A DNA stretch of 64,000 nucleotides, taken from contig CANMPD010000004.1 of the NCBI GenBank assembly GCA_947499635.1, positions 1-64,000 of the forward strand, written 5' to 3'. A program made the position numbers and the translations under genes. The notes under the pieces were generated by a model. The model was not told the DNA's origin. It worked only from the letters and a program-made list of their open reading frames with translations, and did not search any database. Positions 1 to 64,000 of this stretch are shown in pieces (the first letter of the stretch is position 1; each line of letters opens with the position of its first letter). Source of the stretch: an uncultured Paracoccaceae bacterium (GTDB lineage Bacteria; Pseudomonadota; Alphaproteobacteria; Rhodobacterales; Rhodobacteraceae).

Positions 1-248
1 GACCGCTTGGGCGCGTAGGTTGCGCCGCGACGTTTGGCCTGCACGCGCTCAAAGGTGTCCAGCGAGACGATGGCCTTCCCGCCCGGTGTCGCCGTGTTGA
101 TGCCCTCAGTAAGAGAGTAAAAATGCACGCCATTGCGATCAAGCTGCGTCAGAAGATCGGCCAAATGCAGCACCGACCGCCCCAGCCTATCTAGTTTATA
201 GACGACTAGCGTATCGCCCGCCTGTAACGCGGCAAGCGCTTTATCCAT
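1..248 (-). pseudogene. serine recombinase remnant, apparently chimeric, runs off the window edge
   Basis: From an ATG at 248 the frame is open to the edge (82 codons). Residues about 1-58 match the middle of a small resolvase/invertase catalytic domain, with the motifs GDTLVV, KLDRLGRS and SLTEGI-T-TPGGK. The N-terminal part with the nucleophilic serine (usually in a YARVST-like motif) is absent upstream. After TPGGK, where a resolvase should continue into its E-helix, the sequence changes to IVSLDTFERVQAKRRG. That resembles the 'Recombinase' domain of large serine integrases. The frame is open back to about 405, but that part has no recognisable recombinase sequence. I read it as a 5'-truncated, internally joined, inactive remnant. 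The family match is confident; the chimera is inference. Confidence 0.6.
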
Positions 249-410
249 ACTCAAAAAGTAGGTTAAATGTTCCAGCGTTTTGCGGGAAAAGGTGCAATTT
301 GCAAGCACAGCGATCAGGTGTTTTGTCTGGTCGCGCTTTGAAAGCTTTATGGATTTAAGTATAGCAGTGAAGAGGCTGCAGGAGAGACGCAGGATGGGTG
401 CGTAAGCTCT

Positions 411-566
411 TTAGTCAGTAGATGCATGCTGTCGCGCAGCAGCTTTTGCTTCTTCTTCTTTTCGCCGGTCGTTATGCGATTTTATGGCAAAAAACATCCC
501 AATGGCTAAGACTATAATTTTCAATGGAAAGAAAACCAAAGGAAATAGATTTGACCAATGCCCCAT
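411..566 (-). CDS. small membrane protein (51 aa), function unknown
   Basis: The product has a single hydrophobic stretch (residues about 7-27, LVFFPLKIIVLAIGMFFAIK) followed by a charged, basic then Glu/Ala-rich tail ending in HASTD. It looks like a one-pass inner-membrane peptide with a cytoplasmic tail. The frame also extends upstream to 644. I chose the ATG at 566 because GAGGA lies about 8 bases before it and because short proteins with the PLKI-VL--GMFFAIK pattern are, from memory, common in this group. No function can be assigned. It stands alone between the recombinase remnant and the guanidine locus. Confidence 0.5.
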   Translation of the reverse strand: MGHWSNLFPLVFFPLKIIVLAIGMFFAIKSHNDRRKEEEAKAAARQHASTD

Positions 567-644
567 CGCATTTTCCTCGCTATAAAAGATCTTATCTTGG
601 AGGGAGAATATTACCCAAAACGTCTTGGATGCGACATACGTCAA

Positions 645-1100
645 ATTGACGCGGCTCTTTAAATTCTTGCGTGACCCGGGTGTTGGGCTTTCCTCGGGCT
701 TTTCGTGAGGGCCGTATCAATTGTTAGACTGATGGAATGACTTGTATAGTGGTTGCATTGACGTTTTCTGGTTGACCTGAGTGCCTGTGATCTTTGCTGC
801 ATATGCCTTATTTAAACCTGTATCACCTAGTCTCGATGTCTGGATGATAGCTTGGTTTGTGGACGTTCGTTTCAGTTAGAATTTAGGCCGGAATCAAGGT
901 CAGCTCAAACTGGGCAAAACTGAAGATAGGTGTCCGTTTTGTGAAAAGAGCTGCGATGGCGTTTATTCATTGAATATTAAAGGTGCTGAAAAATGTGGCT
1001 AAAAACCTTTGATCGTGTTTTTTTTGATCATCATCTCGCCCTCATATGCGTCTTGCAGCCTTGCTAACTTGATCCAACTTCGGAACTGGCACCCACTGGT
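645..1100. other. non-coding, AT-rich spacer between recombinase remnant side and guanidine riboswitch
   Basis: No credible coding frame was found on either strand; stops are frequent. Near 1005-1027 there is a T-run flanked by two copies of TTTGATC or TTGATC, and 979-984/1005-1010 carry short complementary arms. None is good enough to call a terminator. The promoter of the guanidine operon should lie in the last part of this stretch, but no clear -35/-10 pair was found. Confidence 0.5.
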
Positions 1101-1225
1101 GTGGCAGAGTGCTTAGGGTTCCGTGGATATCAGAATTGATATTCAGTCTGGTCCGAGAAGCGCTACCAGTGCGGCAAAATCCGCAAGGGCACACGGCGGG
1201 GCAAAATCCCGGGAGGTTACTGCGC
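1101..1225 (+). promoter_or_regulatory. guanidine-I (ykkC) riboswitch aptamer
   Basis: The conserved blocks of the ykkC/guanidine-I aptamer appear in order. TTAGGGTTCCG is at about 1113-1123, a P2-like hairpin with GATATCA/TGATATT arms at about 1126-1143, and TGGTCCGAGA at about 1149-1158. ACGGCGGGGCAAAATCCCGGGAGG follows at about 1193-1216. GCAG (1104-1107) and CTGC (1220-1223) can close the P1 stem. The family binds guanidinium and switches on guanidine export or degradation genes. Here it precedes an importer and a guanidine hydrolase-like gene on the same strand, which fits. The exact ends are estimated from P1 pairing. Confidence 0.93.
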
Positions 1226-1251
1226 AGGTTTAATCCGCGCTCTAATTCCAT

Positions 1252-1297
1252 GTTCCGCCAGCGCACCCAAACCGTTTTAAAAAAAAATAGGCGGAAC
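1252..1297 (+). promoter_or_regulatory. candidate expression platform of the guanidine riboswitch
   Basis: Between aptamer and start codon there is an inverted repeat, GTTCCGCC (1252-1259) and GGCGGAAC (1290-1297), enclosing an A-rich loop of about 30 bases. The ribosome site GGGG (about 1304-1307) lies just beyond, before the ATG at 1315. A second possible arm pair, GCGCAGG (about 1223-1229) and CCAGCGC (about 1258-1264), overlaps the left arm and could compete with it. There is no U-run after a stem, so translational control or a Rho-dependent mechanism seems likelier than intrinsic termination. This is inference from pairing by eye. Confidence 0.4.
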
Positions 1298-1314
1298 GGA
1301 CAACGGGGAATACA

Positions 1315-2382
1315 ATGACGATTTTAAAATTCTTATCCTCCGCCGCCGTTTGCGCAGCACTTGCCACATCCATTGCGATGCCAGCCAATGCACAAGAGAA
1401 AGACGAATTTAGACTGGCTTGGTCGATCTATGTTGGGTGGATGCCTTGGGGCTATCTCGACGAAAGCGGCATCATGGACAAGTGGGCTGATAAATACGGT
1501 ATCGACGTCGAGATTGTTCAAATCAATGACTACGTTGAATCCATCAACCAATACACCTCAGGTGCATTCGATGGCGTTTCCGCGACCAATATGGATACGC
1601 TTTCTATCCCCTCTGGTGGTGGCGTGGACACAACAGCCCTGATCATTGGCGATTATTCCAATGGAAATGATGCGGTCATTCTGAAGGGCGAAGGGTCCTT
1701 GGCCGATCTGGTGGACAAGCCTGTGAACTTGGTCGAACTGTCGGTTTCACATTATTTGCTGGCGCGTGGGCTGGACACTGTTGGTCTGTCCGAAGCCGAC
1801 CTTGGTGGAGTGGTCAACACCTCAGATGCCGATATGATCGCGGCCTATGCCACTGATGATGTGCAAGCCGTTGTGACGTGGAATCCGCTGGTGTCGGAAA
1901 TCACTGCTAGTAACCCAGATGCCAATGTGCTGTTCGACAGCTCTAAGGTTGCGGGTGAAATTCTGGACCTAATGGTGGTGAATACACAGACGCTTGAGGA
2001 CAATCCAAATTTTGGCAAGGCCGTAGTCGGCGCTTGGTACGAAGTTATGGCCTTGATGGCATCGGGTGACGAAGAGGTTCTCACAGCGATGGCCGAGGCC
2101 TCAGGTACGGATCTTGCAGGATACAAAGCACAGTTGGCGGCGACGGAAATGTTTTTTGAGCCAAGCCAAGCGGTTGCTCAGGCCGCGTCAAAAGATTTGC
2201 CAGCAACCATGACAAACATCGCGGAGTTCCTGTTTGATAAGGGTATTTTGGGCGTTGGTGCCCCAAGCGCAGATTTTGTCGGGGTGGAATACCCAGACGG
2301 CGTGATCACCGGTGACGAGAACAATGTCACGCTGCGCTTTGATACGACCTTCATGCAGATGGCAGCTGACGGCGCGTTGTAA
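1315..2382 (+). CDS. ABC transporter periplasmic binding protein, guanidine/urea-carboxylase-region type
   Basis: This 355-residue protein has a Sec signal peptide (basic start, hydrophobic core, ending near PANA-QEKD, residue about 27). The mature part is of the NitT/TauT/SsuA-like class, and the start of the mature protein (FRLAWSIYVGWMPWGYL) fits the subgroup found beside urea carboxylase and guanidine genes (the TIGR03427 type, from memory). It should capture the substrate in the periplasm and deliver it to the permease at 2458. As the first gene after a guanidine-I riboswitch, guanidine or a close relative is the inferred ligand. The ATG at 1315 follows GGGGAA at normal spacing. Confidence 0.85.
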   Translation: MTILKFLSSAAVCAALATSIAMPANAQEKDEFRLAWSIYVGWMPWGYLDESGIMDKWADKYGIDVEIVQINDYVESINQYTSGAFDGVSATNMDTLSIPSGGGVDTTALIIGDYSNGNDAVILKGEGSLADLVDKPVNLVELSVSHYLLARGLDTVGLSEADLGGVVNTSDADMIAAYATDDVQAVVTWNPLVSEITASNPDANVLFDSSKVAGEILDLMVVNTQTLEDNPNFGKAVVGAWYEVMALMASGDEEVLTAMAEASGTDLAGYKAQLAATEMFFEPSQAVAQAASKDLPATMTNIAEFLFDKGILGVGAPSADFVGVEYPDGVITGDENNVTLRFDTTFMQMAADGAL

Positions 2383-2393
2383 TCAAACTTTTC

Positions 2394-2417
2394 TGGCGCG
2401 CCTTTCTGGGTGCGCCA
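2394..2417 (+). promoter_or_regulatory. intercistronic hairpin after the binding-protein gene
   Basis: The arms TGGCGC (2394-2399) and GCGCCA (2412-2417) flank a 12-base loop and are followed by ATTTATTTTG. Placed just after the binding-protein stop, it could protect the upstream mRNA or partly attenuate the permease and ATPase genes, giving excess binding protein. Such hairpins are common in ABC operons; the function here is inference. Confidence 0.45.
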
Positions 2418-2457
2418 TTTATTTTGCCATCAAAACCCGCCCGCTAGGAGGAGTCTT

Positions 2458-3270
2458 ATGAGACTGATTAATCATGTCCCCTCAAGGCCAAATAGTGTTT
2501 TTCTCGCTGCCTTGCCGTTTGTTCTGGTGCTTATTGTATATTCGATTGCGTCGGATTTGCGGCTAACGGAAAACCCACAAGATAAGCTGCTCCCAGCGCT
2601 CAGCACAATCTGGGAGACCGCGACCCGGTTGTTTACTGAACCTGACCGGCGTTCAGGCGATATTTTGCTGTGGCTTGACACTGGGGCGTCGTTGCGACGG
2701 CTGATGTTGGGCGTTGGGATTTCGGCAATTATTTCGCTGATCCTTGGGATGGCAATTGGGTTGCTTCCTTTTGCGCGGTCCGGATTTGCGAGTTTTGTTG
2801 CGGTTCTTTCAATGGTTCCACCGCTGGCACTGTTGCCTATCTTGTTCATTGTTTTTGGCCTTGGCGAAGTGTCGAAGGTTGTTTTGATTGTCATTGGGAT
2901 CACCCCATTCATGACACGTGACCTGTCGCAACGGGTTTTGGATATTCCGGCAGAGCAATTGATAAAGGCGCAAACGATTGGTGCGTCTTCGTGGGTTATT
3001 GCGTTGCGCGTTGCGCTGCCACAAATCTTGCCGCGATTGATTGCAAATATACGTCTGTCACTTGGGTCGGCTTGGTTGTTCCTGATCGCTGCCGAAGCCG
3101 TGGCCTCTGATGTTGGGCTTGGGTACCGGATTTTCTTGGTTCGGCGCTATTTGGCAATGGATGTCATCCTGACTTATGTCGTTTGGATCACCTTGCTGGC
3201 ATTTGTCGTGGATTGGGCGCTTAAAACCCTGTCGCGCAAAGCATTTCCATGGATGGAGGCCAGGCTATGA
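2458..3270 (+). CDS. ABC transporter permease, NitT/TauT (SsuC-like) type
   Basis: A 270-residue inner-membrane protein with about six hydrophobic segments and a BPD-transport (MetI-like) domain. The cytoplasmic coupling helix region for the ATPase is visible around the EQLIKAQTIGASSW stretch (the EAA loop). It forms the channel of the importer with the binding protein at 1315 and the ATPase at 3267. The ATG at 2458 is preferred over an upstream in-frame start because AGGAGG lies directly before it. Its stop overlaps the next start by four bases (ATGA), which implies translational coupling. Confidence 0.85.
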   Translation: MRLINHVPSRPNSVFLAALPFVLVLIVYSIASDLRLTENPQDKLLPALSTIWETATRLFTEPDRRSGDILLWLDTGASLRRLMLGVGISAIISLILGMAIGLLPFARSGFASFVAVLSMVPPLALLPILFIVFGLGEVSKVVLIVIGITPFMTRDLSQRVLDIPAEQLIKAQTIGASSWVIALRVALPQILPRLIANIRLSLGSAWLFLIAAEAVASDVGLGYRIFLVRRYLAMDVILTYVVWITLLAFVVDWALKTLSRKAFPWMEARL

Positions 3271-4034
3271 GTTTTGTAACTGTGCGGAATGTTTGGCAGG
3301 CCTATGGAAACCGTTCAATCATTGAGCGTGTAAATCTTGATGTCGACGAAGGTGAATTTGTATCTATCGTCGGCGCGTCCGGGTGCGGAAAATCTACATT
3401 CTTGCGATTGCTTTTGGCGCAAGAACGACCAACCCGAGGGTCAATTTGCATTGATGGAGGCGCGCCGGCGGTTGAGCCAAACCTTGAACGCGGCGTTGTG
3501 TTTCAAAAATATTCGGTCTTTCCTCATCTATCGGTCCGCGAAAACCTTATTGCCGGCGAAGGGTTTAAAACCCGGTCAGGCTATTTGTTTGGCAAGGCAC
3601 GACGCGCAGCTATCGAACGTGCCGATGAGATGTTGCAACGTATCGGTTTGAACCATGTCGCAGACCAGTACCCGGCGTCGTTGTCTGGCGGAATGCAGCA
3701 ACGACTTGCTATTGGGCAAGCCATGGCGGCCAAGCCGCGGGTTCTGTTGTTGGACGAGCCATTTGGCGCGCTGGATCCGGGCACACGTTTGCAAATGCAC
3801 GATTTCCTTATGGAATTGCGTGATGAAACAAACATGACTGTGTTCATGGTGACCCATGATCTCGACGAAGGGTTTAAGCTGGGCGAACGGGTGTTGGTCT
3901 TTGATAAACCCCGCTGGGATCCACATGACCCCGGCGCCTATGGTGCCACGATTACCTACGATTTTGATGCGCGAAATGGCGGGATACCGTTCCAAAATAT
4001 TCTGGAGAAATATCCCAAGCTTGCCGTCGCATAA
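3267..4034 (+). CDS. ABC transporter ATP-binding protein, NitT/TauT type
   Basis: A 255-residue ATPase with Walker A GASGCGKST, signature LSGGMQQRL, Walker B VLLLDEPFGALD and the switch histidine in MVTHDLDE. All residues needed for ATP hydrolysis are present. It powers the importer formed with the two preceding genes. The start at 3267 follows GGAGG and overlaps the permease stop. The C-terminal 30 or so residues (after VFDKPRWDP) are the divergent tail usual for this transporter class. Substrate is inferred from the riboswitch and the downstream hydrolase. Confidence 0.87.
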   Translation: MSFVTVRNVWQAYGNRSIIERVNLDVDEGEFVSIVGASGCGKSTFLRLLLAQERPTRGSICIDGGAPAVEPNLERGVVFQKYSVFPHLSVRENLIAGEGFKTRSGYLFGKARRAAIERADEMLQRIGLNHVADQYPASLSGGMQQRLAIGQAMAAKPRVLLLDEPFGALDPGTRLQMHDFLMELRDETNMTVFMVTHDLDEGFKLGERVLVFDKPRWDPHDPGAYGATITYDFDARNGGIPFQNILEKYPKLAVA

Positions 4035-4094
4035 GGTTCACTGCGCGCGCTGCTGGGCTCCGCACGCAGGCTGTCATCAAGGCCCAGAAAAGAC

Positions 4095-4110
4095 GCCCTC
4101 GCGAGAGGGC
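4095..4110 (+). other. short GNRA-loop hairpin ahead of the hydrolase gene
   Basis: GCCCTC and GAGGGC form a perfect six-base stem closed by the stable tetraloop GCGA, about 17 bases before the hydrolase ATG. There is no following T-run, so it is not a terminator. It may be an mRNA processing or stability element. It does not match the ACGR-loop pairs of guanidine-II riboswitches. Confidence 0.4.
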
Positions 4111-4127
4111 ACCACCACAGGACAAAA

Positions 4128-5402
4128 ATGATGTTCTCAGATCTAAACAAAAGGCGTTCCCATCATCCTCGTGATTTGGCCGAGCGTCTTAACGCCACAC
4201 AGGCGCGCCATCACCATCCTGACCTCAGCAAACTTGCCGGTTGGCAAGCGATGCAAAAAGAAGGGGATCTCCCAACCGGTCGTCACGACGAAGAACGCCG
4301 TTGGGCATTGCGTATGGGACTGACAGGGGCGGATGCGATTGAAGACAAATCCATCCCCACTTTTGCCCGTGGTGAACTGCCGCATTTTGCCGGTATTAAC
4401 ACGTTCCTTAAAGCGCCTTACGCCGAGGATGTTTTAGACGTTGCCAATTATGATGCGACGGTTCTGGGCATCCCCTTTGATGGCGGTACAACTTACCGCC
4501 CGGGTACGCGGTTTGGACCTCAGGGTTTGCGCAAGATTTCTGCGCTTTATACGCCTTATAACTATGAACTTGGTGTGGATCTGCGCGAGCAGATGACCCT
4601 GTGTGATGCGGGTGATGTGTTCACAATCCCAGCCAACATCGAAAAATCATTTGACCAAATCAGTCGCGGCGTCAGCCATGTGTTTAGCTCTGGGTCATTG
4701 CCAATCATGATTGGTGGCGACCATTCGATCGGGTTCCCATGTGTACGCGGCATTGCCGAATGCACGTCCAAGAAAATCGGGATCGTTCACTTTGATCGCC
4801 ATGCTGACATTCAGGAAAAAGATCTGGATGAACGGATGCACACCACGCCGTGGTTCCATTCTACAAACCTGCCGAATGTACCGGCTACAAACCTTGTGCA
4901 AATTGGTATTGGCGGTTGGCAAGTCCCGCGCGAGGCCGTCAAAGTGGCGCGCGAACGGAACACCAATATCATTACCATGGGCGACATGGAGCGAATGGGC
5001 ATCGACAAGACCATTGAAATGGCGCTCGAGATGGCTTGGAAAGATGTGGACATGGTGTATCTGTCGTTTGATATCGACAGCATCGACTGTGGTTTTGTGC
5101 CGGGTACAGGCTGGCCTGAGCCAGGTGGGTTCTTGCCACGCGAAGCCCTCGCGCTGGTTTCCGGAATTGCTGCTGAAGGCATCTGTGGCATGGAATTGGT
5201 CGAAGTCTCCCCGCCCTACGATACATCTGATATCACAGCCCTTATGGGCACCCGTGTGATCGTGGATGTTTTGGGTACCTTGGTTGCGAATAATAAACTT
5301 GGTGCACATAAGCGGCATATCGATAAACCAGTATCCCATCCATATGGCGAATACGAAGGCAAACGTTGGTCAAATCCTGAGCCACACAAGGTGGGTGAAT
5401 AA
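4128..5402 (+). CDS. gdmH: guanidine hydrolase-like ureohydrolase (GdmH type)
   Basis: This 424-residue member of the arginase/agmatinase superfamily is longer than ordinary agmatinases (about 300) because of an N-terminal extension of about 100 residues. Metal-site motifs are GGDHS (196-200), DRHAD (223-227) and DIDSID (315-320). The usual DAHxD is DRHAD here, and it is followed by IQEKDLDERMHTTPWFH, which from memory resembles the nickel-dependent guanidine hydrolase of Synechocystis (Sll1077). That enzyme yields urea and ammonia. The riboswitch-controlled importer upstream and His-rich metal protein downstream support guanidine as substrate over agmatine or guanidinobutyrate. Either of two adjacent ATGs (4128, 4131) may start it; AGGA precedes both. 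Confidence 0.82.
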   Translation: MMFSDLNKRRSHHPRDLAERLNATQARHHHPDLSKLAGWQAMQKEGDLPTGRHDEERRWALRMGLTGADAIEDKSIPTFARGELPHFAGINTFLKAPYAEDVLDVANYDATVLGIPFDGGTTYRPGTRFGPQGLRKISALYTPYNYELGVDLREQMTLCDAGDVFTIPANIEKSFDQISRGVSHVFSSGSLPIMIGGDHSIGFPCVRGIAECTSKKIGIVHFDRHADIQEKDLDERMHTTPWFHSTNLPNVPATNLVQIGIGGWQVPREAVKVARERNTNIITMGDMERMGIDKTIEMALEMAWKDVDMVYLSFDIDSIDCGFVPGTGWPEPGGFLPREALALVSGIAAEGICGMELVEVSPPYDTSDITALMGTRVIVDVLGTLVANNKLGAHKRHIDKPVSHPYGEYEGKRWSNPEPHKVGE

Positions 5403-5860
5403 TGCCCCACGATCATTCACATGACCACCACGATCATGACCATGATCATGTCCATCACCACGTAGGACATAATCACAGTCATGGCGACCATTTGCATTCG
5501 CATCTACATGACGAAGATGAGGCAGCCGACCTGCAAGTCTTGGCCACGCAGTTTATCGATGGGTTTGTGCAGGCCAATGATAAATCCAGTTACCTAAAAT
5601 TGGCGGGCGTGCCGTTTGAACGCCCGTCCGCAGCAGGTGCCAAAGCGTTAAAATTGATAGACGTAGAGTTGAAGACCGAATGGCAGGTGGGGACGGCGTC
5701 TCCATCATTTGGATCGCGAGAACTCTCGTATTTGCCGTTCCCTGGGGAAATGGTGAAGGCACGTACGAATATGTCTCTTGTCTATGTTTCAATGGACGAA
5801 AAAGCGACGCTCGACATCCGAGATTTTTTACTCAAGAAAAAGAAAGAACTCAGCATATGA
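5402..5860 (+). CDS. His-rich putative nickel-binding accessory protein (152 aa)
   Basis: The first 36 residues contain 18 histidines interspersed with Asp and Ser. An acidic linker (DEDEAAD) and a domain of about 110 residues that I do not recognise follow. There is no signal peptide, so it is probably cytoplasmic. The start overlaps the hydrolase stop by one base (TAATG), so it is translated together with the hydrolase. Known guanidine hydrolases need HypA/HypB-like nickel chaperones, and a metal-storage or delivery role is the obvious inference. It lacks the CxxC zinc motif of HypA and the P-loop GTPase motifs of HypB, so it is not a plain homologue of either. Confidence 0.7.
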   Translation: MPHDHSHDHHDHDHDHVHHHVGHNHSHGDHLHSHLHDEDEAADLQVLATQFIDGFVQANDKSSYLKLAGVPFERPSAAGAKALKLIDVELKTEWQVGTASPSFGSRELSYLPFPGEMVKARTNMSLVYVSMDEKATLDIRDFLLKKKKELSI

Positions 5861-6015
5861 CTAAAGGTCTAATTCGGGCAGTGAGCCTAATAGCCGCATC
5901 TCCAGCGATTGCACATGAGGGTGGAAACCATATTCATCCCCATGGGTTTGAAGCTGCAATTTCGCTTGGCGTTATCGTCGTCGTTGCACTGGTTTGGCGG
6001 ATAAGTTCGCGCTGA
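5857..6015 (+). CDS. small signal-peptide/His/one-TM protein, DUF6732-like
   Basis: A 52-residue protein that begins with a signal-like segment ending at SPAIA. It then has HEGGNHIHPHG (four His in eleven residues) and a C-terminal hydrophobic segment (AAISLGVIVVVALVW) closing with a short basic tail. Similar small proteins occur, from memory, in Rhodobacteraceae urease operons. A role in periplasmic nickel binding or uptake is therefore plausible but unproven. Its ATG overlaps the stop of the His-rich gene (ATGA), which is strong evidence for a real, coupled gene despite its size. It is the last gene of the guanidine operon. Confidence 0.62.
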   Translation: MTKGLIRAVSLIAASPAIAHEGGNHIHPHGFEAAISLGVIVVVALVWRISSR

Positions 6016-6050
6016 ACGAATGTCGAGCCTGGCGAGAATACAAACACGGA

Positions 6051-6083
6051 CTATTGGACCAATGGACTGAAGTGGTCCAATAG
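6051..6083 (+). terminator. terminator hairpin of the guanidine operon
   Basis: The arms CTATTGGACCA (6051-6061) and TGGTCCAATAG (6073-6083) make an 11-bp perfect stem with an 11-base loop, 35 bases after the last stop codon. The U-run is weak (CACTTTGATT), so termination may be partial. The rest of 6084-6290 holds no gene. Confidence 0.6.
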
Positions 6084-6292
6084 CACTTTGATTATTACCT
6101 AAATATGCTGAATGTAGGTCGGGACGGCCGGTTAAACAGATCGCGTCCGGACTGGGTAAGCTTTATGTATCGTATACATCTTTGGGGTGATTTTCAGATG
6201 AAATTCCGCATTTTGGGGTGAGCCGTAGCGAAATTATACCTTTTCTGGCCATGCGGTATGCTGTCATGTTGATGTTTGAGTAAGAACCTTGG

Positions 6293-6322
6293 TTGCAATG
6301 GGCACTCCTACGGCCATATAAT
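6293..6322 (+). promoter_or_regulatory. probable housekeeping promoter of accA
   Basis: TTGCAA (6293-6298) and a perfect TATAAT (6317-6322) are separated by 18 bases, 26 bases before the accA start. This is a good sigma70-type match. The short leader leaves little room for other control. Confidence 0.6.
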
Positions 6323-6348
6323 ACTCAAACCGCGATAGTAGAGATAGT

Positions 6349-7311
6349 ATGACCCAGTACCTGGATTTCGAAAAGCCGCTTGCTGAAATTGAAGGCAAGG
6401 CAGAAGAATTGCGCGCTGTTGCGCGTGCGAACGAAGAAATGGATATCGCCGATGAGGCCGCGGCTTTGGATGCAAAAGCGGCCCAATTGTTGGTGGATAT
6501 ATATGCGAATTTGACACCTTGGCGTAAATGCCAGGTTGCGCGTCACCCCAATAGACCGCATTGCCGTGACTATATTGACGAGCTGTTTACAGAATATACG
6601 CCGCTTGCTGGGGATCGCAATTTTGCAGATGACCTTGCGGTTATGGGTGGCTTGGCACGTTTTAATGACCAACCTGTTGTGGTGATAGGTCACGAAAAAG
6701 GGCATGATACCAAGTCTCGGATCGACCATAACTTTGGTATGGCCCGTCCGGAAGGGTACCGTAAGGCGATCCGTTTGATGGAAATGGCAGGTCGTTTTGG
6801 TTTGCCTGTGATTACTTTGGTCGACACTGCAGGTGCTTATCCTGGAAAAGGCGCTGAAGAGCGAGGTCAATCCGAAGCAATCGCGCGCTCAACTGAGATG
6901 TGTTTGAAAATCGGTGTCCCTTTGATTTCTGTGATCATTGGCGAAGGTGGTTCTGGTGGGGCCGTTGCATTTGCGACAGCTAACCGGGTCGCGATGTTAG
7001 AGCATTCGGTGTATTCGGTCATTTCACCTGAGGGCTGTGCGTCCATTTTGTGGAAAGACTCTGAAAAGATGCGCGAAGCCGCAGAAGCCTTGCGTTTGAC
7101 GGCGCAAGATTTGATTCAGCTTGGCGTGGCTGACCGGGTGATTTCTGAACCTTTGGGTGGCGCGCATCGTGATATTCCTGCGACCTATTTAAGCGTGAAA
7201 AATGCGATTTCGTCGATGCTGGAAGAGCTCTCTAAGCAAGATAGTGCAGCGTTGATTAAAGACCGACGTCAGAAGTTTTTGGATCTTGGCTCTAAGGGGC
7301 TGGCGAATTAA
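6349..7311 (+). CDS. accA: acetyl-CoA carboxylase carboxyltransferase subunit alpha
   Basis: This 320-residue subunit, with AccD, moves the carboxyl group from biotin to acetyl-CoA to make malonyl-CoA, the first step of fatty-acid synthesis. The length and the N-terminal start ([17 protein letters not shown]) are typical of AccA. The crotonase-like core is seen in [17 protein letters not shown] and [10 protein letters not shown], which hold the active-site glycines. It stands alone between a sigma70-like promoter and a strong terminator. accD is not in the window, as usual for the dispersed acc genes of proteobacteria. Confidence 0.96.
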
Positions 7312-7328
7312 AGCTGAGCTGAAGGCGG

Positions 7329-7356
7329 AAAGGGCGTATGATTGCGCCCTTTTTAT
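7329..7356 (+). terminator. rho-independent terminator after accA
   Basis: AAAGGGCG (7329-7336) and CGCCCTTT (7345-7352) form an 8-bp stem that runs straight into TTTTTATTT. Confidence 0.85.
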
Positions 7357-7542
7357 TTAGCATCGCCGATTGTATTTCGGCATTTACTACAATTGTTTAC
7401 CTGTTTTGCGGATGGTGAGCGGTTTGGTCTCAAGAGGCTTGGCATCCAAAACATGATTGAAAATTCGCATAAGACACGGGAGTGTAGATGCGAGGTGAGG
7501 CGCTTCAAGTGCTGAACGTCGTCCGCGGAAATGTGATGGCGA

Positions 7543-8574
7543 ATGCGAATGAGTGAGAAGAAAATTAAAAATATGGAAGAGTTTGCCGCTGTCAGCGGTA
7601 TTTCTCGACCGACGGTTTCTAAGTACTTCAACGATCCCGATAGCGTGCGCTTGTCGACACGCAAAAAGATCGAAGCGGCCTTGGAGCGATATGAATATCG
7701 CCCGAATATTTTTGCGGTCAATCAGAACCGAAAGTTAACGAAAACGATTGGTATCGTCGTTCCTTATCTCGCCGATCCGTTTTTTGGAGAGCTGGCCCGA
7801 AATCTGGAATTCTATTGCGTGGAGGCGGGATTTCGACCGCGTCTCTTTAGCTCGCAAGGTCAGCAAGATCTCGAAAACGAAGCTTTGAGCAGCTTGCAGG
7901 CGTTAAAACCTGCGGGAGTTTTACTGGCGCCGCTTGGGCGTAAATCTGATATCTCTGCGATCGAGAAGTTCTGCCAAAATGTCCCTACCGTCCTGTTTGA
8001 TAGCAACCTCCCCGACGTTCGGCAGGCTTATATCGGGTCTAACAACAGTCAGTTTGCAGATTTAATCGTTGAGTATTTATGTGAAACAGGTGAGCCGCCT
8101 TGTTTCTTTGAGATGAAAACACCGGCAAATCCAAATGCAAATCGCCGTCGGCAAGGCTACGTGCAAGCTATGGAGCGTTTGGGACACGAGCCTTGTATTG
8201 TGCAAGCCGAGGGCGAAGGCTGGGATTTTGAAGAGATTAGCCGCCGCGAAGGTGCAAGAGCGTTGCAGGCGAAACAGTTTAAGACGTCGACAGTTTTATG
8301 TTCAAATGACCGTATGGCCATAGGCCTTTTGACGGCATGTTATGAGTTGAACCTGGGGGCTGGACGGGGGGTAAATGATGATATTCGAATTGCGGGACAG
8401 GATAATCATCCGTTTTCACGCTATACTTGCCCACCTTTAACGACCGTCTCTCAGGATTATGAGGCAATATCAAAAAATGCAGTGAATCTCTTGCTGTATG
8501 CGATCAATGGCGGGGCATATCGTCAAGAGAGTCAGCTTTACGATGGCAAGCTTATTATACGTCAGTCTGCATGA
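7543..8574 (+). CDS. LacI-family transcriptional regulator
   Basis: A 343-residue regulator. The N-terminal helix-turn-helix (about residues 11-33, FAAVSGISRPTVSKYFNDP) and hinge helix (KIEAALERYEYRPN) are classic LacI features. A periplasmic-binding-protein-like effector domain follows (TIGIVVPYLADPFFGELA through the C-terminus). It lies just upstream of, and in line with, the polyol transporter operon, so it is the likely repressor of smoEFGK-mtlK with a polyol or derived sugar as inducer. The start is uncertain: ATGs at 7543 and 7549 both lack a good ribosome site, and a third at 7573 would still leave the HTH whole. Confidence 0.85.
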   Translation: MRMSEKKIKNMEEFAAVSGISRPTVSKYFNDPDSVRLSTRKKIEAALERYEYRPNIFAVNQNRKLTKTIGIVVPYLADPFFGELARNLEFYCVEAGFRPRLFSSQGQQDLENEALSSLQALKPAGVLLAPLGRKSDISAIEKFCQNVPTVLFDSNLPDVRQAYIGSNNSQFADLIVEYLCETGEPPCFFEMKTPANPNANRRRQGYVQAMERLGHEPCIVQAEGEGWDFEEISRREGARALQAKQFKTSTVLCSNDRMAIGLLTACYELNLGAGRGVNDDIRIAGQDNHPFSRYTCPPLTTVSQDYEAISKNAVNLLLYAINGGAYRQESQLYDGKLIIRQSA

Positions 8575-8583
8575 CGTGAAAAT

Positions 8584-8633
8584 TTTGCGCGCGTAAAGTT
8601 TTAAATTGACTCGCAATTTTGAACGATTATGAT
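8584..8633 (+). promoter_or_regulatory. promoter and candidate operators of the polyol operon
   Basis: TTGACT (8606-8611) and TATGAT (8628-8633) lie 16 bases apart, a good sigma70-type promoter. AAATTG (8603-8608) and CAATTT (8614-8619) form an inverted repeat over the -35 box. A CG-centred near-palindrome, TTTGCGCGCGTAAA (8584-8597), sits just upstream and resembles the layout of LacI-family sites. Either could bind the regulator encoded at 7543. Confidence 0.5.
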
Positions 8634-8669
8634 CTAACGTCACTACATCCAATTACAGGGAGGAGTCGG

Positions 8670-9971
8670 ATGTCTATGAATAACGCACTTCGTGCGGCTA
8701 CTGCGCTAACGCTGATTGCAGCGGGCGGCGCGTACGCTGATACAATTACTATCGCGACAGTGAACAACGGCGATATGGTCCGTATGCAGGGCCTGACAGA
8801 AGACTTCACAAAAAAGACAGGTCACACTGTTGAGTGGGTCACGCTGGAAGAAAATGTTCTGCGCCAACGTGTTACAACTGATATCTCCACGAATGGTGGT
8901 CAGTTCGACATTATGACAATCGGTATGTACGAGACACCGATTTGGGCGCAAAATGGTTGGCTGGTCGAGCTAGATGACCTTCCAGAAAGCTATGACGTAG
9001 ATGACATTCTGCCCGCGATGCGCGGTGGTCTGAGCTATGATAACACGCTTTATGCTGCGCCGTTTTATGGCGAAAGCTCAATGATCATGTATCGCACAGA
9101 TCTGATGGAAAAAGCAGGTCTTGAAATGCCTGAATCTCCATCTTGGGATTTCATTGTCGATGCAGCGAACAAGATGACCGACAAAGAGAACGAAATCTAC
9201 GGTATCTGTTTGCGCGGTAAAGCAGGCTGGGGTGAGAACATGGCGTTCTTGACAGCCACATCTAACGCTTTTGGTGCACGCTGGTTTGATGAAAATTGGC
9301 AAGCTCAGTTTGATACTGAAGAGTGGGCGAACACGCTGAACTTCTATGTTGACCTGATGACAGAAGCGGGCCCTCCCGGTGCGTCAAATAACGGCTTCAA
9401 CGAGAACCTGTCTTTGTTCCAACAAGGCAAGTGTGGCATGTGGATTGACGCAACTGTTGCGGCATCTTTTGTGACCAACCCTGACGATTCAACCGTTGCA
9501 GATAAAGTTGGCTTTGCACTGGCACCAAACACTGGTCTCGGTAAAAACTCTAACTGGTTGTGGGCATGGGCGTTGGCGATCCCAGCGGGCACCGACAATG
9601 AAGATGCAGCAAAGCAGTTCATTGAATGGGCGACATCCAAAGAGTACATCGAATTGGTTGCCGAGAACGAAGGCTGGGCGAACGTACCTCCGGGTGCGCG
9701 TAAGTCACTGTATGAAAATGAAAACTACCAAGCAGTTCCATTTTCTGACATGACACTCAAGTCTATCTTGTCAGCTGATCCGCTAAACCCAACCGTAGAG
9801 TCAGTGCCATATGTTGGCGTTCAGTTCGTTGCTATTCCAGAATTCGCGGGTTTCGCGACCGAAGTTGGTCAAGAATTCTCTGCAGCTTTGGCAGGACAAC
9901 AAACTGTTGAAGAAGCGCTTGAAAAAGCACAAGCTTTGACTACGGATGCAATGGAAGCCGCAGGCTACTAA
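8670..9971 (+). CDS. smoE: sorbitol/mannitol ABC transporter substrate-binding protein
   Basis: A 433-residue family 1 (MalE-like) solute-binding protein with a cleavable signal peptide ending near GGAYA-DTITI. Order and size match SmoE of the Rhodobacter polyol transporter: it is followed by two permeases, a MalK-type ATPase and mannitol dehydrogenase. It binds polyols in the periplasm for the SmoFGK importer. The ATG at 8670 is chosen because AGGGAGGAG lies directly upstream; a frame extension to 8619 would start inside the promoter region. A strong hairpin follows the gene. Confidence 0.87.
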   Translation: MSMNNALRAATALTLIAAGGAYADTITIATVNNGDMVRMQGLTEDFTKKTGHTVEWVTLEENVLRQRVTTDISTNGGQFDIMTIGMYETPIWAQNGWLVELDDLPESYDVDDILPAMRGGLSYDNTLYAAPFYGESSMIMYRTDLMEKAGLEMPESPSWDFIVDAANKMTDKENEIYGICLRGKAGWGENMAFLTATSNAFGARWFDENWQAQFDTEEWANTLNFYVDLMTEAGPPGASNNGFNENLSLFQQGKCGMWIDATVAASFVTNPDDSTVADKVGFALAPNTGLGKNSNWLWAWALAIPAGTDNEDAAKQFIEWATSKEYIELVAENEGWANVPPGARKSLYENENYQAVPFSDMTLKSILSADPLNPTVESVPYVGVQFVAIPEFAGFATEVGQEFSAALAGQQTVEEALEKAQALTTDAMEAAGY

Positions 9972-9989
9972 TACGTACCGTTAAGTCTA

Positions 9990-10017
9990 TTCAAGGGCGG
10001 CAATTGTCGCCCTTGAA
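9990..10017 (+). promoter_or_regulatory. strong intercistronic hairpin between smoE and smoF
   Basis: TTCAAGGGCG (9990-9999) and CGCCCTTGAA (10008-10017) make a perfect 10-bp stem with an 8-base loop and no U-run after it. It probably stabilises the binding-protein mRNA or reduces read-through into the permease genes. Confidence 0.6.
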
Positions 10018-10099
10018 TGGTTAAAGTACCTAAAATGTTCACTAAAACTTAGATAGATCTTGTGCGGCCTTTGCGGCTGCAATCAGGGGAGATCCGCTT

Positions 10100-10966
10100 A
10101 TGGCGACCCAGCACTCACGTTCAGCCGCGCGTATGATGATGGCACCTGCCGTCGTTCTGCTGCTCGGCTGGATGCTCGTACCGCTTATTATGACGCTTTA
10201 TTTTTCTTTCAAGAAGTATTTACCACTGCGTGGTGGGGACCTTGGATGGATCGGCTTTGACAACTATGTTCGATTTGTCAGCTCAAGCGCCTTTTGGCCA
10301 AGTGTCTCAGCAACGTTGATTATCGTCGGTGGTGTTTTGACGATCACCGTCGTTCTGGGTGTCCTTTTGGCGCTGATGTTGGACCAACCTATTTGGGGCC
10401 AAGGGATCGTGCGTATTCTTGTGATCGCACCGTTCTTTGTTATGCCGACTGTATCGGCCCTCGTTTGGAAAAACATGTTCATGGATCCGGTGAATGGCTT
10501 GTTCGCACATCTATGGAAGTTTTTCGGCGCTGAACCTATCGCTTGGCTGACCGAAGTTCCTTTGTCGTCCATTGTGATGATTGTAAGCTGGCAATGGCTT
10601 CCCTTTGCAACCTTGATCCTTCTTACGGCGATCCAATCTTTGGATAGTGAACAAATCGAAGCTGCTGAGATGGATGGCGCGCCAATCATTAAGCGCTTTT
10701 GGTTTATCGTTCTGCCCCATTTAGGGCGTGCAATCACTGTTGTTGTGTTGATCCAAACGATCTTTTTGCTTTCGGTTTTTGCCGAAATCTTTGTGACAAC
10801 CCAAGGTGCATTTGGAACGAAGACTTTGTCTTACCTGATCTATCAGCGTGTTCTTGAAAGTCAGAACGTCGGTCTTGGGTCTGCAGGTGGTGTCTATGCA
10901 ATCATTCTTGCCAATATCGTTGCCATCTTCTTGATGCGCATGGTCGGCAAAAACCTAGACGCGTGA
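10100..10966 (+). CDS. smoF: sorbitol/mannitol ABC transporter permease 1
   Basis: A 288-residue MalF/UgpA-type permease with six hydrophobic segments. The coupling (EAA) motif is around EQIEAAEMDGAPIIKRFWFI, residues about 184-203. It pairs with SmoG to form the membrane channel for polyol uptake. An AGGGGAGA ribosome site precedes the ATG. A spacing of 128 bases from smoE, containing the hairpin, contrasts with the tight 10-15 base spacing downstream, which suggests separate tuning of binding-protein level. Confidence 0.87.
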   Translation: MATQHSRSAARMMMAPAVVLLLGWMLVPLIMTLYFSFKKYLPLRGGDLGWIGFDNYVRFVSSSAFWPSVSATLIIVGGVLTITVVLGVLLALMLDQPIWGQGIVRILVIAPFFVMPTVSALVWKNMFMDPVNGLFAHLWKFFGAEPIAWLTEVPLSSIVMIVSWQWLPFATLILLTAIQSLDSEQIEAAEMDGAPIIKRFWFIVLPHLGRAITVVVLIQTIFLLSVFAEIFVTTQGAFGTKTLSYLIYQRVLESQNVGLGSAGGVYAIILANIVAIFLMRMVGKNLDA

Positions 10967-10979
10967 GGGAGCATCTATA

Positions 10980-11810
10980 ATGGCACGTCAAGTGACCTCA
11001 AAACGCAAAGCGTTAAACACGGTTCTAGCTTGGGGAATAGGTCTGTTGATCTTTTTCCCCATCCTCTGGACCATTCTGACCAGTTTTAAAACTGAAGCTC
11101 AGGCGATTAACGACCCGCCGATATTCCTGTTCTTTGACTGGACGTTGGAGAACTATCAGGTTGTACAGGAACGCTCTAACTATGGACGTTTCTTGTGGAA
11201 CTCTGTGATTATTGCCGGTGGTTCGACATTGTTGGGGACTGCGATTGCGATCCCTGCGGCGTGGTCGATGGCTTTTGTTCCGTCTAAACGAACCAAAGAT
11301 ATCCTGCTCTGGATGCTGTCGACGAAAATGTTGCCAGCGGTCGGCGTACTTTATCCAATTTACCTGCTGTTTATTCGCATGGGAATTTTGGACACACGCG
11401 TCGGCTTGGTCGTGGTGATTATGCTGATCAACCTGCCGATCATTATCTGGATGTTGTATACGTACTTTAAGGAAATCCCGGGTGAGATCCTTGAGGCTGC
11501 GCGTATGGACGGAGCCAGCTTGAAGGAAGAGGTGCTTTATGTACTGACGCCGATGGCTGTTCCTGGGATCGCATCCACTATTCTTCTGAATATCATTCTG
11601 GCTTGGAACGAGGCGTTTTGGACGTTGAATTTGACCGCAGCAAAAGCGGCCCCTTTGACGTCGTTTATCGCGAGCTACTCCAGTCCTGAGGGACTGTTCT
11701 ACGCGAAGCTGTCTGCCGCATCGACAATGGCGATTGCTCCGATCTTGATCCTCGGCTGGTTCAGCCAGAAACAACTTGTGCGCGGCCTGACATTCGGCGC
11801 TGTGAAGTAA
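10980..11810 (+). CDS. smoG: sorbitol/mannitol ABC transporter permease 2
   Basis: A 276-residue MalG-type permease. The EAA coupling motif is around EILEAARMDGASLKEEVLYV, and six membrane segments are visible from LAWGIGLLIFFPILWTIL onward. It is the partner of SmoF. It begins 13 bases after the smoF stop with GAGGGAG as ribosome site and ends 9 bases before smoK, so it is clearly the middle of one operon. Confidence 0.87.
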   Translation: MARQVTSKRKALNTVLAWGIGLLIFFPILWTILTSFKTEAQAINDPPIFLFFDWTLENYQVVQERSNYGRFLWNSVIIAGGSTLLGTAIAIPAAWSMAFVPSKRTKDILLWMLSTKMLPAVGVLYPIYLLFIRMGILDTRVGLVVVIMLINLPIIIWMLYTYFKEIPGEILEAARMDGASLKEEVLYVLTPMAVPGIASTILLNIILAWNEAFWTLNLTAAKAAPLTSFIASYSSPEGLFYAKLSAASTMAIAPILILGWFSQKQLVRGLTFGAVK

Positions 11811-11819
11811 GGAAAGACT

Positions 11820-12824
11820 ATGGGACGTATTACACTTGAAAAGGTGACCAAGAGCTTTGGCAACGTTGAGGTCATCCCGCCGTTGGATTTGACCATCGAA
11901 GAAGGCGAGTTTACCGTATTTGTTGGCCCATCTGGCTGCGGTAAATCTACCCTTTTGCGTTTGATTGCTGGACTGGAAGACGTGAGTTCAGGTGCGATTA
12001 GCATCGATGATCAAAATGCGACTGAGCTGCCGCCAGCAAAACGCGGTCTGGCGATGGTTTTCCAATCCTATGCGCTCTACCCGCATATGAGTGTGCGCAA
12101 AAATATCGCCTTCCCTCTTAAGATGATTAAGATGGATCAGGCCGAAATTGATCGTCGCGTTGAAGGCGCTGCATCGGTTTTGAACCTGACAGACTATCTG
12201 GATCGTCGTCCAGGGCAGCTGTCTGGCGGTCAACGTCAGCGTGTTGCTATTGGACGTGCGATTGTTCGTGAACCATCGGCGTTCTTGTTTGATGAACCTT
12301 TGTCAAACTTGGATGCAGCGTTGCGTGTGGGTATGCGTTTGGAAATCTCCGAACTGCATGAGCGCTTGAAAACCACGATGATCTACGTGACGCACGACCA
12401 GGTCGAAGCCATGACTATGGCGGATAAGATTGTTGTTCTGCGCGCGGGCCATATCGAACAGGTTGGCAGCCCATTGGAACTCTATCACCGCCCACGCAAT
12501 AAGTTTGTTGCGGGCTTTATCGGGTCACCGACAATGAACCTGATCGAAGGGGCTGAGGCTGCTAAATATGGTGCAGCCACTATCGGTATTCGTCCTGAAC
12601 ACATCGATATCAGCGAGACCGAAACAAAGTGGAAGGGCGTTGTTGGGGTTTCTGAGCATTTGGGCTCTGACACTTTCTTGCACGTCCATGAAACAGGTCT
12701 CACTGAGATGATGACAGTGCGTGTGACAGGGGATGTGAACCTGAAACATGGCGATACAGTACATCTGAGCCCACGCGAAGATCTAATCCACAAATTCGAT
12801 GCTCAAGGTTTGCGTGTCGACTAA
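11820..12824 (+). CDS. smoK: sorbitol/mannitol ABC transporter ATP-binding protein
   Basis: A 334-residue MalK/UgpC-type ATPase. Walker A is GPSGCGKST, the signature LSGGQRQRV, Walker [12 protein letters not shown] and the switch region [16 protein letters not shown]-terminal TOBE/MalK-type regulatory domain begins after about residue 235 ([20 protein letters not shown]). It energises SmoFG. A CG-rich hairpin separates it from mtlK. Confidence 0.9.
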
Positions 12825-12831
12825 CATTGTG

Positions 12832-12851
12832 CGCCCCCCATTGCGGGGGCG
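12832..12851 (+). promoter_or_regulatory. GC hairpin between smoK and mtlK
   Basis: CGCCCCC (12832-12838) and GGGGGCG (12845-12851) close a 6-base loop. No U-run follows, so it is more likely an mRNA stability or attenuation element than a full terminator. Confidence 0.5.
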
Positions 12852-12872
12852 TATCGGCAACATTTTTCTGGA

Positions 12873-14351
12873 ATGAAACCCATGAGACTTAATAACGCTG
12901 CGCTTGGAGCGGTGTCGAAAGACATTAAAACGCCGATTTATGATCGGTCAAAGATAACACCGGGTATCGTTCATATCGGCGTCGGTAATTTTCACCGCGC
13001 GCATCAGGCATGGTTTTTGCATAAGCTGATGCAAGATGGAAAAGCACTCGATTGGGGAATTATCGGTGCAGGTGTTCGCCCTTATGACGCACAAATGCGT
13101 CAAAAACTGTTGGACCAAGATTGCCTGACAACTTTGATCGAGCTGGACCCCAAAGGCAGTTCTGCTGAAATCGTCGGCTCGATGATCGACTATCTGCCTA
13201 TTGAGACAGGTCACGGCGCATTGATTGCGGCGATGTGTGATCCTATGATCCGTATTGTCGCCCTAACCGTTACCGAGAGCGGGTATTTTCTGGATCCGGT
13301 CGACGGCAGTTTCGATGCTTCTCACGAGGATATTCAACAGGATATTGCCAACCCCAGCGCACCAACCAGTGCATTTGGTGCTATTGTTGCAGCCTTAGCT
13401 AAGCGTCGTGCAGCAGGGCAGGGACCATTTACCTTGCAAAGCTGTGATAACTTACAGGGCAATGGGGATGTTCTGCGTCAGACTATTGTTGGTTTGGCAC
13501 ATCTGATCGATCCTGAACTGGCTGAATGGATTGCTGAAAATTGCAAGTTCCCCAATGCTATGGTGGATTGTATTGTTCCAGCCACCGGCCCAGACGAGCG
13601 AGCATTGGCTGTTGGTTTAGGTATTGATGATGCGGTCCCTGTGACTCACGAAAACTTTCGTCAATGGGTCATCGAAGACAGTTTTTGTGCCGGGCGCCCT
13701 TCGTGGGAGGATGCCGGTGCGATTTTGACCCAAGATGTTCATGCCTACGAGTCGATGAAGCTGCGTATTTTGAATGCTGGGCATCAGGTTTTGGCAAATG
13801 TCGGCGAGATTTTATCGACCGAGACAATTTCTGCGACTATGCAAGACCCTGATATAGATGCGTTTTTTAGAAAAGTACAGCGAGATGATATCCTGCCATA
13901 TGTTAAGGCCGTTCCAGGGTATACGCCAGATGCTTATCTGGATTTGATTGTAAGTAGGTTCTCTAATCCTTCTATTCGGGATACAATCCGCCGCGTAGCC
14001 TATGATGGATCTGCGCGTCATAGCGGTTTTGTCTTGCCAATTTTGCGCGAAGCAATTGCGCAGGATGGTGCTTCGGTCAAAGGATTTGCATTTGTCGAGG
14101 CGCTCTGGGCGCGGATGTGTGCAGGTCACCGTGAAGATAACACTGTTATCGAGGCAAACGATCCGATGTGGGATGAGTTGAACAAGGCGGCGTTGGCTGC
14201 GAAGGACTCTCCTATGGCATGGTTGCAGCAGGAGGGGATCTATGGCGAACTTGCCGAGCATGCTGAGTTTTCGTCAGCCTTCTGCGACGCTTTGAGCCAA
14301 ATTTGGTCTCAAGGTACACGTACTGCAATCAAACAGTATGTCTCAGGGTAA
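12873..14351 (+). CDS. mtlK: mannitol 2-dehydrogenase
   Basis: A 492-residue, long-chain NAD-dependent polyol dehydrogenase. The N-terminal nucleotide-binding region has GVGNFHRAHQAWF, and the catalytic signature region has MKLRILNAGHQVLANVG with the conserved K and H. It oxidises D-mannitol (and related polyols) to fructose after uptake by SmoEFGK. It ends the operon. The sorbitol dehydrogenase smoS and a fructokinase, found with smo genes in Rhodobacter sphaeroides, are not present here. The start is ATG 12873 or 12882, with no strong ribosome site for either. Confidence 0.92.
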   Translation: MKPMRLNNAALGAVSKDIKTPIYDRSKITPGIVHIGVGNFHRAHQAWFLHKLMQDGKALDWGIIGAGVRPYDAQMRQKLLDQDCLTTLIELDPKGSSAEIVGSMIDYLPIETGHGALIAAMCDPMIRIVALTVTESGYFLDPVDGSFDASHEDIQQDIANPSAPTSAFGAIVAALAKRRAAGQGPFTLQSCDNLQGNGDVLRQTIVGLAHLIDPELAEWIAENCKFPNAMVDCIVPATGPDERALAVGLGIDDAVPVTHENFRQWVIEDSFCAGRPSWEDAGAILTQDVHAYESMKLRILNAGHQVLANVGEILSTETISATMQDPDIDAFFRKVQRDDILPYVKAVPGYTPDAYLDLIVSRFSNPSIRDTIRRVAYDGSARHSGFVLPILREAIAQDGASVKGFAFVEALWARMCAGHREDNTVIEANDPMWDELNKAALAAKDSPMAWLQQEGIYGELAEHAEFSSAFCDALSQIWSQGTRTAIKQYVSG

Positions 14352-14365
14352 TCACTGATATTTTA

Positions 14366-14402
14366 AATAAGGCTGCGCTTGTGAAATAGCGCAGCCTTAT
14401 TT
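14366..14402. terminator. bidirectional terminator between mtlK and the CBS gene
   Basis: AATAAGGCTGCGC and GCGCAGCCTTATT form a 13-bp perfect stem with a 10-base loop. It serves the convergent mtlK (+) and CBS-domain gene (-). Confidence 0.85.
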
Positions 14403-14413
14403 GTGGATAGATA

Positions 14414-14935
14414 CTATCCAACGATGAGTTGTTTCATCTGCAGGGCTTCGTGCTCAAGTTCGAGCAGACGGTAATTAACTGCGTCGCCCACAGTTACCAT
14501 ACCAATCACCCGTTCATTATCGACAACAGGCATATGTCGGAAACGCCCGTCCGTCATACGTTGCAGAGCCGAAACGAGAGGCTCTTCAGTCGTACAAGTT
14601 TCGACTTTTGGGGTCATGGCATCTTGAACCTGTTTGGCAAGCGTCTCTCCGGGGGCTTCGGCGAGCTTTCGAACGATGTCGCGCTCGGAGAGGATGCCTA
14701 GAAGGTGACCTTGCGCGTTTAGCACAAGTAATGCACCAATGCGTTTCTCACGCAGGAGCTCAACAGCTTCGTGTAGTGTGGCTTGTGGGCGAATACTATG
14801 AACCGCATTCTTTTTACCCGCTAGCAACTTTCCAATCGTAGCGCTCTCGCTGGACGTATTGGTTACAGTCGACTGACTGTACATTATAGGAGATTTTTTA
14901 TCGCCGCGTGTTGGCGATTGGTAAGAACTTGGCAT
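14414..14935 (-). CDS. tandem CBS-domain protein
   Basis: A 173-residue protein with two CBS domains, about residues 45-100 (GALLVLNAQGHLLGILSERD) and 110-165 (FRHMPVVDNERVIGMVTVGD). Stand-alone CBS pairs bind adenine nucleotides and act as energy-responsive regulators; the partner is not evident. The N-terminal 30 residues are Ser/Thr-rich and look disordered. The ATG at 14935 is preferred because AAGGAG precedes it by seven bases. It is transcribed alone and converges with mtlK. Confidence 0.85.
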   Translation of the reverse strand: MPSSYQSPTRGDKKSPIMYSQSTVTNTSSESATIGKLLAGKKNAVHSIRPQATLHEAVELLREKRIGALLVLNAQGHLLGILSERDIVRKLAEAPGETLAKQVQDAMTPKVETCTTEEPLVSALQRMTDGRFRHMPVVDNERVIGMVTVGDAVNYRLLELEHEALQMKQLIVG

Positions 14936-15011
14936 GCAAAGGCTCCTTGCCGTCAATTTCGTTTACACGGTATGAAACAGCCTAAACGAATTATCGCGCT
15001 TTAAGGAACCT

Positions 15012-15203
15012 TTGAATTTGTCAAATCTTATGCTTAATCCCACAGTTGCCATGACGATCTTTATCGTAGCCTGCATCGCAGGCTATAGATATCGCAGGAC
15101 TTGGGTCGCGGAAGGGCCCAATTGGCAACTGTGGATTTACGGTATTGTTGCTGCCGTATGTCTGGGGGCAGTCGCCTTTATACCAGTCGCTACAAGCTAC
15201 TGA
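15012..15203 (+). CDS. small two-TM membrane protein, unknown function
   Basis: A 63-residue product with hydrophobic segments at about 13-25 (AMTIFIVACIAGY) and 41-58 (LWIYGIVAAVCLGAVAFI), joined by a short polar loop with RYRRTWVAEG. The apparent start is TTG (15012) with AAGGA four bases upstream; a TTG at 15018 or ATG at 15030 are alternatives. It lies between the divergent CBS gene and the convergent nqrM gene, so no operon context helps. I do not recognise the family. Confidence 0.5.
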   Translation: MNLSNLMLNPTVAMTIFIVACIAGYRYRRTWVAEGPNWQLWIYGIVAAVCLGAVAFIPVATSY

Positions 15204-15236
15204 AATATATCGATATAATCTGACTATATAGTCGAA

Positions 15237-15467
15237 TTATGGATCCATATCCGCGATCATCTTTTTTGCTCTTGGGCACAAAAGACGTTCGCGGAGGGGG
15301 CTATTTGGGTCGATTTCCTTGTTGCAGACCAAGCACTGGTCTGCATCCGAAATCGCGTTCAAACCACCGCAGCTGCCCTTGATTGTTTTACCTGCGAATA
15401 TCACACCGAGTGCCATTCCGGTCACAACAAGCATTAATAGTCCGAAGGTGAAAGCAAAGGTCAGCAT
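15237..15467 (-). CDS. nqrM: Na+-NQR maturation protein NqrM
   Basis: A 76-residue protein with an N-terminal membrane helix (about 4-26) and the family signature IKGSCGGLNAISD, followed by CLVC and CPRAKKMI. These are the four conserved cysteines of NqrM (DUF539). NqrM is required to assemble NQR, probably by delivering the iron held between NqrD and NqrE. It lies next to apbE on the strand opposite to nqrA-F, so both maturation genes may share a promoter divergent from the structural operon. AGGA precedes the ATG. Confidence 0.93.
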   Translation of the reverse strand: MLTFAFTFGLLMLVVTGMALGVIFAGKTIKGSCGGLNAISDADQCLVCNKEIDPNSPLRERLLCPRAKKMIADMDP

Positions 15468-15485
15468 GGGATGATTCCTGTGTGT

Positions 15486-16520
15486 TTAGGCCTGAAGCGT
15501 CGAAAAGCGCTTGCTTGATGTTGTCTTAAAGCCTTTTTGCCCTGCTTCGTCATCGCGATCAATGAACATAACGGCGAGGTCACGATCATTTGCAATCTCA
15601 AGGCCACGCTTTGAACCAACAACCAACATGGCAGTTGCCCAAGCATCAGCAAGCATTGCATTTTCGGCCAAGACTGTCACGGAAGCGGTGTTATGGCTGA
15701 CGGGACGGCCGGTTTTGGCGTCGATAATGTGCGAGTAACGCTGACCATCGTTTTCAAAGTAATTGCGATAATCACCAGAAGTGGCCATGCCCATGTTGGA
15801 GACTTTTGCGATATCGAATGCTTGTTTTGCAATCGCATCCGGAGATTCGATACCGATCTGCCAAGGCTGACCATCTGTGTTTGCGCCGGCGAGATAAAGA
15901 TCACCGCCAATTTCGACCATGAAGTCTTTGAGACCAAAACCCGCAACAGTTTGTGCGACTTGATCGACACCAAAGCCTTTGCCGATGGACGACAGATAGA
16001 TTTGTGTGTCGCTGCGTGATTTTTGCAACGATGCTTTGTTGGCAACAAGAGATTTGCTTTGTCCAACTGAGTCGAGCGCTTTTGCGAGTGTCGCAGGAGC
16101 AGGCTCGTGCGCGGACAGTGTTGTGGTTGCGCCGAATCCCCATGCTTCGATAACTGGGCCAAGCGTGATGTCGAACTGACCATCTGTCGCGTGACTCACA
16201 TCTGCAGCTGCAGCGACCACTTGTGCCAGCTCGGGAGAGACAGCAACCGGAGTTGTGGTTGAAGCAGAATTGAAGCGGGAAACCTCAGAAGATGCATCCC
16301 AGTTGGACATTTGTGCGTTAACTTTAGACAAAGTCGCAAAAATTGCGGCCTCAAGTGCGGCTTTGTCAACACTGCGCTCGTGATCGACTGCTGCGATAGA
16401 GTAGCTTGTTCCCATAGTGTTGCCCGAGAGCTCGAGCAATGCCGCACCGCGTTTACATGCTGAAAGCGCGAGCGCCGATACGATAAAGCCACGTCTGGAG
16501 AATTTAATGCTGGGTGTCAC
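15486..16520 (-). CDS. apbE: FAD:protein FMN transferase
   Basis: A 344-residue ApbE protein exported as a probable lipoprotein or Tat-like substrate (FSRRGFIVSALALSACKRG at the N-terminus). Core motifs are NTMGTSY and DIGKGF-like SSIGKGFGVD, with GDLYLAG and MATSGDYRNYF later. It attaches FMN covalently to threonines of NqrB and NqrC, both encoded in the adjacent operon. The start is GTG 16520 with GGAGG eight bases upstream. Its stop is followed closely by nqrM (19-base gap), so the pair forms one unit. Confidence 0.93.
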   Translation of the reverse strand: MTPSIKFSRRGFIVSALALSACKRGAALLELSGNTMGTSYSIAAVDHERSVDKAALEAAIFATLSKVNAQMSNWDASSEVSRFNSASTTTPVAVSPELAQVVAAAADVSHATDGQFDITLGPVIEAWGFGATTTLSAHEPAPATLAKALDSVGQSKSLVANKASLQKSRSDTQIYLSSIGKGFGVDQVAQTVAGFGLKDFMVEIGGDLYLAGANTDGQPWQIGIESPDAIAKQAFDIAKVSNMGMATSGDYRNYFENDGQRYSHIIDAKTGRPVSHNTASVTVLAENAMLADAWATAMLVVGSKRGLEIANDRDLAVMFIDRDDEAGQKGFKTTSSKRFSTLQA

Positions 16521-16692
16521 CTTAACCGCCTCCGATAGGTCATTTACGACAACAGTCGCTGAATATTATGGGCTTTTCATTTGTTTTCGTACTCGATTCA
16601 ACAAGAAAATACTGCTACGCCGCATTTCAGGTCTTTTGATCGACGTAAAAACAGAGCATACGGCCCAGTATTGACTACCGGAGGCAGAAAGC

Positions 16693-18036
16693 GTGCAAAG
16701 CTTTAACCTAAATAAAGGTCTGGATTTGCCAGTTCTTGGCGCACCCGCCCAAGAGATTCGCGATACGCGAGCAACCCAGACAGTAGCGGTAATCGCTGCA
16801 GATTATATTGGATTGAAACCTCGTCTTCTTGTTCAAGAAGGGGATGAGGTTGGGGTTGGCACCCCTCTTTTCTTTCACAAAGATACCCCTGATGTTATGA
16901 TCACCGCGCCAGCGGCTGGCTATATCAGAGCCGTCAACCGTGGTCCCCGACGGGTCCTAATAAGCGTTGAAATCCAAGTGGATGAGACAAAAGCAGCCCC
17001 AGTAGATTTTTCTGAGGTTGGGGATGTGTCGACCACAGAAGGTTTGGTTACACGGCTGTGTGCCTCGGGTCTTTGGACATCTTTCCGAACACGCCCTTAT
17101 TCGAAAGTCGCAGATCCGGCCTCGCGCCCTGCAGCGATATACGTCAACGCGATGGACACTGAGCCATTGTGCGCGGACGCTGCGGTGGTGATCAACGATG
17201 CAGGCGAGAGCTTTGCTAAGGGTCTTGCTGCAGTTGCATCATTAAGTGGCGGTAAGACATATCTATGCCATGCTGCAGATGCATCCATTCCGGGATCAGA
17301 TGTTGCAGGCGTAGATGTGGCGAGTTTTTCCGGCCCTCACCCTGCAGGGTTGTCTGGAACGCATATGCATTTCCTGAAACCGCCGACCGGCAGTGAAATG
17401 GTTTGGACAATTGGTTATCACGATGTGATCGCCATTGGTCGTTTGCTAGAGACGGGTCATTATGATCCGAGCCGAGTGATCGCACTATCCGGTCCTTTGT
17501 GCAAAGATCCTCGTCTGGTTCGGACAACGGCTGGTGCGTCTATGACAGAGCTGGCAGAAAACGAGATCGCTGATGGTGTGCCTGCACGCTTGATTTCAGG
17601 ATCTATTCTGAGCGGACGTATGGGAGACGGGATTGACGCATATTTAGGCCGTTACGCGCGTCAGCTTACGTTGATCGAAGAAGATCGTAAGCAAATCCCT
17701 ATGGGTTGGATTCGCCCTATGGTATCCAAATACGCATTCCAGCCGGTGCTGGGGTCTGCTTTGTCTGACAAACTGTACGCGTTGACATCGAATTTAAACG
17801 GTGGTCGCCGCGCAATGGTTCCGTTGGGTACATTTGAACAGCTGATGCCGCAGGATTTCTTGCCGACGCAGTTGTTACGTTCGATGTTGGTGATGGATAC
17901 CGACCAGGCACAAGCGCTAGGTGTGTTAGAGCTCGACGAAGAAGACCTCGGTCTTGTTGGCTTTGCGTGCCCCGCGAAATATGAGTACGGCATGGCCCTT
18001 CGGGACTGCCTGACGAAGATCGAGAAGGAAGGTTAA
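16693..18036 (+). CDS. nqrA: Na+-translocating NADH:quinone reductase subunit A
   Basis: A 447-residue peripheral cytoplasmic subunit of the sodium pump. It opens with [14 protein letters not shown], the N-terminus typical of NqrA, and contains the barrel-sandwich-like stretch [12 protein letters not shown]. NqrA docks on NqrB on the inner face near the quinone site. It starts at GTG with GGAGG upstream and is the first gene of nqrABCDEF. The 172 bases between it and divergent apbE must hold both promoters; no strong consensus boxes stood out. Confidence 0.95.
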
Positions 18037-18040
18037 ACCC

Positions 18041-19240
18041 TTGGGTCTACGCAGCTTTTTTGACTCTATTGAGCCGCATTTCGAAAAAGGCGGCAAATAT
18101 GAGAAATACTTCCCCGTCTACGAGATGGTGGAAAGTTTCCTTTATACGCCAAAGACTGTAACGACTGTTGCGCCACATGCACGGTCTTACATCGATATGA
18201 AGCGTATCATGACCTATGTGGTCATCGCGACAATCCCATGTATCCTCGTGGGGCTGTATAATGTTGGTTTGCAGGCGAACACGGCTTTGCAAACATTGCC
18301 GGCCTCAGGTTGGCGTGCCGCGATTATTGAGGCGCTTGGTGTTGGGTTTAACCCCAATAACCCCTTTGCGAATCTATTCCACGGGTTGCTGTACTTTTTA
18401 CCGATTTACCTGACGACACTGATCGCAGGTGGGATCTTTGAAGTGATCTTTGCAACGGTTCGCGGACACGAGGTCAACGAAGGCTTCTTGGTTTCCTCGA
18501 TGCTTTATGCGCTGATTCTCCCGCCAACCGCGCCTTTGTGGCAGGTCGCTTTGGGAATCATCTTTGGTGTCGTGATTGGTAAAGAAGTCTTTGGTGGCAC
18601 AGGTAAGAACTTTTTGAACCCTGCGCTGACCGGACGTGCGTTTTTATACTTCGCATATCCTGCACAAATGTCAGGCGATACGATCTGGACGGCCGTTGAC
18701 GGATTTTCCGGCGCAACTGCGTTGTCTGTCGGGTCCACTGCCGGATATCAGCAGCTGGCGGCAAACGGGATGAGCTGGATGAGCTCCTTCCTGGGTACGA
18801 TCCAAGGGTCAATCGGCGAAACGTCGACCTTGGCCTGTATGATCGGTCTCGCCTTTTTGTTGTTCACCAAAATCGCCAACTGGCGCTTGGTTGTTGGATG
18901 TTTGGCAGGGATGATCGGTTTCTCATTGCTGTTGAACATAATCGGTTCTGATACCAATCCTATGTTCGCGATGCCTTGGTATTGGCATTTGGTTGTCGGT
19001 GGTTATGCGTTCGGTCTGGTGTTCATGGTAACCGAACCCGTGTCTGCATCGCATACAAATACAGGCCGTTTCATCTATGGCGCGCTGATTGGTTTCATGG
19101 TTGTGATGATTCGTGTGATCAACCCGGCTTTCCCTGAAGGTATGATGCTGGCAATTCTGTTCGGTAATGTCTTCGCACCGCTGATCGACTATTTTGTCGT
19201 ACAGGCTAACATCCGTCGGAGGGCAAAACGCAATGTCTGA
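18041..19240 (+). CDS. nqrB: Na+-translocating NADH:quinone reductase subunit B
   Basis: A 399-residue integral membrane subunit with about ten hydrophobic segments. The FMN attachment motif is present as GFSGATALS around residue 225, where ApbE would modify the threonine. NqrB carries riboflavin and FMN and forms the sodium path. It starts at TTG, four bases after the nqrA stop, with GAAGGAAGG as ribosome site. Its end overlaps nqrC by eight bases. Confidence 0.95.
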
Positions 19241-20039
19241 CGCTAATAATAACATGGGTCCAATTCGTCGTTTTCTGGCGTTGCCGGCTGATTCTGTACC
19301 AAAGACATTATTTGTCGCGGTTACGCTGTGTCTTGTCGCGTCGATGATCGTTTCTGCGGTCGCGGTTTCTCTGCGTCCCACGCAGGAAATCAACAAGCTC
19401 AAAGATAAACAGATCAACATTCTGCAGGTTGCTGGTGTTTATGATCCATCGCAGGACGTACTCGAAGCATTTGGGGCCTTTGAGCCGCATGTGCTTGAGT
19501 TGTCGACGGGTCAGTTCACGGATCAATTTGATGCGGCGACATTTGATGATGTGGCTGCGGCGGACGATCCTGCAACATCTGTTGAATTGGATGAAGATCC
19601 TGCCGGTATCGGTCGAAAGGCTGAATTCGTAACGGTTTATCTGCTTCGCGGTGAGGGCGGTTCAATCGACAAAGTGATCATGCCCGTGCACGGTTATGGT
19701 CTTTGGTCGACGCTTTATGGTTACATCGCTCTAGAGGCGAATGGTAACGATATATATGGATTGCAGTTTTATAGTCATGCCGAGACTCCCGGTCTTGGTG
19801 CCGAAGTTGATAACCCACGCTGGAAGGCGTTGTGGAAAGGCAAGAAGCTGAAAGATGAGTCTGGCGCATTGCAGATCACTGTTGCGAAATCGGTATCTCC
19901 AGCTGGTCCAGATTATCATATCGACGCGCTCGCTGGTGCAACTTTGACATCCGCAGGGGTGAATAACCTCGTGCGTTTCTGGATGAGCGAAACGGGGTAT
20001 GGTCCGTTTCTTGATAACCTAAAAGCAGGAGAGATCTAA
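19233..20039 (+). CDS. nqrC: Na+-translocating NADH:quinone reductase subunit C
   Basis: A 268-residue subunit with one N-terminal membrane helix (about 20-45) and a periplasmic FMN-binding domain. The flavinylation motif is [10 protein letters not shown] near residue 230; the first position is Ala where many NqrC have Ser, but the modified threonine is kept. It shuttles electrons across the membrane between NqrD/E iron and NqrB FMN. The ATG at 19233 has GGAGG upstream and overlaps the nqrB stop. A frame extension to 19194 lies wholly inside nqrB and is not used. Confidence 0.94.
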
Positions 20040-20692
20040 TGGCTCAGACACGCAGAGAAATGCTGATCGACCCATTGGTCGATAACAATCCAATTACGCT
20101 TCAAGTTTTGGGGATTTGTTCGGCTTTGGCTGTGACGTCCTCATTACAGGTTGCCTTGGTGATGGCGATTGCTGTGACGATGGTTACCGCGTTTTCGTCA
20201 ATGTTTATTTCGATGTTGCGGAATCATATTCCTGGCTCGATCCGGATTATCGTACAGATGGTGATCATTGCGTCGCTTGTGATCGTTGTGGACCAATTCC
20301 TAAAGGCATATGCGTTTGAGATTTCTAAAACGCTGTCTGTTTTCGTGGGATTGATCATCACAAACTGTATCGTAATGGGCCGCGCTGAAGCCTTTGCAAT
20401 GAAAAACCCGCCTATCGCAAGTTTCGTTGACGGGATCGGTAACGGCCTTGGATATGGTTTGATCTTGATGCTGGTCGGTATTGTGCGCGAACTATTTGGT
20501 GCCGGAAGCCTGTTTGGGATCACTATTTTGCCGACAGTCAACAATGGCGGTTGGTATGTTCCAAATGGTCTGCTTTTGTTGCCGCCATCCGCATTTTTTG
20601 TCATCGGTCTTTTGATCTGGGCTTTCCGCACATGGAAACCTGCACAGGTCGAAGAGCGCGAGTATAAAATTCAAACAGTTGAGGCCCACTAA
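20039..20692 (+). CDS. nqrD: Na+-translocating NADH:quinone reductase subunit D
   Basis: A 217-residue membrane subunit with six hydrophobic segments. Together with NqrE it holds the intramembrane iron centre; a conserved Cys is in [15 protein letters not shown]. It starts on the last base of the nqrC stop (TAATG) and ends in the same way on nqrE, so translation is coupled through C-D-E. Homologous to RnfE. Confidence 0.95.
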
Positions 20693-21300
20693 TGGAAGCG
20701 CTACTGTCCCTTGCGGTCAAGGCGATCTTTGTTGAGAACCTTGCCCTGTCTTTCTTCCTTGGCATGTGTACCTTCATTGCTGTCTCCAAGAAAATTTCAA
20801 CGGCGATTGGCCTTGGGGTTTCGGTGATGGCTGTGCAAGCAATCACTGTGCCTGCAAACAACCTCATCTTGACCAATTTCCTCTCACCTGGCGCGTTGAC
20901 ATGGGCTGGTTTTCCAGACGTTGATCTCACGTTCCTTGGCCTGATTTCATACATCGGTGTTATCGCGGCATTGGTTCAGATCCTTGAAATGGTGCTCGAT
21001 AAGTACTTTCCGCCGCTTTATAATGCGCTGGGTGTGTTCTTGCCGCTGATCACTGTGAACTGCGCGATTATGGGTGGTTCATTGTTCATGGTTGAACGCG
21101 ACTACAACTTTTCCGAAAGCCTAACTTATGGTGTGTCTTCCGGTTTTGGCTGGGCGCTGGCGATTACGGCTATGGCTGGTGTGCGTGAAAAGCTGAAATA
21201 TTCAGATATTCCCGATGGTCTTCAGGGCCTAGGCATCACTTTCATCACTGCGGGTCTGATGGCGATGGCCTTTATGTCCTTCAGCGGCGTTAAGCTGTAA
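20692..21300 (+). CDS. nqrE: Na+-translocating NADH:quinone reductase subunit E
   Basis: A 202-residue membrane subunit, inverted-topology partner of NqrD and homologous to RnfA. The sequence [20 protein letters not shown] near the N-terminus and [11 protein letters not shown] carry the cysteines that bind iron with those of NqrD. It is coupled to nqrD by TAATG and precedes nqrF by 15 bases with GAGAAGGGGAGAG as ribosome site. Confidence 0.95.
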
Positions 21301-21315
21301 GAGAAGGGGAGAGTT

Positions 21316-22539
21316 ATGCAAACTTTTGGACTTGGTATTATTCTTTTTACGCTGATCGTTCTCGGGCTGGTGACCATTATTTTGGTTGCTCGCTCGCGTC
21401 TGGTGTCTTCGGGCAATGTGAATATTCGTATCAACGGTGAAAAAACCATCTCAGTTCCGGCGGGTGGTAAATTGCTGCAGACGCTGGCCGAACAAAAACT
21501 GTTCGTTCCATCAGCCTGTGGTGGTGGCGGAACCTGCGCACAATGCCGCGTCAAGGTGCACGACGGAGGTGGGTCTATTCTTCCAACCGAAGAAAGCCAC
21601 ATCACCAAGCGTGAAGCCGCATGCGGGGATCGTCTATCTTGTCAGGTTGCCGTTAAACAGGACATGGATATCGAAGTTCCCGAAGAGGTATTTGGCGTTA
21701 AAAAGTGGGAATGTACTGTTCGTTCCAATGACAACGTTGCAACCTTTATTAAGGCGCTGACATTGGATTTGCCTGAAGGCGAAGATGTGAATTTTCGTGC
21801 TGGTGGCTACATCCAGATCGAAGCGCCGGCGCATGATCTGAAATACACTGAATTTGACGTTCAAGAAGAATACCGTGACGACTGGGATCGCTTTAACCTG
21901 TGGCAGTACGAATCCTCGGTAAAAGAACCGATTGAGCGGGCCTATTCTATGGCGAACTATCCGGACGAAAAAGGCATGATCATGCTGAATGTTCGGGTTG
22001 CTTCACCGCCTCCTGGATCTGAGGGCATCCCTGCTGGTCAGATGTCATCCTATATCTTTAACCTGAAACCAGGCGATAAGGTTACGATTTCAGGACCGTT
22101 TGGCGAGTTCTTTGCACGCGAAACTGAAAAAGAGATGGTCTTTGTTGGTGGTGGTGCTGGTATGGCGCCGATGCGAAGCCATATCTTTGATCAGCTTAAG
22201 CGTCTTGAGAATCGCGATCGTAAGATTACGTTCTGGTACGGTGCTCGTTCTAAAAAAGAGATGTTCTTTGTTGAGGACTTCGACCAATTGGCTGAAGAGT
22301 TCGACAATTTTGAATGGCATGTTGCACTGTCTGATGCCCAGCCAGAAGACGAGTGGACTGGATATACAGGCTTTATTCACAATGTTCTGTTTGATGAATA
22401 TCTGAAAAACCACCCTGCACCGGAAGACTGCGAGTTCTACATGTGTGGCCCGCCGATTATGAACCAATCGGTGATTAACATGCTGGTTGAACTTGGTGTG
22501 GACCGCGAAGATATCATGTTGGATGATTTTGGTGGCTAA
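21316..22539 (+). CDS. nqrF: Na+-translocating NADH:quinone reductase subunit F
   Basis: A 407-residue electron-input subunit. It has an N-terminal membrane helix (about 4-25), a [2Fe-2S] ferredoxin domain with C68, C74, C77 and C109, and a FAD/NAD(P)H reductase domain. In the last, RAYSMANYP binds FAD and [12 protein letters not shown] and CGPP-MNQSV bind NADH. It passes electrons from NADH to the rest of the pump. It ends the operon before a strong terminator. Confidence 0.96.
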
Positions 22540-22550
22540 GCCTTGAAATT

Positions 22551-22589
22551 ATAAACCCCGCTCAGTTTTCTGAAGCGGGGTTTATTTTT
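22551..22589. terminator. terminator after nqrF, probably bidirectional
   Basis: ATAAACCCCGCT and AGCGGGGTTTAT make a 12-bp perfect stem with an 11-base loop followed by TTTTTC. It separates convergent nqrF and the cytochrome gene. Confidence 0.88.
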
Positions 22590-22607
22590 CGAAACGGATA
22601 CAGGCCC

Positions 22608-23069
22608 TTAGTGGGTCTTGAATTCATTTGCGCGCAGACGGTAAGTCTGATGGCATGCGATACATGTATTGACCATACGATTTAGACTGGGCCGAAATTT
22701 TTCTAAAGACCGGGAAGAAATTGCTTTGGCTGCCGCAGTTGCGTTTTCGGCACGTTGTTCAAAATCCCGGCGACTGTACCATATGCTTGGGGCCGCGTGT
22801 GATTGAAGGCCTGTAACTTCCTTGCGAAACCGTTTCGGAATTTTCTTTGTGGTTGTGATCAATATCCTGCGGGCGTTTCGCACTTGTTTTGGATTAAACG
22901 CCACACGCCCCGTCGCCATATTGTTGAGGAAGTCCATCGTATCTTTTTGCAAATTCATTAAATCTAACCGCTGTTCCAACTTACGGTGCAGCTCACGGTG
23001 AACTTCAGCGTGCAGTGAAGGGGCGGTTACAAGCGAAAAGAATAAACTGACAATGAGAAATGTACGCAT
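22608..23069 (-). CDS. cytochrome c' / c-556 family protein
   Basis: A 153-residue exported protein with a signal peptide ending near SLHA-EVHRE and one haem motif, CIACH, close to the C-terminus (about residues 137-141). The C-terminal CxxCH after four predicted helices (many charged heptad-like segments) is the class II (cytochrome c') arrangement. It is probably a periplasmic electron carrier or gas-binding protein. It is transcribed alone. The next 188 bases (23070-23257) hold no gene. Confidence 0.8.
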   Translation of the reverse strand: MRTFLIVSLFFSLVTAPSLHAEVHRELHRKLEQRLDLMNLQKDTMDFLNNMATGRVAFNPKQVRNARRILITTTKKIPKRFRKEVTGLQSHAAPSIWYSRRDFEQRAENATAAAKAISSRSLEKFRPSLNRMVNTCIACHQTYRLRANEFKTH

Positions 23070-23257
23070 TGAATACTCACTTGTAACAGAAGAAGATAAG
23101 GTGGCAGAATGTTTGTGAGAAAGCTTCGGTGATAGAGGTTATTTCGCGGTTAAAGTTCGCGAATCGCCGCGGTCAAACCACAATAGGTTTCGAGCTAATT
23201 TTAAACGCACTCTGTTATGGTCTTGATTTGTTAAATATTTGGGTCGAGGCTTGATAC

Positions 23258-23617
23258 ATGACAATAGAACATCTTTACCCGAAGCAGCCCACGCAGCAAT
23301 CACGGCCTAAGATTCCGCAACAGGTTGCTTTTGATCGACGTGAATTATCGGTCATTATGTCGCTGTACGGGCGTATGGTCGCAGCAGGAGAATGGCGCGA
23401 CTATGGCATGTCATCCCTGAAAGAAATGGCAGTATTTTCTATCTTTCGCAGGACGGCTGAAAACCCTCTTTATCGAATCGAAAAACACCCCAAGTTACGT
23501 CACAAACAGGGTCTTTATGCGATTGTGGGAATGGATGGTCAGGTGATTAAGCGCGGTCGGGACCTGAAAACCGTTCTTTACGTCCTAGAGCGCAAGCTTA
23601 TTCGTGCGATTGATTAA
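23258..23617 (+). CDS. DUF2794 family protein
   Basis: A 119-residue cytoplasmic protein conserved in alphaproteobacteria. The core FDRRELSVIMSLYGRMVAAG and LYRIEKHPKLRHKQG match what I recall of DUF2794. No catalytic motif is evident and the function is unknown. It converges with the NlpC/P60 gene, overlapping its stop by four bases. Confidence 0.85.
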   Translation: MTIEHLYPKQPTQQSRPKIPQQVAFDRRELSVIMSLYGRMVAAGEWRDYGMSSLKEMAVFSIFRRTAENPLYRIEKHPKLRHKQGLYAIVGMDGQVIKRGRDLKTVLYVLERKLIRAID

Positions 23618-24369
23618 AGGTTGTCCGATATATCAAGGCGCTTATGAGAGGTAACTGGCCCATCGCCTTGTGACTGTATGCGGGATATGGCGGTCTGGAT
23701 GGGTTCGTGTGTGACGCTCATCGAATGTGCATTGGCATGCAAAAGCATAACCTCATCGCTCACCCATGCGACGTGACCTTTCCAAAACAGAAGGTCACCT
23801 CGCCTGTAAGGGGTGTTTTGGGGCAATGCAGTGCCTAAATCCCGCTCTTGAGGGCCGCTGTCGCCTGGGCATGAGATCCCACAAATTTGACAAGATAATT
23901 GAACCAAACCAGAGCAATCGATACCGAAATAGCTGTTCCCGCCCCATAAATATGGTGTGCCCAACAGCGATTCTGCCACAGCGACTGGATCTTTGGGCCG
24001 TTCATGCAAGGGGCGGAGATGTGGCAACGGGATATGGCCATGTTGGGTTTTGGCGTAACGTTGATCTTGTTTCGTTACGCTCACAAGGCTGCCGAGGCTA
24101 AGTGCGCATTGCTCTGGAGATTTGAAATCGGCGTCGCTGTAAATATGCGTTGCTGGCGCACTGACCCAATGGGTTGGTGACGTAATTGGAGCCACAACAT
24201 GCGCTGGGATAAATCCAGTATATCCGTCTTTTATTGCAGAGATACGGAGATGATCTTGATGTTCCTCATGAACTTTGACATGCGCCCCAAACAATAACTG
24301 TCGTTCACGCTTGCCTGCTGTGTCTGCGCATATATCGGCGACTGGTACAGTAACTTGTCGAACAGTCAT
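23614..24369 (-). CDS. NlpC/P60 (C40) cell-wall peptidase
   Basis: A 251-residue protein with two SH3-like segments in the first 140 residues (DGYTGFIPAHVV, VSVTKQDQRYAKT) and a C-terminal NlpC/P60 domain. The catalytic Cys is in FGIDCSGLVQLS and the His in GHVAWVSDEVMLLHAN. It should cleave peptidoglycan stem peptides, probably in muropeptide recycling, because no signal peptide is seen. Its start overlaps the stop of the M17 peptidase (TGATG), a pairing often found in this group that suggests joint peptide degradation. Confidence 0.88.
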   Translation of the reverse strand: MTVRQVTVPVADICADTAGKRERQLLFGAHVKVHEEHQDHLRISAIKDGYTGFIPAHVVAPITSPTHWVSAPATHIYSDADFKSPEQCALSLGSLVSVTKQDQRYAKTQHGHIPLPHLRPLHERPKDPVAVAESLLGTPYLWGGNSYFGIDCSGLVQLSCQICGISCPGDSGPQERDLGTALPQNTPYRRGDLLFWKGHVAWVSDEVMLLHANAHSMSVTHEPIQTAISRIQSQGDGPVTSHKRLDISDNL

Positions 24370-25754
24370 CAGAGCTTCAACATCTGAGGGATCGCTTGCA
24401 GTAGGGCGCGCGTGCCTTGGCCGACGCCGCCCGCGGGGCGCGCTGGCAGATTGGATTTATTCCAACCATAGATATCAAAGTGCATATAGCGGGCATCACC
24501 AACGAACCGGCGCAGGAAAAGCGCCGCGGTTATTGAACCTGCGAAACCGCCTGCAGGTGCATTGTCGAGGTCAGCAATGGAAGGTTCAATTTGCGCCTCA
24601 TAGGGTGTGTGAAAGGGCATACGCCACACTGGATCTGCCTGCGCGGTTGCGGCGGTGGCTAATGCGCGTGAATCGTTCTCATCATCTGTATAGTAAGGGG
24701 CGAGATCTGCACCGACGGCGACACGTGCTGCACCTGTGAGAGTGGCCATGGAAACAATAAGATCTGGCTCATCTTCTTGAGCATAGGCGAGGGCGTCGGC
24801 CAATACCAAGCGACCTTCGGCATCGGTATTGTTAATTTCCACAGTCAAACCTTTACGAGAGGGAAAAACATCCCCAGAGCGAAAGGAGGATCCAGAAACG
24901 GCATTTTCGACAGCAGGGATTAAAACGCGTAAGCGTAGTTTTAGGTTAAGCGCCATAATCATCCGTGCCAAACCCATTACATTTGCGGCGCCGCCCATAT
25001 CCTTTTTCATCAAGCCCATGCTGCTACCGGGTTTTAAATTCAGCCCGCCAGTGTCGAAACACACACCTTTACCCACTAATGTTAACGTAGGACCGGTATC
25101 GCCCCATCGCATGTCTATCAGGCGCGGGGCCTGTGACGCAGCGCGACCAACCGTGTGAATCAGTGGAAAATTCTGCTTTAGAAGTTCTTCGCCTTGGATC
25201 ACCTTTAAATCAGCGGAAAATTCCTGTGCGAGTTCTTCGACAGAAGTTTGTAATTGAACCGGACCCATGTCTTCAGCGGGTGTGTTTATCAAATCGCGGG
25301 TAAGCCATTCACCAGCGGCGATGGCTTCTATCTTTGAATGATCAATGTCGTCGGGTGCAACAAGTTGCGCGCCAGATACGGGTGTTTGTTTATAGCGGTT
25401 AAAGCGATATTGGCTCAGGAGCCAACCAAAACTCTCAATGGCCGTGTCAAAATCAACAGGAAGCTGACCGGAAAATTCATAAGTGCCTGCGGGTAAGGCT
25501 GCAGCGATTGCCGCCATGGCAAAGCGTCCACGTTTACGCTGTGCTTTTGTCCCAAATCCCGCAATTACGCAGTACATGTCGCCGTGGCTGTCGGGAACAA
25601 CCAGCGATTTTCCCCAAGCCGCGGTAAAGCCGTGCAAGTTTGCCCATTTCGTTACGTTCGCGGGTTGCGTCGAGCACCAGTTCTCCCAGTTCTCCGTATC
25701 TACAACGAAAATTGGTACAGCTGTCGGGCTACTTTTTGCGAATACGGCGGACAT
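24369..25754 (-). CDS. leucyl aminopeptidase family (M17) protein
   Basis: A 461-residue cytosolic metalloaminopeptidase. The two-metal site is formed by VGKGVCFDTGGLNLKPG, KKDMGGAANV and NNTDAEGRLVLADAL, which hold the Asp, Lys, Glu and Arg residues of the family. It removes N-terminal residues from peptides. The N-terminal domain is shorter and unlike that of PepA, so it is nearer the PepB-like side branch. It is the first gene of a two-gene unit with the C40 peptidase. Confidence 0.9.
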   Translation of the reverse strand: MSAVFAKSSPTAVPIFVVDTENWENWCSTQPANVTKWANLHGFTAAWGKSLVVPDSHGDMYCVIAGFGTKAQRKRGRFAMAAIAAALPAGTYEFSGQLPVDFDTAIESFGWLLSQYRFNRYKQTPVSGAQLVAPDDIDHSKIEAIAAGEWLTRDLINTPAEDMGPVQLQTSVEELAQEFSADLKVIQGEELLKQNFPLIHTVGRAASQAPRLIDMRWGDTGPTLTLVGKGVCFDTGGLNLKPGSSMGLMKKDMGGAANVMGLARMIMALNLKLRLRVLIPAVENAVSGSSFRSGDVFPSRKGLTVEINNTDAEGRLVLADALAYAQEDEPDLIVSMATLTGAARVAVGADLAPYYTDDENDSRALATAATAQADPVWRMPFHTPYEAQIEPSIADLDNAPAGGFAGSITAALFLRRFVGDARYMHFDIYGWNKSNLPARPAGGVGQGTRALLQAIPQMLKL

Positions 25755-25831
25755 TTAGGAACTCCTGAACGGTTCTTTTATTTATCCGTCCAAACTACTG
25801 CGTTGTCTTTTAAGAACAAGTGCAGACGTGC

Positions 25832-25868
25832 AAAAACACCCACACAGAAACTCTGTGTAGGTGTTTTA
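25832..25868 (-). terminator. terminator after the gene at 25882
   Basis: The arms AAAACACCCACACAGA and TCTGTGTAGGTGTTTT pair along 16 bases with one mismatch and a 3-5 base loop. On the minus strand the stem runs into TTTTTG. Confidence 0.75.
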
Positions 25869-25881
25869 GAGCCATCGGCCT

Positions 25882-26265
25882 TTAGATGCTGAGGTCTTGT
25901 TGTTCCCAAACCGCGGTCAGCGAGGTTTCACCAACACGTATCAGCCTGAACAGCGTTGCCGCGATGGCGGGTTGATCGTCCGCATCAATGACCGTTGTGA
26001 CGTCTTTCGCCACGTCGGCCATGGCACCCATTCCGATTTGATCGGCAATTGCCACAAGAGCACGCGCGCTCTTTCGAAGCTGCGCAATTTCACCTTGTCG
26101 CCACAAGCGCTCACAATGCGTAAGCCTTATGGCGAGTTCCTCAATCGCACGACACACTACATCCTCGGCGCTGTTTTCGCCAAGTTGCAGATATAAGTCA
26201 GTCAGCTTCTTTTGGTCTAAACTGACGTTTTCTCGATGATTGACTGTAAGAATATTAGCCACCAC
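25882..26265 (-). CDS. conserved helical protein of unknown function (127 aa)
   Basis: The sequence is almost entirely predicted helix, with acidic and Ala/Leu-rich segments (AEDVVCRAIEELAIRL, ARALVAIADQIGMG). It has neither signal peptide nor membrane segment. The second half resembles a four-helix HPt-like bundle in length and pattern, but no phospho-accepting His in a typical context is evident. I do not recognise a named family. It lies alone, divergent from the carbonic anhydrase gene and upstream of the M17/C40 pair with a terminator between. Confidence 0.6.
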   Translation of the reverse strand: MVANILTVNHRENVSLDQKKLTDLYLQLGENSAEDVVCRAIEELAIRLTHCERLWRQGEIAQLRKSARALVAIADQIGMGAMADVAKDVTTVIDADDQPAIAATLFRLIRVGETSLTAVWEQQDLSI

Positions 26266-26416
26266 ATTTCACCCCGTATTCGGTATGCCCCCACGGCACG
26301 GGACCAATGTGACGCCGAACTATTGTCAAAAGGTTGCCAAAGGTGTGCGATATCTCTCGAATTTTCTGACAATTCGAGTTAAGACCGCCTTTATTGGTGC
26401 ATCGAGAGTGACGTGT

Positions 26417-27067
26417 ATGAAAAACGCTAGACCTTTACCCGGATATTTAGTCACCCGTTATCACGGGTGGAAAGCGACTGCTTATGCAGAAAATCAAGGC
26501 TGGTATAGACGCCTAGCCAAAGAAGGGCAGCGTCCCCGGGCTATGGTCATTTCATGTTGTGATAGTCGCGTGAATGTCGAAGGGCTGTTTGGTGCAGACC
26601 AGGGTGAGTTTTTTGTGCACCGAAATATTGCGAATCTTATTCCCCCATATGCTCCGGACGGAGATCACCATGGGACCTCTGCGGCGATTGAATATGCTGT
26701 TACTGCTTTGAAAGTGGCGCATTTAATCGTTTTAGGTCACTCGCAATGTGGCGGGGTGCAGGGCTGTATCGATATGTGCAAAGGGAATGCCCCAAAGCTG
26801 GAAGAGAAGACAAGCTTTGTCGGCCGTTGGATGGAAATTTTAAAACCCAAATACGAAACCGTTGCGGATATCGAAGATGAAGACGAACAGGCACGTATGT
26901 TTGAACGGCAAGCCGTGGTCGCATCTTTGGAAAATTTGATGACCTTTCCGTTTGTCGAGCAAGCTGTTCAATCTGACGAGTTGAGTGTGCACGGGCTTTG
27001 GACAGATATTGGTGAAGGTGATCTTGAATATTACGACGCCACGAAACTGACTTTTCGCAAGGTTTAA
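26417..27067 (+). CDS. beta-class carbonic anhydrase
   Basis: A 216-residue enzyme that interconverts CO2 and bicarbonate. Zinc ligands are C47, H108 and C111 with the D49-R51 dyad, in SCCDSRV and GHSQCGG. No signal peptide is present, so it is cytoplasmic and likely supplies bicarbonate for carboxylases. The ATG at 26417 gives the normal family N-terminus (LPGYLVTRYHGWK); an in-frame extension to 26240 overlaps the divergent gene and has no family resemblance. Confidence 0.93.
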   Translation: MKNARPLPGYLVTRYHGWKATAYAENQGWYRRLAKEGQRPRAMVISCCDSRVNVEGLFGADQGEFFVHRNIANLIPPYAPDGDHHGTSAAIEYAVTALKVAHLIVLGHSQCGGVQGCIDMCKGNAPKLEEKTSFVGRWMEILKPKYETVADIEDEDEQARMFERQAVVASLENLMTFPFVEQAVQSDELSVHGLWTDIGEGDLEYYDATKLTFRKV

Positions 27068-27171
27068 TGCATCTGTTCCATAGCAGATACGTAGAATCAG
27101 ATGCTCTGACAGGACACTATTTATCGTAAATGCTGCGGATATTGATGTGAAAAGGTGATTTCTGCCTTAGA

Positions 27172-27260
27172 TCACTGGAATTTCAGTGAGTAACAGCAGA
27201 ATCCCCGCTTTCCACCACGGTCGAGACCCTATAGAACGGCCCAGCCGGTCATGAGACCGG
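27172..27260 (+). promoter_or_regulatory. two hairpins in the asd leader
   Basis: TCACTG (27172-27177) pairs with CAGTGA (27184-27189), and CCGGTC (27245-27250) pairs with GACCGG (27255-27260) over an ATGA loop. The second sits just before the ribosome site CGGAGAAAC. No known riboswitch consensus was matched. They may only affect mRNA stability or initiation. Confidence 0.3.
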
Positions 27261-27279
27261 AGTATATCGGAGAAACAAA

Positions 27280-28302
27280 ATGGGTTATCGCGTCGTTATT
27301 GCCGGCGCCACGGGTAACGTGGGCCGTGAAATGTTGAACATCCTGGCGGAACGCCAGTTTCCAGTGGATGAGATTGCCGTCTTGGCATCACGCCGTTCGC
27401 TGGGTACGGAGGTCACATTTGGTGAAAAGACGCTGAAGACCCAGGATCTGGATACGTTTGACTTTACGGGTTGGGACATGGCGCTTTTTGCCATCGGTTC
27501 TGAAGCAACACAAAAATACGCGCCTTTGGCAGCCAAGGCGGGTTGTGTGGTTATCGATAACTCGTCTCTGTATCGTTACGACCCAGAGATCCCTTTGATC
27601 GTGCCAGAGGTGAACCCTGAAGCGGTTCATGACTATTCAAAGAAAAATATTATTGCTAACCCGAATTGCTCAACCGCGCAGATGGTCGTGGCGCTTAAGC
27701 CTTTGCATGATCGTGCAAAGATCAAACGTGTTGTTGTCTCGACGTATCAATCGGTGTCTGGTTCAGGCAAGGATGGTATGGACGAGCTTTGGGAGCAAAC
27801 CAAAGCGGTTTATAACCCGACAAAAGATGTACCACCGAACAAGTTTCAAAAGCAGATTGCATTCAATGTAATCCCGCAAATTGATGTATTCATGGAAGAC
27901 GGCTCGACGAAAGAAGAGTGGAAAATGGTCGTTGAGACCAAGAAAATCGTTGATCCATCCATCAAAGTGACCGCGACATGCGTACGTGTTCCTGTGTTTG
28001 TTGGGCATTCTGAGGCGATCAATATCGAATTCGAAGAGTTCCTCGACGAAGATGAAGCACGTGATATTCTGCGCGAAGCGCCAGGTATTATGGTCATCGA
28101 TAAGCGCGAAGCAGGTGGATATGTGACACCGGTTGAATGTGTGGGTGATTACGCGACATTCATCAGCCGTATCCGTCAGGATTCGACACTAGATAATGGC
28201 CTGAATCTTTGGTGTGTCTCTGACAACCTTCGTAAGGGGGCTGCGTTGAACGCGGTTCAAATCGCAGAGCTCTTGGGACGTGAAGTTCTGAAAAAGGGCT
28301 GA
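27280..28302 (+). CDS. asd: aspartate-semialdehyde dehydrogenase
   Basis: A 340-residue enzyme that reduces aspartyl phosphate to aspartate semialdehyde, the branch point to lysine/diaminopimelate, threonine and methionine. NADPH-binding GATGNVGREML is at the N-terminus, the catalytic Cys in ANPNCSTAQMV and the active-site His later in TCVRVPVFVGHSE. Length is typical. It is a single-gene unit with a terminator after it. Confidence 0.96.
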   Translation: MGYRVVIAGATGNVGREMLNILAERQFPVDEIAVLASRRSLGTEVTFGEKTLKTQDLDTFDFTGWDMALFAIGSEATQKYAPLAAKAGCVVIDNSSLYRYDPEIPLIVPEVNPEAVHDYSKKNIIANPNCSTAQMVVALKPLHDRAKIKRVVVSTYQSVSGSGKDGMDELWEQTKAVYNPTKDVPPNKFQKQIAFNVIPQIDVFMEDGSTKEEWKMVVETKKIVDPSIKVTATCVRVPVFVGHSEAINIEFEEFLDEDEARDILREAPGIMVIDKREAGGYVTPVECVGDYATFISRIRQDSTLDNGLNLWCVSDNLRKGAALNAVQIAELLGREVLKKG

Positions 28303-28329
28303 CTTTCCTAGAAAAGACTGACAGACATT

Positions 28330-28360
28330 GAGGCGTCCATTCGGGCGCCTCTTGTATTTT
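28330..28360 (+). terminator. terminator after asd
   Basis: GAGGCG (28330-28335) and CGCCTC (28346-28351) with a 10-base loop, followed by TTGTATTTTG. Confidence 0.65.
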
Positions 28361-28406
28361 GCACCTATACGGTTACGTTTGCCCAGAGTTTATTTCCGAG
28401 GCTTTC

Positions 28407-30047
28407 ATGCGTTTATTTCCTTTGATTTCGGTAGTTTTGTCAGTTTGTGCAACCGTGACGGCTGCGCATGCAGATACATTTTTTGCAGACAGCGATGTTA
28501 CTCATGTAAAATTGCACCCTCAAACGGCGGTTGTGCGTCGTGAAGCCAAAGTACAACTGCCCGCAGGACAACATCAAATTTTAATCTCGGGACTTCCCCT
28601 TGATATTGATGCAACCAGTTTGATTTTGGATCATCCAGGGTTGGACAGGCTAAGCGTGTCGTTACGAGACGATTACCCATTGCAAGTGCCGCTTATTTCA
28701 CCCGAACAAGAAGCCGCAAAAGCGCGCGTGGAGGAGTTGGAGCTTCGTATCGCTGAGCTTAAGCAAGCTGCTGCCTTGGCACGTACATCCACACTTGCAG
28801 GGCAAGTCAAAATAGATTTTCTGAGCCAAATTGGTCAAAGAGACGGCATCGGGAATTTATCTGTCGCGCAGTTGCAGGACTTGTCTGACATGATCTCGGT
28901 GCAAACACAGACCGCAAAAGCAGATATCCTCGCAGCAGATGTACAGGCGCAAGACATTGAGCGGGGACTACCTGCCCTAAATAAGGATTTGGAAAAAGCG
29001 CGTGCCACTTTGCAAGCGTTATCCTTACAAAGCGAAGATCGGATGTTTGTGGCGCTGAATGTCGTCGCGTCACAAGCCGTAGACACAACTGTTGAGCTCT
29101 CATATCTGGTGAAACACCAGACGCGGTGGACACCCGCGTATGATTTGCGGTTGGATAGCGCAAATAAGACGCTGACCTTTGAACGTTCCGTTTTTGTATC
29201 GCAAAATACAGGCGAAGACTGGAACGATGTTGTTTTAACACTCGCCACAGCATCTCCATCTACGCAGTCAGCGCCGTCGGTTTTGCATCCACGTCAGGCA
29301 CGTATTCATGATCCTGCGACACTGGCGCTGAAGACGAGACAACAACTTGGGCGATCGGTCGCAGCTGATGCGGTGCTTGCAACACCTGTAATAGAGCCCG
29401 AAATCGCGAGCAGCTATTCTGTGTCCGAGGCAGGGGTAACTTATTTAATTCCACAGCAGGTTTCTGTCGCGACCGACGGAGGAACTGTGCAGCTTGGCTT
29501 GCCTTCGATTGTGGTTCCAGCCGAAGTCTCAGCGCAAGTGGTTCCGCTGTGGGACAGCAACGCCTATCGTATGGTTGAAATTACAAATACGTCCGACCAA
29601 GAGCTATTATCCTCGGCGCAGACGCGTTTTTACATCGGAACTGAATTGGTCGGGACAGGCGGCTTTCAAGGTCTCGTTGCGAATGCGACAACCAAAATGG
29701 GGTTCGGCGCGATAGAGGGTTTGCAGGTCAAACGTGCGATACTTGGGCGTTCAGATGGTGAACAAGGCGTGATTTCGCGCAGCAATCAACGCGTGACACA
29801 GGTCGCGATTACGGTTGAAAACCTAACGGATCGAGATTGGCCCGTGCGGGTTCTCGAAGGGGTACCTTATTCAGAACAAGACGATTTGGAAGTTTCTTGG
29901 CAGGCCACCCCTTTGGTGAGTGTCGAAAACGTAGACAATCAGCGCGGCATTTTGGCGTGGGATTTGCAAATCGGCACAGGGCTGGTTCAAAATATCGCGC
30001 TTAAAACGCAAATTGACTGGCCCGAGGGATATGTTTTGAGCGAGTGA
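28407..30047 (+). CDS. exported DUF4139 (MuiA-like) protein
   Basis: A 546-residue protein with a signal peptide ending near AAHA-DTFFA. It has an N-terminal DUF4140-like strand region (VTHVKLHPQTAVVRREAKV), a coiled-coil stretch at about 110-210 (EAAKARVEELELRIAELKQ) and a large DUF4139 beta domain to the end (TRWTPAYDLRLDS through WPEGYVLSE). This is the layout of 'mucoidy inhibitor' family proteins, whose biochemical role is unknown. I chose the ATG at 28407 because it begins the signal peptide; the frame extends upstream to 28359. Confidence 0.82.
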   Translation: MRLFPLISVVLSVCATVTAAHADTFFADSDVTHVKLHPQTAVVRREAKVQLPAGQHQILISGLPLDIDATSLILDHPGLDRLSVSLRDDYPLQVPLISPEQEAAKARVEELELRIAELKQAAALARTSTLAGQVKIDFLSQIGQRDGIGNLSVAQLQDLSDMISVQTQTAKADILAADVQAQDIERGLPALNKDLEKARATLQALSLQSEDRMFVALNVVASQAVDTTVELSYLVKHQTRWTPAYDLRLDSANKTLTFERSVFVSQNTGEDWNDVVLTLATASPSTQSAPSVLHPRQARIHDPATLALKTRQQLGRSVAADAVLATPVIEPEIASSYSVSEAGVTYLIPQQVSVATDGGTVQLGLPSIVVPAEVSAQVVPLWDSNAYRMVEITNTSDQELLSSAQTRFYIGTELVGTGGFQGLVANATTKMGFGAIEGLQVKRAILGRSDGEQGVISRSNQRVTQVAITVENLTDRDWPVRVLEGVPYSEQDDLEVSWQATPLVSVENVDNQRGILAWDLQIGTGLVQNIALKTQIDWPEGYVLSE

Positions 30048-30054
30048 CAGAGAG

Positions 30055-31299
30055 TTATGTTGGTCGCCGCAAAAATATTTGAACATCTGCCACATTTGTA
30101 CCTGTACCTCCTGTCATCAATAGGCCGTCTGCTGCTTGTAAGGCTGCGTAGCTGTCGTTGTTGGCGAGCAGGGCCTCTGCGTTTGGGCCGACTTTTGCCC
30201 AGCTGTGAGCATTGATACAGCCCCCTGCAGCGTCTGTAGGCCCGTCGCGGCCATCCGTCCCTCCAGACAAAAAGACCCAATCACCGGGGATATCCTGTGC
30301 GGCACGACTGAGACGCAAGGCAAGTTCCTGATTGCGACCCCCTTGGCCTTGGCCATTGATTTGGACAGTGGTCTCGCCCCCAAAGAGTAAAGCGATTGGT
30401 CGATCTGTCGGCGCTGTCTCAACCGCTTTTAAAATTTCATTACAGGCGTCTTGAACATCGCCGACAAGCGCGTCGTTGATGATTTTTGCGTCCCAGCCCA
30501 TCTGTGTTGCATGCTCTAACATCGCGTCTAGGCTTTGACGGTTCGAACCGATGATATGGTTGCTGGCCTGTGCTGCAACAGGTTGCGTGTCGGGTTGGCT
30601 TAAGACATGTTTCACAGCGTTTGGGATGTGATCCCAGACGTTTTCGCGCTGCAATATCTCGCGTGCTTGGGTTTTTGAGCCAATCGCAGTGGCAGCGGGA
30701 CCAGAGGCAATGGCGCGAATGTCGTCCCCGATGACGTCTGACAGCAAAAGTGCAGTGACGCTGGCAGGGGCCGCGGCAGATAGCAATCCTCCGCCTTTCA
30801 AGGCAGACAATTGCTGACGTATCAAATTCATTTCAACAATATCTAGGCCAGATGTTAGCAATATTTCTGTCATTGCTGTCTTGTCCGCCAATGAAATGCC
30901 AGCGACCGGAGCAACCATCAAAGCAGACCCGCCACCCGAAATCAGTGCTAGGACTTGATCTTCTGCGCGCATATCCGTGAGGTGCTCTAAAACTGCAATT
31001 CCTGCTTGTTCACTATGAACATCGGGGACTGGATGTGAACCAGCCATAACCTTTACATTCTCAAGACTCGCAATGTTTTCGGGGTTCGTAATGACCAGTG
31101 CGGCATCAGGTTTAGGAAGACCAGCCAAGGCTGCACGCATCATCGGCACTGCCGCTTTTCCCAATGCGATGATTATCCGCCGTCCACCATCCGCGAGGGG
31201 GGGGATTTGATCTAAGTGATCGTGAACAGCATCATATGGATTTGCGCGAGCGATTGCTGTTTGAAACAGTTCATTTGCGACTTCGCGCAGGTCTGTCAT
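30055..31299 (-). CDS. glycerate 2-kinase (MOFRL/GckA-TtuD type)
   Basis: A 414-residue enzyme that phosphorylates D-glycerate to 2-phosphoglycerate. The N-terminal domain has IIIALGKAAVPMMRAAL and ISGGGSALM. The C-terminal MOFRL domain has GGETTVQINGQGQGGRNQEL and the closing SGGTDGRDGPTDAAGG, both family signatures. In this setting, divergent from the ureide cluster, it could complete glyoxylate use via tartronate semialdehyde and glycerate. Gcl and tartronate semialdehyde reductase are not in the window. It converges with the DUF4139 gene, seven bases away. Confidence 0.93.
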   Translation of the reverse strand: MTDLREVANELFQTAIARANPYDAVHDHLDQIPPLADGGRRIIIALGKAAVPMMRAALAGLPKPDAALVITNPENIASLENVKVMAGSHPVPDVHSEQAGIAVLEHLTDMRAEDQVLALISGGGSALMVAPVAGISLADKTAMTEILLTSGLDIVEMNLIRQQLSALKGGGLLSAAAPASVTALLLSDVIGDDIRAIASGPAATAIGSKTQAREILQRENVWDHIPNAVKHVLSQPDTQPVAAQASNHIIGSNRQSLDAMLEHATQMGWDAKIINDALVGDVQDACNEILKAVETAPTDRPIALLFGGETTVQINGQGQGGRNQELALRLSRAAQDIPGDWVFLSGGTDGRDGPTDAAGGCINAHSWAKVGPNAEALLANNDSYAALQAADGLLMTGGTGTNVADVQIFLRRPT

Positions 31300-31381
31300 G
31301 TCTTGCCCCTTTGGTGTTTTATGTCTTGAATGTGAACGGCTTGGTACTGTGCGTCAATATCAGCTCGAAGGAGTGCTGTTT

Positions 31382-31400
31382 AATTCCTCGCTTTGGAATT
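31382..31400. promoter_or_regulatory. palindrome in the divergent glycerate kinase / ureide promoter region
   Basis: AATTCC (31382-31387) and GGAATT (31395-31400) flank a 7-base spacer between the divergent genes at 31299 and 31488. This is the size and position expected for a regulator site, but no second clear copy was found at the other ureide promoter. Confidence 0.3.
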
Positions 31401-31487
31401 TTTAAACATTCACAGCGATTTGGCAGTGGACTTCGTTCGATGACAAGGTTTGATAGGGCGCGCGCAAACTGTAGGATTGGTCAAGGT

Positions 31488-32318
31488 ATGACGAAGTCGA
31501 AATATTATGCACCCAAGGGAGGTTTGCCGCCGCAAACTCAACTACTGACGGATCGCGCGGTCTTTACAGAGTCCTATGCGGTTATGCCGAAAGGTGTCAT
31601 GACGGATATTGTCACCAGCCTTCTGCCATTTTGGGACAAGGCAAGGTTTTGGGTGATTGCCAGACCGATGTCAGGTTTCTCTGAGACATTTTCCCATTAT
31701 ATCGCCGAGGTTATGCCTGATGGAGGCAGTGATCGCCCCGAGACAGAAACAGGGGTCGAGGCGGTGTTGTTTGTGGTCGAAGGCACAGTGCAGCTGATTG
31801 TGAACGGGAAACCACATATTCTGGATGAGGGGGGATATGCGTTCCTTCCACCCGACATTGATTGGACACTGAGAAATATCAGTGCAAAGCCTGCGAAATT
31901 CCACTGGATCCGAAAAGCATATCAAAATGTTGACGGGCTGGACACGCCCGAATTTTTTGTCGCAAACGAGACTGATATTCCGCCAGTTGCGATGCCAGAA
32001 ACCGATGGGAAATGGGCGACGACTCGCTTTGTTGAACCTTCGGATTTGCGTCACGACATGCATGTGAATATCGTCACTTTTGAGCCAGGTGGGGTTATCC
32101 CGTTTTTAGAAACCCATGTGATGGAACACGGTCTATATGTGCTTGAGGGGAAAGCGGCCTATCGCCTTAATCAGGATTGGGTTGAGGTTGAAGCAGGCGA
32201 TTATATGTGGCTTCGCGCATTTTGCCCGCAGGCTTGTTATGCAGGAGGACCGGGCCGGTTCCGGTATCTGCTCTACAAGGATGTGAACCGACATATGTCA
32301 CTTGCACCAAAGCTATAA
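31488..32318 (+). CDS. (S)-ureidoglycine aminohydrolase
   Basis: A 276-residue bicupin protein. Two cupin repeats are seen, the first around EAVLFVVEGTVQLIVNGKPH and the second around ETHVMEHGLYVLEGKAAYRL. The second holds the Mn ligands (Glu, His, His; here E-T-H-V-M-E-H). The enzyme releases ammonia from ureidoglycine to give ureidoglycolate. Its place beside ureidoglycolate lyase and urate-degrading genes supports this over other cupins. The ATG at 31488 gives the usual N-terminus (YYAPKGGLPPQTQLL); in-frame upstream ATGs exist at 31440 and earlier. Confidence 0.88.
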   Translation: MTKSKYYAPKGGLPPQTQLLTDRAVFTESYAVMPKGVMTDIVTSLLPFWDKARFWVIARPMSGFSETFSHYIAEVMPDGGSDRPETETGVEAVLFVVEGTVQLIVNGKPHILDEGGYAFLPPDIDWTLRNISAKPAKFHWIRKAYQNVDGLDTPEFFVANETDIPPVAMPETDGKWATTRFVEPSDLRHDMHVNIVTFEPGGVIPFLETHVMEHGLYVLEGKAAYRLNQDWVEVEAGDYMWLRAFCPQACYAGGPGRFRYLLYKDVNRHMSLAPKL

Positions 32319-32346
32319 TTCGAATTTTTGAACCGCGTTGATTGAC

Positions 32347-32383
32347 AAAGCAAAGGCCACTCAAGTGAGTGGCCTTTGCTTTT
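32347..32383. terminator. bidirectional terminator between ureidoglycine aminohydrolase and the permease
   Basis: AAAGCAAAGGCCACTCA and TGAGTGGCCTTTGCTTT are perfectly complementary over about 17 bases. With A-runs and T-runs at both outer ends it can act on both strands. Confidence 0.88.
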
Positions 32384-32396
32384 AAGGTCGAGATGT

Positions 32397-33773
32397 TTAG
32401 CTGTCGTTTGCCGTAACAGGCTCGTCAGGCAATAATAAGTTCAAGAAAATTGCGAGTACTGCAGAGGGTAACAAGCCACTTGTCAGCAGGATTTTTGCTG
32501 TGCCTGGGAGGTGCTGCAAAGCACCCGGCTCGAGTTGCAAGCCAAATCCGATAGACAAAGAAATCGCAAATATCATCATATTCCGCCGGTTCCAGTTTAC
32601 CTCTGCTAGAATGGACACACCAGCTGACACGACCATACCAAACATCACGATAACACCACCGCCGAGGACTTCGATGGGAATGGTGCGAATGATGGCGCCG
32701 ACTTTTGGTACCAAACCACATAGAATGAGGAAGAGTGCGCCCAAGGTGACGACATGGCGGCTCATGATGCCGGTCATCGCAATCAAGCCGACGTTTTGAC
32801 TGAACGAGGTATTGGGCAGACTGCCAAATACACCTGCAATGGCCGAACCAACGCCATCGGCAAATGTCGCCCCTGAGACTTCGTCATCTGTAGCTTCGCG
32901 TTTCGCGCCACCTTTGGTGATGCCACTGACGTCTCCTACGGTTTCCACGGCCGATACAAAGGCCATAAGGCAAAACCCTATGATTGCAGCGGATGAAAAT
33001 TCAAAACCGTACTTAAACGGTTGTGGCAATGCAAAGGCTGCGGCGCGGCTCCAAGATCCAGTGAGCGTGTCAAAGCTGATCATCCCCATTGCGAGCGCAT
33101 AAACATAGCCACCGCATAATCCTATTAAAACAGCGGAGACCGATAGCATGCCTGTCGTGTAGAATTTCAAACCCAATGTCACAAAGATCACGACCAGCGC
33201 AGCAGACCAATTGAGTAGGGACCCATACTCGGGCGTGCCTATAGCTGGAACACCACCTGCGGCGTATTGTATTCCGACCTTTACCAAGGACAGGCCAATC
33301 ATCAGCACGACCAAACCTGTGACCAATGGGGGCAGGGCAAAACGGATGCGTCCGATAAAAAAGCCGAGCGTTGCGTGAAATAATCCACCAATCAATACAC
33401 CACCAAAGAGGGCAGGTAGTGCTTCGACTCCTTTGCCTGCGACGAGTGGTATCATAATCGGGACAAAGGCAAATGACGTCCCTTGAACGATCGGAAGGCG
33501 TGCGCCAATAGGACCAACTGTAACAGTTTGCAACAGGGTTGCGATGCCCGCAAACAGCATCGCCATCTGGATGAGATACAACAGTTCAGGAAAATCGGGC
33601 GAGTTGGAGCCAAAGCCAAACCCAGCCGCACCCGCCACGATAATAGCAGGTGTTACGTTAGAAACGAACATTGCTAAAACATGTTGAATGCCCAGAGGCA
33701 GAGCTTTTTGAAGGGGGGGCATATAGTCGGTGTCGCGTAGTTCTTCTGGTGTTCCAAGAGACGTATCGGTCAT
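32397..33773 (-). CDS. NCS2 (nucleobase-ascorbate) family purine permease
   Basis: A 458-residue inner-membrane symporter with about 12-14 hydrophobic segments. Family signatures are visible: the TM1 region with QHVLAMFVSNVTPA, and SFSQNVGLIAMTGIMSRHV, the QN-G---TG--SR motif of urate/xanthine transporters. Its place in the cluster makes urate or xanthine the likely substrate. It reads in the same direction as allA and puuE-uraD (62-base gap to allA), so it probably belongs to their operon. Confidence 0.92.
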   Translation of the reverse strand: MTDTSLGTPEELRDTDYMPPLQKALPLGIQHVLAMFVSNVTPAIIVAGAAGFGFGSNSPDFPELLYLIQMAMLFAGIATLLQTVTVGPIGARLPIVQGTSFAFVPIMIPLVAGKGVEALPALFGGVLIGGLFHATLGFFIGRIRFALPPLVTGLVVLMIGLSLVKVGIQYAAGGVPAIGTPEYGSLLNWSAALVVIFVTLGLKFYTTGMLSVSAVLIGLCGGYVYALAMGMISFDTLTGSWSRAAAFALPQPFKYGFEFSSAAIIGFCLMAFVSAVETVGDVSGITKGGAKREATDDEVSGATFADGVGSAIAGVFGSLPNTSFSQNVGLIAMTGIMSRHVVTLGALFLILCGLVPKVGAIIRTIPIEVLGGGVIVMFGMVVSAGVSILAEVNWNRRNMMIFAISLSIGFGLQLEPGALQHLPGTAKILLTSGLLPSAVLAIFLNLLLPDEPVTANDS

Positions 33774-33835
33774 TCACATATTCCCTGTGTTAGGGGTGCA
33801 CGATCTCATTTGGCGGATCGTGATCACCCGGTTGA

Positions 33836-34354
33836 TTATGATCCGTGTGTTGATGCAGCTACGTTATCGATTGCTGTTATGGTCCATGGATCTTCAAACC
33901 AGTGTTCTTCGAGGTTGTCGTCTTGTGCGATACGATCAACAACGATGTATTGTCCTTGTGTCTCTAAAGGGGCCAAAACCCCATGCCAGGTACCACGATG
34001 CAGATTGATTGCCTGCCCAGGTTGGCTGATAAACGCGTGGATTTTTCCGGGTGCGTCGCCAAGATCCTGAGCAACAGTAACAAGCATCTGCACATTATTG
34101 AGAGGTATGAAAGCCTGACTTCCCTTTGGGTGGCGTTCAACCAAATCTAATGTGTAAGGCAATTGGCGCGCTTTTGCATCAAACACGCTTAATCCTGCCC
34201 GTCCGTCTGAGAAATCTAGTGTTGCACGGTCATGATATCGGCCACACATCGTTTGATTGATAATTTTATCAGGTTCTCCCGTGACTTCTATGACATCTCC
34301 AAAGGGCGCGAACGCGGCTGCTGTCAAAGGGCGTGCAAGAATTGAACGGATCAC
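33836..34354 (-). CDS. allA: ureidoglycolate lyase
   Basis: A 172-residue cupin-like enzyme that splits ureidoglycolate into glyoxylate and urea. Family features are AFAPFGDVIEVTG at the N-terminus, QAFIPL and the INLHRGTWHGVLAPL stretch with the catalytic region. Its ATG overlaps the stop of the PuuE-UraD gene (ATGA), so both are translated together. The urea it releases would need a urease, which is not in the window. Confidence 0.93.
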   Translation of the reverse strand: MIRSILARPLTAAAFAPFGDVIEVTGEPDKIINQTMCGRYHDRATLDFSDGRAGLSVFDAKARQLPYTLDLVERHPKGSQAFIPLNNVQMLVTVAQDLGDAPGKIHAFISQPGQAINLHRGTWHGVLAPLETQGQYIVVDRIAQDDNLEEHWFEDPWTITAIDNVAASTHGS

Positions 34355-35766
34355 GACAGCATATCCATGAGGCGAAACTGTGCGATACGTTCCACTTGCC
34401 TACAAGCCTCTTGGAATTCGCTGGCAGGATCGTTTTTTATACGCGTCTCAAACGCAGCTAAGATCGAAGGTTTGTCGTAGTCGCGCACAGCGATAATAAA
34501 GGGAAACCCATGTGTTTCGACATATTGAGCATTGAGGCGAGTGAAGGCGTTGCGTTCATCATCCGTGAGCATATCCAGACCAGCACTGGCTTGTTCTGAT
34601 GCGCTTTCAGATGTGAGGTGCCCTGCTTGTGCCAGTTTACCTGCAAGGTCTGGATGTGCACGCAATACAGTCAAACGCTCGGCATCGGATGCACGACGAA
34701 AAGCGCGGCACAAGACACTGTGAACGCCAAGGGCACTATCATGTGCCGGGCCGAGTTCTAGGTCAAAAGCGCGATCCGCAACCCATGGTGAATGTTCAAA
34801 GATGCCACCAAAGCATTCGACAAAGCGCGCTGGTGTCATCTGGCTCGGACGTTCTGTGCGGGTATGTGGGTGCGTTTCTTTCCAATGACGGGCGATATCG
34901 ATACGGCGGGCACACCAAACATCGTCATAGCTTTGAATGTATTCGATGAAACGTTGAAGGGCGGCAATTTTGCCTGGGCGACCGATGAGACGGCAATGCA
35001 AACCAATGCTTAGCATCTTGGGTGCGCCATCTTTGCCTTCGTTATAAAGAGCATCAAAGGCGTCTTTTAAATAGGTACCAAAATCTTCGCCTGTGACCCA
35101 GCCCGGAGCCGTGGCAAAACGCATATCGTTTGCCTCGAGCGTATAAGGAATTATCAATTGATCCTTGTCACCTATCTCGTTCCAATAGGGCAAATCGTCG
35201 TCGTATGTGTCTGAAATATAGTCAAACCCACCTTCTTCTGCGACAAGTCGGACGGTATTTTCACTACAGCGGCCAGTGTACCAGCCTTGCGGGCGGTGTC
35301 CGACGACTTCGGTGTGAAGGCGGATGGCTTCCTTGATTGCGCGGCGTTCTTGTACTTCGGGCATGTCTTTATGCTCGACCCACTTCAACCCGTGCGACGC
35401 GATTTCCCAGTCCGCATCTTTCATCGCCTGAACCTGCTCAGGTGATCGGGCCAAGGCAGTTGCGACGCCGTAGATCGTCAAAGGGATATTGGCGCCGGTA
35501 AAGAGACGGTGCAGCCGCCAAAAACCGGCACGTGCGCCGTACTCATACAGGGATTCCATATTCCAATGGCGTTGCCCGGGCCACTGTGCCGTGCCGGGAA
35601 TATCAGATAGAAAGGCCTCTGATGCGGGGTCGCCATGTAGAACGCAATTTTCGCCACCCTCTTCATAATTCAATACAAATTGCACTGCGATTTTGGCGTT
35701 GTTGGGCCATTGAGGATGCGGGGGTGTTGCCCCATAGCCGCGCATATCGCGAAGGTAGCGTGTCAC
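34351..35766 (-). CDS. puuE: PuuE-UraD fusion: allantoinase plus OHCU decarboxylase
   Basis: A 471-residue bifunctional protein. Residues 1 to about 305 are a PuuE-type (polysaccharide deacetylase-like) cofactor-independent allantoinase: YGATPPHPQWP, VLNYEEGGE, WEIASHGLKW. From about 310, after MTPARFVECFGGIFEHSPWV, comes a UraD domain with AHPDLAGK, which holds the catalytic His, and GFPFIIAVR. It turns OHCU into S-allantoin and then into allantoate. I start it at GTG 35766, where GGAG lies eight bases upstream and the protein begins VTRYLRDMRGYG; the open frame to 35895 has no family resemblance. Domain order runs opposite to the reaction order. Confidence 0.9.
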   Translation of the reverse strand: MTRYLRDMRGYGATPPHPQWPNNAKIAVQFVLNYEEGGENCVLHGDPASEAFLSDIPGTAQWPGQRHWNMESLYEYGARAGFWRLHRLFTGANIPLTIYGVATALARSPEQVQAMKDADWEIASHGLKWVEHKDMPEVQERRAIKEAIRLHTEVVGHRPQGWYTGRCSENTVRLVAEEGGFDYISDTYDDDLPYWNEIGDKDQLIIPYTLEANDMRFATAPGWVTGEDFGTYLKDAFDALYNEGKDGAPKMLSIGLHCRLIGRPGKIAALQRFIEYIQSYDDVWCARRIDIARHWKETHPHTRTERPSQMTPARFVECFGGIFEHSPWVADRAFDLELGPAHDSALGVHSVLCRAFRRASDAERLTVLRAHPDLAGKLAQAGHLTSESASEQASAGLDMLTDDERNAFTRLNAQYVETHGFPFIIAVRDYDKPSILAAFETRIKNDPASEFQEACRQVERIAQFRLMDMLS

Positions 35767-35909
35767 GTGTGGCGCTCCGGTGATTTGTTTCGTTGCCAGT
35801 ATCTTACGCCAGTCGAAGATGTTTTTTACAGTGTTTTGCTTGGTTTGTTCGCAACGCACTGGTGTATTGCGGAATTGCCAAGCAATATGCTGCAAAACAG
35901 GAGGGTATT

Positions 35910-36263
35910 ATGACCGGTTTTCTAACCACCCATGTCTTGGACACTGCACGAGGCTGCCCTGCAGAGGGTATCGAGATCACATTGTATCGGCTGAAGGATG
36001 CGCTGCGAGAAAAAGTTGCAGAGGCCATTACAAATGCTGATGGCCGAACGGATACACCCATTTTACCTGAGCAGAATTTTGTGTTTGGCAACTATGAGCT
36101 GCTCTTTTCCTGTGGACCTTATCTGCGAGCGACCGGAAATGTTGGTGATGACCCATTGTTTCTAGATCAAATTCCTCTCCGCTTTGGAATGCGCGAAGCG
36201 ACTCATTATCATGTACCGCTTTTGTTATCGCCTTACAGCTACGCAACATATCGTGGCAGTTAA
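35910..36263 (+). CDS. uraH: 5-hydroxyisourate hydrolase
   Basis: A 117-residue transthyretin-like enzyme. Start and end signatures are TTHVLDTARGCPAEG and the C-terminal YRGS that carries catalytic residues; RTD in the middle (NADGRTDTPI) is also typical. It hydrolyses the PuuD product to OHCU, which the divergent UraD domain uses. The ATG at 35910 follows AGGAGGG; longer frames back to 35793 run through the divergent promoter region and are not used. Confidence 0.95.
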   Translation: MTGFLTTHVLDTARGCPAEGIEITLYRLKDALREKVAEAITNADGRTDTPILPEQNFVFGNYELLFSCGPYLRATGNVGDDPLFLDQIPLRFGMREATHYHVPLLLSPYSYATYRGS

Positions 36264-36266
36264 CGC

Positions 36267-37514
36267 ATGACGGAGCTGTTGATCATTTGGGATTGGTTGG
36301 CCTTTGCTGTTCGGTGGCTCCATGTCATTACGGCGATGGCGTGGATAGGGGCGTCGTTTTATTTTATTGCTCTTGATCTTGGCCTTAACAGAAACATTGC
36401 AGGCCCTGCCGACGGCGAAGAATGGCAGGTGCATGGCGGTGGATTCTACCATGTACAAAAATACCTTGTCGCGCCTTCGACCATGCCGGACCATTTGGTC
36501 TGGTTCAAATGGGAGAGCTACGTCACCTGGCTTTCCGGCGCTGCGCTGTTGATGATCGTTTATTGGGCTGGCGGTGAACTGTATCTGATTGATCGCGCAA
36601 AAGCGGATTTATCAGTGTGGCAAGGGATTTTGATCTCGGCAGCATCGTTGTCTGTAGGGTGGATGATTTATGATTATCTGTGTAAATCCCGCCTTGGAGA
36701 GCGACCCACCGTCTTGATGGTGCTTTTGTTTGTGATGTTGGTCACAATGGGTTGGGCCTATAATCAAGTCTTTACCGGGCGCGCGGTCCTGCTGCATTTG
36801 GGTGCATTCACCGCGACAATCATGACTGCGAATGTGTTCTTTATCATCATGCCAAATCAGCGGATCGTTGTTGCTGATTTAAAAGCGGGTCGTAAGCCAG
36901 ACTCCAAGTATGGCAAGATTGCCAAGTTGCGATCAACTCATAATAACTATCTGACTTTACCAGTTATTTTCTTGATGTTGTCCAACCATTACCCGTTGGC
37001 ATTTGCCACGCAGTACAATTGGGTTATTGCGGCGTTGGTCTTTTTGATGGGTGTGACGATCAGGCATTATTTTAATACGGTACATACAAAGACTGGGAAC
37101 CCGCGCTGGACGTGGTTGGTGACTGCGTTGTTATTCATATCGATCATGATGCTAAGTCAGGCCCCGCTTGTACAAGACACTTACGAAGAGTCCGAGGCAC
37201 GGACCTTATCGCCGACTGAGCTGGTTTTTGCACAGGCGGCGCATTTTGAGGATGTGATGAATGTGGTACCAGGCCGTTGCGCTATGTGTCACGCGCGCGA
37301 ACCTTATTACGATGGCATCCGTCGGGCACCCAAAGGTGTGTTGCTGGAAACTCGGGCAGATGTCGCGAAAATGGCGCGACAGATATATCTGCACGCAGGG
37401 GTGACGCATGCTATGCCCCCAGCCAACGTCAGCTATATGGAAATGGAGGAGCGCCGTCTGATCCGTCACTGGTATCGCGATGCACAAAACACGCGGCGAT
37501 TGGCATCGCAGTAA
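36267..37514 (+). CDS. puuD: membrane urate oxidase (PuuD) with C-terminal cytochrome c domain
   Basis: A 415-residue protein with about eight membrane segments in the first 300 residues (start WLHVITAMAWIGASFYFIAL). A soluble C-terminal cytochrome c domain follows, with the haem motif CAMCH at 338-342 and Met ligand in THAMPP. PuuD converts urate to 5-hydroxyisourate, passing electrons to cytochromes rather than making peroxide. It starts three bases after uraH, so the two form an operon that does the first two steps. A single-gene unit then ends here. Confidence 0.93.
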   Translation: MTELLIIWDWLAFAVRWLHVITAMAWIGASFYFIALDLGLNRNIAGPADGEEWQVHGGGFYHVQKYLVAPSTMPDHLVWFKWESYVTWLSGAALLMIVYWAGGELYLIDRAKADLSVWQGILISAASLSVGWMIYDYLCKSRLGERPTVLMVLLFVMLVTMGWAYNQVFTGRAVLLHLGAFTATIMTANVFFIIMPNQRIVVADLKAGRKPDSKYGKIAKLRSTHNNYLTLPVIFLMLSNHYPLAFATQYNWVIAALVFLMGVTIRHYFNTVHTKTGNPRWTWLVTALLFISIMMLSQAPLVQDTYEESEARTLSPTELVFAQAAHFEDVMNVVPGRCAMCHAREPYYDGIRRAPKGVLLETRADVAKMARQIYLHAGVTHAMPPANVSYMEMEERRLIRHWYRDAQNTRRLASQ

Positions 37515-37518
37515 GAGG

Positions 37519-38220
37519 CTAGATGATACGGATCACGTCTTTGTTCACAGCAAGAACGTATCCTTGTTTCGCGATGTTTTTCACCAAAAGTTCGCTCACC
37601 ATTTGATTGCCAAGAGTATCGCGCAAGCGTTTAATACGCGTGGCGCCGGCAGCTTCTTCGCAATCACTCGCATCTCGACCTGAAATCACGGCCTCAAGCT
37701 CGGCCCCCGAGAGGACATCACTGTCCATGCGCGCTTCGGCCAAAACGGCTAAAGTATCCATCGCTGCAGGAGAGAGTTTAAAGCCCATGGTGTTTAAATA
37801 CACCGTATGTTCCTCGCGGCTGATCAACAGTTCGGTGACTTGAATACCGGCGCGTTCAATCTGCGCGATACGGCGGTTGATGATAACGAACATTGCCAGC
37901 ACGACCAAGGCGGCCGCCATCATTGCAGTGGCAAAAACCAGTAAGACGAAGATGACCATACGATAACTGGTTAGGGTATCTGCAAAGGCCGTCCCAGATT
38001 GGGCGAGGATCTCAAGCAGTTTGATTTGACCCTGACTGGTGAAATCCTGTTCAACAAACAGTGCTTCAACACGGGCGTTGAACGCATTTGCATCAGGCAA
38101 CGTGAGCAGCAAAAACGTTCCGGCGAGGCCCAAAAGCAAAACAATAGTGACGATGCCGATTATAACAATCCGACTGCCAGAATTGCGAATTTTAGAAACG
38201 GAGATAATAGGATCCGGCAT
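37519..38220 (-). CDS. two-TM membrane protein with possible C-terminal winged-helix domain
   Basis: A 233-residue protein with membrane segments at about 18-39 and 88-113, separated by a predicted periplasmic segment of about 48 residues. The cytoplasmic half ends in GATRIKRLRDTLGNQMVSEL and VKNIAKQGYVLAV. This resembles the recognition helix and wing of OmpR/ToxR-type DNA-binding domains. ToxR-like proteins carry the domain at the N-terminus, so here the order is reversed. A membrane-bound transcription regulator is possible; the DNA-binding reading is inference. It converges with puuD and overlaps the next upstream gene by 29 bases. Confidence 0.55.
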   Translation of the reverse strand: MPDPIISVSKIRNSGSRIVIIGIVTIVLLLGLAGTFLLLTLPDANAFNARVEALFVEQDFTSQGQIKLLEILAQSGTAFADTLTSYRMVIFVLLVFATAMMAAALVVLAMFVIINRRIAQIERAGIQVTELLISREEHTVYLNTMGFKLSPAAMDTLAVLAEARMDSDVLSGAELEAVISGRDASDCEEAAGATRIKRLRDTLGNQMVSELLVKNIAKQGYVLAVNKDVIRII

Positions 38221-38497
38221 TCGCCTTCCTTTTTTTCAACCCCTCGGGGCCGAAAACAGATTGAACGTTTAAAAGCTTCCAGCCCTGCCGCGAGAGGCGG
38301 CCAGTGATTTCTTTCTGGGCTGAATTTTTGGCACATTGTCCGCGCAATTGCATGACGCCATAGTGCAGACGCAAGGGCTTATCTTGCTTGGCCTTGTAAT
38401 CGGCATAACAATCTGCGGCCTGTCCCGCGGTTGTGAACCCGCTTGTGGCGATTGAAAAGATAGCGATGAACAATAGATGTTTCATGCTTTTCTTCAT
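38192..38497 (-). CDS. small exported protein, unknown function
   Basis: A 101-residue protein with a signal peptide ending near GQA-ADCYA. The mature part is about 75 residues with two Cys (ADCYADYKAK and LRGQCAKN), which could form a disulphide. Conserved-looking stretches are LRLHYGVMQLRG and GWKLLNVQSVFGPEGL. I recall similar proteins in Rhodobacteraceae but no function. The start is ATG 38497 or 38485. The 29-base overlap with the membrane protein gene downstream suggests co-expression. Confidence 0.62.
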   Translation of the reverse strand: MKKSMKHLLFIAIFSIATSGFTTAGQAADCYADYKAKQDKPLRLHYGVMQLRGQCAKNSAQKEITGRLSRQGWKLLNVQSVFGPEGLKKRKANAGSYYLRF

Positions 38498-38665
38498 GCG
38501 CTGTTGCTGCGTGATATTCAATGACAACCTATAAAAATAGGGGTGATATTTGATAACAATGCCGCGTTATTGCCTGTCAGTGCACGTTTGGGTGAGGCTT
38601 GTGACAGTCGGGTTGATCCAATTGCGACGCAACCCATCTGTATTCAAGCAGCAAAGGAAAGTTAC

Positions 38666-39016
38666 ATGTCTGTATATCGTTCGTTTACCCAATCTGCGGC
38701 GCCAAAGTTCATTGCCTTGGTTCTGTCGTTGTCCTTAGCGGCCACTGCATTCTCGTCTGCACCTGCCCGTGCTGATGATGATGTTCTCAAATTTATCGCC
38801 GGGGCGGCAGCGATTGGCATTATCGGGGCGGCTATCAATGACGCAAAAGATGATCGTCATCATTCGCGCTCTGTGGGGCACTCTAAAAAACAGGCGACCA
38901 TCCACAAGCACAGGCAGCTGAAAAAGCGCCAGCAGGTTCGTTACGGTCATAGAACGTCAAATCGTTACAGCAAGCGATACACCCACCAGAAACAAAGTGG
39001 TCGTCATTATCGCTAA
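38666..39016 (+). CDS. small exported, strongly basic protein
   Basis: A 116-residue protein with a long signal peptide ending near APARA-DDDVL. A glycine/alanine hydrophobic stretch (FIAGAAAIGIIGAAIND) follows, then a tail of about 55 residues very rich in His, Lys, Arg, Gln and Tyr. The tail looks disordered and could bind nucleic acid, anionic polymers or metal. AAGGAA precedes the ATG at 38666; the frame is open further up but without family-like sequence. Unknown function, alone between the exported-protein gene and rnhB. Confidence 0.55.
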   Translation: MSVYRSFTQSAAPKFIALVLSLSLAATAFSSAPARADDDVLKFIAGAAAIGIIGAAINDAKDDRHHSRSVGHSKKQATIHKHRQLKKRQQVRYGHRTSNRYSKRYTHQKQSGRHYR

Positions 39017-39059
39017 GTTAGCCTTGCTTAAAGAGAGAGAATCTGGCTGTTCATGATCT

Positions 39060-39677
39060 ATGGAACAGCCAGATTTTAAGTTTGAGACAAGCCTTCACAC
39101 CCGAGGGTATACGCGTGTTGCCGGCGTCGATGAGGTCGGCCGAGGGCCTCTTGCAGGACCAGTGACTGCTGCGGCAGTTATTCTAAATCCAGATCATATT
39201 CCCGAGGGTCTAAATGATTCTAAAAAGCTGAGCGCGAAACGTCGTGAAATCATGGCAGAAGAAATTATCGAGCACAGTGATTGGGCGGTGGCGCATGCCT
39301 CTGTTCAAGAAATAGATGAGCTAAATATTCTGCGTGCAGCGCATTTAGCAATGGAACGTGCGATCTATGCGCTGGAAAATCGGCCCGATTATCTGTTGAT
39401 CGATGGCAATCTTATCCCACGTGGTTTGCAGCTTCCCAGCTCTGCAATTGTAAAAGGTGATACCAAATCACTCTCGATTTCAGCGGCTTCGATCATAGCA
39501 AAAGTTGAACGCGACCGAATTATGGTGGATTTAGGGCAACAGTTTCCGGGCTACGGATGGGAGAAAAACGCAGGCTACCCAACCCAGCAACACCGTGATG
39601 CTTTACGGGAAATAGGTGTAACACCACATCATCGCTGTTCGTTTAAGCCTGTCCACAACATCTTGTATCAAGAGTGA
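39060..39677 (+). CDS. rnhB: ribonuclease HII
   Basis: A 205-residue enzyme that cuts RNA in RNA-DNA hybrids and removes misincorporated ribonucleotides. The catalytic DEDD set is seen in [14 protein letters not shown] (Asp, Glu), LLIDGN (Asp) and later [11 protein letters not shown] (Asp). It starts 43 bases after the small exported gene and precedes ccrM in the same direction, an order I recall as usual in this group. Confidence 0.96.
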
Positions 39678-39705
39678 ACAGCAGGCATTTGATTTAAAAA
39701 AGAAA

Positions 39706-39734
39706 TTGACCTCGAATCCAGGATGACTCATCTT
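39706..39734 (+). promoter_or_regulatory. candidate ccrM promoter containing two GANTC sites
   Basis: TTGACC (39706-39711) is followed at 17 bases by a weak -10-like CATCTT. GAATC (39714-39718) and GACTC (39725-39729), both targets of the methyltransferase encoded 51 bases downstream, fall in the spacer and -10 edge. In Caulobacter, methylation of such sites feeds back on ccrM transcription. Confidence 0.45.
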
Positions 39735-39751
39735 GTGGATAACCAGAATGA

Positions 39752-40891
<1,140 letters not shown>

Positions 40892-40950
40892 TCGCGGACA
40901 GATGGTAACAAATACCGTTGATGCCCGGATTTATTCTGGGTATCGTAACT

Positions 40951-40977
40951 GCCCCGCTCTCGTGCGGGGCTTTTTTA
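40951..40977 (+). terminator. terminator after ccrM
   Basis: GCCCCGC (40951-40957) and GCGGGGC (40964-40970) with a 6-base loop run into TTTTTTATTC. Confidence 0.88.
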
Positions 40978-41080
40978 TTCATCGCCTTAGGCCACATTTA
41001 ATAATGCTTTAGCTGTAGCATCGTGGAATCACTTACGCGTCCTCCTATATGAGGTAGGCACCATTGAAGGAGAGGCCTCA

Positions 41081-42442
41081 ATGAAACACGCCATGATACC
41101 GTTAGCTCACGATGGGATTGATGCAGAACACGTCCGTGCTGCACTTGACGAGAACAAGCGTCGTGGGATTGAATTGGCTGTTTATGTGCGTTGGGTTGCG
41201 ACGCCTATTATTGCGGTGTTTCTTATTGCGAGAAACCCCACCTGGGCACAGCTTTACTATCTCATTCCTCTGGGCATATTTTGTCTGAACGGATTGATTT
41301 TACGTCGGGTCGCACGGATTGGGCGTTCAGGCGCTGAGCTTGCACTGATCATGTTTGATCTACTTTTGTTGCTATTCAGCATTCTGGTGCCAAACCCGTT
41401 TGAGAATCAAACGGTGCCATTACCGATGATGTTCCAATTTGGAAACTTCTTGTATTTCTTCTTTATACTCTCGGCGGCGACACTTGCGCATAGCTGGCGA
41501 ACCGTTTGGGCTTTTGGGGTTTGGACAAGTATTTTGTGGCTAGGTGCATCTTTGGTTATATGGCTGATAGCCCCCTCGACCTCTGAAATGGGAGACGCGA
41601 TTGCAGAGGTTGTTGGCCGTGATACAGTTCTGTGGGAAATTCTAAATCCGCACGATGTACACTTTAAGTCGCGTATCCAAGAGGCGATGATATTCTTAAT
41701 TGTCTCCGGTGCCTTGGCATTATCGAGTAAGCGTTATTATGAAATGTTGTTAAACAACGCAGGTCTTGAGCGTGAGCGGACGAACCTGTCGCGGTACTTT
41801 TCTCCCAATGTCGTTGAACAACTTTCCCATAATGATGATCTGCTAAAGCGAGAACGCAACCAGAAGGTTGCTGTCTTATTTGTTGATATCATTGGGTTCA
41901 CTGAGCTGACACAGTCTAAAACCCCTCATGAGGTCATCGAATTTTTGCGCAGTTTCTATGCACGAATGGAAGCCGAGGTTTTTCGTCACCAAGGAACATT
42001 GGATAAATATCTCGGTGACGGATTGATGGCGACGTTTGGAACGCCATTTGAGGGCGAGCATGATGCCTGTGACGCGCTTTGGTGCGCAATAGGCATGCAG
42101 GACAGCATCAAACAGTTAAATCGTGAACGCGCGCTTTTAGGGCAGGCACCGATCAAGCTTGGAATTGGTTTGCACTATGGTGACGTTGTTCTGGGGGATG
42201 TGGGGGCCAACCAACTTGAATTTGCTGTTATTGGTACCCCGGTTAATGTTGCGTCGCGTCTCGAGCGGCTGACCCGAGAGTTGGGCAGCGGAATTGTTCT
42301 AGGGGATGCACTTTATAAGAAAGTGAAGGCCGAGAATAACGGTTCCGATATGTTATTGGGGTTTTGTAAGCGGCCAGACCAAGTCATCCGTGGGATTGCA
42401 AACCCCATGACTGTTTGGACGTTATGCCCTAGCGTGGCTTAG
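41081..42442 (+). CDS. membrane-bound class III adenylate/guanylate cyclase
   Basis: A 453-residue protein. Residues about 35-215 hold six hydrophobic segments. A linker with RYFSPNVVEQL (about 238-248) leads to the cyclase domain from about 262. Metal-binding aspartates are D269 (FVDIIGFTEL) and D313 (YLGDGLMATFG). K309 in LDKY is at the position that usually selects ATP. It is therefore probably an adenylate cyclase with a membrane sensor. It is monocistronic and its end overlaps the convergent alkB gene by 14 bases. Confidence 0.88.
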   Translation: MKHAMIPLAHDGIDAEHVRAALDENKRRGIELAVYVRWVATPIIAVFLIARNPTWAQLYYLIPLGIFCLNGLILRRVARIGRSGAELALIMFDLLLLLFSILVPNPFENQTVPLPMMFQFGNFLYFFFILSAATLAHSWRTVWAFGVWTSILWLGASLVIWLIAPSTSEMGDAIAEVVGRDTVLWEILNPHDVHFKSRIQEAMIFLIVSGALALSSKRYYEMLLNNAGLERERTNLSRYFSPNVVEQLSHNDDLLKRERNQKVAVLFVDIIGFTELTQSKTPHEVIEFLRSFYARMEAEVFRHQGTLDKYLGDGLMATFGTPFEGEHDACDALWCAIGMQDSIKQLNRERALLGQAPIKLGIGLHYGDVVLGDVGANQLEFAVIGTPVNVASRLERLTRELGSGIVLGDALYKKVKAENNGSDMLLGFCKRPDQVIRGIANPMTVWTLCPSVA

Positions 42443-43562
42443 GGTTTTCGGCCTTATTATAAGGATGCCAATCGTGAATATCGGGATAGTGTTTTCGCCT
42501 CCATGCCCGCACTTTTGGGTTCATAATCCGCTTCCATAAAGGTGGGCACATGGCTGCCATACTCATGATTGGATAGCCATAGGGCAGTTGTGGCGCTTCA
42601 TCTTCCGAGTACGTTTGTAGCAGCGGGAAGCGACGGTTGGGTTTATAGTGATGGTCTGAATGCCGTTGCAGATTAATAAGCAGCCAGTTGGTGGCTTTGT
42701 GCGATGCATTCCACGAATGGTGCGGTTTGATATGCTCGTATTTACCATTACCCAAGTGTTCGCGCGTGAGACCATAGTGCTCAATGTAGTTGATGACCTC
42801 AAGCTGCCATATGGCAATACCGGCTTGTACTAGAAACAATCCGACACCGGCGAGGCCACCAATCAAAAACGCGGTAATAAGAAAAACGGCCTGCAGCCCC
42901 CAATACAGGAAAAACGGATTGGATAGGTCCGTCCAGTTACGGTTCTTGCGGGCAAGCATGGCTTTTTCAGCCTCAAACGCAGAGTGCCAACAGTCTTTTA
43001 AAACGCGTGGGTAAAAACGGTGGAAACCTTCGTTATAGCGTGCGGTGACTGGATCACGTGGCGTTCCTACATAACGATGGTGCACCAATAAATGTTCCGA
43101 TCTGAAGTGTGAATATAGCACCATCGCGAGTAAAATATCGCCAAGACGCCGCTCGGCTTTACTTTTCTGGTGCATCAGCTCGTGACTGTAATTGATGCCG
43201 ATTGTACCAGAAATAACGCCCATTCCGGCAAAGCTTCCTATTTTTTCCCATCCGTTTAAATGTGTGCTGTGGGCGACGTAGGCTAAAAGCGTAAATAGGG
43301 TGATCGCCTGCAATGGCACCCAAGCTGCGGTGAGCCACACATACCAACGCAGCTCTGTGTCAGGTGTGTGGGGGTCCGCGTTGCCCAATTCGAGCCCCAA
43401 CAGGCCATCAAGCGCTGCAAAAACATACCATGTCACCAAGGGAGGGAGCACGAGCCACCATCCTCCGCCTAAGGCCGCAACCCATACAAGCGGGATCAAC
43501 GCAAATGAGAGCCAAAAGGGTAGGGCGTGTTGCCAAGATATGAGGTTCTTTTGAGATAGCAT
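42429..43562 (-). CDS. alkB: alkane 1-monooxygenase (AlkB-type)
   Basis: A 377-residue integral membrane di-iron enzyme that hydroxylates the terminal carbon of alkanes. All histidine boxes are present: HELMH (127-131), EHLLVHH (156-162), the extra NYIEHYG (258-264) and QRHSDHH (299-305). Several membrane segments lie before and between the boxes. Rubredoxin and its reductase, the electron donors, are not adjacent. I start it at ATG 43562; an upstream TTG at 43586 is possible. Confidence 0.92.
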   Translation of the reverse strand: MLSQKNLISWQHALPFWLSFALIPLVWVAALGGGWWLVLPPLVTWYVFAALDGLLGLELGNADPHTPDTELRWYVWLTAAWVPLQAITLFTLLAYVAHSTHLNGWEKIGSFAGMGVISGTIGINYSHELMHQKSKAERRLGDILLAMVLYSHFRSEHLLVHHRYVGTPRDPVTARYNEGFHRFYPRVLKDCWHSAFEAEKAMLARKNRNWTDLSNPFFLYWGLQAVFLITAFLIGGLAGVGLFLVQAGIAIWQLEVINYIEHYGLTREHLGNGKYEHIKPHHSWNASHKATNWLLINLQRHSDHHYKPNRRFPLLQTYSEDEAPQLPYGYPIMSMAAMCPPLWKRIMNPKVRAWRRKHYPDIHDWHPYNKAENPKPR

Positions 43563-43638
43563 TGAGGACTCATTGATAAGCGGCAATTTAAAGGCGTGGC
43601 AAATGTTGAACTCAAAATAGATACCATAACATCAAAGT

Positions 43639-44712
43639 TCACACATGTGTTTGGTATAAATCAAATGCTTTACGCATGACCGTGGGCAGGTCCGAGCGAC
43701 GCAAATCGTCGTTTGCAATGAGGTGTTGGCTGGGTTGTAAATTGTATCCTGTTGGGACTGTTGCGCAACGTACAGATAAAATCAGATGAAAATGCGTAAA
43801 TGTATGGCGCACTTCACCTGCTATTTCGGTCCATGCCGTCTCAAACGGAGGGACAAGTGCGGGTATGTCTGACCAGTCACCGCCGGGCCAGCCCAGCATC
43901 CCCCCCAACAACCCTTTATCGGGACGGCGTTCAAGTAACCAGGAACCGTCGTGGGTTCGGGCGATATAGGCGACACCATAACGGGTTGGTTTTGGTTTTT
44001 TGGGAATCTTTTTAGGTAAGAAGGCCGCAGTACCTGCTTGGCGGGCTGCACAGGGCGTCACCCATGGACATATTCCGCAGGCGGGATTTCGGGGAGTGCA
44101 AATGGTCGCACCTAAATCCATCACGGCCTGTGCATAGTCGCCGGGGCGCGCGGCTGAGGTTAGATTGGCGGCGCAGTCTCTCAACACCGGTTTAGATCCG
44201 GGAAGAGGATCGTGAATATCGTACATACGGGCCATCACGCGTTCCACATTACCGTCCAGTACCGCCTCAGGCTGATCAAAGGCGATCGACGCGATTGCGG
44301 CTGCCGTGTACGGCCCTATACCGGGCAGTGTGATAAGTTCGGCGTAGGTGCTTGGGAATACGCCATCCAGCTCAGTGCTTACCATGCGGGCACATTTTAA
44401 TAGGTTTCGCGCACGCGCATAATATCCCAAACCCGCCCATTCGGCCATCACGTCAGCATCTTGGGCTGCGGCAAGATCGCAGACGCTGGGCCAGCGTGCA
44501 GTAAAGCGGGTAAAATACTCTCGTACGGCTGCGACAGTGGTTTGTTGCAGCATCACTTCGCTTAACCACACGCGGTAAGGGTCAGGCTGTATCCCTGATT
44601 TTCGTTCACTTGGGCTGATACGCCACGGCATGGCGCGTGCGTGTTTATCATACCAATCCAACAATTCAGTACTTAAACTAGAGTAGGTTGTTGAGAGAGT
44701 TATATCACGCAT
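43639..44712 (-). CDS. mutY: A/G-specific adenine glycosylase
   Basis: A 357-residue repair enzyme that removes adenine opposite 8-oxoguanine. It has the MutY N-terminus (PWR, VMLQQTTVAAV), the helix-hairpin-helix LPGIGPYTAAAI followed by the catalytic Asp in LDGNVERV, and the [4Fe-4S] cysteines in CTPRNPACGICPWVTPC. The C-terminal NUDIX-like domain reads the 8-oxoG. It is divergent from the DUF721 gene, a neighbourhood common in alphaproteobacteria. Confidence 0.95.
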   Translation of the reverse strand: MRDITLSTTYSSLSTELLDWYDKHARAMPWRISPSERKSGIQPDPYRVWLSEVMLQQTTVAAVREYFTRFTARWPSVCDLAAAQDADVMAEWAGLGYYARARNLLKCARMVSTELDGVFPSTYAELITLPGIGPYTAAAIASIAFDQPEAVLDGNVERVMARMYDIHDPLPGSKPVLRDCAANLTSAARPGDYAQAVMDLGATICTPRNPACGICPWVTPCAARQAGTAAFLPKKIPKKPKPTRYGVAYIARTHDGSWLLERRPDKGLLGGMLGWPGGDWSDIPALVPPFETAWTEIAGEVRHTFTHFHLILSVRCATVPTGYNLQPSQHLIANDDLRRSDLPTVMRKAFDLYQTHV

Positions 44713-44774
44713 TCGTTATCCTTGATTTCGCCCAATATGTGGTTCTTTCAAACAGGCTCTTTACATTAGGTCAC

Positions 44775-45314
44775 ATGGTCACGCAAAACCAGCATATGGC
44801 ATTCAAACGCACGTCAACACGCGGCTTTAAACGCACCGGTTCGTTATTGAACGATCAGATCCGTAAGGCGGGCGAAACGCGTGGCTTTGCGGTTTCTCGA
44901 GTGTTGACCCATTGGGAAGACATTGTGGGGCCAGATATGGCAGCTATCGCGCGTCCGGTCAAAGTTGGTTATGGTCGCGGAGGCTTTGGGGCAGCATTGA
45001 CCGTTTTAACCACAGGTGCACATGCGCCTATGCTTGAGATGCAAAAAGAGCAGCTGCGGGCCAAGGTGAATGGTGTCTACGGCTATAATGCGATTTCTAA
45101 AATTCATATTACGCAAACCGCGCCCACAGGGTTTTCAGAGGGCCAAGTGGAATTTCGGTATGCGGCTAAGACACAAGTGCCGGCCCCGGTTGCGCCAGAA
45201 GATATTGAGGATGCTAAAAAGACCGCAAGTGGCGTTGAAAATGATGACTTACGGAGTGCCCTCGAACGACTGGGGCGCAATGTTTTGGCTCGTCAGAAAA
45301 ATAGCAGACAGTAA
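44775..45314 (+). CDS. DUF721 (DciA-like) family protein
   Basis: A 179-residue basic protein. The family core is HWEDIVGPDMAAIARPVKV and LTVLTTGAHAPMLEMQKEQLR, and an acidic, probably disordered tail ends the protein. DUF721 proteins include DciA, which loads the replicative helicase in most bacteria; whether this branch does so is inference. The ATG at 44775 has a weak AGG upstream. An in-frame ATG at 44796 would begin closer to the family N-terminus, and the frame extends to 44688 across the mutY start. Confidence 0.8.
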   Translation: MVTQNQHMAFKRTSTRGFKRTGSLLNDQIRKAGETRGFAVSRVLTHWEDIVGPDMAAIARPVKVGYGRGGFGAALTVLTTGAHAPMLEMQKEQLRAKVNGVYGYNAISKIHITQTAPTGFSEGQVEFRYAAKTQVPAPVAPEDIEDAKKTASGVENDDLRSALERLGRNVLARQKNSRQ

Positions 45315-45334
45315 ACCCAAGGAAAGGGGTACTC

Positions 45335-45994
45335 ATGACCCGTTTTAATACAGCGCTTTATGCCGCTTTGGCGATCACTGCGGGCAGTTTTGCCCTAAAC
45401 GGCGGCACAGCGCCGGCGTTTGTCAGTGTGGCCCAGGCTCAAGAACAAGTGACAGAAGTTGATACGTCGACTATTGTTGATATGGTTCAAGGGGCCGAAG
45501 ATGCACCGGTGACAATGATCGAATACGCATCTTATACTTGCCCACATTGCGCAAATTTCCATGCGGATGCTTATAAAAAGCTCAAGGCTGATTTTATCGA
45601 TACAGGTAAGGTTAAGTTCATTTACCGCGAGGTCTATTTTGATGGTCCGGGCCTATGGGCGTCGATGGTTGCGCGTTGTGGCGGCACAGACAAGTTTTTT
45701 GGCATCACCGATTTGATCTTTGCGGGTCAATCTCAGTGGACACGCGCGGGTAGCCCAGCAGCCATTGCAGATGAACTGCGTAAAATCGGCCGCCTCGCGG
45801 GACTGGAGAGCGAGAAAATCGAAGCTTGCCTGCAAGACGGCACCAAAGCACAGACTTTAGTCACATGGTATCAGGAAAATGCTGAAGCGGACGAAGTTAC
45901 CGCGACGCCTTCGTTTATTCTGAACGGAGAGAAAGTCACGAACCAGCCTTACGCGTCTCTTAAGGCGTTAATCGACGCTGAGTTGGCTGAATAA
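45335..45994 (+). CDS. DsbA-family periplasmic thiol:disulphide oxidoreductase
   Basis: A 219-residue exported protein with a signal peptide ending near AQA-QEQV. The thioredoxin-fold domain has active site CPHC in EYASYTCPHCANFHADAY, and the cis-Pro loop is visible as TATPSFILNG-like ATPSFILNGEKV. It probably forms disulphides in exported proteins. It starts 20 bases after the DUF721 gene with AAGGGG as ribosome site, so it is co-transcribed. DsbB is not adjacent. Confidence 0.88.
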   Translation: MTRFNTALYAALAITAGSFALNGGTAPAFVSVAQAQEQVTEVDTSTIVDMVQGAEDAPVTMIEYASYTCPHCANFHADAYKKLKADFIDTGKVKFIYREVYFDGPGLWASMVARCGGTDKFFGITDLIFAGQSQWTRAGSPAAIADELRKIGRLAGLESEKIEACLQDGTKAQTLVTWYQENAEADEVTATPSFILNGEKVTNQPYASLKALIDAELAE

Positions 45995-46002
45995 TTACTA
46001 TG

Positions 46003-46037
46003 CGCGGCGACGGTGTTCTCAAGCGACTGTCGCCGCG
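46003..46037. terminator. terminator between convergent DsbA-like gene and lpxK
   Basis: CGCGGCGACGGT (46003-46014) and ACTGTCGCCGCG (46026-46037) pair over 12 bases with one mismatch. T-runs are weak on both sides. Confidence 0.55.
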
Positions 46038-46040
46038 TAT

Positions 46041-47060
46041 CTATGTGTTGGTGGCTTTATCCTGCGCGCTGAATAAATCGCTCAATGCGGATTTTAGAGT
46101 ATCTGCTTGATTAACAGAAAGTCGCACCGGCAAAGTTATGACTTTGCGTCGAAACTGTTCGGGCAAGCGAACTGCATCTTTTTCTGTCGTCACCAATTGC
46201 GCCCCTAAACGGCTGGCATCTTGTTCTAGCCGTGACATCAGGGCAAGAGTTAGAGGCTGGTGGTCTGCAAGCGCCTCTCCATGGACGACGTCTGCCCCTA
46301 GGTTTCGCAAAGTCGCAAAAAATTTGTCAGGGTGACCAATACCCGCAAATGCGAGAACACGTGTCCCTTGCCAAGGCATGCCAGTGGGCAAGGGGAAAAC
46401 TTCACCGGTGATGTGAGGAATGTTGCTTATTTGTTTGTCCCAGTGATTTATAAAATGCGCTTGTGCTTGCGCCGATCCCAGTGAGAGTAAAAAATCTGCC
46501 CGGCTTAATCCAACCTCAACAGGTTCACGCAGTGGGCCCGCTGGTAGACATTTGGTGTTTCCAAATCCCTGTTTCGCGTCGACAACGATGATAGATATGT
46601 CTTTTTGAACGGATGGGTTTTGAAAGCCATCATCTAGCAATACGATATTCGCACCCGCCTGTTGAGCGGCGAGAGCCCCGGCCGCACGATCTTTTGCGAT
46701 CCAAACAGGTGAGATTTCTGACAGCAACAGGGGTTCGTCTCCCACATCTTGCGCATCGTGGATTTGACTGGAAACCTGGACAGGACCTGACAGTTTGCCC
46801 CCAAAACCGCGACTGACCACATGCGGGTTATGGCCTATGGCAATCAGCTGTTCTTGTAACCACATGACAGTGGGTGTTTTGCCTGTCCCTCCGGCATTGA
46901 TGTTCCCGATGCAAATCACAGGGATGTCTAATTTGATCCCATTTGTCTTGCACAGCCTTCGCGCAGTTGCCGCCGCATAAAGTTTAGATAAGGGAGACAA
47001 CACCGTAGCGCGATAAGTCCATTGAGACGGCGGTAGGTTCCAAAATTTAGGTGCGCGCAT
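46041..47060 (-). CDS. lpxK: tetraacyldisaccharide 4'-kinase
   Basis: A 339-residue membrane-associated kinase that adds the 4'-phosphate in lipid A synthesis. The P-loop is in GNINAGGTGKTPTV (about residues 53-66), and DDGFQN is the second family motif. Its start overlaps the end of the WaaA-like gene, which would add sugar to the LpxK product. It is the last gene of a minus-strand run from pmbA through cysQ-like and waaA-like genes. Confidence 0.95.
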   Translation of the reverse strand: MRAPKFWNLPPSQWTYRATVLSPLSKLYAAATARRLCKTNGIKLDIPVICIGNINAGGTGKTPTVMWLQEQLIAIGHNPHVVSRGFGGKLSGPVQVSSQIHDAQDVGDEPLLLSEISPVWIAKDRAAGALAAQQAGANIVLLDDGFQNPSVQKDISIIVVDAKQGFGNTKCLPAGPLREPVEVGLSRADFLLSLGSAQAQAHFINHWDKQISNIPHITGEVFPLPTGMPWQGTRVLAFAGIGHPDKFFATLRNLGADVVHGEALADHQPLTLALMSRLEQDASRLGAQLVTTEKDAVRLPEQFRRKVITLPVRLSVNQADTLKSALSDLFSAQDKATNT

Positions 47061-48231
47061 ACCCGATATTCCTTGTGTCGCGGTCGTCTAGAAGTGTTTG
47101 TAGGCGGTCGATCAACTCGTCCGCCACTTGCGCCCCTTCGGTGACGATTTCCCAACCTGCTAACGCCATGTCTGCGGCCTGATCTGGTGCAGATAGGTTT
47201 ATCACAGCCTCGCCAAGATCATGGGCGGATGTAATGGCTTGTGCAGCACCTGCATTTTGTAGCCGAGCATACATACCATGAAAGTGTTGTATGCCGCGAC
47301 CGTGCAAAATTGCTGAACCAAGAGCCGCAGCATCCAGTGGATCATGACCTGCAGCGCCATTTTCGAGACTGCCTCCGATAAATGTAAGAGGTGAGAGGCG
47401 ATACCAGAGCCCTAGATCCTCGGGACCACATAATAGGATTTGGTTATGTTCTTCGGGCTCTTCACCCAGTTCCCAATCCGCAATGCTTAAGCCGAGCGAC
47501 TGGATCCTTTCTTTGGCTTGTATCACGTCTTGGGGCGTATCCATGACGACGATAAGGAGCAGGCGATGCAGCAAGCGCAGAGCTTGGCGATGCGCGGTGA
47601 TAATCGTCTCAATTTCACCCAGCTCAATCCGCGCTGCAAGCCAGATAGGACGACTGCCAAGGCTCTCGTGTAGCGCATCTAAATCACTATCGGCGCAATC
47701 TGGTGGGGTGGCGGACAGTCGTAATGGACCGCTGACCGAGATATGCGGCGCGGATACTCCCACTTTAATCAACCGGTCAGCAACTGTCTGATTGGGCGCA
47801 AGAATTGCCGAAAACCCACCCAACATGTGATGGCGTTGATCTGGTAGCCATCGGGCGCGGCGGTCGGGGAGATCTTCTTCGGCCATATCGACCCAAAGTG
47901 TCATAACTCCACGATCACGCAGCTTGCGTATTAACGCGCGCCGTAAATTCCCGCCGGACCAGAGGCAAACATCTGGTGTCCAATGATCCAGAAATTGTCG
48001 TATTTCGATTTTGGTTTCGGCGGTGAAGGGACCAAAGGGTATATCGCAGTCGGTGGGACATATGGTTGGTTCCATTGCCGCTTCCCACGTGCACAGCACC
48101 CGTAAATCTGGACGCATCGTTTTCAGACGGCGTGTGACGTCACACAGCGCAAACAAACGTTCGGTGTTGGTCGCATGGATCCAAATCAACTCGCCGTTTG
48201 GGCGGCCTGGCTGGGGCGCATTGGTCTGCAA
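47047..48231 (-). CDS. WaaA/KdtA-like 3-deoxy-manno-octulosonate transferase, divergent
   Basis: A 394-residue GT30-like glycosyltransferase, placed directly before lpxK. The N-terminal motif that is normally H-A-S-V-G-E reads HATNTER, keeping the His and the presumed catalytic Glu but losing V-G. The C-terminal half has FIGGSLENGAAGHDPLDAAALG, the usual donor-site region. It lacks the N-terminal membrane anchor of typical WaaA. I start it at TTG 48231, with AGGAT seven bases upstream and right after the cysQ-like stop; an upstream TTG at 48264 would overlap that gene. It may be the only Kdo transferase or a paralogue. Confidence 0.75.
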   Translation of the reverse strand: MQTNAPQPGRPNGELIWIHATNTERLFALCDVTRRLKTMRPDLRVLCTWEAAMEPTICPTDCDIPFGPFTAETKIEIRQFLDHWTPDVCLWSGGNLRRALIRKLRDRGVMTLWVDMAEEDLPDRRARWLPDQRHHMLGGFSAILAPNQTVADRLIKVGVSAPHISVSGPLRLSATPPDCADSDLDALHESLGSRPIWLAARIELGEIETIITAHRQALRLLHRLLLIVVMDTPQDVIQAKERIQSLGLSIADWELGEEPEEHNQILLCGPEDLGLWYRLSPLTFIGGSLENGAAGHDPLDAAALGSAILHGRGIQHFHGMYARLQNAGAAQAITSAHDLGEAVINLSAPDQAADMALAGWEIVTEGAQVADELIDRLQTLLDDRDTRNIGYART

Positions 48232-48232
48232 T

Positions 48233-49060
48233 CTATAGATCCTGTGATCGATTGGGCGCTCCAACGAGACGTTTTAACAAAGCGCCTTGTAAAGGGCGTG
48301 CAGCAGCGACGACGCCGGCGTTTTGTGCGGACTTGCTATTAAAACGTAGGGGCGTACCAAATTGATCGCTGGTCACGGCACCAGCTTCACGCAGAATTAA
48401 ATCCCCTGCGGCGATATCCCAGTCCCAGGTTGGGCGTAGTGTAATCATCGCATCATAAGACCCATCAGCGACGCGTGCCATGCGGTAGGCCAATGAGGGG
48501 CGATGGCTATGGGTGAATTGCGGGACTTTGTGTTCTGACCAGTTCTCGGGCTGCATCGTGATCTTAGTTGCCAGCACATGCGCGTTTTCAATGTCAGGGG
48601 CAGGGTTCACAGCGAGGGTTTCACTATTACAAGTTGCCCCTTTGCCTAAAGCTGCAACATATAACAAATCGCGTTGCGGCAGGTACACGACTGCAGCATA
48701 TGGAAAGCCGTTTTCAACAATGGCCAAAGAGTGTGCCCAAGTTTTTGACCCAGCTGCAAAGCTGCGTGTCCCATCAATCGGATCGATAACAAAGACGCGG
48801 GTTTTGTCCAATCGCAGGGTGCTGTCTTCGGTTTCCTCAGATAGCCAGCCATATTCGGGACGCGCGGCTTGCAATGTGTCTTCTAGCAAACGATTAACCG
48901 CGAGATCGGCTTCTGTTACAGGGCCTGCGCCATCTGGTTTATCCCAACGCTTTGTCTCTGGGCCGACAAATTGACAGGCAACTTTACCAGCAGCCAAGGC
49001 GGCATCAATCAAGAGCGTGAGATCTGCGGCTTGATCAATGTCCGCTTTAGTTTCCGGCAA
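48233..49060 (-). CDS. inositol monophosphatase-family phosphatase, CysQ-like
   Basis: A 275-residue Mg-dependent, Li-sensitive-type phosphatase. Metal motifs are WLSEETEDS and FVIDPIDGTRSFAAG (DPIDGT), with WDWDIAAGDLILREAG near the C-terminus. It probably hydrolyses 3'-phosphoadenosine 5'-phosphate, or inositol-type phosphates. The start is TTG 49060 with GAGGGG upstream, overlapping the pmbA stop by 14 bases, so it is translated after pmbA. Confidence 0.87.
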   Translation of the reverse strand: MPETKADIDQAADLTLLIDAALAAGKVACQFVGPETKRWDKPDGAGPVTEADLAVNRLLEDTLQAARPEYGWLSEETEDSTLRLDKTRVFVIDPIDGTRSFAAGSKTWAHSLAIVENGFPYAAVVYLPQRDLLYVAALGKGATCNSETLAVNPAPDIENAHVLATKITMQPENWSEHKVPQFTHSHRPSLAYRMARVADGSYDAMITLRPTWDWDIAAGDLILREAGAVTSDQFGTPLRFNSKSAQNAGVVAAARPLQGALLKRLVGAPNRSQDL

Positions 49061-50393
49061 GGGTCATCCCCTCGACCAACAATGATGGCACAACACGCGA
49101 CAGGTGACTGCGCGCGTCATTTGCAGGTATGAGTGTCTTTAGCATGTCCAACAAATTGCCTGCGATAGTGATTTCGTTCACGGGGTATGCAATCTCGCCG
49201 TTTTCAATCCAAAACCCGGAGGCACCGCGCGAATAGTCGCCGGTATTTGGATTGATGGTTGAGCCGATCATCGATGTCACCAAAAGGCCCGTTCCCATAT
49301 CACGAACCAAGTCCGCACGGCTGTGCGTCCCTGGTGTCATTTCGATATTCCAATTTGCCGGAGAAGGAACCGACCCGATACCGCGGGCTGCATTGCCAGT
49401 GCTGTTCAGGCCAAGCTTTAAAGCCGAGGCAAGGTCCATGGTCCAGTTGGTGAGTACACCCTTGTCAATGATCTTACGATGTTGTGTTGGTAAGCCTTCG
49501 CCATCAAATGGGCGCGACCCGCTGATGCGGGGGCGGTGCGGATTTTCTAGGACAGAAAGTGCAGATGGCAGAATTTCATGTCCTAATGAATCCTTTAACC
49601 AAGACGAGCCACGCGCAATCGCAGCGCCATTAGAAGCACTCAGGAGATGACCGATCAACGACGATGAAATTCGCTCGTCAAAGAGCACGGGATAGGAACC
49701 TGTTGTTGGTCGCCGTGCATGCAGGCGTTCAATCGCGCGACGTCCGGCTTGTTGGCCGATTTCGTCTGCACTGCGTAGGTCTGATTGAAAGGTACGAGAA
49801 TCGCCATCATAGTCACGTTCCATCCCTGTGCCCGTGCCTGCAATACCCACGCATGACAGCGAGCGCCCGGTGCGTATGTAGCCACCGGAAAATCCGTTTG
49901 ATGTGGCGAGATGGATATTGTGTTGTCCGTATCCTGCAGATGCGCTTTGGACTTGTGTGATGCCATCTATGCCTGCACAGGCCGCTTCGGCTGCCATTGC
50001 GTCTGCTTGTAAAGCAGCAGGCGAGGGCTCGTCTGATGGATCGGCGAGTTCTAATGCGGCAAGGTCCCAATCTTTCGCAAACATATCGGCCGAAGCTAAA
50101 GTCGCATAAGGATCTTCTGGGGCTTCTTTTGCCATAGCCACTGCGCGCTCTGCCATCGAGGCAATGGTGCTTAAGCTTGTGTCTGATGACGAGACTTGGG
50201 CTTGGCGTTTTCCGACGAACACTCGCAATCCGATATCGACGCCTTCAGACCGTTCTGCCTGTTCTAGCTTACCGTCTCGGACCTCGATTGATAGCGAATT
50301 TCCTTCGGCTGCCATCGCGTCTCCACCGTCGGCCCCTGCTTGTTTCGCGGCATCCAGCAAAGCTTGGCATAGCTGTTCAGGAGATTGTGTCAT
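49047..50393 (-). CDS. pmbA: TldD/PmbA-family metalloprotease subunit
   Basis: A 448-residue protein of the TldE/PmbA type. N-terminal DGGDAMAAEGNSLSIEVRDG and C-terminal SGFWIENGEIAYPVNEITIAGNLLDML are characteristic. TldD/TldE form a protease that unwinds and cleaves small peptides. The metal-binding partner tldD is not in the window. AAGAGG precedes the ATG. It heads the minus-strand unit pmbA - cysQ-like - waaA-like - lpxK. Confidence 0.93.
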   Translation of the reverse strand: MTQSPEQLCQALLDAAKQAGADGGDAMAAEGNSLSIEVRDGKLEQAERSEGVDIGLRVFVGKRQAQVSSSDTSLSTIASMAERAVAMAKEAPEDPYATLASADMFAKDWDLAALELADPSDEPSPAALQADAMAAEAACAGIDGITQVQSASAGYGQHNIHLATSNGFSGGYIRTGRSLSCVGIAGTGTGMERDYDGDSRTFQSDLRSADEIGQQAGRRAIERLHARRPTTGSYPVLFDERISSSLIGHLLSASNGAAIARGSSWLKDSLGHEILPSALSVLENPHRPRISGSRPFDGEGLPTQHRKIIDKGVLTNWTMDLASALKLGLNSTGNAARGIGSVPSPANWNIEMTPGTHSRADLVRDMGTGLLVTSMIGSTINPNTGDYSRGASGFWIENGEIAYPVNEITIAGNLLDMLKTLIPANDARSHLSRVVPSLLVEGMTLAGN

Positions 50394-50472
50394 CGGGACC
50401 TCTTTTACTTGGTTTCTTAAGAGCTAGACAGACCGTGCGCCCGCTGCAAGGCCTCATGTCTTGGAGGGGCAC

Positions 50473-50504
50473 AAAAAGCCGCCCAAGTTGGGGAGGGCGG
50501 CTTT
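50473..50504 (-). terminator. terminator after the DUF2125 gene
   Basis: AAAGCCGCCC (50475-50484) and GGGCGGCTTT (50495-50504) with a 10-base loop. On the minus strand the stem ends in TTTTTG. Confidence 0.85.
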
Positions 50505-50523
50505 GGAATTCAGAACAGGGGTC

Positions 50524-52053
50524 TTATCGCAGACGTTGCCCGTTTGCGATGATCTCTCCGTTGTCTTTAACCTGCACACGAGATGTTAATGTATCCTCTC
50601 CTTCGCCAGGTGTGGTGAACAGCCCCATCATCATGCGCGCGCCAAGGGCTTGTTGGTCTGGCAAAAGCCCCAGATCAGCCAAGCTGGTAATCAAGCCATT
50701 CGCGCCGACCAATTGCAGATTAACCTCGCCGCTTGGTGCAGGAAGACCATCAAAGGTTTCCAGATTTTCATTGTCAAAGGTAAAGCCGCCTGTACCGGTA
50801 AGTTCTGTGCCTGCGATGGAGACCCTGAGGCCATTGATGTCCAAGGTGTTGATCTCGCCAGGGGACTGATTGCCTATCTCAACAGCGGCTATTTGAGTTT
50901 CATCAAAAAGATCAAAGAATAATTTCAATTTACCGCTGACGTCGAATGCGAGGGTGGCTGGATCATGAGGTAGGCCACCTTCTGGGTCGACCAAGCTCCA
51001 TAATAACTCAGGTACATTGAAATCATGAAGACCGAACGCAAGGGCGAAATCCTGTTCAGCGTCTGATTTTGACACAGGCGCGGTCAGGTTCATATTCATG
51101 TGGCGCATGTTTAGTGCGATTGGGAATGGAATTTGATCACCACTGAGATTAATTGTGGCATCGTCACCTTGCACCGAGTACTTAAGCCCGTTGGCATCAA
51201 AAGCAGTTGTTAATGTCCCACTTTCCGAGGTTGTTTGCGCGGAAAACGCATGTGAATCTGCACGTAAATCGACTGCAGTGGTGCCCTCTTTATATGTAAA
51301 ACTGCTGGTATATTTAAGGCCGGCACCCAACAGTTGTGTAATGTTCTCAAAACCGAAGGCGGTATTCAATGGGGATACAGTTGTGCCTGTATAATCGAGG
51401 TCGTTGAGCTCTCCCTGTAGGCTGAATAAATCATTATCATCGCCGGTAATCGCCATATTGTATACCATTGATGCGCCTGACATCGTGTCCGATTGATGCC
51501 GCATCTCGCCACGTTCTATATTTGAACGCCCCTTAAAGTCGGCCAGCGTTAGATCCAGATCAATATGTGGAATAGGTTTGTCTGTTTCGATGTCGAATTG
51601 AGACAGCGAAATTGTCCAAGTATCAAAACCATAGTCGAGTGCTATGTTTTCTGGCGTGCCTGAAGCAATAATTTTTGAACCGGACCGATTAGAGGCCGCC
51701 GTAGCTGTGACACGTCCTGCATCTTCTATGTTGCTTTCAAAGTCTATATTAAAAGCTTGTGGAAAGATAATGCTTACGGTTCCGTCACCGCGTTCGTCGA
51801 ATGTTACGGAGGGAAGTTTGACCGTGAAACCTGACCCACCTTTTGTTCCAGCTATTTGTAAATCGGTTACGGTTAAGACACCTCCAAGGAGGCTTTCGGT
51901 TGCAGACACGTCGAGATCGCCGATTGCCACCTGTTCTTTCCAAGTGTCCCATACATCTTGTGCTGTGAGATCCGCAAATGCAGGCTGCGCGGTTAGCGAC
52001 AATGAGACGGTTAGACCCAGCACGATTCCATAAGTGCGGTTAAATTGAATGGA
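50524..52053 (-). CDS. exported DUF2125 family protein
   Basis: A 509-residue protein with a signal peptide ending near QPAFA-DLTAQ. The rest is rich in beta-strand patterns and acidic (DLDVSATESLLGG, GLRVSIAGTELTGTGGF) and looks like a long periplasmic or outer-membrane-facing beta structure. DUF2125 proteins are widespread in Rhodobacteraceae with unknown function. The ATG at 52053 has AAAGG seven bases upstream; the upstream ATG at 52077 has none. Transcribed alone. Confidence 0.8.
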   Translation of the reverse strand, partial: SIQFNRTYGIVLGLTVSLSLTAQPAFADLTAQDVWDTWKEQVAIGDLDVSATESLLGGVLTVTDLQIAGTKGGSGFTVKLPSVTFDERGDGTVSIIFPQAFNIDFESNIEDAGRVTATAASNRSGSKIIASGTPENIALDYGFDTWTISLSQFDIETDKPIPHIDLDLTLADFKGRSNIERGEMRHQSDTMSGASMVYNMAITGDDNDLFSLQGELNDLDYTGTTVSPLNTAFGFENITQLLGAGLKYTSSFTYKEGTTAVDLRADSHAFSAQTTSESGTLTTAFDANGLKYSVQGDDATINLSGDQIPFPIALNMRHMNMNLTAPVSKSDAEQDFALAFGLHDFNVPELLWSLVDPEGGLPHDPATLAFDVSGKLKLFFDLFDETQIAAVEIGNQSPGEINTLDINGLRVSIAGTELTGTGGFTFDNENLETFDGLPAPSGEVNLQLVGANGLITSLADLGLLPDQQALGARMMMGLFTTPGEGEDTLTSRVQVKDNGEIIANGQRLR

Positions 52054-52206
52054 CATTAACGAACCTTTCTTTCTCATAACGCGTGCACTGCTCCCGAACC
52101 CACGGGACCAGCTGTGAGGCTGAATGCCATTTTACCTGCTGTGCACTGTGGTTGCATCCTATATGGTGATTAAAAATTGAAACCGGTAATAGATAGGACG
52201 CGATTT

Positions 52207-52956
52207 ATGGATTTTTCTGGTAAAACAGTCGTCATAACGGGTGCGAGCCGCGGAATCGGAGCTGAGACTGCGCGTGTTTTTGCCGAAGCAGGGGCAAATG
52301 TGGCTTTGTTGGCGCGCAATACAGATGCGTTAAATGCGATTAGCACGGAAATCGGTGACCGTGCTTTGGCGTTACCTTGTGATGTTGGAGACTATGCATC
52401 TGTTGCGACTGCATTGAGCGAAGCAAATACACATTTCGGAGCATTGGATGTGTTGATTTGTAATGCGGGCATGATTGATCCGATTGCGCGCATTACGGAC
52501 GCTGATCCGGCAGATTGGGCAACTTTGATACAGGTTAACATTACCGGCATGTTCAATGTTATGCGCGCGGGCGTGCCGTTATTGAAAGCAAACGGTGGTG
52601 GGACAGTTTTGACTATCGGATCAGGAGCCGCGCAACGACCGCTAGAAGGATGGAGTGCGTATTGTTCTTCAAAAGCGGGGGCCTTGATGTTGACGCGTGC
52701 ATTAGATTTGGAAGAGCGAGAGAACGGTATTCGGACGATCAGCCTGTCACCGGGCACTGTTGCAACGCAAATGCAGCGCGAGATTAAAGACAGTGGTATG
52801 AATGCCGTCAGTCAACTTGATTGGGAAGATCATATTCCAGCGGATTGGCCTGCGCGAACATTGCTGTGGATGTGCTCTTCCCAAGCCGATGAGTTTATTG
52901 GCGGTGAGATTTCCTTGCGGGATGAAACGATCCGGGGTCGGGTCGGTTTGATTTAA
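52207..52956 (+). CDS. short-chain dehydrogenase/reductase
   Basis: A 249-residue classical SDR. NAD(P)-binding TGASRGIG lies near residues 11-18, NAG in LICNAGM, catalytic Ser in IGSGAA, and the YxxxK pair in SAYCSSKAG. The substrate cannot be told from the sequence. The C-terminus (GGEISLRDETIRGRVGLI) is compatible with a soluble tetrameric enzyme. ATG 52207 is preferred over 52177 because AGGA lies upstream and it begins at MDFSGKTVVITG. The next gene starts four bases after its stop. Confidence 0.87.
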   Translation: MDFSGKTVVITGASRGIGAETARVFAEAGANVALLARNTDALNAISTEIGDRALALPCDVGDYASVATALSEANTHFGALDVLICNAGMIDPIARITDADPADWATLIQVNITGMFNVMRAGVPLLKANGGGTVLTIGSGAAQRPLEGWSAYCSSKAGALMLTRALDLEERENGIRTISLSPGTVATQMQREIKDSGMNAVSQLDWEDHIPADWPARTLLWMCSSQADEFIGGEISLRDETIRGRVGLI

Positions 52957-52960
52957 TTCA

Positions 52961-54154
52961 ATGACTGACCCAGAAAATCGCACGGCTGTTGTGATCGGTG
53001 CTGGTCCGGCTGGCCTTATGGCTGCGGATCAAATTGCACAGGCAGGGCATGATGTTCTTGTACTTGAGGCCAAGCCATCTGTTGCGCGCAAATTCTTGAT
53101 GGCAGGAAAATCGGGTTTGAACCTGACAAAAGACGAAGCGCTTCATAGGCTTCTCACACATTACGGCCGCGCGCAAAATGACCTGTCTCCGATGTTGCAG
53201 GGCTTTGACGCGCAGGCTGTGCAAGAGTGGGCGCGCGGATTAGGGCAAGAGCTATTTACAGGGTCAACGGGGCGGGTGTTCCCTGAAGTGATGAAAGGCT
53301 CACCTCTGCTGAGGGCGTGGTTAACGCGGCTGGATGCGCTGGGCGTTGAACGGCGCACGCAGTGGCGGTGGTGCGGGTGGCATGAGGGTGCTTTGCTTTT
53401 TGAAACAGCAAAAGGGCGCCGTGTGGTTCAGGCAACGACGACTGTTTTGGCTTTGGGGGGCGCAAGCTGGGCGCGGCTAGGGTCAGATGGAATATGGGCT
53501 GAAATTTTACGAAAACAGGGTGTCGATCTTGCGAATTTCGCACCGTCGAATGCGGCTGTGTCACGCGAGTGGAGCGAACATATGCGCCCTCATTTTGGGA
53601 CTGCATTAAAGGCTGTTGGGTGGAGTGCTGGAGATCTGCGCAGTCGTGGCGAAGCGATCCTGTCCAAACGAGGCCTTGAAGGCGGGGGAGTGTATCCTCT
53701 GACCCCAGCTTTGCGCCGGGGGGCGACACTCTATATTGATTTGATGCCGGATGTTCCGTTGGAACGTTTGACCTCGCGATTGCCTAAAGATCGAAAAAAA
53801 GCGCGCCTGTCGCAATGGTTGAAAAAAACGCTGAAGCTGCCAGCCGTTAAAGTGGCGCTGTTTAATGAGGTCACGGCATCATATCAAAGTGTTTCTTTTG
53901 AGAAATGGCCGGAATTGGTCAAGCATCTACCGATCCAAGACGCAAAGCTACGTCCGATAGATGAAGCAATTTCGACGTCAGGTGGCGTCATGTTTGAAAG
54001 CATGAATGCAGATCTGATGTTGCACAAATTGCCAAGCGTCTTTTGTGCAGGCGAAATGCTGGATTGGGAGGCGCCGACAGGCGGGTACCTGTTGACGGGC
54101 TGTCTTGCCACGGGCCGGTGGGCTGGCCAAGGTGTCGCGCGTTTTCTAGCGTGA
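52961..54154 (+). CDS. FAD-dependent oxidoreductase of the HI0933/YhiN (TIGR03862) type
   Basis: A 397-residue flavoprotein. The N-terminal FAD site is VIGAGPAGLMAADQIAQAG, followed by the family stretch FLMAGKSGLNLT. C-terminal GGVMFESMN and CAGEMLDWEAPTGGYLLTGC close the FAD domain. The length and motifs fit the proteobacterial side group of YhiN-like proteins; the substrate is unknown. It follows the SDR gene at once and ends nine bases inside the convergent holA gene. Confidence 0.87.
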   Translation: MTDPENRTAVVIGAGPAGLMAADQIAQAGHDVLVLEAKPSVARKFLMAGKSGLNLTKDEALHRLLTHYGRAQNDLSPMLQGFDAQAVQEWARGLGQELFTGSTGRVFPEVMKGSPLLRAWLTRLDALGVERRTQWRWCGWHEGALLFETAKGRRVVQATTTVLALGGASWARLGSDGIWAEILRKQGVDLANFAPSNAAVSREWSEHMRPHFGTALKAVGWSAGDLRSRGEAILSKRGLEGGGVYPLTPALRRGATLYIDLMPDVPLERLTSRLPKDRKKARLSQWLKKTLKLPAVKVALFNEVTASYQSVSFEKWPELVKHLPIQDAKLRPIDEAISTSGGVMFESMNADLMLHKLPSVFCAGEMLDWEAPTGGYLLTGCLATGRWAGQGVARFLA

Positions 54155-55174
54155 GCGCGCCATCATAGCCAAACGGATCAACGCACGTTCTGTCAGCGCA
54201 AGTGCAGGGGCGCTTTGACCTGCTGATCGCAGTTGTAAGTCCGTATCTGTTAGCAGCGTTAACGCATTTTGCAATTTTTGTGCGCCCCAGTTTTGGGCTT
54301 GTCGTAAAACGAGATCACGACGTTTGCCATAAAGTGGTGGGCGTAAAGAACCGATGCCCTGTGCAGGGCCGCCGCTTGCACCCGCCACGGTGTAAAGTGT
54401 GCGAAAATGACGGGTGGCGCCGATACACAACGTGACGGCATTGGTGCCTTGAGCCTGCAATTTGCGCAGAATCGGCCCGATTTCTGTGCTGCGGCCTTCG
54501 GCAACGGCATTTAATAAATCATCCAGCGCCGCTTCGGTGGATTGTGGGGCTACTGCATCAATGTCAGCAAGCGTCAACGCAGCTGTGTCACCATGTTTAT
54601 AGAGCGCAAGTTTCTCGATCATTCGGGAAAAATCGCCGGGCCCGATATCATTGGCGATATCGCCAAGTGCAGACATGCTGTCGGTGGGCACATCACGAAT
54701 GTTGTTTTCACTGAGAATTCGCTCAATCTCTGCCCGTGTCGGCGGGTCATCATAGATCCCAACGGCATAGGCGTTGCGATGTGCTTCAAACGCTTTACGC
54801 AGCTTTGAACTGGCTTTGAGTTGACCTGCTGTCACGATAATTTGCGCATCCCCAGGGCGCCATTCCTCTAGCGCGACCAAGATAGCAGGGGCCGCTGTAT
54901 CTGTTGCGTCCTCAATGAAGACAGCGCGTTGACCAGGAAAGAATCCCACGGCTTTTACGGCATCCAGCACCAGAGCCGGATCTTTGCGAAGATCGCTTCC
55001 GGGCATGCGTGACAAGCGCATTTCTTCTTCGGCAGCAGGCCCCAGCAAGGCAGCTAGAACCTGTTGACGTTTCAGCGCGACGCGCATGGTATCGCCGCCA
55101 TAAATCAAAAGCCCGGTTTTTCCGGGATCTGGTTTGGCGAAATAGCTGTCAGCGTCGCGCGTGCTGAGTTTCAT
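54146..55174 (-). CDS. holA: DNA polymerase III subunit delta
   Basis: A 342-residue clamp-loader subunit that opens the sliding clamp. The sequence shows the degenerate AAA+ pattern of HolA (GLLIYGGDTMRVALKRQQV, PALVLDAVKAVGFFPGQRAV) and the C-terminal helical collar (AVTLCIGATRHFRTLYTV). The order leuS-lptE-holA, with 4-14 base overlaps, is a common alphaproteobacterial operon and supports the assignment. Confidence 0.9.
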   Translation of the reverse strand: MKLSTRDADSYFAKPDPGKTGLLIYGGDTMRVALKRQQVLAALLGPAAEEEMRLSRMPGSDLRKDPALVLDAVKAVGFFPGQRAVFIEDATDTAAPAILVALEEWRPGDAQIIVTAGQLKASSKLRKAFEAHRNAYAVGIYDDPPTRAEIERILSENNIRDVPTDSMSALGDIANDIGPGDFSRMIEKLALYKHGDTAALTLADIDAVAPQSTEAALDDLLNAVAEGRSTEIGPILRKLQAQGTNAVTLCIGATRHFRTLYTVAGASGGPAQGIGSLRPPLYGKRRDLVLRQAQNWGAQKLQNALTLLTDTDLQLRSAGQSAPALALTERALIRLAMMARSR

Positions 55175-55683
55175 TCTTCATCCAGCGTTATGGTGAAAAG
55201 CCGTGTGACAATTTGATCCGCCAGAATGACCATCAAGCGCTCATGGGCATCATTTTCGCTGGCTTGTGTTTGAACTGTCGTGCCTGTCGCTGAATAACCA
55301 GTGAAATTCTCAACGTCACCGCTGGCTATAATCTGGCCGTCTGATTCTCTGACCAGTGTATAGTCTGCAGTTCCCAACAGAGAGTAACGAGTGATCTCGC
55401 TATCGGCGGTAATCGCTTGGCCAACTTCGCGGCTACTGAGGGCCAGGTCCAGACGATATTCGCCTCCTGAACTGCGCCCCAAACGATTTTCCAAATTGCG
55501 GACCAGATAGTAAGCGTCTTCGACAGGATTGCTTTTGATCTCTTCGGGGGCTTGAATATAGACATTGTTTTGCAGCTTGGTGCCTGCGCCATTTGGGCCA
55601 TAGACAGGTGTAAAGCCACAGGCGCTGAGGGCCGCCAATGCGCCCCCCAGCGTGATGAATTTTCGGCGATTAGACGACCACAT
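55171..55683 (-). CDS. lptE: LPS-assembly lipoprotein LptE
   Basis: A 170-residue lipoprotein. The lipobox is in [11 protein letters not shown], followed by [10 protein letters not shown], the usual LptE start in alphaproteobacteria. The rest is an alpha/beta domain ([20 protein letters not shown]). It plugs LptD for LPS insertion into the outer membrane. The start lies inside the end of leuS (14-base overlap) and its stop overlaps holA (ATGA), so the three are coupled. Confidence 0.87.
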
Positions 55684-58243
55684 TGACGATTCTACCCGGT
55701 ACGACGATCAGTTTCTTAGGGGCTGCACCATCCAAAGTTTTGACCACGACGTCATGTGCAAGCACTATCGCCTCAATTTGGTCCTTTGGCATGTCTTTGG
55801 CCACGGTGATTTCGCCGCGCCGTTTGCCGTTGATTTGGATTGGCAGAGTGACATTGGCTTCGACGAGCATAGCTTCGTCTACTTTGGGCCAAGGCGCTGT
55901 TGTGATCAATCCTTTACCCCCTTGACGGGCCCAGATGTCCTCGGCGAGGTGCGGAGTCATTGGAGACATCAGTTGTGCCAATGTCATGATCGCCTCGCGC
56001 TGGGCAGCAGCGCTTGCCTTTGATTTGTTCAAAGTTGCTGTAAAGCCATAGAGTTTTGCAATTGCAGCGTTAAAACCAAATGAGTCCACGCCCAGAGTCA
56101 CATCACGGATACATTTATGCATTTCGCGCAATAGGTCATCGTCACCTTGACCTTTTGCGTTTGTATCCATGTTGGCGATCTTTTCGCTCATTGTATGGAC
56201 GCGATTGAGATGCTTGAACGCAGCATCCGCACCAGATGCGGTCCATTCAACATCCCGCTCTGGGGGGCTATCGGATAGGACAAACCAGCGAGCCGTATCA
56301 GCACCATAAGCCGATATGATTGCCAGAGGGTCGACAACGTTGTTTTTTGACTTCGACATCTTTGCCGAAGGAATCACATTTACGGCTTCACCAGTTTCTT
56401 TAACAAAAACACCGCCGTCACGTTCTTCGACTTCGGCGGGATAGTGGTAAACAGTACGCCCATTTGCGTCCTTGCGCTCGGCGTTCTCGTAAATTGCATG
56501 TGTAACCATGCCTTGAGTAAACAGCGCGTCGAAAGGTTCTTTTGCACTTTCGGGAAGGTGACCGCAAATCTGCATGGCCCGTGAAAAGAATCGTGAATAA
56601 AGCAGGTGCAGAATCGCATGCTCGATGCCGCCGATGTATTGATCGACATTCATCCAATAGTCGGCTGCGGCCAAATCGGTCGGCGTTTTTGCATTTGGTG
56701 CGGTAAAGCGCGCGAAGTACCAAGATGAATCAACGAATGTATCCATCGTATCGGTTTCACGTTGCGCAGGTTTGCCACAGGCCGGGCAAGAACAATCGCG
56801 CCAGCTAGGATGGCGATCCAGTGGGTTGCCGGGAATCGAGAAGTCAATTGCCTGACCATCTTCATCGTAGGGCAGCGCAATGGGCAGGTTTTCTTTCTTT
56901 TCAGGCACCACGCCACAGTCTGGACAATGAACCACGGGAATCGGGCAGCCCCAATAGCGCTGACGTGACAAGCCCCAGTCACGCAAACGGAATTTCGTCA
57001 CGCCTGTGCCCCAACCTTGAGCTTCAGCAGCGTCGACGGCGGCGTTGACAGCATCCTCACCCGTTTGTTCGGCGGAACCTGCAAAACCCTTGGTATAGTG
57101 AACGGTTTCAGTTTTTGTGGGAACAAAGGCTGTTTTCAACTCAGATGCATTACCGGGTGCTTCAAATACGGGAATAATGGGAAGGTCGTATTTGGTTGCA
57201 AACTCAAAATCGCGCTGGTCATGGGCTGGGCAGGCGAAAACCGCGCCGGTTCCATAATCCATCAAAATAAAGTTCGCGATCCACACAGGAAGTTCCCAGT
57301 TGGGATCAAGGGGGTGTTTGACGCGAATTCCTGTGTCGTACCCCAGTTTTTCACCGGTTTCGATGGCCTCTTCGGTGGTGCCACCTTTTCGGCATTCAGC
57401 AACAAATTCGGCAACGTCACTTGATTCGGCCTCTAGTGCCTTAGCGATTGGGTGATCAGGAGAAATCCCCACAAAAGATGCGCCCATTAATGTGTCTGGG
57501 CGAGTCGTGTAAACAGTGATGGGATCTCCCTCATCCACACGTTCAAAATCAAATTCCAGCCCACGAGATTTGCCGATCCAGTTTTCTTGCATCAGACGTA
57601 CTTTGGCTGGCCAATTTTCAAGGCTGTCCAAAGCGGTCAGGAGCTCGTCGGAATAATCGGATATTTTAAAGAACCATTGCGTCAACTCGCGGCGTTCCAC
57701 CAATGCACCAGAGCGCCATCCGCGACCGTTTTCGACTTGTTCGTTGGCCAGAACGGTCATGTCCACTGGGTCCCAGTTCACGACAGCGTTCTTACGATAC
57801 ACCAAACCTTTTTCGAGGAAATCTAGGAACAAAGCCTGTTGCTGGCCATAATAGTCTTCGTCGCAGGTCGCAAACATACGGGACCAATCCAAAGACAGGC
57901 CAAGCGGCTTCATCTGGTCGACCATTGTGTCGATGTTGCTATAGGTCCAGTCTTTAGGATGCCCACCAGATGCCATTGCGGCATTTTCTGCGGGCATGCC
58001 AAAAGCGTCAAATCCCATTGGGTGTAAGACATTGTGGCCTGTCGAGAGCTTATATCGCGCGATCACATCGCCCATAGTGTAATTTCGGACGTGCCCCATG
58101 TGGAGTTTCCCAGAAGGATAGGGAAACATTTCAAGCACATAATACTTGGGCTTGTTGTGATCTTCGGTGGCTTTGAAAATGGCGGCCTCGTCCCAGGTCT
58201 TTTGCCATTTTACTTCGATTTCCGAGGCAGTGTAACGCGACAT
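55670..58243 (-). CDS. leuS: leucyl-tRNA synthetase
   Basis: An 857-residue class I synthetase. HIGH appears as HMGH in [14 protein letters not shown], and KMSKS is intact in [15 protein letters not shown]. The CP1 editing domain is present between them ([20 protein letters not shown]), and CxxC pairs in CPDCG and CPACGK mark the zinc-like insertion. It charges tRNA-Leu and hydrolyses mischarged tRNA. The length is normal. It heads the leuS-lptE-holA unit. Confidence 0.97.
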
Positions 58244-58282
58244 TAATTGCGGTCCTTTGTTTTTAAACGCCGGAGCACGAAA

Positions 58283-58305
58283 ACGCCGGGCATTTTACCC
58301 GGCGT
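58283..58305 (-). terminator. terminator between the DUF3576 gene and leuS
   Basis: ACGCCGGG (58283-58290) and CCCGGCGT (58298-58305) with a 7-base loop; on the minus strand the stem is followed by TTTTC. Confidence 0.65.
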
Positions 58306-58382
58306 CATACGTGTATTTTGTCAGCAAATCCAGTCAATCCAGTGGAGCACCGAAGTGTTCGTGCGAATTGAGCGGCATTAGC

Positions 58383-58877
58383 CTAGAATTTCTTATCGGC
58401 AATACGCAGCTGACGCGCCCGAGAGAGAATCGCGTCTTCAACAGACCGCACAGTTTCTTTACTCACTGAACGGCCACCGTTTGTTTGCAGGGCTAAGTTC
58501 AGGGAGCGCGCCTCAAGAGCAGGGTCTTGGATGTGCACAGTCGCACGATAGGCCTGACCACCGCCGGGTGGGGTGCCGTATCCGGTGAGGATGAGACCAG
58601 TAAAAGGGTCAACAGATTCGATTGGTAGGAAATTCAAAACATCCAGGCTCGCTGTCCAGAGATAGCGATTCACCTGAAGGCGTTGTTCGGCCTGTCTTCC
58701 TTTAAACGCATCCCAAATCGTACCATCTTCCAGCTCAGCTTCGCGTAAGTCACTGTTATTTTGTACAGGCTCTGCGTTTCTGGCGCCTGATTGGCCATCT
58801 TGTGATTTGAAAACACCGCACGCCCCAAGAAAGCTGAGTGTTGCAAGGCAAAACAGAAGTTTACTCGGGATCCGCAT
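58383..58877 (-). CDS. DUF3576 family lipoprotein
   Basis: A 164-residue lipoprotein with lipobox LSFLGAC-G (Cys about residue 20) and a mature domain of about 110 residues beginning WDAFKGRQAEQRLQVNRYLW. From memory the family is confined to alphaproteobacteria and lies near leuS. The function is unknown; periplasmic side of the inner or outer membrane. Divergent from the porin gene, with 279 bases between them. Confidence 0.83.
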   Translation of the reverse strand: MRIPSKLLFCLATLSFLGACGVFKSQDGQSGARNAEPVQNNSDLREAELEDGTIWDAFKGRQAEQRLQVNRYLWTASLDVLNFLPIESVDPFTGLILTGYGTPPGGGQAYRATVHIQDPALEARSLNLALQTNGGRSVSKETVRSVEDAILSRARQLRIADKKF

Positions 58878-59156
58878 AATAGGTTATTCCATAGGTATCG
58901 AGACGTTAACATACGTCTAGACAAGGGGAACAGCGGCAACAAGCTTATTCTTCTTACATATGCGTATGTGCGCCGGGTTGCCTTGATTTTGCGTAAATGA
59001 ACTGTGGCACGGTTGCATCAATTTGTTGGGGAAAGGATTTCCATCAGCAGGCCAAGCTTGCGTCAGCCCCCCAAAACAGGCGAGACGGAATGCGTACTCA
59101 GGGACGCATCGGATTATCCGGAACGCTCTGGAAATTTTTAAACCCGAGGGAAAACC

Positions 59157-60104
59157 ATGAAAAAGATTCTCTTCGCATCGACAGCTCTGGTTGCAACTGC
59201 TTCCGTTGCTTCTGCAGACATCGCAAACATCAAAATCAGCGGTTACGGCCGTTTCGGTCTTGGCTACGTTGAAGATCGTGCCGGCGACGAAACAGTAATC
59301 GTTTCTCGTCTGCGTATTAACGTTGATGCAAAAACTGAAACAGACGCTGGCGTTGGCTTTGATGCACGTTTCCGTTTGCAAGCTGACGAAGATGCGTCAA
59401 CAGGCGAAGCAAACCAAGGCTCAATCAGCGGCGCGCGCTTCGGTGTTTCTTACGGCGGTCTGCGCGTTGAAGCAGGTAACGTATCCGGTGTGATCGATAA
59501 CTCTGCTAACTACTTCGGTGAAGAGCCTGGTTTGGAAAACTTTGCCGGTCAGTATGACGCGGTTGACTATGACATCTTGGCATTCTCTTCCACAGGTGCA
59601 GGTTCTAACGGTGTATACGCACGTTATGAAATCGGTGATTTCGGTATCGCAGCATCTTACGATTCCGCACCTTCTGGTGGTGACGGTGATCGTTTTGACA
59701 TCGGTGTAGACTACACATTCGGCGACTGGACTGCAGAACTGCTGTACGGTAGCACAGATGGCGCTGCTGGCGCAGATGATGACGACATCACAATATTCGT
59801 TATTGGCGGTTCAATCGGTGACTTCAATGTAACTGGTCTGATCGGTGACGAAGATGTTGCTGACGAAGAAGCATCTGACACATTCTACGGTCTGTCTGCT
59901 GGTTACGACGTAACATCTGCAACAACTGTTGTTGCTTCTTACGGTGGTGGCTCCGGTGACAACGACGCAGAATCTTTTGCTCTGGGCTTCATCCACTCAT
60001 TGGGTGGCGGTGTTACCCTGCGCGGCGGTATCGGTTCTGATAAAGCAACTGACGACGCAGATTCCGTTACAACTGCTGACTTCGGTGTTCGCTTCAACTT
60101 CTAA
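59157..60104 (+). CDS. outer-membrane porin, Rhodobacter type
   Basis: A 315-residue protein with signal peptide ending near SVASA-DIANI. The mature part is a strongly acidic, Gly-rich 16-strand-like barrel beginning ISGYGRFGLGY and ending in the aromatic FGVRFNF typical for BAM recognition. Length and pattern match the Rhodobacter porin family (Porin_4). Codon use looks optimised (GGT, CGT, GAA, TTC), which fits high expression. GAGGG precedes the ATG. The 279-base leader holds a small palindrome, ACATA-TGCG-TATGT at 58956-58969, of unknown use. Confidence 0.92.
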   Translation: MKKILFASTALVATASVASADIANIKISGYGRFGLGYVEDRAGDETVIVSRLRINVDAKTETDAGVGFDARFRLQADEDASTGEANQGSISGARFGVSYGGLRVEAGNVSGVIDNSANYFGEEPGLENFAGQYDAVDYDILAFSSTGAGSNGVYARYEIGDFGIAASYDSAPSGGDGDRFDIGVDYTFGDWTAELLYGSTDGAAGADDDDITIFVIGGSIGDFNVTGLIGDEDVADEEASDTFYGLSAGYDVTSATTVVASYGGGSGDNDAESFALGFIHSLGGGVTLRGGIGSDKATDDADSVTTADFGVRFNF

Positions 60105-60127
60105 GTTGATTTGAACCGAAAGATTTT

Positions 60128-60164
60128 AGGGCGAGTTCCTTTTGGAACTCGCCCTTTTCTTTTG
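60128..60164 (+). terminator. strong terminator after the porin gene
   Basis: AGGGCGAGTTCC (60128-60139) and GGAACTCGCCCT (60144-60155) make a 12-bp stem with a 4-base loop and run into TTTCTTTT. Confidence 0.9.
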
Positions 60165-60211
60165 GCTTTAAACATGGTTTCTCGCGCATGTATTTATCCG
60201 CGAGGTCTGTC

Positions 60212-60868
60212 ATGTCGTTAGATGAAATCAAATCCCGTATCGCCATTGCCGAGGCGCAAGCAGGCCGAGCTGCTGGGTCGGTGGAATTAATTGCGGTTTC
60301 AAAGGTACAGCCGAATGCGCGCGTTGAAGGTGTCCTTGCGCAGGGGCATCGTGTCTTTGGTGAAAATCGTGTTCAGGAAGCTGCAGGAAAATGGCCTGAG
60401 TTTCGAGAACGATACCAAGGTGTTGATCTTCACCTATTAGGTCCGCTTCAAACAAACAAAGCACGGCAGGCGATGGAGTTGTGTGACACGATTCATTCGC
60501 TTGATCGTCCCAAGCTAGCGACAGTTCTTGCACGTCTTGCACAAGAATTGGGGCGTTGCCCGGATCTGTTTGTTCAGGTGAATACCGGGGAAGAGCCGCA
60601 AAAGGCGGGTGTTTTGCCTCGCGAGGCCGATGCTTTTGTGTCCGAGTGTCGCGGATTGGATCTGCCGATCAAGGGATTGATGTGTATCCCGCCAGCCGAA
60701 GAAGAGGCGGCATTGCATTTTGCTCTTCTTGCTAAAATAGCTGAGCGCAATGGATTATCTGGTCTTTCCATGGGGATGAGTAGCGATTTTGAAAAAGCGA
60801 TTAGCTTTGGCGCGACACATGTACGGGTAGGGTCAGCGATTTTTGGAGCACGAACTTACGACGAATGA
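60212..60868 (+). CDS. PLP homeostasis protein, YggS family
   Basis: A 218-residue single-domain alanine-racemase-like protein. The PLP lysine is K31 in ELIAVSKVQPN, and GENRVQEA and FVQVNTGEEPQKAGV are family motifs. SMGMSSDFEKAI near the end binds the PLP phosphate. YggS proteins buffer free PLP rather than catalyse. ATG 60212 has GAGG seven bases upstream. Its end overlaps the convergent L,D-transpeptidase gene by 13 bases. Confidence 0.93.
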   Translation: MSLDEIKSRIAIAEAQAGRAAGSVELIAVSKVQPNARVEGVLAQGHRVFGENRVQEAAGKWPEFRERYQGVDLHLLGPLQTNKARQAMELCDTIHSLDRPKLATVLARLAQELGRCPDLFVQVNTGEEPQKAGVLPREADAFVSECRGLDLPIKGLMCIPPAEEEAALHFALLAKIAERNGLSGLSMGMSSDFEKAISFGATHVRVGSAIFGARTYDE

Positions 60869-61371
60869 GGGATAATCAAGCGGGTTCCGATCATAACGCG
60901 TTCTGCAATCCAACGCAGATTGGTTCGTGAAAATGCGATGCAACCTTCGGTTCCAAAGCCGGGGCGGCGCCACTGATGTATAAAGATTGCCGACCCTTTG
61001 CCTGTGAGTGCCGGGTGCATGTTCCAGTCGATCACTAAAATTAAATCGTACAAAGGATCTGCGCGGCGCAAGGTTTCGTGACTGAAGTTATACGGAGCCC
61101 GAACATGTTGATTGTACTCTGGGGTGCCACTGGCATCAGACCATAGATCACGCGGACCGATAGGGTGGGCCCAGCCGACAGGTTTGGTTATTCTATCTGG
61201 CCGATAGAACATGCCGGTGATGCGATGTGTGCCAGTAGGCGTTGCCCCATCGCCTTCACGCTTATTCTGGGTGTATCCGCCTTTACCATGGCTGCATGGA
61301 AAGACGCGCCCATGAAACCGTACTCCGCGCGGCGTTAGAACCAGATCGGCAGATGTGTAGTGCGAGGTCAC
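60856..61371 (-). CDS. L,D-transpeptidase (YkuD) family protein
   Basis: A 171-residue protein of the YkuD domain only, with no signal peptide seen. The catalytic Cys is in GTEGCIAF and the conserved His in FIHQWRRPG. PCSHGKGGYTQNKREGDGATP near the N-terminus is typical of the COG3786-like branch. It may cross-link or modify peptidoglycan. The canonical HGC is EGC here, which I recall as common in this branch. Its ATG overlaps the ribA stop (ATGA). Confidence 0.82.
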   Translation of the reverse strand: MTSHYTSADLVLTPRGVRFHGRVFPCSHGKGGYTQNKREGDGATPTGTHRITGMFYRPDRITKPVGWAHPIGPRDLWSDASGTPEYNQHVRAPYNFSHETLRRADPLYDLILVIDWNMHPALTGKGSAIFIHQWRRPGFGTEGCIAFSRTNLRWIAERVMIGTRLIIPHSS

Positions 61372-62456
61372 AGTATATGGCCAGATTTAGCGGCTTTGGT
61401 CGCGAGGTAGTTCATATTAAATGGATTCTCCCCAACTTTCAGTGCAACGCGTTCTGTGACCGTAATGCCTGTGTCTTCCATCATGGTAATTTTGTTGGGA
61501 TTATTGGTCATCAGTCGCACCGAGTTGAACCCCATTTCACGCAGGATATTTGATCCAATACGAAAATCGCGCTCGTCATCTTCAAAGCCGAGGCGGTGGT
61601 TGGCGTCAACCGTATCAAAACCCTGGTCTTGTAAAGAATAAGCCCGCATTTTGTTGGCGAGGCCTATGCCGCGTCCTTCTTGATTGAGGTAAAGTAAAAT
61701 ACCAGCTTCTTCTTGTCCCATCTGAGCGAGGGCTGCACGCAGCTGTGGGCCGCAATCACATTTTAAGGACCCAAGTACATCTCCTGTAAAGCAGGCCGAA
61801 TGTAGGCGTGTTAAGACAGGCTTGCTGCGATCTGGGCGGCCAATTTCGATGGCATAGTGCTCTTCGCCTCCGTCTTCAGGGCGAAAAACATGTACACGCC
61901 CATGTTCTGCTGCCTCGATGGGCAGGCGGGCTGCTGCGATTGGATGTTGAGGCGAGGTCTCGTCTAACAAAGGTTCAGCTGCAGTCAGAGGCAATGCGGT
62001 TAAGTCATGAGATCGTGCAAAGGCTTGGGCGTCTTGGATCGGAACACAGATCGACGCAGGTACGAGGCGCGCAGATTTTACTAGGATAATTGAGAGGCGA
62101 TGCAGTTGAGCATCTCCTTCACGTTGGCTCTGCAGTGGTCCCTTCATTGGCGTCTGCAGGTCCGTTGCTGGTTCAGCGAGTGATCGAACCCAGTTGAGAT
62201 CTCGGTCTTGTGGGATCAAGATACGGGCCAAGTCATGATCGTAAATGCGCGCCTTTAGCGTTTCGGCCCGGCGTGCCGTGAGGCAAATTACGGGTTGTGC
62301 AAGTGCGCGCAGGTCTTTTAGCCGCGCAGAGGTTAGAGTTTCTGCAGCAATTGCGAGAACCGCATGCTCTCCATTATAGATCACGATCGGCAAGCCCATA
62401 CGTAGATCCACACGGGCGCGTGCAATGCGTTCTAACGTGGTTGGCAAGAGACTCAT
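61368..62456 (-). CDS. ribA: GTP cyclohydrolase II with degenerate RibB-like N-terminus
   Basis: A 362-residue protein. The C-terminal 200 residues are GTP cyclohydrolase II, first step of riboflavin synthesis: zinc cysteines in CFTGDVLGSLKCDCG, catalytic region in YLNQEGRGIGLANKMRAY, and GFDTVDANHRLGF. The first 150 or so residues (RARVDLRMGLPIVIYNGE onward) follow the length and pattern of a RibB (DHBP synthase) domain but lack its acidic metal motif. That domain is therefore probably inactive. The ApbE/NQR system uses flavins made by this pathway. Confidence 0.88.
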   Translation of the reverse strand: MSLLPTTLERIARARVDLRMGLPIVIYNGEHAVLAIAAETLTSARLKDLRALAQPVICLTARRAETLKARIYDHDLARILIPQDRDLNWVRSLAEPATDLQTPMKGPLQSQREGDAQLHRLSIILVKSARLVPASICVPIQDAQAFARSHDLTALPLTAAEPLLDETSPQHPIAAARLPIEAAEHGRVHVFRPEDGGEEHYAIEIGRPDRSKPVLTRLHSACFTGDVLGSLKCDCGPQLRAALAQMGQEEAGILLYLNQEGRGIGLANKMRAYSLQDQGFDTVDANHRLGFEDDERDFRIGSNILREMGFNSVRLMTNNPNKITMMEDTGITVTERVALKVGENPFNMNYLATKAAKSGHIL

Positions 62457-62637
62457 GAGCGGTGATTCCAGTAATGATGTAATATCGGACAGGTTTTAAC
62501 GCCCGCTTGTAGGTGTAATCGCTACAAAAGTGAAACATTTACCACTCTACAGACAACTAGGCGTGAGGGATATGTTGCAACGCTTGTTCTTTTTTACGTG
62601 TCGTAACATGTCTTAGACAACATTATAGGAGGCCGCC

Positions 62638-63324
62638 GTGGCACAATTAAAGAAAATTCTGCTTGTAGATGACGACGATGACTTGCGTGAAGCGCTGAGC
62701 GAGCAGCTAATCATGACCGAAGAGTTCGACGTGTTCGAAGCAGATACTGGTGCTGGCGGTATGGATCGTACCAAAGAAGCGTTATATGATTTGATCGTTC
62801 TTGATGTAGGTCTTCCGGATACGGATGGTCGTGAGTTATGCCGCCTGATGCGCAAACAGGGTGTCAAATCACCTGTGTTAATGTTGACAGGCCACGACAG
62901 CGATGCGGACACGATTTTGGGTCTGGACGCAGGGGCGAATGACTACATCACGAAGCCGTTTAAATTTCCAGTTCTATTGGCGCGTATTCGTGCACAGTTG
63001 CGCCAACATGAGCAATCAGAAGACGCTGTGTTTGCGCTTGGGCCATATACTTTCAAACCATCCAGCAAGCTTTTGGTCACCGAAGACGATCGCAAAATTC
63101 GCCTAACTGAAAAAGAAACCAATATTCTGAAATACCTATACCGTTCAAGTGACGGTGTTGTACCTCGGGATGTGCTATTGCACGAGGTTTGGGGTTATAA
63201 TGCTGGTGTCACCACTCATACGCTTGAGACGCATATCTACCGTTTGCGTCAGAAGATTGAGCCGGACCCCTCAAACGCCAGACTGCTTGTGACGGAATCT
63301 GGTGGATATCGTTTGAACCTTTAA
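62638..63324 (+). CDS. OmpR-family response regulator, orphan
   Basis: A 228-residue regulator. The receiver domain has the acidic pocket in LLVDDDDDL, phospho-acceptor D56 in VLDVGLPD and the conserved Lys in ITKPFKFP. A winged-helix DNA-binding domain follows, with TTHTLETHIYRLRQKIE as recognition helix. No histidine kinase is adjacent. The start is GTG with AGGAGG directly upstream. A small palindrome GTCT-T-AGAC at 62610-62618 lies just before the ribosome site and could be an autoregulatory site. The target genes are unknown. Confidence 0.9.
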   Translation: MAQLKKILLVDDDDDLREALSEQLIMTEEFDVFEADTGAGGMDRTKEALYDLIVLDVGLPDTDGRELCRLMRKQGVKSPVLMLTGHDSDADTILGLDAGANDYITKPFKFPVLLARIRAQLRQHEQSEDAVFALGPYTFKPSSKLLVTEDDRKIRLTEKETNILKYLYRSSDGVVPRDVLLHEVWGYNAGVTTHTLETHIYRLRQKIEPDPSNARLLVTESGGYRLNL

Positions 63325-63377
63325 TCAACGGCTCCCGCGCATATCCGGGTTATGATATGCAACCTCCCTGTTGGACT

Positions 63378-63405
63378 TGCCGGGCCTTGTGCCCGGCATT
63401 TTTTA
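63378..63405 (+). terminator. terminator after the response regulator gene
   Basis: TGCCGGGC (63378-63385) and GCCCGGCA (63391-63398) with a 5-base loop, followed by TTTTTTATTT. Confidence 0.88.
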
Positions 63406-63511
63406 TTTCAAATACAGGTGGGGATGCAATGATTTGTATATCAAATGGGTGGCGTTTCATTCGATATTTGAGGCAAATAGGCTCAACCTGAATCAACAGA
63501 GAGTTCTTGCG

Positions 63512-64000
63512 ATGACCTTTACCCTTGCGACTTGGAATATTAACTCAGTCCGCCTACGCGAAGCCCTGGTTGCTCAGCTTTTGCGCGATGAAGGTCCGGA
63601 TGTACTGTGTTTGCAAGAATGTAAAAGTCCAGTGGACAAAATTCCGATGGATGCATTTCGGGATCTCGGTTACGCGCATATGATCGCGCGGGGACAAAAA
63701 GGATACAATGGCGTCGCTATCTTGTCTCGTCTTCCAATCGAAGATGCTGGCAGCAAGGATTTTGCGGACCTTGGTCACGCTCGACATGTTGCTGGCCGTT
63801 TGGCGAATGGTGTGACGATCCATAATTTCTACGTCCCAGCAGGGGGTGATAAGCCCGACCGCGAGGTGAACGAAAAATTCGGTCAGAAGCTCGATTATTT
63901 GACGGATATGCGAGATTGGTTTCATTCAGAAACACCTCAGCGCGCGATTTTGGTGGGAGACCTAAACATCGCTCCGCGTGAGGATGATGTATGGGATCAT
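63512..64000 (+). CDS. xthA: exodeoxyribonuclease III (5' part, cut by the window end)
   Basis: The first 163 codons are present. It starts MTFTLATWNINSVRLREAL, with the metal ligands in TWNINS and LCLQECK. Later motifs are GYNGVAILSR, NFYVPAGGD and VGDLNIAPREDDVWD. This is the Xth/AP-endonuclease family, which repairs abasic sites. The gene continues past the window. The residues GGDKPDREVNEKFGQKL match the Xth type rather than generic phosphatases of the same fold. Confidence 0.93.
   Translation, partial: MTFTLATWNINSVRLREALVAQLLRDEGPDVLCLQECKSPVDKIPMDAFRDLGYAHMIARGQKGYNGVAILSRLPIEDAGSKDFADLGHARHVAGRLANGVTIHNFYVPAGGDKPDREVNEKFGQKLDYLTDMRDWFHSETPQRAILVGDLNIAPREDDVWDH

Follow-up and report, generated by a model that had tools for sequence, protein, structure and literature searches.

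The window, by which we mean the whole stretch of 64,000 nucleotides from an uncultured Paracoccaceae bacterium that was analysed, contained a guanidine-I riboswitch aptamer followed by genes for the binding protein, permease and ATPase of an ABC transporter, a predicted guanidine hydrolase (GdmH), a histidine-rich protein, which we refer to as HisP, and a small protein (Table 1). The preliminary description had listed a binding protein, a permease, an ATPase, a ureohydrolase, a protein with 18 histidines and a small His-containing membrane protein, and matches to protein families and PDB entries together with composition bore out this gene content, as well as the placement of all six genes on the forward strand. 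It had also stated that the genes overlap by 1 to 4 bases from the permease gene onwards, which was the case for the permease and ATPase genes (4 bases), for gdmH and hisP (1 base), and for hisP and the gene for the small protein (4 bases), but not for the ATPase gene and gdmH, which were separated by a gap of 93 bases (positions 4035 to 4127) with a conserved RNA pseudoknot inside it.

Table 1. Features identified in the putative guanidine operon (positions refer to the window)
Feature	Position	Strand	Evidence
Guanidine-I (ykkC) riboswitch aptamer	1102..1217	+	Rfam RF00442, 71.6 bits
Substrate-binding protein of the ABC transporter (probable substrate, guanidine)	1315..2382	+	TIGR03427, neighbours
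ABC transporter permease	2458..3270	+	PF00528, 67.3 bits
ABC transporter ATPase	3267..4034	+	PF00005, 116.7 bits
H-type RNA pseudoknot, gdmH leader	4038..4090	+	Covariation over 38 sequences; model R2, 58.4 bits
Second hairpin of the leader, 5' of the ribosome-binding stretch	4095..4110	+	Stems in relatives
GdmH, predicted guanidine hydrolase (nickel ureohydrolase family)	4128..5402	+	PDB matches, residues, tree
HisP, presumed to load GdmH with nickel (His-rich tail, conserved core of ~95 residues)	5402..5860	+	Linkage, profile
Small His protein, presumably anchored in the envelope; some relatives have a HupE/UreJ nickel permease at this place	5857..6015	+	Similar gene in relatives
Inverted repeat (11 bp) downstream of the final gene, which may mark the 3' end	6051..6083	+	Fold

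The ykkC aptamer noted earlier proved to be real, with a score of 71.6 bits against the guanidine-I covariance model RF00442, for which the gathering score is 63 bits (E 9.5e-11). A model of the window aptamer, built from 26 of 85 sources, gave one match in each of the 85. The stretches located 3' of the aptamer, where an expression platform was sought, folded no better than shuffled sequences. Judging from the family, the ligand is predicted to be guanidinium, which would switch expression on. The binding protein scored 508 bits against TIGR03427, well above the curated cut-off of 333.9 bits, and its substrate is probably guanidine.

Of the 186 HisP loci found, 80 were kept for the comparison of gene order. 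Matches to GdmH, the permease and the ATPase, some of them partial, were seen in all of the kept loci, and the binding protein gene was in its usual place in 79. Since the order recurs in relatives and the aptamer model matches once per source, the arrangement is more than a chance association.

The best PDB matches of GdmH were the 2 solved guanidinases, with 533 and 527 bits as compared to 175 bits in the comparison with agmatinase and guanidinobutyrase. In the phylogeny, GdmH clustered with the same 2 enzymes with support values of 100/99, separate from guanidinobutyrase and from 3 paralogs encoded by its own genome. It was 63% identical to the orthologue in Nitrospira inopinata over 356 aligned residues, and the 4 published specificity residues (Thr105, His222, Trp313 and Glu344 in N. 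inopinata) were present as T122, H238, W329 and E359, under the assumption of a constant shift of 2 residues between the numbering of the PDB chain and that of the paper. The hydrolase had been described as GdmH-like, and its position in the guanidinase clade rather than among enzymes of the agmatinase type agrees with that; a nickel-dependent guanidine hydrolase activity is thus a supported prediction. It is very improbable that the substrate is instead a substituted guanidine, such as methylguanidine or agmatine, as the automatic annotation as agmatinase family and matches to agmatinase models, all under their cut-offs, might suggest, given the guanidinase clade, the residues and the guanidine-I switch that precedes the operon.

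HisP consisted of 152 residues, and all of its 18 histidines were located within the first 40. It had no good match to any Pfam, NCBIfam or PDB family, and the only signal in NCBIfam and Pfam was a match of 12.7 bits between the histidine tract and a nickel efflux model. The best hits of the HisP profile against PDB sequences had E-values of 0.23 and 1.4. A fold search against the PDB and a viral library gave nothing at E ≤0.001; the best E-values were 0.14 to 0.30, with COMM domains as the best fold match in the PDB, and none of these was counted as evidence. AlphaFold predicted the core with pTM values of 0.57 to 0.66, with a poorly predicted middle part. In the single annotated record that was inspected, the genes for HisP and the small protein were both labelled hypothetical.

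The gene for HisP was located next to and downstream of gdmH in all 80 kept loci. Among 248 genomes of this family, gdmH was identified in 36, and HisP in the same 36 genomes plus 1 that contained fragments only; the 2 genes were on one contig and about 0.6 kb or less apart in 35 of the 36. In a sample of 385 genomes from the class, gdmH was present in 11 and HisP in 13, namely those 11 and 2 with remnants. HisP was also found at each of the 14 gdmH loci in other alphaproteobacterial families, 4 of which had been used in the HisP profile, so that the independent count is 10 of 10. Among the genomes sampled, the copies of HisP without gdmH were fragments. One of these, in G741, was considered as evidence for a use outside guanidine metabolism and rejected as a remnant, with a truncated core that contained a stop codon. 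The G741 remnant is situated behind DUF3299, ABC and FtsX genes. A linkage of HisP to the transporter rather than to GdmH was likewise set aside: of 44 genomes without gdmH, only 2 matched TIGR03427 above the cut-off, neither with HisP, and 19 had a weaker match, which makes this a weak control. Four actinobacterial gdmH loci contained no HisP within the stretch that was fetched.

None of the proteins of the window operon passed the HypA and HypB models (TIGR00100 and TIGR00073). In the window genome HypA had no match, and the best match to the HypB model, in the urease cluster, scored 68.1 bits against a cut-off of 121.2. Among 50 genomes with gdmH, HypA had no match in 36 and was absent or under the cut-off in 38, while HypB was above the cut-off in 13; where present, the genes were on a different contig or at least 250 kb away from gdmH. 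The comparison thus speaks for the suggestion made earlier that the operon has a different set of metal helpers, with HypA and HypB above cut-off absent and HisP as the regular neighbor of gdmH. The best reading, in our view, is that HisP takes over from HypA and HypB and loads nickel specifically into the guanidinase. Against this reading, the genome also encodes UreE, UreF and UreG, which could load GdmH. HisP is not needed everywhere, since the 4 actinobacterial loci lack it in the stretch fetched and the Nitrospira system is reported to be free of chaperones.

The histidine content of HisP ranged from 7 to 28 residues across the 80 kept loci. In L177 hardly any of the tail was left, and in L174 and L176 it was short. 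The core was at least 60% identical across the family rows of the alignment and contained no conserved histidine or cysteine. With the tail reduced at these 3 loci and no such residues in the core, HisP must do more than bind metal through its tail. These features would also suit a HisP whose core is indispensable for the assembly or activation of GdmH, the tail being an optional nickel store and the metal coming from UreE and UreG or from the general pool, without insertion by HisP; such a role is further compatible with the ureE, ureF and ureG genes and with Nitrospira managing without a chaperone (PMC11410670). We regard it as possible but on the unlikely side, because most members retain the tail, 2 lineages have a nickel permease gene after hisP, and HypA and HypB serve as the helpers of related enzymes. 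That HisP is a protective or storage buffer for nickel, zinc or cobalt without contact to GdmH is improbable: its composition resembles known nickel stores and a small His protein adjoins, but a buffer would have no use for a 95-residue core conserved to this degree, nor would it be tied to gdmH alone.

The leader in the gap upstream of gdmH contains a conserved RNA pseudoknot, with compensatory changes in both helices beyond those in the controls. The stem is formed by positions 4043 to 4049 and 4061 to 4067, with one C-A mismatch in the window copy, and the pseudoknot helix by positions 4054 to 4059 and 4081 to 4086. In an alignment of 38 sequences, changes on both sides were observed in 5 of the 7 stem pairs and 4 of the 6 pseudoknot pairs; 4 of 5 covariation measures exceeded all 500 shuffles, and the fifth, pair types, did not. 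The second hairpin had stems of at least 5 bp in 33 of the 38 relatives, as compared to 36% of mononucleotide shuffles. A search of 149 genomes with model R2 gave 6 matches of at least 56 bits, all of them before gdmH, and a next score of 33. Some match at E ≤0.1 occurred in 67 of the 149 genomes, and the weak ones among these were set aside on the score gap. Open frames crossed all of the 8 next-best matches and also both true copies shown alongside, so this test does not discriminate. The leader had no match in Rfam, including RF01763 (ykkC-III) and RF01727 (SAM/SAH), the perfectly conserved ACGA of ykkC-III was present in none of the 38 leader cores, and a BLAST search of plasmids returned nothing beyond short matches of the kind expected by chance.

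The pseudoknot was identified in 40 of the 80 kept loci. The other 40 loci lack it, and in 36 of these gdmH either overlapped the ATPase stop codon or began no more than 12 bases from it. This alternation with direct coupling, and the location of the ribosome-binding stretch outside the pseudoknot, make us lean slightly towards a constant element for mRNA stability or translation start, which would set a high ratio of GdmH to transporter and sense no ligand. The invariant or nearly invariant unpaired bases (alignment columns C39 and C57-A60) exceed what a bare stabilizer needs. Together with the compact covarying fold and strong matches solely before gdmH, such loop bases could point to a second riboswitch for nickel, guanidine, urea or ammonium that acts on gdmH and hisP only; this is unlikely, as the leader matches no known ligand class and is absent from half of the kept loci.

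The small protein of 52 residues had, by eye, a signal-peptide-like start, histidines and one hydrophobic stretch. A heuristic search found a similar small gene in 62 of the 80 loci and did not find one in 18. In L153 and L180, hisP was followed by HupE/UreJ genes that match PF04955; by eye, these were the only 2 such cases among the 14 loci from other families. The window protein itself matched neither PF04955 nor any other family, including DUF6732, against which 5 relatives scored 13 to 17 bits, all under the threshold of 27 bits. Of the terminal hairpin described earlier, the inverted repeat exists (arms at 6051 to 6061 and 6073 to 6083), but no T run follows it, the terminator scan did not report it, and the stretch folded only slightly better than shuffles (z-score -1.1).

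Overall, the aptamer score, the GdmH clade and the specificity residues support the original suggestion that the switch drives import and hydrolysis of guanidine for nitrogen. We consider it probable from these sequence comparisons that the operon is a guanidine-inducible nitrogen-scavenging system, in which HisP replaces HypA and HypB and the pseudoknot leader is a start module for gdmH. Guanidinium would bind the aptamer and turn the transcript on, as published for the family, guanidine would enter via the ABC transporter, and GdmH, by orthology and residues, would convert it with nickel to urea and ammonium. The urease alpha subunit had a match in each of 41 gdmH genomes, above the cut-off in 40, and ureDABCEFG were read from translations in the window genome, so that a urease encoded elsewhere could release 2 more ammonia from the urea. 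The tail of HisP may gather nickel and its core dock on GdmH to pass the metal over, and the small protein might aid nickel entry. The leader would give gdmH its own translation start, separate from the ATPase gene, as a constant stabilizer or booster or as a second control point. A bolder version, which we hold to be decidedly unlikely, is a two-input control where guanidine-I opens the operon and the leader, as an unrecognized riboswitch class for nickel, or guanidine or urea, limits translation of gdmH and hisP to usable enzyme, with HisP representing a new-fold family of nickel insertases dedicated to guanidinase.

How guanidinase is supplied with nickel in the absence of HypA and HypB was stated to be unclear for Nitrospira (PMC11410670). 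With one small protein after gdmH in the sampled alphaproteobacteria, this question becomes testable for the group through a single gene. The leader, a compact covarying pseudoknot associated with a single gene, makes a clear-cut candidate for a novel class of cis-regulatory elements.

The general scheme is not new, since Synechocystis and marine picocyanobacteria are already reported to have import and hydrolysis under control of a guanidine-I switch (PMC12186494, PMC10119275); HisP and the pseudoknot leader look new. The sll1077 (gdmH) operon of Synechocystis and the picocyanobacterial speB2 cluster are described as sharing with the window the guanidine-I switch, a nickel guanidinase, an ABC transporter and urease (PMC12186494, PMC8390497, PMC10119275). 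The cyanobacteria carry hypA and hypB for nickel loading, whereas the window has HisP and the small His/membrane protein instead, and its gdmH has its own pseudoknot leader. The locus in N. inopinata has a guanidine-I switch, a GdmH orthologue and urease in common with the window but an APC permease in place of the ABC transporter, and a nickel chaperone was not found by its authors (PMC11410670). The operons for metformin and dimethylguanidine hydrolases also combine nickel ureohydrolases with dedicated helper genes, but the helpers are HypA and HypB, the enzymes are heteromeric and the substrates are different; hupE is reported downstream of the metformin hydrolase genes, similar to HupE/UreJ after hisP in L153 and L180 (PMC11399263).

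UreE, HypB and Hpn have a His-rich stretch like that of HisP, expected to bind nickel, but HisP matched no such family in Pfam or NCBIfam and had no significant fold match. Among small regulatory RNAs, the leader resembles ykkC-III (guanidine-III), which is an H-type pseudoknot, and the SAM/SAH riboswitch. The latter has been described as an H-type pseudoknot as well (PMC7367207). ykkC-III precedes speB genes and SAM/SAH is found in Rhodobacterales (PMC2864571). The SAM/SAH riboswitch is, however, located upstream of metK, whereas the leader in the window is located before gdmH.

The GdmH protein of the window was most similar among PDB entries to 7esr/7oi1 (533 bits) and 9fek (527 bits), which PMC11410670 identifies as the guanidinases of Synechocystis and N. 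inopinata, respectively, and the next match was a guanidinobutyrase at 175 bits. The GdmH-like identity proposed in the preliminary description was upheld by a phylogeny of 26 rows, some outgroup rows of which had very long branches: the window protein and both guanidinase references fell in a clade of 22 with 100/99 support, outside which were placed guanidinobutyrase and three paralogues from the window's own 3.6 Mb genome. The 4 residues marked in PMC11410670 were present as T122, H238, W329, and E359; in an alignment of 100 rows the T, H, and E never varied, and W was found in 99. Judged from sequence, the predicted assignment as a guanidinase is firm. The closest GdmH loci were those of uncultured Pseudoruegeria and Halocynthiibacter isolates, which suggests that the window comes from a bacterium resembling Rhodobacteraceae.

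The guanidine-I aptamer recognized in the preliminary description scored 71.6 bits with the covariance model, above the Rfam cut-off of 63. A local model built from 26 aptamers of the operon set gave one copy per source in all 85 sources, namely the window, the best 80 of 186 loci carrying the downstream histidine-rich gene, here called HisP, and 4 loci from other alphaproteobacterial families. In a wider set it matched 13 of 19 loci, weakly (36 bits) in L173, with no match in L175, L176 (where the contig starts just 5' of the binding-protein gene), L178, and 3 of the 4 actinobacterial loci. One actinobacterial gdmH gene, on a Rubrobacter indicoceani plasmid, was closely preceded by a guanidine-I-like element (63 bits); its neighbours included a sodium:solute symporter gene and urease genes, and HisP was absent.

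Features of the window (names of the sugar-type ABC set, the LacI-type regulator, and the recombinase-like frame assigned by eye)
Feature	Position	Strand
Recombinase-like frame, cut off by the left edge	1-330	-
Operon: guanidine-I aptamer, binding protein, permease, ATPase, 93-base leader, gdmH, HisP, 52-residue His/membrane protein	1102-6015	+
Terminator-like hairpin with T-rich tail, between binding-protein and permease genes	2394-2417	
Leader	4035-4127	+
gdmH	4128-5402	+
GdmH N-terminus with HHPD/N/E	4128-4240	+
HisP	5402-5860	+
LacI-type regulator, then sugar-type ABC transporter set	7543-12824	
SorX-like sRNA (RF02784, 87.5 bits vs 46.6)	63332-63404	

SorX is a singlet-oxygen-response RNA. 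The hairpin behind the binding-protein gene could leave binding protein in excess of permease. In an uncultured Pelagimonas (L095), the riboswitch (6664-6789) was followed directly by the permease gene; the binding-protein gene was absent from its usual place, and its best match lay at the edge of the locus on the opposite strand.

HisP was tightly linked to gdmH. Of 248 genomes of the window's family, 36 contained gdmH. Each of these also had HisP, which was otherwise found only in G159, as 2 short pieces; in 35 of the 36 genomes the 2 genes shared a contig and were no more than about 0.6 kb apart, and in G098 both were at contig ends. An alignment scan of the species-genome collection yielded 186 HisP loci, and in the best 80 gdmH was upstream and permease and ATPase matches were present in every case, and in 79 the binding protein was encoded in its normal position. 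Within the class sample of 385 Alphaproteobacteria, 11 genomes contained gdmH and 13 contained HisP, the additional copies in G741 and G959 being remnants. That of G741 (L196, 7091-7357) was a remnant of the HisP core behind a DUF3299/ABC/FtsX gene set, and gdmH was unmatched across the 15 kb covered there. That of G959 lay close to a TIGR03427-like binding-protein fragment, as though the central part of the operon had been lost. HisP followed gdmH in all 14 alphaproteobacterial loci outside the family, or 10 of 10 when the 4 included in the HisP profile are set aside; of these 10 independent loci, 2 (L171 and L179) share one genus. In the stretches covered, a profile search found no HisP at any of the 4 actinobacterial gdmH loci.

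HisP had no Pfam match, and its sole NCBIfam match (12.7 bits) came from the His tract, against a nickel/cobalt efflux model; the one annotated record examined lists HisP as a hypothetical protein. In the best 80 of 186 loci it contained 7 to 28 histidines (median 18), nearly all in an N-terminal tail with the motifs HLHSH (76 loci) and GHN (61 loci). The core of about 95 residues was strongly conserved in the family and 25% to 34% identical to the distant group, and it was retained in L174, L176, and L177, where the tail was short or nearly lost. AlphaFold models (mean pLDDT 73 to 79, pTM 0.57 to 0.66) comprised 2 helices, a sheet of long strands, and a further helix at the C-terminus, and Foldseek gave no match to them at E 0.001.

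GdmH is a nickel enzyme aided by nickel-delivery proteins, according to PMC12186494 and PMC11399263. In 50 gdmH/HisP genomes, HypA was unmatched in 36 and not above the cut-off in 38, and HypB was above it in 13; in the window's genome neither exceeded it. Where found, they were on other contigs than gdmH or 250 kb away (G005). The gene directly after HisP encoded a HupE/UreJ permease in L153 and in Sinorhizobium fredii NGR234 (L180); inspection by eye showed none at the remaining 12 of the 14 loci from outside the family. Within the family, a heuristic search placed the small His/membrane protein in this slot in 62 of the best 80 of 186 loci. L175 (G717) contained a UreG-like gene at about 3349-3909, about 3 kb upstream of gdmH. 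From its neighbours and composition, we infer that HisP probably loads nickel onto GdmH. An HHPD, HHPN, or HHPE motif, present at the N-terminus of 93 of 95 alphaproteobacterial GdmHs (one of the 2 exceptions having a doubtful start), may be the site where HisP docks or delivers metal. Urease alpha was matched in all 41 gdmH genomes, above the cut-off in 40, the remaining one having just a piece at a contig end. The window's genome had apparent ureD, A, B, C, E, F, and G genes in one row, as read by eye, and its UreC and UreG-like GTPase were also matched in model searches.

The preliminary description had the ATPase and gdmH genes overlapping by 1 to 4 bases; the 93-base leader lies there instead. 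Across the best 80 of 186 loci this gap took 2 forms. The element was present in 40, with a measured gap of 90 to 110 bases in 36 and a measurement disturbed by start or ATPase calls in 4; in the other 40, gdmH overlapped the ATPase gene or began at most 12 bases from its stop in 36, and 4 gaps exceeded 300 bases. The leader is predicted to fold as an H-type pseudoknot, the hairpin loop pairing with a strand further on, followed 3' by a second hairpin and a ribosome-binding stretch. In 38 distinct sequences, 98.6% of pseudoknot cells were paired vs 86.4% after shuffling and at most 48.6% with slid partners, 9 of 13 pairs had changed on both sides vs 6.5, the covariation score was 0.489 vs 0.230, and the second hairpin had at least 5 bp in 33 vs 36% of mononucleotide shuffles; the shuffle controls are inflated by relatedness, and the slid controls preserve relatedness but are biased toward a structure that was itself derived from these sequences. 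The 19 pair types were not outstanding, as 121 of 500 shuffles reached 19. In the window's copy, one position of the first stem is a C-A mismatch.

A covariance model of the pseudoknot (R2), built from 38 of the 41 matched sequences, scored at least 47 bits in the window and in 40 of the best 80 of 186 loci, the next match being 23.6, and nothing above 19 bits was found in the 14 other-family loci. With stricter filters, 149 genomes, which appear to include 20 of the family's 36 gdmH genomes, gave 6 matches of at least 56 bits, all just before gdmH, and the next was at 33. Against Rfam, the window's element matched no family above chance in one search (best 11.5 bits, opposite strand) and none at all in another, and those of 5 relatives came nowhere near a cut-off. 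Functions of both the leader RNA and HisP are hypothetical.

No open-access paper was found to join guanidine, Rhodobacteraceae, and riboswitch, the titles and abstract openings of the open-access papers listed held no description of HisP or the gdmH leader, and agmatinase was unmentioned in 3 RNA-motif papers by term search. Roseobacter operons may be among the published operon lists of Nelson 2017 and Wang 2021 (Supplementary Data 3). The locus thus represents a variant of the known type of guanidinase operon: its putative helper gene is tightly linked to gdmH and belongs to no known family, and its structured leader RNA is new.
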